A stretch of 40,350 bases of DNA from Planctomycetales bacterium. GTDB lineage: Bacteria > Planctomycetota > Phycisphaerae > Sedimentisphaerales > Anaerohalosphaeraceae. The position numbers and the translations under genes were made by a program. The DNA lies in assembly GCA_022615575.1 (NCBI GenBank), contig JAKEGM010000043.1, positions 1 through 40,350 on the forward strand. The letters run 5' to 3'. Under the pieces are notes generated by a model that was given only the letters and a program-made list of their open reading frames with translations, was not told the origin of the DNA and ran no database searches. This document shows positions 1-40,350 of this stretch, one piece after another (the stretch's first letter is position 1; each line of letters begins with the position of its first letter).

Positions 1-654
1 AAATAACTTGCCAGTCATCGTGCCCGCCGATAAACTAAATCGAATGACCATGAACGCTATATGAAATTAACAAAGAGCAAATTGAGTGCCGAACAGGATT
101 GCGCCTGCCCCCCCCCGCGTTGGTCAATTCGGGAAAAATTCAACAACAAAAAAAACGAAATTCCGCATTATTACCATCGCCAAGCGGGCTGATTATCAAA
201 AGGAGGAAAATGTTCAACATCAAATTGTCAACACGTTGTCAGCCGGTCAACAACACGCTGTCACATACAAGAATGATAAGAATGTAAAGAATGAGAAGAA
301 GGGAACCCACTCTTCTTTTTCGTCTCTTTCCTTTGAACAGCAGGACATCCGCCGACCGCGGCGGCCAACACCGACGCCCTGACGGCGTTTATGGAAGGAC
401 AAACGGATTGTAAATTGGATATTGTAAATTGTAACTTGCATTTCACATCCTCACACAATATCCAATCCCCAATCTACAATTTACAATTTGAAGAAATGAG
501 ACGTCAGCGGCAAGGTGGGCGAAGATGCGGGGGGCATCGCCGATAAAGAGAGATATTCTGGTTAATATCCTCACAATAGGGCTGTGATTTTTGTAATTTA
601 CGGTTTTCTTTTGATGGGCGTCCGGTTTTTTCTTGAAAAGCCGCCGGGCTTGGG

Positions 655-660
655 TATAGT
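655..660 (+). promoter_or_regulatory. Putative sigma70-like promoter (TTGAAA 633-638, 16-bp spacer, TATAGT 655-660) upstream of the 721 CDS
   Basis: Motif match and position about 60 bp before the ATG; not tested. Confidence 0.35.
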
Positions 661-720
661 GTTTGGGTTTTATAACTCGTTTGAATAACAGGGATTTGGT
701 TCAAAAAGGCAGGAACGCGT

Positions 721-2961
721 ATGAATTTGGTCAAATGGATTCGCAAGAACAACCGCAAAATCATGGTTTTCGTGGTTATTTTCTGTATGGTGTCGTTTGT
801 GATCGGTTCGTTCGGCATCAAGATTCTGGTCAGCGTGCTGGGGGGCGGCGGCAACCAGCTGATCGGCGCCTACGACGGCGGCAAAATCAAGACCCGTCAG
901 TTTCTCCAGGCCCAGAGCGAACTGGCCGTGCTGCAAATGCTGATGGCCGACCGGATGCTGCTGGCGCAGAGCGGCCGGGGACTGGGCGGGCCGCTGCTGG
1001 GGCATCTGCTGTTTGGGGATTCGCAGTTTGGCGGCGACATTGCCGCGACCCTCAAGCAAGCCGCCCAAAACGGACGGATCAATCTGACCGTCGAGGATGT
1101 GGAACGCTACTTTAACCAGCCGCGCCAGCGGCCGGAAATCGTATGGATTCTCCTGAGGGAAGAGGCGTATCGTGCGGGGTATATTCTGCCGACTGCCAGC
1201 GCCGCTGAAACGCTGCGGATGGCGATTCCGGCGATGACCGGCGGGCAAATAGACGCCGCCGGACTGGTCAACTCCGTCATCGCCAAAAACAACCTCTCGG
1301 AAGAACAGATACTGCGCGTCTTTGCCGACATGATGGGGGTGGTCTCTTATGCGGCCGCCGTCACCGACAGTCAGGATGTTACGATTAACCAGATCAAGGC
1401 CTTTCTGGGCCGCAGCAAGGAACGAATCGACGCGGACTTTGTGGAGATTGCCGCCGCCGACTTTGTGGACCCCAACGCCGCGGTATCGGATGAACAGCTG
1501 CAGCAGCAGTTTGAGGCCTACAAGAACGCCCGGGCAAACATCCCCACCGACCAGAACCCGTTCGGTTTCGGCTACCAGCTGGGGCGGCGCGTCCAGATGG
1601 AATACGTGGCCGTCAAGCTGGACGATGTCAAGACGCTGACGGAAAAACCCTCCACCGAAGCCATCGAGACCTATTACAGCCGCAACATCAGCCAGTTCCA
1701 GAACACCAGGCCCTCGGACCCCAACAATCCCGAATCGGAAAAGATTACCGAGACCCAGCCGTTCGCCGAAGTGGAAGAGCTGATACGCCGCCGGCTGGAG
1801 AATGAACGAACGCTCTCACAGGCCAATCTGATATTCAACGATGTTAAGAGCCAGACCGAGGCCGGCTTTGAAACGCTGAACCTCGATGAAGCGACGGCCG
1901 AACAGATTCAAAAAGCCGCCGCCGACTTCCAGGCGGTCACCAAGACGCTTTCGGAAAAATACGGCATCGCCGTCACCGCCGGCAAGACCGGCTGGTTCGG
2001 CGCCGAGACCTTTGCCGACGACGAGGTCTTGAACAGTTTGAGCATTCAGCGTCAGCGCGACTCCCTGCGGCTGGCAGACCTGGCGATGGCCGTGACAAAC
2101 GAAAAGCCCGAACGGCCGCAGATTGGAATGCCGGCGATACGGGTCTGGGAAAACATCGGCCCGCTGCTCGGCGGCTATTACGCCCGCGGGGAAGCCCAAT
2201 ATCACGGGGTCATGGCGATGGTGCGCATCATCGGCATTCAGGACGCCCAGACGCCGGCGAACATGGATGTTGAATTCGGCACGCACGGCTTCGCCCTGTT
2301 TAAGAATCAACCCGAAACGGCCGCCTTCCGGCTCAAAGACACCGTTAAGAAAGACCTGCTCCTGTCCAATGCGATGGAAACCGCCAAGACCCGCGCCGCT
2401 GAACTGGCCCGGCGAATCGAGGAAAAGGGCTGGGACGAAGGGATGGCCGCCTACAACGCCGTCTATGCCAAGACCCCTGCCGACCCCAATCAGAGCGCCG
2501 GCACCGGCGCCGTTGAAATGGGCACGCTCAGGCAGCAGCTTCGCATCGGGGCCGCCGATATTGAAACCGCCAAGCGGATTATGCTCGAAAGCCCTGCGTC
2601 GGCGCAGTTCATTCAGCGCCGGCTGGTCGGCAACATGCTGACCAACCGGCTGTACGCCCTGCTGCCCGAAGACGCCGAATCCACCGGCACGATTCAGACG
2701 CTGCTTGCGTTTGAGCCGACAGCCACCTGTTATGTCGTCAAGTCGGTGGTTCGCCAGCCGGCCGCCGAGAAGGACTATCTGGATAACAAGGCCCAGACGG
2801 CCCTGCAATTGAACGCCATGCAGTCGGCGGGGCTGCCGCTGGTGCATTTTGACACCGCCAATATCCTGAAGCGCATGGGTTACAAGGCCGAAATCACTCA
2901 GGAAGAAATGGAAAGCAAAACACGGCCGGAAGAAATGCCCGTGCCGGATGAAGTGCTGTAA
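721..2961 (+). CDS. Membrane-anchored PpiD/SurA-like N-terminal domain protein (putative periplasmic chaperone/peptidyl-prolyl isomerase-like)
   Basis: 746-aa ORF; N-terminal single TM (KNNRKIMVFVVIFCMVSFVIGSFGIKIL) followed by a long helical SurA_N-like region; overlaps the next gene as TAATG. Confidence 0.6.
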   Translation: MNLVKWIRKNNRKIMVFVVIFCMVSFVIGSFGIKILVSVLGGGGNQLIGAYDGGKIKTRQFLQAQSELAVLQMLMADRMLLAQSGRGLGGPLLGHLLFGDSQFGGDIAATLKQAAQNGRINLTVEDVERYFNQPRQRPEIVWILLREEAYRAGYILPTASAAETLRMAIPAMTGGQIDAAGLVNSVIAKNNLSEEQILRVFADMMGVVSYAAAVTDSQDVTINQIKAFLGRSKERIDADFVEIAAADFVDPNAAVSDEQLQQQFEAYKNARANIPTDQNPFGFGYQLGRRVQMEYVAVKLDDVKTLTEKPSTEAIETYYSRNISQFQNTRPSDPNNPESEKITETQPFAEVEELIRRRLENERTLSQANLIFNDVKSQTEAGFETLNLDEATAEQIQKAAADFQAVTKTLSEKYGIAVTAGKTGWFGAETFADDEVLNSLSIQRQRDSLRLADLAMAVTNEKPERPQIGMPAIRVWENIGPLLGGYYARGEAQYHGVMAMVRIIGIQDAQTPANMDVEFGTHGFALFKNQPETAAFRLKDTVKKDLLLSNAMETAKTRAAELARRIEEKGWDEGMAAYNAVYAKTPADPNQSAGTGAVEMGTLRQQLRIGAADIETAKRIMLESPASAQFIQRRLVGNMLTNRLYALLPEDAESTGTIQTLLAFEPTATCYVVKSVVRQPAAEKDYLDNKAQTALQLNAMQSAGLPLVHFDTANILKRMGYKAEITQEEMESKTRPEEMPVPDEVL

Positions 2962-3392
2962 TGGAAAAGAAACCGCGCAATCGCACCGCCTCTGAACAGG
3001 GCCTGTGGCTGGTCATCGTGGGCCTGGCCGCCTGGATTGTGCCCGGAGCCGGCCACTGGCTGATCCGCGAGCGCAAACGCGCCGTGATTCTGTTCGCGGT
3101 GATTACCGGTTTATTCGTGACCGGGCTGTACATCGGCTCGGTCGGCGTTGTGGACTGGGTGGGCGGGCGCATCTGGTTTTACGCGCAGATTTTGTGCTCG
3201 CCGGCGGTGGGCATCCTGGGCAATATCACCCAAAACGGACAATATCCCGCCTACGGACGGCCCTGCGACATCGGCCAGCTTTACACGGGCATCGCCGGGC
3301 TGCTGAACCTGCTGTGCATCCTGAGCGCCGTTTATATGGCCTACTGCGGGCGCGGCGAGATGATCGGCCGGGAGGACGAAGACCATGGCTGA
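2961..3392 (+). CDS. Small polytopic membrane protein (DUF6677-like)
   Basis: 143-aa ORF with several hydrophobic segments (GLWLVIVGLAAWIVPGAGHWLI...), coupled to the upstream stop. Confidence 0.65.
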   Translation: MEKKPRNRTASEQGLWLVIVGLAAWIVPGAGHWLIRERKRAVILFAVITGLFVTGLYIGSVGVVDWVGGRIWFYAQILCSPAVGILGNITQNGQYPAYGRPCDIGQLYTGIAGLLNLLCILSAVYMAYCGRGEMIGREDEDHG

Positions 3393-3633
3393 GTGGGCAC
3401 CCCTGCTGGCGGCACTGACCGCGCCGGAACCGATCGGCATGGACGCCGTGTCCATGCTGTGGATGTTTCCGCTGGTGGCGGCCATCGCGATGGTCTATAA
3501 GGCCACCAAGATGCGGGTCTTGTTCCTTCGGCGGTTTTTGATTGAATCGCTGGTGCTGTTTGCCACCGTCAGCGGCTTTATGATTATGGCGATTCTCGTA
3601 CTCAACCTCCTCAGCTGGCTGGTAACCGGTTAA
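3385..3633 (+). CDS. Small membrane protein
   Basis: 82-aa ORF with two hydrophobic segments; overlaps the end of the previous CDS by 8 bp. Confidence 0.6.
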   Translation: MAEWAPLLAALTAPEPIGMDAVSMLWMFPLVAAIAMVYKATKMRVLFLRRFLIESLVLFATVSGFMIMAILVLNLLSWLVTG

Positions 3634-4340
3634 GCCGGCATATCGTCCGTTTCATCCGGGATTAATCCCAGCTGGCGCAGGGCGTTGAGGGCCGCCCGCT
3701 GTTCGGCTTCCTTTTTGGTTACCCCCCAGGCCCCCGGATAGCGATGGTGCCGAATGACGGCGGCAACCTCGAAGCACTTGTTGTGGTCGGGGCCTTTTTC
3801 GTCCAGCACTTCGTACAGGGGCATGCAGCTGTATTCCTGCTGGCAGTACTGCTGCAGGACGGATTTGTAGTTTTCCTGATGCTGCTCGGCGTCGGCGGCG
3901 TCAATCAGCGGGTTGAACTGGGCCAGGATAAATGTTTCCGCCGCATCCATTCCGCCGTCCAGGAAGAGGGCGGCCACCGCCGATTCGAAACTGGCCGCCG
4001 CAATGGACCCCGACATCGCCCGGCTGCTGTCCATGCCTTTGCCCACCCGCAGAAACGCCGGCAGCCCCAGCTGGTTGGCCAGCTCGGCGCAGGTTTTGCG
4101 GGACACCAGGCGGCTTTTAATCTTGGTCAGGTTCCCTTCCAGATAGTCGGGAAACCGCAGAAACAGGGTTTTGCAGATGACCAGCGACAGCACTGAGTCG
4201 CCGAGAAACTCCATCCGTTCGTTGCTGGAGCGATGGGGGTCCGCCGCCGAGGAATGCAGAAAGGCCTCGTCAAGCAATTGGGGATTTTGAAACTGATAAT
4301 TCAGTATCCGCTGAATCTGCTGCACCGCTTGTGCATCCAT
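3630..4340 (-). CDS. rnc: Ribonuclease III
   Basis: NERMEFLGDSVLSLVI signature, then an SRLVSRKTCAELA region and a C-terminal dsRNA-binding domain (NYKSVLQQYCQQ...GVTKKEAEQRAALNAL). Confidence 0.93.
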   Translation of the reverse strand: MDAQAVQQIQRILNYQFQNPQLLDEAFLHSSAADPHRSSNERMEFLGDSVLSLVICKTLFLRFPDYLEGNLTKIKSRLVSRKTCAELANQLGLPAFLRVGKGMDSSRAMSGSIAAASFESAVAALFLDGGMDAAETFILAQFNPLIDAADAEQHQENYKSVLQQYCQQEYSCMPLYEVLDEKGPDHNKCFEVAAVIRHHRYPGAWGVTKKEAEQRAALNALRQLGLIPDETDDMPA

Positions 4341-4448
4341 CGTTAAAACTCCCGCATAGTGCCGGACAAGCAGATTGCGAAAACCGCTGACGCCAGTGAT
4401 ATTCGAAATGCGCTTGTGCCGCGCTCTGTCTGTAAAACACCTTAACAG

Positions 4449-4486
4449 AAATCGGGCAAACCGTCAATAGACCGTCTGCCCGATTT
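4449..4486 (-). terminator. Inverted repeat AAATCGGGCA...TGCCCGATTT, possible terminator after the STAS gene
   Basis: Perfect 10-bp arms with an 18-bp loop between the STAS stop (4511) and the rnc start (4340); the U-tract is weak. Confidence 0.4.
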
Positions 4487-4510
4487 TATCGTTCCTTCGC
4501 TCTCCTGCGG

Positions 4511-4846
4511 TCAGTTGACCATTTGCAGCGAGGCCAGCGCGATAAACTGGTCCTCGACAAAATTGAACACACTGTCCAGGCCGGTGATGTTGAAGATGGA
4601 TTTCGTCTTCGGACGGACCGACGAGAGGAATACCGTTCGGCCGTTGTCATACAGCACTTTGCGAAGTTTAAGCAGCTTGGCGATACTGGACGATGTTACG
4701 ATAGCCACCTCTGAAAAATCGATGACCACATCCAGCCCGGCATCGGTCGCCACCATTTCGATAACCGTCTGCAGTTCCTCTCCCATGTCCGGCTCGTTGG
4801 ACAAGTTGACCAGCACGACACTATCCGACCAGTTTTGAATACCCAT
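4511..4846 (-). CDS. STAS-domain protein (anti-sigma factor antagonist-like)
   Basis: MGIQNWSDSVVLVNLSNEPDMGEELQTVIE...DVVIDFSEVAIVTSSSIAKLLKLRKVL; start set at 4846 because of the CAGGAGACATCTATG ribosome-binding site. Confidence 0.8.
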   Translation of the reverse strand: MGIQNWSDSVVLVNLSNEPDMGEELQTVIEMVATDAGLDVVIDFSEVAIVTSSSIAKLLKLRKVLYDNGRTVFLSSVRPKTKSIFNITGLDSVFNFVEDQFIALASLQMVN

Positions 4847-5063
4847 AGATGTCTCCTGAAAGCTAAAACTCGTTTTCCGGCTAAAATTATCGGCACGGCC
4901 CCGACGGCGGTTAAGCAAAATCCGGCCCCAATTTGCATTTTTCAGGCGCCTTAAAACCGTCTGGACGGCGGAAAAACGCCCCCCGGAAACGCCCTGACAT
5001 CGCTTATTGCATCGAAAAACACCCTTTTATCGGGCATTTTTCACCTCCAGACCCTAAACCCCC

Positions 5064-5092
5064 TTGTTTTGGCCGAAGATGTGTTCTATAAT
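5064..5092 (+). promoter_or_regulatory. Putative promoter TTGTTT-N17-TATAAT
   Basis: Motif match 100 bp upstream of the aspartic protease CDS. Confidence 0.45.
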
Positions 5093-5192
5093 GAGTTGAA
5101 AATCAGAGCATTCTTTTCGTTTTGCGGGGGCTTGATTTAGCCGAAAAAAGAACAAATCCCCTGGGATTCGTTATTTGAGAAAGGACACGACA

Positions 5193-6749
5193 ATGAACAT
5201 CCGGTGCACTCATTCTTTTTCCATCCGGCGGATGATGCGATGGACCGCTGCGCTGCTGTTGGCCGCCCCACTGCCGCTCACAGCCGAATCCGTCAACTGG
5301 CAAGGCCCGGCGGGGTCCCGGATTAAACAAATCCGGTATTACCCCAAAGAGACGACGCAGGACCGCTTCGCCGCTCCCGCCGAACCTGCCGCAACGGCGG
5401 CTGTATCCAACATCATCGACTCGCCGCCGGTGGACGGGTTTGTGCCGTGGATTGTCGTGTCGGCAACCAACCGGCGTGAAACCGAGGACAACTGGGTCGC
5501 GGTGGTTGAATCGTCGATTCGCGGAAGTTTTCCGAGCGGCTCGGACTGGCAGCGGGATTATATGGTCGGCATCTTCGATACCGGCGCCAGCGCCCATGTC
5601 ATCGGCTATGAAAACGCCGTCAATGCGGGGCTGTTTAACTCGACCTATCTAACCAGCAATACGACGCAGGTAACCGGCGTAACCGGCTCGGTCGATGCGT
5701 GGGTCAGCTGGCCTTATGCCCTCTTTATGGACGGGCTGGATGCGCTGGAACCCAACGGTCTGGGACAATCCGAATACATCCTGACCGCCACCGCCGGCAT
5801 GGTTGGTCAAAGCAACATCAGCACCATCATCGGGAGAAACCCCGGCAGTTTCCCGGATTTGGTCACGGCGATCGGAAGTCCGATGAGCGTGTATTTCGAC
5901 ACGCACATCCAGGCCGACCAGATGCTCACCATCACCCACAACGGCAAAAGCTACACCGGGCCGAAAATTTCCTTTTATACGCAGGACGACCCCGCCGCCC
6001 CCGGCTATCCCAACAAGGTTCCGCTGGAACTCAAACCGCTGGGGTCGCTGAATGTTCAATACATCCCCACCATTGACTTATTCACCATCGAATATGTGCC
6101 CGCGACGCCTTCGATTATCATGGGCAATGCATCGCAGAGCTTGTTTTTTATTCACGGGGTCGATCTGACCGACGGCGGCCGCAGCGCCATCGACAAAGAC
6201 CGGTTCATGCTGGATACGGGCGCCCAAATCACCGTCATCGGGTCGCGGATTGCGGCGCGTCTGGGATTGACGCCGGCGGCCAAGGAGTTTGAGGTGGAAA
6301 TCGAAGGCGTAACAGGCGAGTCGATTATGGCGCCGGGCTTTTATGTGGATGCGCTGACGATTCCGGCGATGGGCCAGTGGCTGGACTATGCGAATGTGCC
6401 CGTGGTGCTGCTGGATGTCTTCAGCCCGGAAGGCGGCACGCTGGACGGCATCATCGGGATGAACCTGTTCACCCAGTACAACCTGATTCTCCGCGGCGGC
6501 GGGTTTATGCTGCAGGATGACCCGGCGCTGGAGTTTGAACGCATTTCAGCCGGTCCGCAAACGGGGGATATCGCCCCGAATCCGCGAGACGGCAGGGTCG
6601 ATCTGCAGGATATGTCAGCGATGAGCGCGGCGTGGCTGACCGGCAGCGCAACGGCGGACATCGCCCCGCTGAGCCAGCCCGATGGAATAGTCAATATTCA
6701 GGATTTAACCCTGCTGGCGGAAAACTGGCTGGCCGGCGTCAGTTTTTAA
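5193..6749 (+). CDS. Secreted retropepsin/pepsin-like aspartic protease with C-terminal dockerin type I-like domain
   Basis: Signal peptide; two DTGA motifs (IFDTGASAHVIG and MLDTGAQITVIG); two dockerin-type repeats (DGRVDLQDMSAMSAAWL, DGIVNIQDLTLLAENWLAG); AAAGGA before the ATG at 5193. Confidence 0.8.
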   Translation: MNIRCTHSFSIRRMMRWTAALLLAAPLPLTAESVNWQGPAGSRIKQIRYYPKETTQDRFAAPAEPAATAAVSNIIDSPPVDGFVPWIVVSATNRRETEDNWVAVVESSIRGSFPSGSDWQRDYMVGIFDTGASAHVIGYENAVNAGLFNSTYLTSNTTQVTGVTGSVDAWVSWPYALFMDGLDALEPNGLGQSEYILTATAGMVGQSNISTIIGRNPGSFPDLVTAIGSPMSVYFDTHIQADQMLTITHNGKSYTGPKISFYTQDDPAAPGYPNKVPLELKPLGSLNVQYIPTIDLFTIEYVPATPSIIMGNASQSLFFIHGVDLTDGGRSAIDKDRFMLDTGAQITVIGSRIAARLGLTPAAKEFEVEIEGVTGESIMAPGFYVDALTIPAMGQWLDYANVPVVLLDVFSPEGGTLDGIIGMNLFTQYNLILRGGGFMLQDDPALEFERISAGPQTGDIAPNPRDGRVDLQDMSAMSAAWLTGSATADIAPLSQPDGIVNIQDLTLLAENWLAGVSF

Positions 6750-6761
6750 GACGGCCCGTTA

Positions 6762-8180
6762 TCACTCAACCGTGTGCAGGACCAGAGCGCTGCGGGTTTT
6801 TTTCGACAGCACCGCCAGCGGGGGAATCAGCAAAACCGTGTCGCCCTTCTGCGCCCAGCGGTTTTTGCGAAGCAGGGTTTCCACACCGTCAATCCACTGT
6901 TCATACGAGCCGGCGGCAGGATACCCAACGCTGACCATTCCATAACACAGGGCCAATTGGCGGGCCAGACCCGTATCGGCGGACAGGGACACAATCGGCA
7001 CATCCACGCGGACCTTGCTGAGCAGGCCGGCCAACTGCCCTGTCTGGGTGCTGACGACGATGCAGGCAACCTTGACCTCATCCAGCATATCGCCCACCGC
7101 GCGGGCAATGGCGGCCTTGGCGGCCAGTTCGGGGGCGGTATCCATCCGTGAACGCGGATGGCCGGACGCATCCAGAAACCGCTCGGTGGTCGTGCAGATA
7201 TGCGACAGCGCCGCCACTGCCGCCAGGGGATGTTTGCCGACGGCCGTTTCGCCGGAAAGCATGATCGCGTCGGCATTGTCCATCACGGCGTTGGCAATGT
7301 CGGTGGCTTCGGCCCGCGTCGGAGAGGGGTTTTCAATCATGGACTGCAAGACCTGCGTGGCGACGATGGCCGGCCTGGCGAACCGGCGGCACAGCGCGGT
7401 AATCTTCTTTTGCACCAGCGGCACCTGCGCCAGGTCCATTTCCACGCCCATATCGCCCCGCGCAATCAGAATCGCATCGGATGCATGGATAATCGATTCG
7501 ATATTCTCGACCGCCAGGGGCTTTTCGATTTTTGCAACAACGCGGATGCGCGACCCCCTGGAGGCCAGATACTCTTTCAATCGCCGGATTTCATCGGCCT
7601 TCTGGACAAAACTGAGGGCCAGGTAATCCAGCTTGTTTTCAATCGCCCAGTCCACACACTGCCAGTCCTTTTCGGTGATCGGCTGTATGGAAAGCAGGGT
7701 ATCGGGCAGGTTGATGCCCTTGCGGCTGGAGACCGGCCCGCCCACCAGCACCTTGCAGCGGATGCCGGCGGCGCTTTTTTCGAGCGCGCTCAGGACAATC
7801 TGCCCGTCGTCAATCAGAATTCGGTGGCCGGCGCGGACATCCCCGGCCAAAGCAACGCAATCGGTTGTCAGATGCGCGGCATTGCCGACCCCATCGCCGA
7901 CCGACAGCGTCACCACGGCATCCGCCGCAAGGACGGTGTTCGGCTCCACCTGCCCCAGGCGTATCTTCGGGCCGCACAAATCGCCCATGACGGCGATTTC
8001 ATACGGCAGCACACCGCGAACCCGGCTGATTTGCTCAAGGGTTTGGGCGTGCGTTTGAAATGTGCCGTGCGAAAAATTCAGCCGGAATACCGAAACGCCC
8101 TGCCGGACAAGCGGTTCCATAATCGCGGCGGTCGAGGAGGCCGGCCCCAGCGTGGCGACAATACTTGTTTTGGTCTGCAT
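6762..8180 (-). CDS. pyk: Pyruvate kinase
   Basis: TKTSIVATLGPASS, VAKIEKPLAVENIESII, DAILIARGDMGVEM, TQVLQSMIENPSPTRAEATDIANAVMDNADAIMLSGETAVGKHP. Confidence 0.97.
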   Translation of the reverse strand: MQTKTSIVATLGPASSTAAIMEPLVRQGVSVFRLNFSHGTFQTHAQTLEQISRVRGVLPYEIAVMGDLCGPKIRLGQVEPNTVLAADAVVTLSVGDGVGNAAHLTTDCVALAGDVRAGHRILIDDGQIVLSALEKSAAGIRCKVLVGGPVSSRKGINLPDTLLSIQPITEKDWQCVDWAIENKLDYLALSFVQKADEIRRLKEYLASRGSRIRVVAKIEKPLAVENIESIIHASDAILIARGDMGVEMDLAQVPLVQKKITALCRRFARPAIVATQVLQSMIENPSPTRAEATDIANAVMDNADAIMLSGETAVGKHPLAAVAALSHICTTTERFLDASGHPRSRMDTAPELAAKAAIARAVGDMLDEVKVACIVVSTQTGQLAGLLSKVRVDVPIVSLSADTGLARQLALCYGMVSVGYPAAGSYEQWIDGVETLLRKNRWAQKGDTVLLIPPLAVLSKKTRSALVLHTVE

Positions 8181-8375
8181 AAACTTCGTCCTTTCGGGTA
8201 AACGGCGGGGCGATTTTCAGCGTTCAACGACGCATAATTATCCCCTTTTCTGCCGAAAAACCTGAGTTTATCGTACACGCCACCCGATAGTCCATCAATA
8301 AAATTATTTCTTTCATACACAGGCTTGACATTTATTTATTATATTTTATGCGGATGACAGTATATGAGGTGAAAT

Positions 8376-8999
8376 ATGCCGATACGACGCGAAGATAAAG
8401 AGTTTATTCAGTCCCTGTCCCTGTTTGGCGCCCTGTTCGGGGCCTGCATGGGAGTGTTTGCGGTGGTGCGTTTATCCGACCGCGCCCATCAGACCTATGC
8501 GAAACAAACCCAGACGCATCAGGAGCAGGCCGCCCTGCTGAAATTGAGCGATACCCTCTTAAAACCGAGTGTCGAACCGATTATTGACAAAGAGGTTCTG
8601 ACACGGGTACAGGACCAAATGCCGCAGACGGAGGACAAAATCGTTCCCGTCAAAAGTTTCTGGCTTGACCTCCCCCGCTGGGGCTATTGGGGGCTTTGTG
8701 CCGGCGGCTGCCTGGCAGGCGTTTTTGCCGGGTATGGTACGGTCTGGGCAACCGGCTGGGCGGGTTCCATTTTTATCTATTATTTCATTCGCCTGCTGTA
8801 CAAGGGCATTCGCAAAACAACTCCCCATCTGGCCGCCGCTCAGCAGGTCGGGGCAAACGGATCGTTTTCGCCGTCTTACGGGATGCCGCATCATCGCGAT
8901 GACACCCGCCTGCTTCCCACGATTGTCAAGCTGTCGTTTCTGCTTCTGTTTGTGCTGGGCATTCTGGCGGCGGTCGTCTGGCGCCTGACCGCCCCCTAA
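8376..8999 (+). CDS. Hypothetical membrane protein
   Basis: 207-aa ORF with about four hydrophobic segments; no family recognised. Confidence 0.6.
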   Translation: MPIRREDKEFIQSLSLFGALFGACMGVFAVVRLSDRAHQTYAKQTQTHQEQAALLKLSDTLLKPSVEPIIDKEVLTRVQDQMPQTEDKIVPVKSFWLDLPRWGYWGLCAGGCLAGVFAGYGTVWATGWAGSIFIYYFIRLLYKGIRKTTPHLAAAQQVGANGSFSPSYGMPHHRDDTRLLPTIVKLSFLLLFVLGILAAVVWRLTAP

Positions 9000-9040
9000 C
9001 AGGCAATTGGGCGTTTCCCGCAGACAGGGGGAGGGGAATT

Positions 9041-10015
9041 TTAATCCGATCGGAGGGGCCAGTCAGGACGGATGATTTCGTCCTGCTTGAGCATACAAAC
9101 ACCGGATGGGCAGGAGCCGATATCCGGCTTCAGGTCCCGGCCATTTCGCATTGCGATAATTTTCTTGCAGAAGTCCGCCCCTGCCAAGTGTGAGCAGGGA
9201 TAGCCGCCGCCGAACCGGGGGTTTATTTCGAGCAGTTTTATGCCTTCTTTGTCTTCTATCGCATCAACATCTGCCGGCCCGACCAGTTTCATGCAGGACA
9301 GCAGTTTCGTGCCGAATTCAATCATGGCCGAATCATTAACACTGACGGCTTTGTCCGTTTCGCCGGCACGCATCGACAGTTTCTTTTTGCAATAGACGCT
9401 GACGGGACGGCCCTGGCAGTCGCCGAACAGGTCATAGCCATATTCGATGCCCGCAACAAATTCCTGTATCATCGGCTCGCGAACGGCCTCGACAGCCGCT
9501 TCAATCTGGAGTTTGTCATAGCACCGGGTGATGTCAATCGAGGCGCTGCCCCGCCGGGGTTTGACCAGCAGCGGCCAGTTCACCTGGCGGGCATCCAGCG
9601 ATTCCATGGCCTCTTCGACCGTCAAAAACGCCAAAGGGGTGCCCAAACCGTGGACTTTAGCAAACTGGCAGGTAAGGTATTTATCGGACGCCACCGCAAT
9701 CGTTTCGGCCGGCGAAAGCACAATCATAACCCCTTCCTTTTCAAAGGCCTGCCGCCAGCCGCTCAATACCTCTAATTCGGGGTCTATTAAGGGCACAACG
9801 ATGTCTATCCGGTTTGTCCTGCACAAATCCAGCAAGGCCTTTGGATAATGATCCTTTTTGACCTCCGGCAGGATGGCGGTTCCATCGCAATAGGCAAAAG
9901 CGGGCGCAAAAGGACTGCTGTCGGCACCCCAGACCTGACCTGCGGGTCCAAGGGCTTCCTTGAAGTACTTGACGAGATAACCTCGTCTGCCTACTGAGGA
10001 TAGTAAGATTTTCAT
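9041..10015 (-). CDS. ATP-grasp enzyme (CarB/PylC-like), polysaccharide-locus type
   Basis: MKILLSSVGRRGYLVKYFKEAL...DIVVPLIDPELEVL...WPLLVKPRRGSASIDI...KLLEINPRFGGGYPCSHLAG. Confidence 0.85.
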   Translation of the reverse strand: MKILLSSVGRRGYLVKYFKEALGPAGQVWGADSSPFAPAFAYCDGTAILPEVKKDHYPKALLDLCRTNRIDIVVPLIDPELEVLSGWRQAFEKEGVMIVLSPAETIAVASDKYLTCQFAKVHGLGTPLAFLTVEEAMESLDARQVNWPLLVKPRRGSASIDITRCYDKLQIEAAVEAVREPMIQEFVAGIEYGYDLFGDCQGRPVSVYCKKKLSMRAGETDKAVSVNDSAMIEFGTKLLSCMKLVGPADVDAIEDKEGIKLLEINPRFGGGYPCSHLAGADFCKKIIAMRNGRDLKPDIGSCPSGVCMLKQDEIIRPDWPLRSD

Positions 10016-10193
10016 GGCACCGGTACAATTAATTGAGTTGCCCACAGAGATATCTTCGTCAAAATTTAACCGTAAATTCAGATGATTTCAACTGATTTTT
10101 GTCGATAAATACGTATGGACTTTTGATGCGAATCGATTTACACTGCCCGTGCGCGTTAAATCGGAAAAATCAGTTTTGGGCGGATGAGAACGT

Positions 10194-11318
10194 ATGATTT
10201 TCAGTGAATTTGTGGGGCCCCAGAAGTCGTTGAGCTGGGCGTTTCAGTTCTGGCCGGTGTTGGCGTATTCGTTTGTCGTCGCACTGGCGGCAACGTGGCT
10301 GTGCAAAAAGATTGCATTGAAACTGGGGATTGTGGACAGGCCCAACGCCACCGTCAAAACCCACAAGGAGCCGGTGGCCTACTTAGGGGGCGTGGGGATT
10401 TTAGCCGGGCTGGTAGTAGGAATACTGGCAGGGATTGTGCTGCTGAAGGATACGGAGGTGTTCGACACCTGTTTGAAACAGTTGCTGGGGATATTGGCGG
10501 GTGGGAGCATCGCCTGCTTTGTGGGATTGGTCGATGACATTCTCGACATCCGGCCCTGGCAGAAGTTTCTGGGGCAGTTTGTCGCAGCCACCGCCCTGCT
10601 GTACGTCGGGATCCGGCCGGGGCTGCATTATACAACTGTGTATTTCGGCTGGACTATCTCGCTGACAATAGAGCTGATTTTGGGAATCCCGATTGTCGTT
10701 TTCTTTGTTTTGGGGGCAACCAATTCGCTGAACCTGCTGGATGGGCTGGACGGCCTGTGCGGCGGGGTTACAGCTATTATTACCATCGCCCTGCTGTTGC
10801 TGTCAATCCACCGCGCCACGTGGGGATTCAGCGAAACAGGGGATCCGGTGCGGATAATTGTATGCCTTGGACTCGTGGGCGGGGTGCTGGGGTTTCTGCC
10901 GTTCAATCGCCATCCGGCCAAAATCTTTATGGGAGATGCGGGCAGTATGCTGCTGGGATTTGTGGTTGCGGCCCTGATGATCCTGTTCGCCGAACAGGTG
11001 CCGAGGTGGTGGATGGCGTCGATTGTCATTTTCGGATTGCCGATTCTGGATACGGCAACGGCGCTGGTGCGGCGATTCATCAACCAAAAACCCCTTTTCG
11101 TTTCCGACCGGGGACATATTTATGACCAGATGATGGACCGGGGACTTCCGCTGAAAAAGACCGTTGCGATCTGCTACGGACTGGCGGGATTGTATGCGTT
11201 CGTCGGGCTGGCGATGAGCCAGATTCGCACATGGTATGCGGTGGTTGTGTATCTGCTGGTTGTCGCTGTTTCAGCGTTTGTGATTTGGAAGAAGGGCTTT
11301 TTGAAGTTTAACAAGTAG
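10194..11318 (+). CDS. MraY/WecA-family undecaprenyl-phosphate glycosyl-1-phosphate transferase
   Basis: Polytopic; VAYLGGVGILAG, VGLVDDILDIRPWQKF, NSLNLLDGLDGLCGGV, HPAKIFMGDAGSMLLGF, RGHIYDQMMDRGL. Confidence 0.93.
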   Translation: MIFSEFVGPQKSLSWAFQFWPVLAYSFVVALAATWLCKKIALKLGIVDRPNATVKTHKEPVAYLGGVGILAGLVVGILAGIVLLKDTEVFDTCLKQLLGILAGGSIACFVGLVDDILDIRPWQKFLGQFVAATALLYVGIRPGLHYTTVYFGWTISLTIELILGIPIVVFFVLGATNSLNLLDGLDGLCGGVTAIITIALLLLSIHRATWGFSETGDPVRIIVCLGLVGGVLGFLPFNRHPAKIFMGDAGSMLLGFVVAALMILFAEQVPRWWMASIVIFGLPILDTATALVRRFINQKPLFVSDRGHIYDQMMDRGLPLKKTVAICYGLAGLYAFVGLAMSQIRTWYAVVVYLLVVAVSAFVIWKKGFLKFNK

Positions 11319-11344
11319 CTGTTAGCTGTCAGCTTTTAGCGAAA
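11317..11344. repeat. Heptamer tract AGCTGTT-AGCTGTC-AGCTTTT-AGCGAAA
   Basis: Four consecutive 7-bp units starting AGC, spanning the junction of two convergent genes. Confidence 0.75.
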
Positions 11345-11952
11345 TGATCCGTTCGGACAACATAGACATTGCTGACAATGCCGTGGTTTTCAATATGAGC
11401 AACCGTCTTGAAACCAAATTTTTCATACATTTTGTTAATGGGACCGATGGTGACAGCGGCCAGAATTTTTAACTCTTGAATCCCCCTTTTTTGACATTCA
11501 TTAAAGCCCATTTCGACGAATCGGGTTGCCAAACCATGCCCTCTGGCCTCGGGCGATACAGACATCGACAGAAACTCGGCTTCCGGGAATTGGTATTTCT
11601 TAATGCGGCTGGGATAAAAAAGGGTTTCAAAAACCTTCTGGATTATCCTCCACGAAACCAACTTTCTAAACAAAAGAAAGGCAAATTGAAATCCATTTTT
11701 CTTCATGATTGATTTATAAAGTCCCTTCAGATTTGCCGTAAACGTCGCAAACCCAACCACCTTGCCTTCTTTGACCGCAACATACCCAAAGCTCTGCGGG
11801 TCTTGCGCAATCGCCCGATACAAAGCGGTTACAAAATCAATCCCCAGAGAACTGATAAAACCCTGATTAATCCCTTCGATGTGAAGCCGTGCGGCTTCTT
11901 GAGCATACTCGGGGGTTAATGAAACAATTTGCACCACATTATTTTCCGGCAT
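11329..11952 (-). CDS. GNAT family N-acetyltransferase
   Basis: VVQIVSLTPEYAQEAARLH...VSPEARGHGLATRFVEMGFNECQKRGIQELKILAA. Confidence 0.82.
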   Translation of the reverse strand: MPENNVVQIVSLTPEYAQEAARLHIEGINQGFISSLGIDFVTALYRAIAQDPQSFGYVAVKEGKVVGFATFTANLKGLYKSIMKKNGFQFAFLLFRKLVSWRIIQKVFETLFYPSRIKKYQFPEAEFLSMSVSPEARGHGLATRFVEMGFNECQKRGIQELKILAAVTIGPINKMYEKFGFKTVAHIENHGIVSNVYVVRTDHFAKS

Positions 11953-11974
11953 AACGTTATCCTTCAGGTAATCC

Positions 11975-13207
11975 TTATTTTCCTACAATAAAACAGACGT
12001 TGGTGGTGGCGGAGCCGCCGATGTTGAGCGTGGCGACGCGGCGGGCGTTTTTGACCTGGTATTCGCCGGCGGTGCCGGTCACCTGCTTGTAGGCATCCAG
12101 CAGCTGCCGCACGCCGGTAGCACCGACGGGATGGCCGCAGCCGATCAGCCCGCCGGATGGATTGATGGGCAGCTTGCCGCCTAACTCAATCACGCCCTCC
12201 TCAATCGCCCGCCAGCTTTGGCCGGGGGCGGTCAGACCGAAGTGGTCGATGGCCATATACTCCGATGTCGTAAAGCAGTCGTGCGTTTCGATGGCGTCCA
12301 GGTCCCAGCAATCCTTAAGACCTGCGCGGCTGTACGCATCGGTGATGGCCTTGCGGGTCCAGGGCAGGACAAACGGCTGATTTTCGGATTCGGCCACTTT
12401 AGCGGAAAATTCCATCGGGGCAGTCGTCTGCCCCCAGCCCTGAATATACGGAATGGATTCCAGCGTGATACCGCAGCGTCTGGCGTATTCGGCGGCAAAC
12501 GGTGCCGAGGCCATATACATACAGACCGCCCCGTCGGTAATCTGCGAGCAGTCGGTTACTTTAATCCGGCCGGAAACGGTGGAATTATATTGGCCTTTTG
12601 AACACGCATGGTCATAGCTCATAAACCAGTCGCGGGTCTGGGCGTTGGGATTCAGTTTGGCGTTGGCGTAGTTAATCGCCGCAATTTGCGCCAGATAAGT
12701 GTCATCCAGGCCAAAGCGTTCCTCATACACGTCGCCCAATTTGCCGAACAGTTTGGGGAAGGGAAACTCCACGCCCGCCGATTCCCGGCTGTACCAGGCG
12801 GCGGTGCCCAGATAATCGCCCCCTTTGGCCGGCGAGGCGGTTTTCATCAGTTCGACGCCAATCAGGGCAATGCAGTCATACATGCCCGCTCGGATATGGG
12901 CCATGGCCGACATGACCGCCAGGGCGCTGGAGGCGCAGGCGCCTTCGAACCGGCTGGTAGGCAGGCCCCGAAACGCCGGGTCAAAATCCACAAAGAACGC
13001 CCCCAAGTGCCCCTGCATGCAGTACAGCTCAGCGGCAAAGTTGCCGATAAAGGCGGCCTTGATGTCGGCCGGCTCGATCCGGGTCGTCCTCAGCGACCCT
13101 TCATACGCCTCGCGCATCATCGCACAGATGTGCTTGTTCTCACGCGCCCAGTTGCGGGCAAAATCGGTCTGATACCCGCCTAAAAGATAGACCTTTTGTT
13201 CACTCAT
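11975..13207 (-). CDS. Thiolase family protein (acetyl-CoA acyltransferase / SCP-x thiolase-like)
   Basis: Active-site RFEGACASSALAVMSA, ETHDCFTTSEYMA, NPSGGLIGCGHPVGATGVRQL. Confidence 0.9.
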   Translation of the reverse strand: MSEQKVYLLGGYQTDFARNWARENKHICAMMREAYEGSLRTTRIEPADIKAAFIGNFAAELYCMQGHLGAFFVDFDPAFRGLPTSRFEGACASSALAVMSAMAHIRAGMYDCIALIGVELMKTASPAKGGDYLGTAAWYSRESAGVEFPFPKLFGKLGDVYEERFGLDDTYLAQIAAINYANAKLNPNAQTRDWFMSYDHACSKGQYNSTVSGRIKVTDCSQITDGAVCMYMASAPFAAEYARRCGITLESIPYIQGWGQTTAPMEFSAKVAESENQPFVLPWTRKAITDAYSRAGLKDCWDLDAIETHDCFTTSEYMAIDHFGLTAPGQSWRAIEEGVIELGGKLPINPSGGLIGCGHPVGATGVRQLLDAYKQVTGTAGEYQVKNARRVATLNIGGSATTNVCFIVGK

Positions 13208-13220
13208 TGCGATAATCCTT

Positions 13221-13255
13221 AGCTTCCAGCGGCCAGCCGCCAGCTTCCAGCAGGA
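13221..13255. repeat. Heptamer tract AGCTTCC-AGCGGCC-AGCCGCC-AGCTTCC-AGCAGGA
   Basis: Five consecutive 7-bp units between the thiolase start and the four-helix-bundle gene. Confidence 0.8.
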
Positions 13256-13284
13256 AAACTGAACCGGCCGCGATCTTTTTCATT

Positions 13285-13650
13285 TCATTGTCGATTGCTT
13301 TTGCGTACTGTTTTTACAAATGCGGTAAGCATTTTTCGAATTTCAATAACTTCTTTGGAAAGGTTTTGATAGACTTCCTTTTCGATATAGCCCAGTTCCA
13401 TAGATAACAAAAGCAAGTATTCAATCTCATTTAACGAACCCAATGAGATATCCATGAATCGTGTTAATTCCGTCTCGGTTGTCCGTCCGCATCCCTCAGC
13501 AATATTTGTTGGCACGGACACTGCCGCCCGTCTGATCTGCGAGGTCAGGCCATAGTTTTCTTTGGCAGGAAATTTATCCGTAATCTTATACAACAACAGC
13601 GCCAGTTTATGAGAACGCTGCCATGCCTGAATGTTTCGGTAATCCTTCAT
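13285..13650 (-). CDS. Four-helix-bundle protein (S23 / 23S rRNA intervening-sequence protein family), copy 1
   Basis: MKDYRNIQAWQRSHKLALLLYKITDKFPAKENYGLTSQIRRAAVSVPTNIAEG...; start set at internal Met28 of the ORF. Confidence 0.92.
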   Translation of the reverse strand: MKDYRNIQAWQRSHKLALLLYKITDKFPAKENYGLTSQIRRAAVSVPTNIAEGCGRTTETELTRFMDISLGSLNEIEYLLLLSMELGYIEKEVYQNLSKEVIEIRKMLTAFVKTVRKSNRQ

Positions 13651-13663
13651 TTTTTCTGGTCCT

Positions 13664-13691
13664 GCTGGTTGCTGGCCGCTGGTCGCTTTTT
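13664..13691. repeat. Heptamer tract GCTGGTT-GCTGGCC-GCTGGTC-GCTTTTT
   Basis: Four 7-bp units between the start of the four-helix-bundle gene and the stop of the next gene; opposite orientation to the tract at 13221. Confidence 0.8.
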
Positions 13692-13693
13692 CC

Positions 13694-14977
13694 TCATTTT
13701 GCCGGAAAATACTTACCTGCATTAAAAACATACTGCTCTGAAGTACTGTCCGTTCGCAGCGAGTCCGGCACCGGCAGGTTTTGCGACTGAATCAGTTCAA
13801 TCGCCCGGTCTTTGCCGCCGAGCATATAGACCATCAGGCTGGGACTGGCCCAGTTAAAGCCCGTGCTCATCACCCGGTCGATGCCTTCGATGCCATACCG
13901 CTCATCCGTGACCTGGCCGATCAGCATATACGCATAGGCGATATAGGTCGCCAGCAGCTCATGGACAATATTCGCCTCAGTGCCTTTGGCGGTCAGAATC
14001 GTCTGGAACGCATCGCGGTATCTGCCCAAATGAATCTGGTCTTTGGCCTTTTCGACAAACTGGACGTGCGGGCGGAAGGCGGTAATGTAGCCGCCGCTGG
14101 CCGGGTCGATATACATAAACTCCCCGCTTTCGAGTTTTTTGTAAAAGCCGCCCTTGTCGCGGGTCTTGTTGCCCAGGTGACCGGCGGCGATCATTTTTTC
14201 GACATAGCCGGGCAGCACAAGTTTGTCATGGAACGCATCATCCGTATGGGCCTGCAAGCTGCGGATAATCGCCTTGTGGATATCCAGGCCGACCAGGTCC
14301 AGCGTCGCCAGGGGCGGCATCAGCCGGCCGGTATAGGGGCCGACAAGGTAATCCATCATCTCGATACCGTGTTCAACCGCCAGTTCCGTAATCCGGGCAA
14401 ACAGGACAAACGCAATGCGGTTTCCGGCGAAACCCGCGGTGGGTTTGACGGGGATTACCGCTCGGCGCAGCTTGGCGGCGCAGAAATCCGCCATAACGTC
14501 CACCACCGCCGGATCGGTTTGGGACGTGCCGCAGATCTCGCAGGCGGCCATCTTTCCGGGCGGATTGTAAAAGTGGGTGGAGAGAAAGTTCTTCCGGAAC
14601 GAATGGGAACGCCCTTTGGGCAGCTCGTCCAGAACCAAACTGGAGGTCACGGAGCTGATGACGGAATCGGGGCGGCGCAGGGCGTCCACCTTTTCATAGA
14701 TTGCCTGCTTGACCGCATAATCCTCAGCCACACACTCCAGAATCCAGTCGGCCTGACTGCACGCCTCGGCCAGCAGGGTGTCGTAATCGCCGCAGGTGAT
14801 GTTTTTGGCAATTGTCCCAGAACGGGCCTGCTTCTGGGCACGGGCAAGCCCCTTCTGCGAACCGGCCTGCGTACGGCTTAAAAACCAGACGCCAATATCA
14901 TTCTGGGCCAGCAGCCCGCCCGTCAGTGAACCCACCGTACCGCTGGCGCCGAGAACCGCAACCTTTTGAATTTTCAT
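13694..14977 (-). CDS. 3-hydroxyacyl-CoA dehydrogenase family protein
   Basis: IQKVAVLGASGTVGSLTGGLLA dinucleotide fold, ADWILECVAEDYAVKQAIYEKVD, LSTHFYNPPGKMAACEIC, GFAGNRIAFVLFARITELAVEHGI. Confidence 0.88.
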   Translation of the reverse strand: MKIQKVAVLGASGTVGSLTGGLLAQNDIGVWFLSRTQAGSQKGLARAQKQARSGTIAKNITCGDYDTLLAEACSQADWILECVAEDYAVKQAIYEKVDALRRPDSVISSVTSSLVLDELPKGRSHSFRKNFLSTHFYNPPGKMAACEICGTSQTDPAVVDVMADFCAAKLRRAVIPVKPTAGFAGNRIAFVLFARITELAVEHGIEMMDYLVGPYTGRLMPPLATLDLVGLDIHKAIIRSLQAHTDDAFHDKLVLPGYVEKMIAAGHLGNKTRDKGGFYKKLESGEFMYIDPASGGYITAFRPHVQFVEKAKDQIHLGRYRDAFQTILTAKGTEANIVHELLATYIAYAYMLIGQVTDERYGIEGIDRVMSTGFNWASPSLMVYMLGGKDRAIELIQSQNLPVPDSLRTDSTSEQYVFNAGKYFPAK

Positions 14978-14983
14978 TTGATT

Positions 14984-15025
14984 AGCCCTTAGCTGTTAGC
15001 CATAAGCTCATACCCGGAAGCTTTT
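14984..15025. repeat. Heptamer tract AGCCCTT-AGCTGTT-AGCCATA-AGCTCAT-ACCCGGA-AGCTTTT
   Basis: Six 7-bp units immediately before the ACATTTT tract. Confidence 0.75.
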
Positions 15026-15026
15026 T

Positions 15027-15124
15027 ACATTTTACATTTTACATTTTACATTTTACATTTTACATTTTACATTTTACATTTAACATTTAACATTTAACAT
15101 TTAACATTTAACATTTAACATTCA
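15027..15124. repeat. Fourteen-unit heptamer array: ACATTTT x7, ACATTTA x6, ACATTCA
   Basis: Read directly; perfect 7-bp period over 98 bp. Confidence 0.98.
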
Positions 15125-15139
15125 GTCAATCGTTGTCCG

Positions 15140-15742
15140 CTAATCGCTGACTGATGACAGCTCATAGCGAGTATGTGCCGGGATAAATTCCTGGCGCAAA
15201 AGTCCGATATGGTATAGGTCGATCCTTTGACCGTCAACAATTTTGTCCTGCCGCAGCGTCCCTTCAATCTGAAAGCCCAGCTTCTCGACAACACGAAAGA
15301 TGGCGGGGTTATTCGTGCGGATGTGCGCCCAGATTTTTTCAATCCCAAGCGTTTCAAAGCCCCATTGGAAGAGAATAGAATGGATTTCCGTGCCAAGCCC
15401 CTGCCCCCAGTACGCTTTTTCGCCGATCACACAGTAGCACTGGGCGGTTTTGTTTTTGCGGTCGATATCAATCAGCCCCGTAACACCGATGGGAACGCCG
15501 TCCAGCGACTCGACCAGAAAATCGGCCCGCGCGTCATTGTCCGCAAGTGTCCGAAACCAAGCCATCGTTTTTTCCTGTTCGAAGTGCTCATCCACAACCA
15601 GCGTCTTGCGGACGGCGGCGTCATTATACCATGTAACCTTGAGAACCATATCCGCTTCGGTCAATGGACGCAAACGGACATGGTCACCGACAATCGTATT
15701 TTTTATTTCCAATTTCCAATTTCCAATTTGTTTTTTAGACAC
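15140..15742 (-). CDS. GNAT acetyltransferase (PseH/RimJ-like amino-sugar or amino-acid N-acetyltransferase)
   Basis: VRLRPLTEADMVLKVTWYNDAAVRKTL...YCVIGEKAYWGQGLGTEIHSILFQWGFETLGIEKIWAHIRTNNPAIFRVVEKLGFQIEG; the GTG start in the ORF track is uncertain. Confidence 0.85.
   Translation of the reverse strand: MSKKQIGNWKLEIKNTIVGDHVRLRPLTEADMVLKVTWYNDAAVRKTLVVDEHFEQEKTMAWFRTLADNDARADFLVESLDGVPIGVTGLIDIDRKNKTAQCYCVIGEKAYWGQGLGTEIHSILFQWGFETLGIEKIWAHIRTNNPAIFRVVEKLGFQIEGTLRQDKIVDGQRIDLYHIGLLRQEFIPAHTRYELSSVSD
15706..15729. repeat. Heptamer tract TTTCCAA x3 plus partial unit
   Basis: Three exact 7-bp units inside the N-terminal coding region of the acetyltransferase. Confidence 0.85.
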
Positions 15743-15860
15743 GATTAACTTGATTTACATGGATTTTAAACCGCCAAAATCATCAGCATAAAAAACGTAT
15801 GTTGAATTTATTGTTCGTGTTGTTTCGCGGCATTCGTGGCTTTGTCTCTTAAATCTAAAT

Positions 15861-17114
15861 TCAGAAACTGTAGTTGCTGAAAACGTCATCCAGCGTTTGT
15901 TTTCGGCGAATCAGTTTGAACTGGGCTTGCCCCTCGTCGGCCACAATCGCCGGGGCGGGGTTGATAAAGGGCGGTGTCATCACCAGCGTATAGGCGCCGA
16001 CATTGCCGATCTGGATGTAATCGCCCGGCTCGGGCAGCGGCGCAGCGATATCCTTGAGCAGGATGTCTTTTTCCATGCAGGTGGCCCCGACAACACTGTA
16101 GGTTTGGACAGGACGCCCCTGTTTTTGGGTTATCACTGCATGGGGCATCGTGAGCGAATGAAGCGTCGGCTTTGTATTGAACGCACTGCCGTCCACCGTT
16201 ACAAAGACCTGATCCCGAATCGTTTTGACGCTGACGACTTTGGCGATAAAACTCACGCAATCGGCCGCCATGGCCACGCCCGGTTCAATGACCAGCGTCG
16301 GTTTTTTCTGCTGCACCCAGGCATGGCCGTTTAAGACACTGCCAACGGTCCGGGCATAATCGTCAAACGTCGGCGTATCCTTAAACGGCATTCCGGAACG
16401 CATTTTCCCGAAAAAACCGCCGCCGATATTGATGTATTCTATCGACTCCGGAAAATACGTCCGGGCGATATCGCACAAGGTACGGGCAATAACCTCAAAA
16501 CACCACGTGCTTCGGTCAGTGGTGGACGTATGGCCGTGCAAGCTGATTACTTTTACGTTATCAGCGGGTGATTTTACATTTTGCATTTTACATTTAACAT
16601 TTAACTCGTCGGGGTCGAGGCCGAAACGGCCAACCTTGAGGGAGTCCTGGATGTGTGATTGGCCGGACTGGTCGGACAGGCCGATATTGATGCGAAGACC
16701 GATGCGGATTTCCCTGTCGGGATGTTTTTGAGCATAGGCCTGCACCAGCGTTAATTCAGGTTCACTGTCCACATTAACCATGCTTCCATTGTTTAAGGAC
16801 AGTTCGATGTCATCCGAGGTCTTAACCGGGCCGTTAAAGATAATCTGTTCCGGGGGTTGTCCGACCTTCAGAGCCAGATCATACTCCATCCGGGAAACCG
16901 CCTCCGCCCAGCCGCCCTTGTCTTTGATAATCCGGCACAGATAGGGAATGTAATTGGTTTTGTAGGAATAGGCCAGGACCAGCGGCCGATAGCGGGACGA
17001 AAAGGCCGCCGTCAGGTCGTCATAGTTGGATTCAAACCGCCGGCGGTCAACCCGATAGAACGGCGACCCGCCCGCGATGGATTCAAGTTTTTCAATTTGA
17101 GAATGTGTAAGCAT
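15861..17114 (-). CDS. PLP-dependent alanine-racemase-fold decarboxylase (Orn/DAP/Arg decarboxylase 2 family, LysA-like)
   Basis: SPFYRVDRRRFESNYDDL, VLAYSYKTNYIPYLCRI, VISLHGHTSTTD, INIGGGFFG, VIEPGVAMAADCV, GATCMEKDIL, IGNVGAYTLVMTPPFI. Confidence 0.87.
   Translation of the reverse strand: MLTHSQIEKLESIAGGSPFYRVDRRRFESNYDDLTAAFSSRYRPLVLAYSYKTNYIPYLCRIIKDKGGWAEAVSRMEYDLALKVGQPPEQIIFNGPVKTSDDIELSLNNGSMVNVDSEPELTLVQAYAQKHPDREIRIGLRINIGLSDQSGQSHIQDSLKVGRFGLDPDELNVKCKMQNVKSPADNVKVISLHGHTSTTDRSTWCFEVIARTLCDIARTYFPESIEYINIGGGFFGKMRSGMPFKDTPTFDDYARTVGSVLNGHAWVQQKKPTLVIEPGVAMAADCVSFIAKVVSVKTIRDQVFVTVDGSAFNTKPTLHSLTMPHAVITQKQGRPVQTYSVVGATCMEKDILLKDIAAPLPEPGDYIQIGNVGAYTLVMTPPFINPAPAIVADEGQAQFKLIRRKQTLDDVFSNYSF
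16569..16603. repeat. Heptamer tract TGATTTT-ACATTTT-GCATTTT-ACATTTA-ACATTTA inside a CDS
   Basis: Five 7-bp units; translated on the minus strand as LNVKCKMQNVKS. Confidence 0.9.
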
Positions 17115-17149
17115 CGCTATCAGCCTCCAGCTATCAGCTATCAGCTTTT
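17115..17149. repeat. Heptamer tract CGCTATC-AGCCTCC-AGCTATC-AGCTATC-AGCTTTT
   Basis: Five 7-bp units spanning the start of the decarboxylase and the stop of the second four-helix-bundle gene. Confidence 0.85.
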
Positions 17150-17505
17150 TGTACAGTACCTCTCAGGGTCTTCACAAATGCGGTTAACATCTTTCTGATC
17201 TCAACGACTTTTTCCTCTAAATTTTCAACCTTATCTTTTATGTATTTTAATTCTAAAGACAAGAAAAGAAGATAATCCACCTCATTAACTGATCCCAAGG
17301 CAATATCAAGAAAGCGGGCAATTTCAGTGTCTGTTGTACGACCATAACCTTCAGCAATATTTGTAGGAATAGATACCGCTGCGCGTCGTAGTTGAGATGT
17401 CAAACCATACATTTCTTTTGAAGGGAATTTTTCAGTCAAAGCATATACCTGTTTCACTAATTCATGCGATTTTTGCCATGCTCGAATCTTTTTATAGTCT
17501 TTCAT
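17134..17505 (-). CDS. Four-helix-bundle protein (S23 / 23S rRNA intervening-sequence protein family), copy 2
   Basis: MKDYKKIRAWQKSHELVKQVYALTEKFPSKEMYGLTSQLRRAAVSIPTNIAEGYGRTTDTEIARFLDIALGS... Confidence 0.93.
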   Translation of the reverse strand: MKDYKKIRAWQKSHELVKQVYALTEKFPSKEMYGLTSQLRRAAVSIPTNIAEGYGRTTDTEIARFLDIALGSVNEVDYLLFLSLELKYIKDKVENLEEKVVEIRKMLTAFVKTLRGTVQKADS

Positions 17506-17565
17506 ACAAAAGCTCCTACCATTACTATTTCATTGTTGCTGCAGACCACTCGAAATTGATACCTG

Positions 17566-18258
17566 TCAGATTTTTGGTTTCTGCTGGGGGCTGGAAGCTG
17601 GCGGCTGGCTGCTTTTCGTGCCGAAAAATTCATCCACCGTGGCGTAGCCCTCCTTGGCGACGCCCCTTCGGGCGATCACATGCCAGAGCGTCAGCCATAA
17701 AATCTTCATATCCAGCCCAAACGACCGGTGATCCACATACCAGACGTCGTAGTCGAATTTCTGCTCCCAGGTCATATCGTTTCGGCCGTTGACCTGCGCC
17801 CAGCCGGTAATGCCGGGCTTGACCTCGTGGCGGCGGTTCTGCCGGGGCGTGTAGCGGCTCAGATACTTGACCATCAGCGGCCGCGGCCCCACCAGCGACA
17901 TATCGCCTTTGAGCACATTGAATAACTCCGGCAGTTCATCCACGCTCGCTGCCCGCAGCCAAAGGCCGAACGGCGTGAGACGTTTTTCATCCGGCAATTG
18001 ATTGCCCTGTTCGTCATGTGTCTTGCTGAGCATGGTGCGGAATTTATACAGGGTAAACAGTTTGCAGTTCAAGCCGGGACGCTGCTGGCGGAACAGCACC
18101 GGCGATCCCAGCTTCATCCGAACCAGTATGGCAACTGTCACCAGCACCGGGCTGAACAGAATCAGCAAGAACAGCGATACAAAAACATCAAACACCCGTT
18201 TTGCAATATCCCGGATGATTGCCAATTTAGAATTAAGAATTAAGAATTTAGAATTCAT
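17566..18258 (-). CDS. Bacterial sugar transferase (WcaJ/WbaP/EpsL-type undecaprenyl-phosphate phosphosugar transferase)
   Basis: RVFDVFVSLFLLILFSPVL, VLFRQQRPGLNCKLFTLYKFRTM, RPLMVKYLSRYTPRQNRRHEVKPGITGWAQVNGRN. Confidence 0.95.
   Translation of the reverse strand: MNSKFLILNSKLAIIRDIAKRVFDVFVSLFLLILFSPVLVTVAILVRMKLGSPVLFRQQRPGLNCKLFTLYKFRTMLSKTHDEQGNQLPDEKRLTPFGLWLRAASVDELPELFNVLKGDMSLVGPRPLMVKYLSRYTPRQNRRHEVKPGITGWAQVNGRNDMTWEQKFDYDVWYVDHRSFGLDMKILWLTLWHVIARRGVAKEGYATVDEFFGTKSSQPPASSPQQKPKI
17583..17617. repeat. Heptamer tract GCTGGGG-GCTGGAA-GCTGGCG-GCTGGCT-GCTTTTC
   Basis: Five 7-bp units inside the 3' end of the sugar transferase CDS. Confidence 0.85.
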
Positions 18259-18319
18259 TTAGCTGATAGCCGAAAGCTGGCCACTTTTTTCCATTTAACA
18301 TTCTACATTTTGCATATTC
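18224..18319. repeat. Composite heptamer region: AATTTAG/AATTAAG x5 (18224-18258), AGCTGAT-type x3 (18261-18281), CATTTAA-type x4 (18292-18319)
   Basis: Three different unit classes, each with a 7-bp period, between the sugar transferase and the propeller gene. Confidence 0.8.
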
Positions 18320-18320
18320 T

Positions 18321-19373
18321 TCATTTCCCTTCCGGCATTTGCCAGACCCTGATTGGCTTGCTGGCGCGAATGTCCGAGGTGGCAAAGAACCGGTTGTCCG
18401 GCGAAAAAGCGATCTTGGAGACCAGGTTGTCAGCCGGGGCGCAGGCGTGGAAAACCGCATCGGCCTGGGCCATGATGAGATAGGCCTTGGGAGTAATGGT
18501 TGCCACAAAATATCGGCCGTCATTGCTGAACGCCAAATTCAGAACGGAGTAGTCGTTGGTAATCGGTCGGGTTTCACCTTCCTCCAGCAACTGGATTTTC
18601 TTGACAATTTCGCCGGTCGCGACATCCAGTTTATATAGAATTCCATCCCGATTGCCCGCATACAGGTTTTTCCCGTCCGGGTCAATCACCGCACTGCAAA
18701 ACTCCCTGGTATCCGCAAAAACGGTGTCCCAGACAATTTTCCCCTGCTGCATATCCACGGCGGCAATCCGCCCGACTTTTTCCTTTGAGCCGACGGCATA
18801 AATCGTCTGATCAGACGCCGCCGCAAAATCGACAAACTGTTCTGTTTTTTCATCAAGAGTCAGCGTAACTGCCGGACCGAGCCGTTCTGCGTCCGCCTCC
18901 AGCGTCAAAAACTCAAAAAGAACCTTGCCCGCAGAATCCGCCGCATTTTTGCGGATCATCGCTGTAACACTTTTATCAAAGGATATCCGCGGCCAGACCT
19001 CCTGATCGGCCCATCCGACGCCGATTTCCTTTTGTTTTTGTCCGGAGGGAAGCGCATAAACCGCCAACATCTTTTTGTCCGTTTTGGCAACAGCGGCCAG
19101 GTGTGCGGCGTCCAGGACAATCGCCCGGTCGGAAGACACCTTAAAATCGGCCTGCTGCGCAGACAGGGTGTTCCAGTCCCACACGGCCGCTTGGCCATCC
19201 TGAAAAACGCAGACTAATGAATCGCCGATTGTCTCCAGCACCGATACGCCCGCATTGTCGGCAACGGTCAGCAATATCGTCTTTTCTCGAACAAGATTCT
19301 GCACGACAACCAAGACAGCCAGGGCCGCAAATACGGCGATAAATAACGCAACGGGAGTTTTTTTCTTTTGCAT
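18321..19373 (-). CDS. Membrane-anchored WD40/PQQ-like beta-propeller protein
   Basis: N-terminal TM (PVALFIAVFAALAVLVVVQNLV), then repeated blade-like segments (GKNLYAGNRDGILYKLDVATGEIVKKI, NLAFSNDGRYFVATI, KIAFSPDNRFFATSDIRASKPIRVWQM). Confidence 0.82.
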   Translation of the reverse strand: MQKKKTPVALFIAVFAALAVLVVVQNLVREKTILLTVADNAGVSVLETIGDSLVCVFQDGQAAVWDWNTLSAQQADFKVSSDRAIVLDAAHLAAVAKTDKKMLAVYALPSGQKQKEIGVGWADQEVWPRISFDKSVTAMIRKNAADSAGKVLFEFLTLEADAERLGPAVTLTLDEKTEQFVDFAAASDQTIYAVGSKEKVGRIAAVDMQQGKIVWDTVFADTREFCSAVIDPDGKNLYAGNRDGILYKLDVATGEIVKKIQLLEEGETRPITNDYSVLNLAFSNDGRYFVATITPKAYLIMAQADAVFHACAPADNLVSKIAFSPDNRFFATSDIRASKPIRVWQMPEGK

Positions 19374-19429
19374 CAGATTCCTATAAAAAGCGGTCTGCGG
19401 TCAGATGGGGGATGGTCGCTCTTTTTTCT

Positions 19430-20650
19430 TCACTTATCACATCCGGGATATATTTTTTCGATCTTATCAATATATAATTGAGTGTTTTTCCGGGAATATT
19501 TCTGCATGGCGGCATTTCGACTGTTTACTCTGGCCCGGTCCAGATCGTCTTTGTTTTTATAATAGTGCAGAATCGACGCCGCGAGGGCGGCATCATCGCC
19601 CAATGCAATCACTTTCCCGCATTTCTCCTGCGCAACAATCTCCGCCACCTCACACTCAGGATTACAAATCGCCAGCACCGCACTTCCCGCCGCCAGATAA
19701 GAGTAAAACTTGCACGGCACAAGACATCCTTCAACGCCGGCTGAAATCGTTACAATGGAAACATCTGCCGAGGGAAAAGAATAGTGAATCTGGCTTTGCG
19801 GCAGGTACGACATGATTATCACATTATCCAGACCGTATTTTTCTTTGGCATCAACAATGGTTTGCTTCTTTGCCCCTTCCCCGAAGATGACAAACTTTAT
19901 ATCCTGGATGCTTTTAAGTTTTTGGGCCGCTCCTATCAATGTTTCCGTATCATGGGTTGCTCCGATATTGCCCGAATACAGAACAATGAAACTGTCCTCC
20001 AATTTATAGTCGCGAACAAACGGATTTTCCTCGCGGGGCAATGGTTTTATCGATTCGGTGTCCCCCCAATTGTGAATCACGGCTATATGACCCAGCGATG
20101 TTTTTGATGCATTGAAATTTTTTTCCAACTTTTCGGCCATATATTCGCCGATGGTGAAAACCGCATCGGCATTATTCAGAATGACCCTGTTGATTTTCCG
20201 CCACAATGATGCGGCCGGGCCCATCTTCATAATCCCCGCCCCGATTAAAGCGTCCGGCTGAATATCATACACAAGCATTACATACTTCTGCTTTCTGATT
20301 TTTTTGAACAGACATCCGATCAATCCCAAAAAAGGCGGAGTTGTCACAATAAAAAGGAGGGACTTTGAAGAGCCCAAAAGAACCTTCACAAAAGTATAGA
20401 CAAAATAACCTATAAAAGAAAATGCCCGTGTAAGATAATTTCTGCGATTGTAGCATGCCCAGCGAGGAATGCTTTTGACAACCAGATTTTCACTCGCCTG
20501 AAACTGGATGACGCCGGAGACCTCTGTCCAGATTAAAGACGGCGGCCAATGAGAAGCCAAATCACAGGCCAAATCCTGAAACACCTGAGGCGCCCGCGGG
20601 TTCAGGAACAGTATTTTGTATGGTTTGTTTATCAAGCAGCGACGAGCCAT
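19430..20650 (-). CDS. Glycosyltransferase family 4 (WbuB-like)
   Basis: VMLVYDIQPDALIGAGIMKMG, DSFIVLYSGNIGATHDTETLI, EGCLVPCKFYSYLAAGSAVLAI. Confidence 0.9.
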   Translation of the reverse strand: MARRCLINKPYKILFLNPRAPQVFQDLACDLASHWPPSLIWTEVSGVIQFQASENLVVKSIPRWACYNRRNYLTRAFSFIGYFVYTFVKVLLGSSKSLLFIVTTPPFLGLIGCLFKKIRKQKYVMLVYDIQPDALIGAGIMKMGPAASLWRKINRVILNNADAVFTIGEYMAEKLEKNFNASKTSLGHIAVIHNWGDTESIKPLPREENPFVRDYKLEDSFIVLYSGNIGATHDTETLIGAAQKLKSIQDIKFVIFGEGAKKQTIVDAKEKYGLDNVIIMSYLPQSQIHYSFPSADVSIVTISAGVEGCLVPCKFYSYLAAGSAVLAICNPECEVAEIVAQEKCGKVIALGDDAALAASILHYYKNKDDLDRARVNSRNAAMQKYSRKNTQLYIDKIEKIYPGCDK

Positions 20651-20792
20651 TCGCTATCAGATTTTCATTTCTTCGTTTTCCAAGTCCCCTCCGTTCCTGC
20701 CTTCTCTCCCTCAAAACCGCCCCGGCGTCAACCCATTTATTCCGCTTGTGTGTCCCGGTTCTCTTTGAGACAAAGGATTACAGGCAAGCCGA

Positions 20793-21221
20793 CTAGGATT
20801 CGAGAGTATATCCCCACCAAACACAAGAACCGCTGTCAGAGTGAATATAATTATTAAGAACATGACAGTGATTTGAACCCAGCAGACCTATCTCATCGCG
20901 AAGCCCATCAAAATAGTTGTTCATAATAAGAACACCATCGCTGGCATAACAGTAGAGATTGCTATAGGCCAGCGTGGATCGCGCGATGGTGCCGCGAATG
21001 CCCATGTGGTACTGTTTCGACGGCACGGCACGCAAACAGGCCTCGATGTCCCGCAGACTTTCGCGATAACTCAATTGGGCAAAGGCCATGCACAGAAACT
21101 GATCCATGCAGGAAAAACGCTGAACCTTGTGCTGTCCGCCGTATCGGGCGATGCACTTGCGAAATGCATTGCGGGGCAGAAAATCCATAATCTGGGCAAA
21201 AACCGTCCGTCCGGCATTCAT
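20793..21221 (-). pseudogene. Truncated IS4-family transposase (N-terminal DUF4372-like part) fused in frame to unrelated sequence
   Basis: NAGRTVFAQIMDFLPRNAFRKCIARYGGQHKVQRFSCMDQFLCMAFAQLSYRESLRDIEACLRAVPSKQYHMGIRGTIARSTLA, then LYCYASDGVLIMNNYFDGLRDEIGLLGSNHCHVLNNYIHSDSGS and stop; no catalytic core. Confidence 0.85.
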
Positions 21222-21240
21222 TGGCCATCCCTTTCAAGGT
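20960..21240 (-). mobile_element. Remnant of an IS4-family (ISPepr1-like group) insertion sequence
   Basis: Only the transposase N-terminus remains; element ends not identified, so limits are approximate. Confidence 0.65.
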
Positions 21241-21316
21241 AAATAGGCCAAAGTTTAACGCCAAGTTCAAATCGATAACACTCGTTTTTGCCTGTAAGCC
21301 AATCATATTCAATATG

Positions 21317-22456
21317 TTACAGTAAATCCTTATTCAAACAGTTGGACAGTAGTGCTTTCATATTAAATTCTTCAAGCACTTTTTTGATTTCCTTGTCAAT
21401 GCGGGCATCATCGTTCATGTAGGCAAAGTCATCCTGAATGGCCTCTTTGGAAAGGATTCCTGTCTGTGCAAACCAGTTGCACAGCAGCGCATGCTCCGAG
21501 AACCCCGTTACCCGCTTGAAGGATTTGTCAATCATCGCCGAGTAATGGCAGTCAAACCGGAAATAGGGCATCTTGGTCCGCCGCGGCGTGTCCCAGCCGA
21601 GTTCATCACGCAATATTTGGGCAACATTCAAAAAGTCCCACGGCACATAATCGTTAATATTCACCCGCTTCAAAAACGAAGGCCGGGTCGCATGCAGCGA
21701 AAGCATATTTCGGAAAAACCGCGGTGTAAAACCATTGTACTGAAGTTTCAGCCGCATCAGGAAATACTGCGATATGACTTCATAGTAAAGAAACTTGAGC
21801 ATTTTCACGGGGCCTGCCTTGAAAAAACCCTTAATGAGGGATTTTAGCATAAAACCGTGGCTTCCCTTGGCCAAGGTCGTTTCAACAAAGTTGGTATTGG
21901 TCAAGATATATCCCAATTTTTCCTTTCTGGCTTCGCGATAGACCGTGGAGACCGCAATGAAATGGCAGGAAAAACAGGCCGTAAAGAATACCCCCAAATT
22001 AACCAGGGCTTTTGTGGCGTATTTCATATAGAGCCGATCAAACTTTGTGACCGGATAAATTCGCAGGTCCAGATTCAGCAGTTTGCAGGCCTTGATAAGG
22101 TTTTCATCAGATTGCGGGTGGCAGACGCCGTTATTGTATTTTACAACCAGCGGATTGAGCTTCAGCAGCTTAGTGGCGATATAAATGACATACTGACTGT
22201 CAAAGCCGCCGGAAGCACCAATGATACAGTCGTATTTGAGACCTTTCTCGGCGGCTTCCTTTTTCATCTGGGCGGCAATCTGCTTGAGTTCTTCAAGGCG
22301 GTTGACTTTCATCACATGAAGAAGGGCTTTTTGGCCTTCCTCGCTCTTGAAGTACTCGCATACATTGCAGATACCGTCAGCATTGATTGTAATCGCCGGA
22401 TGGGATGTTGCCACAAAACAGGTTTTACACGTTTGAATTTGCGTACTCATCGTCAA
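21317..22456 (-). CDS. WbpG/WbuX-type N-acetyl sugar amidotransferase
   Basis: TCKTCFVATSHPAITINADGICNVCEYFKSEEG, YDCIIGASGGFDSQYVIYIATKLLKLNPLVVKYNNG, FFTACFSCHF. Confidence 0.9.
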   Translation of the reverse strand: MTMSTQIQTCKTCFVATSHPAITINADGICNVCEYFKSEEGQKALLHVMKVNRLEELKQIAAQMKKEAAEKGLKYDCIIGASGGFDSQYVIYIATKLLKLNPLVVKYNNGVCHPQSDENLIKACKLLNLDLRIYPVTKFDRLYMKYATKALVNLGVFFTACFSCHFIAVSTVYREARKEKLGYILTNTNFVETTLAKGSHGFMLKSLIKGFFKAGPVKMLKFLYYEVISQYFLMRLKLQYNGFTPRFFRNMLSLHATRPSFLKRVNINDYVPWDFLNVAQILRDELGWDTPRRTKMPYFRFDCHYSAMIDKSFKRVTGFSEHALLCNWFAQTGILSKEAIQDDFAYMNDDARIDKEIKKVLEEFNMKALLSNCLNKDLL

Positions 22457-22520
22457 CTCCTAAAAATAGTTGTTTTGTAATGATTGGTTATCTTCGTTCT
22501 TTTTCAGCCGTGTCTGCTGT

Positions 22521-23747
22521 TTAGTGCGCCTTGATGACCTCGCCAAACAGTTGCTCAAAATGGTTGACCCCAGCTTTCAGCGAAAGGCATTTGGTATAAT
22601 ATTCTTTTCCCTGCCGCCCCATGCGGCTTAACGTCTCGATGGGCATTTGAGCCAGATCAAGGGCGACTTTTGCCAAGGCGTCTGCATCTTCGGAAGGACA
22701 TTCTAATCCGGCACCGGCCTGTTTGACTAAATCAGAGGCATCACCCGGAACGGCACACAGAATGGGCTTGCCGGCCGCGAGATAGGCCTGTATCTTGGAG
22801 GGTACAGTGATTTCAAACAAGGGGTCCCTTTTCAGGTGCACCAGCAGAACATCGGACGCATTCAAATAGGCCGCAATTTCTGAATGCGGTACGGGAGGAA
22901 GAAAACAGACATTGGGCAGATGCATCTGAACGCTCTGCTGTTTGAGATGTTCAACCTCCACACCGCCGCCGATGAAAACAAACTTTATTGGCGGATTTGA
23001 ATCTTTTAAAATAGCAGCGGCTTTCAAGACGGTTTCAAGGGCCTGGGCCTTGCCCATATTGCCGGCGAAGAGAATTTTAAACGTGTCTTTCTGCGTTAAG
23101 ACATCAGGCAGGTCGGCATCATCTGTTTGGACTTCCAGATTTTTTTCATCAAACCAGTTATAAATAATCTCAACGCTGTCTTCCGGAACCCCCTTTTCGA
23201 TCAGTTTTTTCTTAAAACCCGGGGACAAAACCACTATTTTATCGGCGGCCTTGTAAAACAGCCGGCAATACAGGTCAACAAGCTTCAGGCCCCATCTGTT
23301 ATTAAACATCCCCGTAGCCGCCAGTGTCTCCGGCCAGAAATCCTGGATGTCATAGACCACAGGAACACGATAGAGCAGTTTCAGAACAAACGCCGGCAGG
23401 TAGGTTGTTGGCGGGGGATGAAAGGCGTAAATAATATCCGGTTTTTTTGTCAGCCATGGACCCAATACGGCGGCAGACAGCGCAAAGCTTAGATAATTGA
23501 CTATACGTCCCAACGCCGAACTGTCATGGCTGGGATAAAGGGGAACACGGACAACATCGACGCCGTCCATTTGCTCTCTTTGAAAAAACTTCATCTTGTA
23601 TCCGGGAAACAGCTTGCCGGTCGGGTAATTGGGAAAACCGGTCAGTACCTGGACATGATGGCCCTTTTTTACCAATTCTTTGGCAAACGGTAAGCCCTTA
23701 AAAGTAGCTTCGGGCTGAAACCATTGGGTAATGAATAGTATTCGCAT
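22521..23747 (-). CDS. Glycosyltransferase family 4 (WbuB-like)
   Basis: ILFITQWFQPEATFKGLPFAKELVKKGHHVQVLTGFPNYPTGKLFPGYK, VVYDIQDFWPETL, TVPSKIQAYLAAGKPILCAVPGDASDLV. Confidence 0.93.
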   Translation of the reverse strand: MRILFITQWFQPEATFKGLPFAKELVKKGHHVQVLTGFPNYPTGKLFPGYKMKFFQREQMDGVDVVRVPLYPSHDSSALGRIVNYLSFALSAAVLGPWLTKKPDIIYAFHPPPTTYLPAFVLKLLYRVPVVYDIQDFWPETLAATGMFNNRWGLKLVDLYCRLFYKAADKIVVLSPGFKKKLIEKGVPEDSVEIIYNWFDEKNLEVQTDDADLPDVLTQKDTFKILFAGNMGKAQALETVLKAAAILKDSNPPIKFVFIGGGVEVEHLKQQSVQMHLPNVCFLPPVPHSEIAAYLNASDVLLVHLKRDPLFEITVPSKIQAYLAAGKPILCAVPGDASDLVKQAGAGLECPSEDADALAKVALDLAQMPIETLSRMGRQGKEYYTKCLSLKAGVNHFEQLFGEVIKAH

Positions 23748-23764
23748 TTTAAGCCGCTGCCCGC

Positions 23765-24712
23765 TTATAAAAGATTTTCCCGGTACCAGTCAATCGTCGC
23801 CTTCAGGCCGGCGTCAAAGTCCGTTTTCGCCTTAAACCCGAAATACTCTTCCGCACGGGATGTATCCAGACACCGCCGGGGCTGGCCATCCGGCTTGGAG
23901 GCATCCCAGCATATCCGGCCTTTAAAACCCGTCAGACGGGCGATTTTTTCCGCCAGCTGCTTGATCGTAATCTCAAAACCGGCCCCGATATTGACCGGTT
24001 CAGCGCCGTTGTATTGTTCCGCTGCCAGCAGAATTCCTTCCGCGGCATCCGCCGCATAGATAAACTCCCTGCTGGCCCTGCCGGTACCCCAGCATTCAAT
24101 CGCATCATCCCCCCGATCAACCGCATCCGCACACTTTTTAATGAGCGCCGGAATCACATGGCTGCTGGCCGGGCTGAAATTATCCCCAGGACCGTAAAGG
24201 TTGACCGGCAGCAGGTATATCCCGTTGAGGCCGTACTGCTGCCGGTAGCCCTGCAGCATCACCAGCAGCGATTTTTTGGCAATGCCGTACGGAGCATTGG
24301 TTTCCTCCGGATAGCCGTTCCACAGGTCCTCTTCCTTAAACGGCACAGGCGTAAACTTGGGGTATGCACAGATCGTTCCGACCTGTACAAACTTCTGCAG
24401 ATTCCGAATGCGGGCCTGTTCGATCAGATGCAGCCCCATCGCCATATTGGCATAGAAGAACCGGCCCGGATTTTCACGGTTGGCGCCGATGCCGCCGACC
24501 TGGGCGGCAAGGTGGATGACAATATCCGGCCGCATCGTTTCATACATCCGAACAACATCGGCCTCTTTGGTCAGATCATAGTCTTTGATCAGAGGGATAA
24601 GCACTTGACTTGGATGGATACCCCTTGAGCGCAGTTTCTCTTGAAGATGACGTCCCAGAAAACCGTCTCCGCCGGTAATAACAATGCGTTTATTGTTGAA
24701 AAACATACTCAT
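23765..24712 (-). CDS. fcl: GDP-L-fucose synthase
   Basis: [97 protein letters not shown]; overlaps gmd by 4 bp. Confidence 0.94.
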
Positions 24713-25716
24713 TTTGCCCGATGTTCCTTGATGACCTTCTCATCTTGAGCCAGCTTCATATCCGCCTCCACCATCATCCGGGCTAACTGCTTCATCGTTA
24801 CTTTCGGCAGCCAGCCCAGCACCTTACGGGCCTTGGAGGCATCCCCTAAAAGCACGTCAACCTCTGTCGGCCTGAAATATCGCGGATCAATCTCGACATA
24901 CTTCTCCCAGTCCAGTTCAAGATACCCGAAGACCTCATCCAGAAACTCCCGAACCGAATGGGTTTGACTCGTTGCAACCACGTAATCATCCGGCTGATCC
25001 GCCTGAAGCATCCGCCACATCGCTTCCACATAGTCGCCGGCAAAGCCCCAGTCACGCTTGGCGTCCAGATTGCCTAAATAAACCTTTTCCTGAAGACCCA
25101 GTTTAATGCGGGTCGCAGCCCGTGTGATCTTGCGCGTCACAAATGTCTCGCCGCGACGGGGAGATTCGTGGTTAAACAGAATGCCGTTGCAGGCAAATAG
25201 ATTGTAGGCCTCCCGGTAATTGACCGTCTGCCAGAAACTATACACCTTGGCGCATCCATACGGGCTGCGGGGATAGAACGGCGTTTTTTCGGTTTGCGGG
25301 GTCTCAACCACTTTACCGTACATCTCGCTGCTGGAGGCCTGATAAAATCGCGGCGGCTTTTTCATCATCCGCACCGCTTCCAGCAGCCGCAGGGTTCCAA
25401 GCGCATCGACATTGACCGTATAAATCGGCTGATCAAAACTGACCCGAACATGGCTTTGGGCGCCCAGGTTATACACCTCGTCCGGCTGAATATCGCTGAG
25501 AATCGTGGACAGATTGCCGCCGTCAGTCAAATCGCCGTAAATCAATCTGAGTTTCGGATGATTGTGCGGGTCCTGATACAGATGCTCAATGCGTTCGGTG
25601 CCGAAGGTCGAACTGCGGCGGATAATCCCATAGACCTCATAGCCCTTTTCCAGCAGCAGTTCCGTCAGATACGAACCATCCTGCCCGGTGATGCCGGTAA
25701 TCAGTGCCTTTTTCAT
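24709..25716 (-). CDS. gmd: GDP-mannose 4,6-dehydratase
   Basis: [97 protein letters not shown]. Confidence 0.97.
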
Positions 25717-25829
25717 ATATTCTCCAAAGATTAATAGAGAGACAAGAAACCGTCGGCAATGAGCATTCCGCGGTCAGCTGCAAATCGAGCGATGCCGCCG
25801 GCCGCCCGCTGCTGACAGCGCTTTGATTT

Positions 25830-26963
25830 TTATGTCAGATCGTTAAATTGAACGCCGTCCCACAAATGACTCAGTTTGGCTGTTCCCAGAATCAGCTTGA
25901 CGACGCGTTCAGAGGTATTGTCAATCCTGTAGTCCTGAGGGATACAGGCAGGATTCTTTCGGATATCACCGGACATCTGCAGCCGGATCGCACCGATAAC
26001 CGTATCGGCATCCAGACCCGTCACGACAATGGAGCCGGTATCCATCGCCTCGGGACGCTCAATCGCATTGCGGCAGGTAATCGCCGGGAAGTTCAGGATG
26101 GACGATTCTTCGCAGATGGTGCCGCTGTCTGAAATAACACAGGCGGCGTTCATCTGCAGATTCACATAATCCAGAAATCCGAACGGCTTCATAAACTGGA
26201 TCTTATCACAGAGGTCTTTTCGTCCCAGTTTTTCAAGACGGTTGCGGGTGCGGGGATGAGTCGAAACAACCACCGGACAGCCGAATTCCTGGGCCAGTGT
26301 TTCCATCGCATTCAAAAGCTGTGTCAAACTTTCCCGCCGGTCCACATTCTCCTCGCGGTGAATACTGGCCAGAAAGAATTTTTCTTTTTGAAGACCAAGC
26401 CGTTTTACTGCATCCGACTGTTTGATTCGATCCAGATGGGTCATCAGCACTTCCCGCATGGGCGAGCCGGTTACATAAATCCTTCGGTGGGGCAGACCTT
26501 CGCTTAACAAATGCCTGCGCGCATGTTCGGTATAGCACAGGTTAAAATCGCTGATATGGTCGATGATACGCCGGTTGGTTTCCTCGGGGACATTCAAATC
26601 AAAGCAGCGATTGCCCGCCTCCATATGATAGATGGGGATTTTCAGCCGCTTGGCGATAATGCCGGCGATGGAACTGTTGGTATCGCCCAGAATAAGAACC
26701 GCATCGGGTTTTTCCTGCCGCAGGATCTCTTCGGCCTTGATGAGAATGCCGCCATAGACCTTGCCCAAACTGGAGGTATCCACGTTCATAAAGTAATCGG
26801 GCTTGCGGACATCCAGATCGCGGAAAAAAATTTCGTTCAGCTCATAATCATAATTCTGTCCGGTATGGACAATCTTGTGGTCCACATGCTTATCCAGCCG
26901 CGCCATTACGGCAGACAAGCGTATAATCTCCGGGCGGGTGCCTAAAATGGTGACTACTTTCAT
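25830..26963 (-). CDS. fnlC: UDP-N-acetylglucosamine 2-epimerase family (WbjD/CapG/FnlC-like)
   Basis: KVVTILGTRPEIIRLSAVMARLD, HTGQNYDYELNEIFF, AVLILGDTNSSIAG, IYHMEAGNRCFDLNVPEETNRRIIDHISD; next to fnlA/fnlB homologs. Confidence 0.93.
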   Translation of the reverse strand: MKVVTILGTRPEIIRLSAVMARLDKHVDHKIVHTGQNYDYELNEIFFRDLDVRKPDYFMNVDTSSLGKVYGGILIKAEEILRQEKPDAVLILGDTNSSIAGIIAKRLKIPIYHMEAGNRCFDLNVPEETNRRIIDHISDFNLCYTEHARRHLLSEGLPHRRIYVTGSPMREVLMTHLDRIKQSDAVKRLGLQKEKFFLASIHREENVDRRESLTQLLNAMETLAQEFGCPVVVSTHPRTRNRLEKLGRKDLCDKIQFMKPFGFLDYVNLQMNAACVISDSGTICEESSILNFPAITCRNAIERPEAMDTGSIVVTGLDADTVIGAIRLQMSGDIRKNPACIPQDYRIDNTSERVVKLILGTAKLSHLWDGVQFNDLT

Positions 26964-26966
26964 AAA

Positions 26967-28085
26967 TCAGACCTTTTCAAAAAATGTATCGGGATCGTCC
27001 GGATTAAAATGTTCGTTAATCCAGAACAGCGTTACCAGTTCCATTTCGCCGATGTTGGTAATATTGTGTGTATAGTAAATGGGCATCTCTACCCATGAGG
27101 GTTTATCGCCGGACACCTTGTATTCAATCACCTTATCCGTGCCGATCCGGCGGAGTTTAATGCTGGCCTGGCCGCTGACCACGCAGAACTTCTCATTCTT
27201 GCGGATGTGGTAATGGTTGCCGCGGGTAATGCCGGGCCTGGTTGTTGAAAACGAAACCTGACCGCCGTTTTCCAGTTTGAACACTTCGACAAAACTGCCT
27301 CGCTCGTCCGTATTGAGCTTCAGATGCCGTTCCCAATCGGAAGCATCCATATAGGTAATAAACGTGTTGTATAAATCCCTTTCAAAATCCGACCCGACCG
27401 ACGGAACCATGCCGCTGCCGTAATAAAAATCCTTGTATTTATTTAGCCGCGTCAGAAGTTCGGATACTTTTATCTCGGCTCGCGGTTTGATATATTCAAC
27501 CCGATAGCCGCCCGGCGGCTCCTTTATCAGCTTGACGATGTCCTCCACCAAATTGTTGATATAGATCATGGTCATTAGGCCATCATGGAGAATGGTCGGC
27601 TGCTGGCCGTGAGTCACCTGGTAGCAGAACGTCGCCACAACCGAGTTGTAAAATGGCCTGCCGCCGTCGCCAAAGACATTCGGCACCACCATTGACACGG
27701 CAAAAGCACCGGTTTTCTGCGACCATGCTTCGAGCAGTTCCATGGCCCGCTTTTTGCCGCGGCCGTACTCGTTGTCCCGCTCGATCTGTGTGCTGGATGA
27801 AAAAAGGATGCAGGGTTTATTGCCGGAGGCATCGACATATTCCAGCAGTTTTTCCATCAGCTCGATATTTTTCTGATACACGACCTGCGGCTCATGCCGA
27901 TTAACGCCCGCCAAATGAACAATCACATCGGCCTTTTTGGCAAATTCGACAAAGGCCTCCGGATTGTCATAGTAACCGTCCTCAAACGGAAGAACTTCCA
28001 TCTCCTGCTCTCTGGAGAGGCGGTCCCGCAAATGCGTCCCGACAAACCCGGACAACCCGGTAATTCCGATCTTCTTAGTCATCAT
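26967..28085 (-). CDS. fnlB: CapF/WbjC/FnlB-like bifunctional NAD-dependent reductase with C-terminal cupin
   Basis: KIGITGLSGFVGTHLRDRLSRE; C-terminal DERGSFVEVFKLENGGQVSFSTTRPGITRGNHYHIRKNEKFCVVSGQASIKLR. Confidence 0.94.
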   Translation of the reverse strand: MMTKKIGITGLSGFVGTHLRDRLSREQEMEVLPFEDGYYDNPEAFVEFAKKADVIVHLAGVNRHEPQVVYQKNIELMEKLLEYVDASGNKPCILFSSSTQIERDNEYGRGKKRAMELLEAWSQKTGAFAVSMVVPNVFGDGGRPFYNSVVATFCYQVTHGQQPTILHDGLMTMIYINNLVEDIVKLIKEPPGGYRVEYIKPRAEIKVSELLTRLNKYKDFYYGSGMVPSVGSDFERDLYNTFITYMDASDWERHLKLNTDERGSFVEVFKLENGGQVSFSTTRPGITRGNHYHIRKNEKFCVVSGQASIKLRRIGTDKVIEYKVSGDKPSWVEMPIYYTHNITNIGEMELVTLFWINEHFNPDDPDTFFEKV

Positions 28086-28094
28086 GAGTCCTTC

Positions 28095-28129
28095 AGCTTT
28101 TAGCGGTTAGCAGTCAGCCATAAGTCCGG
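28095..28129. repeat. Heptamer tract AGCTTTT-AGCGGTT-AGCAGTC-AGCCATA-AGTCCGG
   Basis: Five 7-bp units in the 59-bp gap between fnlA and fnlB. Confidence 0.7.
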
Positions 28130-28144
28130 CAGTTGGAAGCACGC

Positions 28145-29179
28145 TCATCTCCAATTTTTCAGTTCCGCCTGGACTTCCGGCAGTGAGAGCAGGAGTTCTT
28201 CCATTTCCCCGACATTCATCTGCCGGGTGTTGTGGGAGTGATAATCCTCAAGCTTGAGTTCTTCCCTGTCGCCTTCGGAAAAATAAATTGTATAGTTCAG
28301 ATCGCGGTCGTCCAGGTGGACGCGGTAATAGTCGCCCATGTCATCGGCCCGGCGAAGTTCTTCCATGGTCAGCAGGGTTTCGTAAATCTTTTCGCCGTGG
28401 CGGATGCCGATCTCCTTAATCTCGACATCGGATTTGAAGATATTCTTAACCGCCTGAGCCAGCACCTCGATGGTGCACGCGGGGGCCTTGCGGACAAACA
28501 GGTCGCCGTGACTGCCGTTTTCAAAGGCAAACAAAACCAGCGCCACCGCATCCCGCAGGGGCAGCATAAAGCGGGTCATGTGTTTGACCGTTACGGTGAT
28601 GGGTTTGCCCTGCTTGATCTGATTGATAAACAGCGGAATGACCGAACCGCGGGAGCACATCACGTTGCCGTAGCGGACGCTGCAGACAACGGTCTTGCCG
28701 GAGGCGTTCTGGCGGGACGCGGCGGCGGCGACCTTTTCCATCAGGGCCTTGCTGATGCCCATGGCATTGATGGGATAGACGGCTTTATCGGTACTGAGGC
28801 AAACCATCCTTTCAACCTTGTGCGTAACCGCGGCCTGGATGACATTGTTGCTGCCCAGGACATTGGTCATCACCGCCTGAATCGGAAAGAATTCGCAGGA
28901 CGGCACCTGCTTGAGAGCGGCGGCATGAAAAACCAGATCCACCCCCTGCATCGCCTTGTCCACCGAATCCTTGTCGCGAACATCGCCGATGTAGAACTTC
29001 AGCTTCGGGTTGGCGTATTCAATTCGCATCATTTCCTGCTTCAATTCATCCCGGCTGAAGATGCGGATTTCTTTGACATTTGTTTCCAGGAGTCCCTTTG
29101 TCACTGTCCTGCCGAAAGACCCCGTCCCGCCGGTAATCAATACAGTTTTACCCGATAATTTCTTTGCAAGATCGCTCAT
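28145..29179 (-). CDS. fnlA: UDP-N-acetylglucosamine 4,6-dehydratase/5-epimerase (CapE/WbjB/FnlA-like)
   Basis: GKTVLITGGTGSFGRTVTKGLLE, DVRDKDSVDKAMQGVDLVFHAAALKQVPSCEFFPIQAVMTNVLGSNNVIQAA, VCLSTDKAVYPINAMGISKALMEKV. Confidence 0.95.
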   Translation of the reverse strand: MSDLAKKLSGKTVLITGGTGSFGRTVTKGLLETNVKEIRIFSRDELKQEMMRIEYANPKLKFYIGDVRDKDSVDKAMQGVDLVFHAAALKQVPSCEFFPIQAVMTNVLGSNNVIQAAVTHKVERMVCLSTDKAVYPINAMGISKALMEKVAAAASRQNASGKTVVCSVRYGNVMCSRGSVIPLFINQIKQGKPITVTVKHMTRFMLPLRDAVALVLFAFENGSHGDLFVRKAPACTIEVLAQAVKNIFKSDVEIKEIGIRHGEKIYETLLTMEELRRADDMGDYYRVHLDDRDLNYTIYFSEGDREELKLEDYHSHNTRQMNVGEMEELLLSLPEVQAELKNWR

Positions 29180-29194
29180 ACTATTCTCCGAATT

Positions 29195-30358
29195 TTATTT
29201 ATTCGAAATTTCTCTAAGATTGTCCAGCACATCTTTCGCCGTTTCTTCCCAGCTCGAAGAAAATTTGTCAGACATCTTTATTTCCCGATAGCCGTCGGCA
29301 ACAAGCTGTTTTCTTAAATCCGAGTTCTCTTTCAGACAAATAATCTTTTCATAAAGAGACCGTATATCCCAGGGGTCATAATAGAGAGCCGCATTCCCGC
29401 ACACATATCTGGAAAAATCAAAATCCGGCGACAGGATCGGAACCCCCATGGTCATTGCCTCCAGAAACGGCAGACAGAGCGTCTCCATCAGCGTATGCAG
29501 CCACAGCGCATCGCAATGCGTATAGTATTGTACAACCTGCGGACGCGACAATTCCCCGACATTTACGACGAGATCCCCCATGCCGTATTCGTGAACCCTT
29601 TTAAGAAACAATTCCGCCCTTCCCTTCTGATGAGAGCCGATGGCGGTGATGAAACATACCCCGGCCCTTCTTAACTGTTCGCCGTACTGCTGACACAATG
29701 GCAGCAGGATTTCGGGATTTCGATGCGCCATATACCGGGTCAAAAACAATATTTTAAAACAAGCCCGGCAGCCCTCCAATGGCGACGGCACAGGGCAATT
29801 CGAATCGGGATTAATATCCACGGGAACGGGAAATCGAACAACCTTAATCCTTTCCGCAGGATAATTACAATGATCGCTGAATCGCTTCTGTACGATGGGG
29901 GTCTGAACCATTATTTTTTGCGTACTTGGAAGACAGGACTTTACCTGCCGCTGAAACGCCCAGATGCGTAATCGATCGCGAAACTCTATCCGGGGATAAT
30001 GTTTGGAAGTATGGTATAGATAGGCGTGATGAATCAGCAATGCCTGGGGGCAAGAAGGTCTGCGAAGCCCGATGTTGCCCGGTCCGAAAATAACATCCGG
30101 GCGGCAATCGTTAATGATCCGGGGCAGCACCAGCGACTCAAAATAACCGCGATGAAACGCATTTTGCGGCTTATCAAAACAAAATGTCCGGCAATTGGAG
30201 CGGTTAATAATCTCCTCATAACCATATCCTTTGGAATAGACCACAAAATAGTCGTGTAAATCCGATATCGCCAGCATCGACCTGAGAAGGTGATGCGTTA
30301 TAATCATGCATCCCCCGGCCCGGCAATTGTGAGCAATGATGGCGATCTTGAGCGTCAT
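29195..30358 (-). CDS. Glycosyltransferase (GT4-like)
   Basis: GT-B type organisation: FKILFLTRYMAHRNPEILLPL, VNVGELSRPQVVQYYTHCDALWLHTLMETLCLPFLEAMTMGVPILSPDFDFSRYVCGNAALYYDPWD. Confidence 0.88.
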   Translation of the reverse strand: MTLKIAIIAHNCRAGGCMIITHHLLRSMLAISDLHDYFVVYSKGYGYEEIINRSNCRTFCFDKPQNAFHRGYFESLVLPRIINDCRPDVIFGPGNIGLRRPSCPQALLIHHAYLYHTSKHYPRIEFRDRLRIWAFQRQVKSCLPSTQKIMVQTPIVQKRFSDHCNYPAERIKVVRFPVPVDINPDSNCPVPSPLEGCRACFKILFLTRYMAHRNPEILLPLCQQYGEQLRRAGVCFITAIGSHQKGRAELFLKRVHEYGMGDLVVNVGELSRPQVVQYYTHCDALWLHTLMETLCLPFLEAMTMGVPILSPDFDFSRYVCGNAALYYDPWDIRSLYEKIICLKENSDLRKQLVADGYREIKMSDKFSSSWEETAKDVLDNLREISNK

Positions 30359-30386
30359 TCGTTCTTTTTCTTCCTGTCATCCGGCG

Positions 30387-31109
30387 TTATTCATTTTCAT
30401 GCAAATACAGGGCCTTTGATCCTTCAAATGTTTCAACCGCTTTTTCATAATCGTCGGGCCGTCCAATGTCCAGCCATTCGCATTCAGGCTGGAACGTCAG
30501 CACATTTTTGCCCGCGTTTTTCAAGTTCGTCATCAGCGTCGGGATGTCAAGATACTGAGCCTTGGGTATAAACTCAAGCACCGACCTGTGAAACGCATTC
30601 ACCCCCATGCTCAGAAGAACCCGATACGATGGTTTCTCCCTGAATTGAACCAGCTCGCCTTTAGGTCCCACATCCAGAACGCCGAAATCAATTTTTACAT
30701 CACGCGGAAAAACGCCGATCGTCGCATGAGCAGCGGATTTGATATGGTACCGCATCATCGCTGAAAAGTCCATTGTCGTAAGCAAGTCGCCGTTCATCAC
30801 AAGGAAATTTTCCGTAACGTCATCGACCAGGGAAAGGGAACCGGCGGTTCCCAAGGGTTTGTCCTCCATACAGTATGAAAGCTCAAGCCCCAGTTTTTCG
30901 CCATTCCCGAAGAATGTTTTAATCAGATCGGCAAGATGATTGACCGACAGCGTCACCTTTCTGAAGCCAAAATGCTTCAGTTGCCGCAGCACCACTTCCA
31001 GGATCGGCGTTTCGCCGATCGGCATCAGGGGCTTTGGAAACACCGTTGTATAAGGTCTCAGCCGCGTTCCCTTTCCGCCGGCCAGAATAATCACCCGTAT
31101 GTCGTTCAT
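30387..31109 (-). CDS. Sugar-1-phosphate nucleotidyltransferase
   Basis: RVIILAGGKGTRLRPYTTVFPKPLMPIGETPILEVVLRQLKHFGF, PLGTAGSLSLVDDVTENFLVMNGDLLT. Confidence 0.93.
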   Translation of the reverse strand: MNDIRVIILAGGKGTRLRPYTTVFPKPLMPIGETPILEVVLRQLKHFGFRKVTLSVNHLADLIKTFFGNGEKLGLELSYCMEDKPLGTAGSLSLVDDVTENFLVMNGDLLTTMDFSAMMRYHIKSAAHATIGVFPRDVKIDFGVLDVGPKGELVQFREKPSYRVLLSMGVNAFHRSVLEFIPKAQYLDIPTLMTNLKNAGKNVLTFQPECEWLDIGRPDDYEKAVETFEGSKALYLHENE

Positions 31110-31130
31110 AATAATCCTCGCTGCTTTCGT

Positions 31131-32123
31131 TTAAACCACATACCGATCGGAACGGTATTTATGGATATTCTTCCGGGTCCATTCAATGGTTTCTCCTAAA
31201 CCCTGTTCGATACTGTAGCGGGGTTTCCATCCGCATAATTCGCGGGCTTTTGTATTATCGCTGATCAACCGCATCACTTCGCTCTGGGGCGGACGGACGC
31301 GGGATGGATCCTGTTCAATCGCCATCTCCCTCTTGCCGAGGATGCCGAGTATCGTATTGACCATGGTGCCGACGGTTTCGCCCTTTCCAACGCCCAGATT
31401 GACGGTTTGACCAATCACCTTATCGCACAACCCGACTGCAACAAAACCCTCAACGGTATCTTTCACATACGTCATATCCCGCACGGGGTCAAGCGACCCC
31501 AGCGCCAGCTTTTCCCGCGTCAGCGCTTGTGTAATCACCGTCGGGATAAAGGCCCTGGCCGACTGCCGGGGGCCGTAGGTGTTAAACGGTCTTACAATAA
31601 CCGCCGGTACGCCGAAGCTTTTGTAATAAGAATCCACCATTTTATCAGCGCCGATCTTGCTGGCCGAATAAGGCGACTGCCCCTGCATGGGGTGTTTTTC
31701 ATCAATCGGAACATACTGAGCGGTTCCATATGTTTCGCTGGTGGAGGTGTGAATCATCCTGGTCGTTCCTTCAGCGCGGCATGCCTCCAGGACATTCAGC
31801 GTTCCCTGGACATTGACCATTACATAATCCGCCGCCGCCACATAACTGTAGGGAATGCCAATCAGGGCCGCCAGGTGAAACACATAGTCGCATCCGCAAA
31901 CGGCTTTTCTAACAAAGAACGGATCGCAGATATTGCCCATCACTACTTCAATATTTTTCAATGATTCCTCGGGCAGGTCAGAAAGCATCCCCCAGTCATT
32001 CCGGCCGTTGTATTTCACAAAAGCCCGCACGGCGGCACCTTTTTTCAGCAGTAATTCCACCAAATGTGAACCGATAAACCCGCCTGCGCCCGTGACCAGC
32101 ACTTTTTTGTTCACAAGATCCAT
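31131..32123 (-). CDS. NAD-dependent epimerase/dehydratase (GDP-mannose 4,6-dehydratase-like extended SDR)
   Basis: KKVLVTGAGGFIGSHLVELLLKKG, HTSTSETYGTAQYVPIDEKHPMQGQSPYSASKIGADKMVDSYYKSFGVPAVIVRPFNTYGPRQS; start set at internal Met20. Confidence 0.92.
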   Translation of the reverse strand: MDLVNKKVLVTGAGGFIGSHLVELLLKKGAAVRAFVKYNGRNDWGMLSDLPEESLKNIEVVMGNICDPFFVRKAVCGCDYVFHLAALIGIPYSYVAAADYVMVNVQGTLNVLEACRAEGTTRMIHTSTSETYGTAQYVPIDEKHPMQGQSPYSASKIGADKMVDSYYKSFGVPAVIVRPFNTYGPRQSARAFIPTVITQALTREKLALGSLDPVRDMTYVKDTVEGFVAVGLCDKVIGQTVNLGVGKGETVGTMVNTILGILGKREMAIEQDPSRVRPPQSEVMRLISDNTKARELCGWKPRYSIEQGLGETIEWTRKNIHKYRSDRYVV

Positions 32124-32125
32124 TA

Positions 32126-33277
32126 TTATTTTTCCTTTCTCTTTATGAAGGCCGCCCGCGCTTTCCTGGCCGCCTGCCAAAGAGCCGCACCGCAGGCATC
32201 CCAGGAAAGTTCCGCTATACGCTTTGCAGCCAATTGTCTTAATTCTTGTGTTCTTTCAGGATTACGAATTAAACCCAGGATAACCTGCCTCATCGATTCG
32301 ATGGAGTAAGGGTCAAATAATTCCGCCGCATAGGACGCCAGCTCCGGCATTGGCGCCACATTGGAACACGCCAGCGCACCGCCCACTCCCAAAACCTCCG
32401 AAACCACAATGAGCCCTGTTTCGCATGTACTCGGCAGAAGGTTGATCTGGGCATAGTGAAGCCACGCCGGGATATCCTTTCTGTCGAGAATTCCCAGATA
32501 TTTGACTTTATTTCCAATATTTTTCTCTTTGATGGCGGCAAGAATTTTCGCCAAATAATCTTTTTCCGCGGGTATCCCGGCGATCAGAAGGTCTGGAATA
32601 TCCGCCTGCTCCTGAAGCATACGGTCGTACGCTTCAATGAGTTTCAAATGATTCTTGTACGAATAGATGGCCGACAAATAGAGCAAATAGGGCCTGCCGT
32701 TATAGGGATGACAAAAAGCAGACGGTTCAAATCCCATATCCCGGGGCACTCCTGTTAAAGCCACATATGTTTTTGATGAGATGTCTCCCGTATAGGGCAG
32801 AATCATATTCAATGCATGCTGGGAATGCAGAATTACAGTATCCGCCTTTTTTAAACTGCTCACGATGATATGCCGCAGCAGTTTATAATAAAGCCGGCCT
32901 TTCAGAGGGTATGCCTGCAGCCGCTGAGGCGTGAAAGGAAGCATGTTATTGGTTGTCCCGACAATGCCAAAGGACCTGCTCATTTTGTTTGAAACAATGC
33001 CGCTCAAGGAATAAATGACATCCGCATCAGCCGCCTTGGCCATTTCCGGAAGTACCCGATTATACCATCTCCATTTGCCGCTCCAATACCCCCGAGGCGG
33101 TTCTGCCGCATTAACGCGTAATTTCTCGGATGTTATCGAAGGACACTTATCCTGCGGAACCAGCAAAATCAAACTTCCGTCTTCCGGGGCGCAGCCCACC
33201 ATTGACAAAATCAGCTCATCCCTCAATTGAATGCCGCCCGGGCTTTTCACCATCACTGCATCAACAAGTACACGCAT
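32126..33277 (-). CDS. Glycosyltransferase family 4
   Basis: MRVLVDAVMVKSPGGIQLRDEL, YLLYLSAIYSYKNHLKLIEAYDRML, VKYLGILDRKDIPAWLHYAQINLLPSTCETGLIVVSEVLGVGGALACSN. Confidence 0.9.
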   Translation of the reverse strand: MRVLVDAVMVKSPGGIQLRDELILSMVGCAPEDGSLILLVPQDKCPSITSEKLRVNAAEPPRGYWSGKWRWYNRVLPEMAKAADADVIYSLSGIVSNKMSRSFGIVGTTNNMLPFTPQRLQAYPLKGRLYYKLLRHIIVSSLKKADTVILHSQHALNMILPYTGDISSKTYVALTGVPRDMGFEPSAFCHPYNGRPYLLYLSAIYSYKNHLKLIEAYDRMLQEQADIPDLLIAGIPAEKDYLAKILAAIKEKNIGNKVKYLGILDRKDIPAWLHYAQINLLPSTCETGLIVVSEVLGVGGALACSNVAPMPELASYAAELFDPYSIESMRQVILGLIRNPERTQELRQLAAKRIAELSWDACGAALWQAARKARAAFIKRKEK

Positions 33278-33395
33278 CCCTTATTTTCCTCAATCACAAC
33301 TGCTCTGAATTTCCAGATTTATCATCGGGCCATGTCCGGAACCGACCGTTCCGCCGGGGCGACGGCGGATACTGTCTAACAAACCATTGAACGTA

Positions 33396-36300
33396 TCACT
33401 GCCCTATATTGTTCATTTCCCGCGTAATATCGCCTGTCTGATTATCCATCGCCCAGCTAAAATCCTTGTTGTTGGGAAAGGGCGTACAGAACGTCAATGA
33501 CTCATAGACGCCGTCGTCTCCATAACGATGGGTGATCAATGAATTCTTAAGATAGCCCGCCGTCAGCGCATTTTTAATATTCGCATCGGCCCCGATAATT
33601 TCTTCCGGGCTTGTCATTCCCGTATACCAGAAATACATTCTGATGTCTTCGCCTACACTGATGGCCACGTTGATTTGCGATCGTCGTTCCCAAATAAACG
33701 CAGACGCATGCCCCAGTGTTTTTAATACTTCGCCATTTTTATAAATATCTAATTTTATCTTTCGTCCATTAGACGAAGACGGACAGCAGTCTAAATACAA
33801 AACCAGCTTATTTCCATGCCCCATATCCCATGTTTTAATATGGTACCGCGGCAGTTCGGCAGGCGAAGTCACTTCCATCCACTGCGCGGGAGGTCTGTTG
33901 TTGTAATTTTGCTCCGTTTCAGATTTATAAATTTTGCCCCCATAAGAAACATAATCCCCCGCGTCGTATGCTAAGGACGAACTCCATGGGTCATAATAAT
34001 CCTTCAGATGGACATACGCCGCGTCCGGAAACAGCGTCAAAAATGAGGTCCAGCCGTCTTGGGCCACCGTATAATAGATCAACTGCCCCGAATGCCTCTC
34101 TGTTCCGCCCGGAACAAACGTGGTAGGATTGCCTCCAATGGACGCGCCGCCTATATTTACCTCGTAAGAAGCGCCTTGATTATAAGGCGAGCTGGAACTG
34201 CCCAGATAAACATTGATCCTGCCATTTGAATCTTCTGCGCCGACAGAACTTACTTTGTCCGGCAGCGTGATAACGTCGATCCACTTATCCGGGCACTTGG
34301 TCCAGAAATAGCTTTGTCCTGAAATTCCGGCCGTTCCCTGAACTGTTGCAAAGCCGTAATTATTCCCAACATTACCTTTAAGCCAAATGTGTCCGACGTA
34401 ATTTCTTCCATTCCGGATGAGTCTCGCCTGATTCAATGCAGTAACCAAATAGGCGTAAGAAGTCGAACCGGGGTCACCTTTTGCAAGCCCAAGCGAATAA
34501 TCACCAAACAAACCTTCTGCTACACGGCTGAACGTATGGTTTACTCCATAGCTCGCCCAAGCGGTTGAATCCGCTGTAAAATGTGATTTGTTATCACTGT
34601 CCAGAAGATTCTTGAATTTAGGTAATACGAGTGCACATGATTCGCTGGACAACGCGGCTTCTTTGAGCTTGAAATTATATTCACCGTCAATCGTTACGTG
34701 AATATACCCCTGGGCAGCACCGCTGATGTACCGACCGCCGTTAAACATACCTGTATATTGCCCGTCCAGATAGCCGGTAAACTGGTAGTATGTCCCCCAG
34801 TCCTGACCATTGGAACTGACCCACACTTTCGCGTACTTGGGCCATTGGCTGGAACTGTCATATTGAAATGCATAGAAAATTCCATTGCACCGCTTGAGAA
34901 TCCAAACATACCCCTGCCCATTTGCAGTTTGCGTCAAGCGGTTGTAAAGCAATGGAAACGCATACTCCGTATCTAAATCCAGCCAATGGACACCCCCGAA
35001 CATATCGGAACCACACAATATCCTGGTTGGATGGCCGTAATCGACTATTTGAATGGGCTGCATCCCGGCATTCGCAAGCCATTGGGTCCAGGTCAATCCG
35101 TCATCCGAGCTTCGATAAAAACACCGATTGCCATCTCCCATTGCGGCAATAAATGTTCCCGTGGCCGCATGATAACCGACACTGTGGAAATGAGTATTTT
35201 GAGCCATCGCATCATAGAGTTCCGAGTCCTGAACATCTTTTACCGTATTCCATGTTCTGCCGTTATCCGCTGATCGAAAGATTTTTCGGCCGTTGCGTAA
35301 TTTGGAAGAGTCGTCTAAACTGTTATCATATTCAACTAAAACAACGGCTGTCGGCGAAAACGCCATGGACCAATTGGTGGCAAATATGCCCCCCCCCTCC
35401 GTAATGACCGGCATCGCCGTAATCGGCTGCCATGAGGCGCCTTCGTCTGCTGAGCAGGCACCAGAGGCCACACCATTAAAGGCAACGATTCGGCTGCCGC
35501 CGTCTGCCCACAGCGATGTTGCCAACGGCCCCGGCACCAAGGTCCAATCTCCGGCCGTTTTTGATTTTCTATAAACCTTTTGATTTGAGAAAGAATATCC
35601 CCACAGGTAATTCGTTGTATCGGCGGCATTGATAAGATCGAAGTTATCCGCAACACTATCCGCAACCACTTCAGGAAGACCTGTCACAATAAGATCTTCC
35701 GGTGCATAATTATCTGTCGTCACGGGTATTTTTTCATCCGGCCTTTGTCCTTGCTTAAAAAGCCAGTTCTTTGCCAGGATCACAAAATCCTCCATATCGA
35801 TGCTGCCATCCTCAATGAGATTCGCTTCCTGACAGTCCTGCACCGAACAATCCGCCAGCCAGAACGCCGCGACTGCGACAAGGTCCTCAATATCCACATC
35901 ATAGGAACCCGTAATATCCCCGGCGATTTTCTGCCAGGCCAGCACCGGATAGCCCTGCCATCCGCGCAATCCCATCCACTCGGCCGGCGTCCCATCCTGA
36001 GAGGACGGAAAAAAATCCCATCCCGCATACGTTGCTTCCTGCATTAACTCCGCCGTTGTCAATCCTGTGCCGCCGTCGCTGGAAGGGCAATGACTCGTTT
36101 GGGTATCCCAGAAGGAATTAGCCACTGTACCTAAAGAACGCCCGACCAATCCGCCCACGTACGAACCGCCATCTCCCGCTGTTACCGCTCCTGCGCTGTA
36201 ACAGTTCAAAATGTGACCTTCGGATAATCCCGCAAGACCGCCCAGACAGGAACTTTGTTTGCCGCCGGAAACATTGCTGTCGGCATAGCAATTCGTAATA

Positions 36301-37196
36301 TCACTGCCTGAACCGCCTGCCAGACCGCCCATATAATGGCTGCCGGTGCCGCCGGTAATATGAACCATGCTGTAGCAAAGGGTCAAGGGACGTTCAGACC
36401 TGCCCGCCAAACCGCCAATGTAAGAACTGTTGTTTCCTGCCTGAATAAAACCCGTGCTGTAATTGCGTCCCATAAGTCCGGCGGCATAGACGCCCACAAG
36501 GCCTCCGATGCATGAACAGCCGTTGGCGCCTGTCATTTCAACCTGGGCAGAACAATCGGTAATGTCGCCTTCCGACCATCCAACGAGACCTCCCAGCGTA
36601 TCAATACCCGAAAGCACCCCCTGGCTGTATGAGTTTACAATGGTTCCAGATGAGTAACCGGCTAATCCTCCGATATAAGAATCGCCCGAAATCAAACCGG
36701 AAACATGGGAATGACTGACAACGCCATGATCTTGATATCCTGCAAGCCCCCCCACATAAGAACTGCCGGAGCCCGCCGCGGTTATAGTGATCCGCTCAAT
36801 TCCAATATTATTTATATGGGCATTGTCCGTATATCCGAATAATCCCAAATAATCGCGGCCCGTGCTGCTGTATATAGTCAAATCGTAAATACGATGGTTA
36901 TTGCCTTCAAAAGAGCCGGTGAATGCCGTACCTTGAAAACCAGGTGAATCAGGGTCCGTATCCGGAGCTATTAAAGAATGATTAAAAACGCTCCCCGAGA
37001 GATACAGGTCCCCGACCAGTTTGAAATGGCTGTCCCAATCAGACGAGACCGTTCCAAGGTAAACAAGCTGTTCGGCCGTCGCTATCAGGAACGGATCTTC
37101 AACCGTTCCGGTTCCGCCGCCGTAACCGGCTCCGAATAAATTTGAAGCCGGGAAAGCGATTGATAGCGATAATACAAGAAATATCCGCATTGTCAT
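33396..37196 (-). CDS. Large secreted multidomain protein: GLUG-motif repeats, internal dockerin-like pair, BNR/sialidase-like repeats, C-terminal carbohydrate-binding-like region
   Basis: Signal peptide MTMRIFLVLSLSIAFPASNLFG; repeated SYIGGLAGYSSGTIVNSYSQG units; GSYDVDIEDLVAVAAFWL and DGSIDMEDFVILAKNWL; SADEGASW/SADNGRTW/SSDDGLTW; YDPWSSSLAYDAGDYVSYGGKIYKSE. Start set at 37196 (GGGGGTG upstream) rather than 37340. Confidence 0.83.
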   Translation of the reverse strand: MTMRIFLVLSLSIAFPASNLFGAGYGGGTGTVEDPFLIATAEQLVYLGTVSSDWDSHFKLVGDLYLSGSVFNHSLIAPDTDPDSPGFQGTAFTGSFEGNNHRIYDLTIYSSTGRDYLGLFGYTDNAHINNIGIERITITAAGSGSSYVGGLAGYQDHGVVSHSHVSGLISGDSYIGGLAGYSSGTIVNSYSQGVLSGIDTLGGLVGWSEGDITDCSAQVEMTGANGCSCIGGLVGVYAAGLMGRNYSTGFIQAGNNSSYIGGLAGRSERPLTLCYSMVHITGGTGSHYMGGLAGGSGSDITNCYADSNVSGGKQSSCLGGLAGLSEGHILNCYSAGAVTAGDGGSYVGGLVGRSLGTVANSFWDTQTSHCPSSDGGTGLTTAELMQEATYAGWDFFPSSQDGTPAEWMGLRGWQGYPVLAWQKIAGDITGSYDVDIEDLVAVAAFWLADCSVQDCQEANLIEDGSIDMEDFVILAKNWLFKQGQRPDEKIPVTTDNYAPEDLIVTGLPEVVADSVADNFDLINAADTTNYLWGYSFSNQKVYRKSKTAGDWTLVPGPLATSLWADGGSRIVAFNGVASGACSADEGASWQPITAMPVITEGGGIFATNWSMAFSPTAVVLVEYDNSLDDSSKLRNGRKIFRSADNGRTWNTVKDVQDSELYDAMAQNTHFHSVGYHAATGTFIAAMGDGNRCFYRSSDDGLTWTQWLANAGMQPIQIVDYGHPTRILCGSDMFGGVHWLDLDTEYAFPLLYNRLTQTANGQGYVWILKRCNGIFYAFQYDSSSQWPKYAKVWVSSNGQDWGTYYQFTGYLDGQYTGMFNGGRYISGAAQGYIHVTIDGEYNFKLKEAALSSESCALVLPKFKNLLDSDNKSHFTADSTAWASYGVNHTFSRVAEGLFGDYSLGLAKGDPGSTSYAYLVTALNQARLIRNGRNYVGHIWLKGNVGNNYGFATVQGTAGISGQSYFWTKCPDKWIDVITLPDKVSSVGAEDSNGRINVYLGSSSSPYNQGASYEVNIGGASIGGNPTTFVPGGTERHSGQLIYYTVAQDGWTSFLTLFPDAAYVHLKDYYDPWSSSLAYDAGDYVSYGGKIYKSETEQNYNNRPPAQWMEVTSPAELPRYHIKTWDMGHGNKLVLYLDCCPSSSNGRKIKLDIYKNGEVLKTLGHASAFIWERRSQINVAISVGEDIRMYFWYTGMTSPEEIIGADANIKNALTAGYLKNSLITHRYGDDGVYESLTFCTPFPNNKDFSWAMDNQTGDITREMNNIGQ

Positions 37197-37257
37197 CCGC
37201 ACCCCCAGAAAGCAATCAAACAGCTTATTTCTCATGATTAGAATACTGCACCACAAC

Positions 37258-38604
37258 CTATCTGTAAGTGACATCCTGATCAGTAAAAGAGTCATAAACA
37301 CGGCCGTCTTCAACTGCGACCGGTTCGGAATAATCTTCATTCATGTCTGATGGGGCCGAGAATAATTTATGCGCAAGCCATGCCAATCCCAGAAAAACGA
37401 TGATCGACATCAAGCCCTGGACAAACATGCTGGTAAAATCGCCACGCCACTGCGTCCCAAAAGATGGAATGACAATAAACCATGCCAGTGCCAGAACCAC
37501 GTTTCCGGAGTTGTCCTGCCAATAAGCATTCAGCCCCCGGATGAGTTTACCCACCACAAAGAACCCCAACGTTACACCCAGCCAACCAAAATTCATATAC
37601 AGTTCGCCGTACGGCAGATTGGCCACATTGCTGGGAGGATCCGGGTCATTGAACCAGAGCCGTGTAATAACGGCGCCGGAGGCAATCGGCTTGTTCGGCC
37701 ACACCGATCGGGGAATCCAAAAGCAAAAACCCGGCACAAGGCCGCGGCCATAGATGTAGTTCGAATTTTCCGGAATCTCGTAAATGGTGAATTCAAAAAC
37801 TTCATAATTAATCACAATGCCGCCCCAAAATTCGTCAATATTTTTTGACGAAAAGACCTCTCTGGATGTCCCGGCATGCCCATGCACTCTTTCCCCCCTT
37901 GTCGCCCCGACCAGCAGAATCAGTGAAAATCCGACAGTCCCTGTCAGTGCCCAAAATAAAAATTTACTGAACAGATTTTTATCCAGAATTTTTGTATAGT
38001 AAATAAACGCGGCGACAGCCAAAAATAAACTTACCAGAGGCCTGCGGGAAAAGAAGAATTTATAGGTTAAAAAAAACATGACGACCAGGACAATAAACAT
38101 AAATAACTTGAAAAATATCCGTCCCCGATAGGTGAATAACACCAGTAAAGAGACAAGACTCAGGGTTCCAAGCGACCCGAGCGCCAACCCCTGAGCAACG
38201 CTGTACATCGCTGAAGGAAGATTGCGGCCAAGGAGAATAAAAACCGCAGCACCTACCGAACAAAGAATAAATATCAATATCACCTGAACCGGAGACAGGG
38301 TCGGAGCCACTTTCGGGATAAACCGCTTTATCCCCGAACCCCGGCCTGCATACAAGCCAAGCGTATAAAAAATTGTCCCCAGGATAATGATCAGCACGGC
38401 AGGGCCTTGGGCGGATATCCCCGGGCGCTCATAAAGTGCCAGGCCATTGCCAAGAACCGAAAGCGGAATATTGCCGAGAAATCCGACCCAGGAAATGGCC
38501 AATGGATCCAGAATGCTGCCCTTCTCCTTAAACACATAGACACATAACATCAGGATTCCGTATACAAGGAGGAATATACCGACGGCAATTAATGACGTAT
38601 CCAC
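37258..38604 (-). CDS. O-antigen polymerase-like (Wzy) membrane protein
   Basis: 448-aa polytopic protein with a large loop (SSKNIDEFWGGIVINYEVFEFTIYEIPENSNYIYGRGLVPGFCFWIPRSVWPNKP) and LPYGELYMNFGWLGVTLGF, typical of oligosaccharide repeat-unit polymerases. Confidence 0.85.
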   Translation of the reverse strand: MDTSLIAVGIFLLVYGILMLCVYVFKEKGSILDPLAISWVGFLGNIPLSVLGNGLALYERPGISAQGPAVLIIILGTIFYTLGLYAGRGSGIKRFIPKVAPTLSPVQVILIFILCSVGAAVFILLGRNLPSAMYSVAQGLALGSLGTLSLVSLLVLFTYRGRIFFKLFMFIVLVVMFFLTYKFFFSRRPLVSLFLAVAAFIYYTKILDKNLFSKFLFWALTGTVGFSLILLVGATRGERVHGHAGTSREVFSSKNIDEFWGGIVINYEVFEFTIYEIPENSNYIYGRGLVPGFCFWIPRSVWPNKPIASGAVITRLWFNDPDPPSNVANLPYGELYMNFGWLGVTLGFFVVGKLIRGLNAYWQDNSGNVVLALAWFIVIPSFGTQWRGDFTSMFVQGLMSIIVFLGLAWLAHKLFSAPSDMNEDYSEPVAVEDGRVYDSFTDQDVTYR

Positions 38605-38684
38605 ACGATGCTCCTGTCAGGCCTTTCTGCGGCTTTGAGAGATGCCCGTCTCGAACGACAAACCTGAATCGTTACGCTTTAAAA

Positions 38685-39842
38685 TCAATTGGAGAATTCC
38701 AGCAGTTTTTTGTAAAAAGCATCTAAAACAATATCAGGATTAAAAAGATCCTTTGCTTTCTGCAATGATCTCTGACTCATTTCTGTCCGTTCATCGGAAG
38801 AAACGGTTAACATTTTTTGAAGCGTTTCAACTATCTGCCCGTCAGCGTATGCATCGAATACAAACCCGTTTTGTCCTTCATCGACCGCTTCAGGGCAATT
38901 GCCGGTTTGCAGGGAAACCGCCATCGGCATCCCCGCATTCACGGCCTCGATAACCACCAGCGGCGAAGGGTCTTTTTGGGCCGGGTGGAAGAACCAGTCC
39001 GAAATTGAAAGCCATTGGACAACCTCGTCCTCAGAAATCTGGCCCAGCAGTCTCACCCGGTTCTGCAGACGATCCTGCAGTATAATGTTTTCATAATCTG
39101 GTCTTTCCGGTCCATCTCCCGCCAGACAGAATAAATAGTTTCCCTCGAGGTTTTTAAGTACGTTCAGAACCTTCTTGAATCCTTTTATCTCGATAAACCG
39201 GCCGATTGCAAAGACACAGATCGTGTCTTTGGCGATATTCAGTTTCTCTCGAAACTGCTGCCGCTGCGACTTGAAATCCAGAACCTTGTTCAGGAATTTA
39301 TTGGTATCGACGATATTCGGCAAACGAAGCCGGGGCATCAAATCTGCCGACGGCCGCAAAAAGGTCAAATATTCGACCGCTCGGATCCCCGGACAAGCCA
39401 AAGCATCGAACTGTTTTATGGCCCGTGACTTCAGAAACCTCGCGATCGGATCGACATGTTTTGTTGACTGCAGATTACTTTCTGACCACAATACCTTCCT
39501 TGTCCGGGTCGGCAGAAATGCAGCCATCCAGTTTGTAATTGACATAAATGGTGAAAAGAATGCCCAGGTATAACCGCCGCAGGCAAGGTCATGAAGGATA
39601 TCACGATTGATGACGCCATAAGAATACATGTGACGGCGATCTTTGCCGGCCATGCCGGTCGAAAAATAGTGTCGGAAGGAATATGAAAAATCGTCCGCTT
39701 TCCAAGGGCGTCCCGGCTCCCGCTCGGCCTGAAAAGCAACCGTCACATCAATTCCAAACGTGCGTCCGATGTCAGACATCTTGGTGAACATGAATTCGCG
39801 GTACGGCGTCGGAACGTTATTGATAATCAGCAGTTTCTTCAT
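38685..39842 (-). CDS. Glycosyltransferase family 4
   Basis: MKKLLIINNVPTPYREFMFTKM, ICVFAIGRFIEIKGFKKVLNVLKNLEG, YLFCLAGDGPERPDYENII, HPAQKDPSPLVVIEAVNAGMPMAVS. Confidence 0.92.
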   Translation of the reverse strand: MKKLLIINNVPTPYREFMFTKMSDIGRTFGIDVTVAFQAEREPGRPWKADDFSYSFRHYFSTGMAGKDRRHMYSYGVINRDILHDLACGGYTWAFFSPFMSITNWMAAFLPTRTRKVLWSESNLQSTKHVDPIARFLKSRAIKQFDALACPGIRAVEYLTFLRPSADLMPRLRLPNIVDTNKFLNKVLDFKSQRQQFREKLNIAKDTICVFAIGRFIEIKGFKKVLNVLKNLEGNYLFCLAGDGPERPDYENIILQDRLQNRVRLLGQISEDEVVQWLSISDWFFHPAQKDPSPLVVIEAVNAGMPMAVSLQTGNCPEAVDEGQNGFVFDAYADGQIVETLQKMLTVSSDERTEMSQRSLQKAKDLFNPDIVLDAFYKKLLEFSN

Positions 39843-39892
39843 GGACAGCACACCTTATCGGCGTTTGTTTTTAAGATTCTAAACGCGGGGTT

Positions 39893-40350
39893 TCAAACCC
39901 CTGAGCCAACAGAAAGCATTTCTTTGAGATACGCATGCGAGTCAGCTCTCATTTTGTCCAGCCGGCAATGGGCGGCGTCAAAGTCGATCTCAAAAAACGA
40001 TTGGCTCGGAAATTCATCTCCAAGCTGCCTCCCGCGATTTTCCATCTGCAGGCAAGCGAGAATATTCATCTGCCTTAAGCCGTCCTCTTTGTTTAAATAG
40101 ACGGAATAAAACGGCCTTTTAAAATTAATGGAAAAAATGGTGCAATGAAAAGACGTGGTAAGCACCAAAGAGGCATTATTGATCCATGCCAGAAATTCCA
40201 GAGGGCCCGCATCGAAGACATGTTTGATTCGTTTGTCAAAGCGCTGCCAGGGCAGCCCGTACAGGTAAACAATCTTCATCCCCGTCTGTTTCTGAATGTG
40301 CAGCGCCATCTGTTCCAGATATCTGTTGGGATAAGGCGAACCATAGCAGA
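39893..40350 (-). CDS. Polysaccharide pyruvyl transferase family protein, 5' part outside the window
   Basis: LPWQRFDKRIKHVFDAGPLEFLAWINNASLVLTTSFHCTIFSINFKRPFYSV (FxxxIxxAxxVxTxSFHxxxFSI motif); frame open to the window edge. Confidence 0.8.
   Translation of the reverse strand, partial: CYGSPYPNRYLEQMALHIQKQTGMKIVYLYGLPWQRFDKRIKHVFDAGPLEFLAWINNASLVLTTSFHCTIFSINFKRPFYSVYLNKEDGLRQMNILACLQMENRGRQLGDEFPSQSFFEIDFDAAHCRLDKMRADSHAYLKEMLSVGSGV

Follow-up and report, generated by a model that had tools for sequence, protein, structure and literature searches.

A tandem heptamer array of 98 bases lies between two genes of a conserved operon in a planctomycete draft genome, which raises the question of where such an array comes from and whether it does anything for the genes beside it. 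It was found in the window, that is, the whole stretch of 40,350 nucleotides analysed here, on contig JAKEGM010000043.1 of a Planctomycetales bacterium. The source genome (G000) is a 2.39-Mb draft in 160 contigs and is about 90% complete. The initial annotation had described a perfect array of 14 units with one clean switch, from seven copies of ACATTTT to six of ACATTTA. The periodicity of 7 bp over 98 bases is real and the switch falls exactly as described, but the array consists of 13 clean units followed by a variant fourteenth (Table 1). TRF gives 14.3 copies with 98% matches and a score of 158, the copy number being that of this single draft genome. The offset-7 score of the array is 90, compared with a maximum of 11 among 20 shuffled windows and with 22 for the second-best 7-bp array in 806 kb of the source genome. 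Block-wise expansion by slippage or unequal exchange, as was suggested, fits the single clean switch of units and is the best mutational explanation of the array. Tracts with a 7-bp period are numerous in the window, and by its length the array keeps its place as the strongest candidate for copy-number variation there.

Table 1. Positions in the window of the array, its related tracts, the S23 cassettes and the genes of the operon
Feature	Position	Strand	Description and basis
ACATTTT x7	15027–15075		AAAATGT on the minus strand; exact sequence, TRF
ACATTTA x6	15076–15117		TAAATGT on the minus strand; exact sequence, TRF
Terminal variant unit ACATTCA	15118–15124		Exact sequence
Direct copy of array positions 15057–15091	16571–16605		In decarboxylase ORF; 34/35 identical
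Third ACATTTN-type tract	18291–18320		Degenerate; same orientation as array
AGC-type 7-bp repeats, HCDH side	14981–15022		Degenerate (TTAGCTG TTAGCCA TAAGCTC ...); TRF row 14982–15008
AGC-type units, GNAT side	15125–15178		Degenerate; past conserved end of GNAT protein; phase by eye
ATTTCCA x3.6 tract	15705–15729		Start of GNAT ORF
Thiolase (THIO)	11975–13207	-	Same conserved operon; synteny
3-Hydroxyacyl-CoA dehydrogenase (HCDH)	13694–14977	-	Downstream of array; Pfam PF02737, PF00725
GNAT acetyltransferase	15140–15742	-	Upstream of array, ORF as listed; Pfam PF13302
PLP-dependent decarboxylase (DEC)	15861–17114	-	Same conserved operon; Pfam PF02784, PF00278; synteny
S23a	13285–13650	-	S23/23S_rRNA_IVP four-helix-bundle gene between HCDH and THIO; PF05635 E=4.8e-39; TIGR02436
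S23a 3' arm	13221–13251		AGCTTCC/AGCGGCC type; inverted relative to 13664–13687
S23a 5' arm	13664–13687
S23b	17134–17505	-	Second S23/23S_rRNA_IVP gene, upstream of DEC; PF05635 E=3.9e-39
S23b 3' arm	17116–17146		AGCTATC type
S23b 5' arm	17581–17612		GCTGGCG type; inverted to 17116–17146; weak pairing score 10.5
Inverted heptamer pair, no gene	407–480		ATTGTAA type, 16-bp loop (miniature element); fold z -3.0

The array occupies part of a 162-bp gap between the GNAT and HCDH genes, both of which lie on the minus strand with HCDH starting at 14977, as had been read before. The operon order decarboxylase–GNAT–HCDH–thiolase is conserved across the family, and the named relatives of the HCDH protein are from MAGs of the Phycisphaerae/Sedimentisphaerales. 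At the GNAT–HCDH junction, the gap measures 30–103 bp in G004, G007, G025 and G035 and 209–293 bp in G011 and G012, in each case without the array. No 7-bp tract of note is found at this junction in G004, G007, G011, G025 or G035; in G012, where the gap is 293 bp, there is a short tract of ATACAAT-type heptamers. In G005, HCDH is directly preceded by a gene of the S23 family with AGCTAAN heptamers on either side, at the very junction that holds the array in the window. This junction is therefore vacant in some relatives, while another carries an S23 cassette there. The degenerate AGC-type repeats on the HCDH side of the array resemble the arm end of this G005 cassette, by eye and through a common unit type. 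Neither an S23 gene nor a remnant of one was detected in the 162-bp gap itself.

Of the ten PF05635 (S23) genes in the source genome, two are found no more than 2.1 kb from the array. S23a begins with an ATG at 13650, its listed ORF extending to 13731, and S23b has structural relatives that have been solved (PDB 2gsc and 2rld). Nearly all S23 genes of the genome are framed by short 7-bp tracts in mutual inversion. An identity as 23S rRNA intervening sequences (IVS) was rejected, because no Rfam family, rRNA included, matched anywhere in the window, nor did any match at eight further S23 loci.

The upstream flank of each S23 gene was aligned to its own downstream flank in reverse complement. 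Family loci have a mean arm score of 16.2, versus 8.4 for mismatched pairs, and 31 of the 38 lie above the 99th percentile of shuffles. None of 20,000 permutations paired the arms as well (p<5e-5), a value that is optimistic, as are all p values here except that of the within-site test below, since S23 loci lack phylogenetic independence. The 99th percentile of shuffles is also passed by 21/28 loci from other Planctomycetota and by 11/12 on cyanobacterial, Gemmatimonadota and Azospirillum plasmids, which brings the samples together to 63 of 78. Ordinary ORFs of like size in the source genome set the 99th percentile at 12.0, and 26 of 39 S23 loci score above it. For 50 of 79 S23 loci the leading period is 7 and for 17 it is 8, compared with a period of 7 in 4 of 39 shuffled ones. 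When seven periods were tried over the 806 kb, inverted tract pairs were found for period 7 only, four of them flanking S23 genes and two being gene-free miniatures. S23 genes in these genomes represent a little-noticed class of small bacterial cassettes that sit between operon genes and are bounded by inverted 7-bp tracts. Besides the gene-free inverted pair near the start of the window, a second ATTGTAA-type pair, with a 34-bp loop, was seen in L067 (5493–5586); both resemble miniature S23 cassettes.

Orthologous sites reveal that these cassettes come and go and that their arms change together. The HCDH–thiolase gap is 18–29 bp in seven relatives (G007, G011, G025, G027, G030, G031 and G033). 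It is 374–480 bp in G004, G028 and G029, where it contains S23 coding sequence as it does in the window; the copy in G004 was identified by eye and that in G028 from its PF05635 position. At six orthologous S23 sites the heptamer unit often differs by genome (GAATTAT versus AGTTTTG; ATTGTAT versus TTGACTA), and arms pair better with their own partner (17.6) than with other genomes' arms at the same site (12.4; within-site permutation p=0.001). Arms of inverted repeats can be homogenized by template switching between them (PMC8604942, PMC8794818, PMC7202029), and this may be what keeps the arms of S23 cassettes matched.

Segments with a 7-bp period that score at least 14 number nine in 806 kb of the source genome versus none in 770 kb of two S23-free relatives, a small comparison that favours the source genome, whose sample was picked partly to take in contigs with S23 genes, and whose outcome is mixed, since S23-rich G058 (13 S23 genes) also has none in 400 kb. 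S23 genes alone thus do not yield long tracts.

The unit of the array is found again inside a coding sequence. The copy in the decarboxylase gene keeps the T-to-A switch of units and is read in frame within a variable loop, leaving the decarboxylase frame intact. Its sole mismatch gives CAA for TAA; the perfect array sequence would place a stop at codon 178 of 417. Insertion of a tract in frame was considered as a change of length in the decarboxylase and rejected: the loop exceeds that of one relative by one residue and that of another by three, which suggests that sequence was replaced or copied and not clearly inserted.

Taken together, we slightly favour reading the array as a heptamer tract of the kind found in S23 cassettes, one that stands alone and has expanded by slippage. 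In favour are the inverted arms of S23 loci with their concerted change, the two S23 genes nearby, the S23 cassette of G005 at the same junction, the near-identical 35-bp piece in the decarboxylase gene, the count of strong 7-bp arrays against S23-free relatives, and the AGC-type units that flank the array and, on the HCDH side, are like the end of the G005 cassette. The array has the 7-bp tandem period of a cassette and, like one, occupies an operon junction. We call it a solo tract and not a cassette because the two other features tested are lacking, namely an S23 gene inside and an inverted arm; within 2.5 kb no inverted partner rises above background (score 9, against 11.2 for the 95% point of the null). 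Tracts of S23 cassettes would grow and shrink by slipped-strand replication, while the concerted change at orthologous sites suggests that template switching or conversion would keep inverted arms matched. At the GNAT–HCDH junction, the source genome may have lost an S23 cassette such as G005 has, or a tract alone may have been copied in. One stretch at the junction would then have expanded by slippage to the present seven and six units, and the 34/35 identity suggests that 35 bp were copied between the array and the decarboxylase gene, in either direction. Most likely, the array arose as a by-product of such cassettes and is tolerated between operon genes.

Several points count against the solo tract of S23 kind: the missing inverted partner, the missing S23 remnant, a likeness to G005 that was judged by eye, and the existence elsewhere of solo heptamer arrays with no S23 link (PMC4679880, PMC2700814). 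The array might be an ordinary minisatellite, unrelated to S23, in which slippage expanded a chance heptamer at an intergenic site that tolerates it. Slippage alone suffices for a single clean switch of units with no partner, and heptameric repeats are known in many bacteria (PMC4692102, PMC4679880). This origin is less likely. Among non-triplet periods in the 806 kb, 7 is the only one with strong direct arrays, apart from its harmonic 14, which reaches a score of 14 mainly through the array itself, and a single period-20 segment. Moreover, four of the nine strong 7-bp arrays fall within 3.3 kb around the array, between or beside the two S23 cassettes, and the ACATTTN unit recurs at three nearby places.

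Those recurrences also bear on whether the array, or its copy number, is an artefact of assembling a metagenome-assembled genome. A perfect array of 98 bp is near the limit of short reads, and the draft is in 160 contigs. The decarboxylase copy and the third tract nevertheless carry the same unit type outside the array, and the array is bordered by ordinary operon genes whose synteny is intact, making an artefact very improbable. Along the lines of the effect on downstream expression raised in the initial annotation, the array could also control HCDH, by phase variation or by tuning of copy number, at the level of transcription or translation. Its position 45 nt upstream of the HCDH start would suit such a role, start-stop units of the AUG-UAA type might conceivably load ribosomes or stall them, and translational control by TAACTGA repeats has been proposed (MacGregor 2015, PMC4679880). 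ATGs are indeed present in all three frames of the minus strand, as had been noted, though none starts a usable frame. The eight in the AAAATGT block each read ATG-TAA, the six in the TTAAATG block meet a stop after 6–8 codons, and two more in the flank of the array stop after 9 and 4 codons, so that all are dead ends. The array forms no RNA structure (fold z +0.53) and contains no sense-strand promoter. A reading of it as promoter or terminator was dropped, because the promoter-like matches inside it are periodic and only antisense to the operon. With the array also absent from this junction in relatives that keep the operon, control of HCDH is unlikely and no regulatory role is evident.

A second protein family shows a comparable arrangement with a different period. 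GxxExxY genes (TIGR04256) occur in 28 of 40 family genomes, with no match in the source genome, and one such gene lies in the HCDH–thiolase gap of G005 (L115). Their flanks in family relatives (L232–L255) are likewise matched and inverted, scoring 18.6 versus 9.9 with none of 5,000 permutations as good, and have a period of 9 in 16 of 24 loci and of 10 in 6. The length of the unit thus goes with the protein family, 7 bp for S23 and 9 or 10 bp for GxxExxY. Tentatively, S23 proteins and, separately, GxxExxY proteins might be parts of cassettes, selfish or tolerated by the host, in which a fixed period (7 or 9 bp) and no fixed sequence defines the ends. The protein, or a host process that it recruits, would recognize or generate the period; the arms would be rewritten together; and stray tracts, the 14-unit array among them, would be shed into junctions and even into coding sequence. 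The decarboxylase–GNAT gap of the window (15780–15850; L017) contains CACGAA-type repeats (CCACGAATGCCGCGAAACAACACGAAC) with a period of ~9–10 bp. They resemble those around GxxExxY genes, though the source genome has no GxxExxY match.

Heterocystous cyanobacteria have chromosomal arrays of short tandemly repeated repetitive (STRR) heptamers, which are intergenic and have a 7-bp period. The S23 genes on Nostoc, Calothrix and Anabaena plasmids have 7-bp inverted arms. Precedents are also known in the heptamers of the Coxiella IVS and in the TAACTGA arrays. The 23S rRNA IVS of Coxiella burnetii carries an S23p ORF and has complementary termini that form a 28-bp stem, and tandem GACAGAT heptamers just upstream of S23p vary in copy number among strains (PMC4990558). 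It therefore has in common with the S23 cassettes an ORF of the family, complementary ends and heptamers. However, elements of the Coxiella type sit in helix 45 of 23S rRNA and are excised by RNase III, whereas the cassettes described here lie between protein genes, both of their arms are heptamer tracts, the unit varies by site and there is no Rfam match. TAACTGA arrays of Beggiatoaceae, Cyanobacteria and Bacteroidetes are, like the array here, intergenic direct heptamers, often just upstream of start codons (PMC4679880). They have one fixed unit and no S23 link was noted for them (PMC4679880), whereas here there are many units and S23 genes lie between inverted tracts. Both these arrays and the heptanucleotide elements of Geobacter (PMC2700814) were interpreted in those studies as regulatory sites (PMC4679880).

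By profile, Avd, the accessory protein of diversity-generating retroelements, is a distant relative of S23 (NF033474, best E=1.3e-7), and a structure comparison cited in PMC10053308 finds the same likeness. The S23 proteins nonetheless score far below the Avd cut-off, and the source genome, at about 90% completeness, has no PF00078 match, so that a reverse transcriptase as mobilizer, or a diversity-generating retroelement, was rejected. In the open-access papers searched, none tied S23 genes outside rRNA to heptamer tracts, inverted or otherwise. Genes of the S23/IVP family are widespread, and heptamer arrays between genes have long been reported with no source assigned to them; a link between the two gives these arrays a testable origin. 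Arms that change in concert and a unit length specific to the protein family point to a system of DNA ends defined by period and not by sequence, of which we found no description in the open-access papers searched.

S23 genes were also seen in other settings. On the cyanobacterial plasmids L133, L134 and L138 they lie within CRISPR-cas operons, where they separate cas6 from cas4 or cas10 from cmr3. At L132 and L135 they are antisense to both neighbours, which indicates that S23 genes have no fixed orientation with respect to the host operon.
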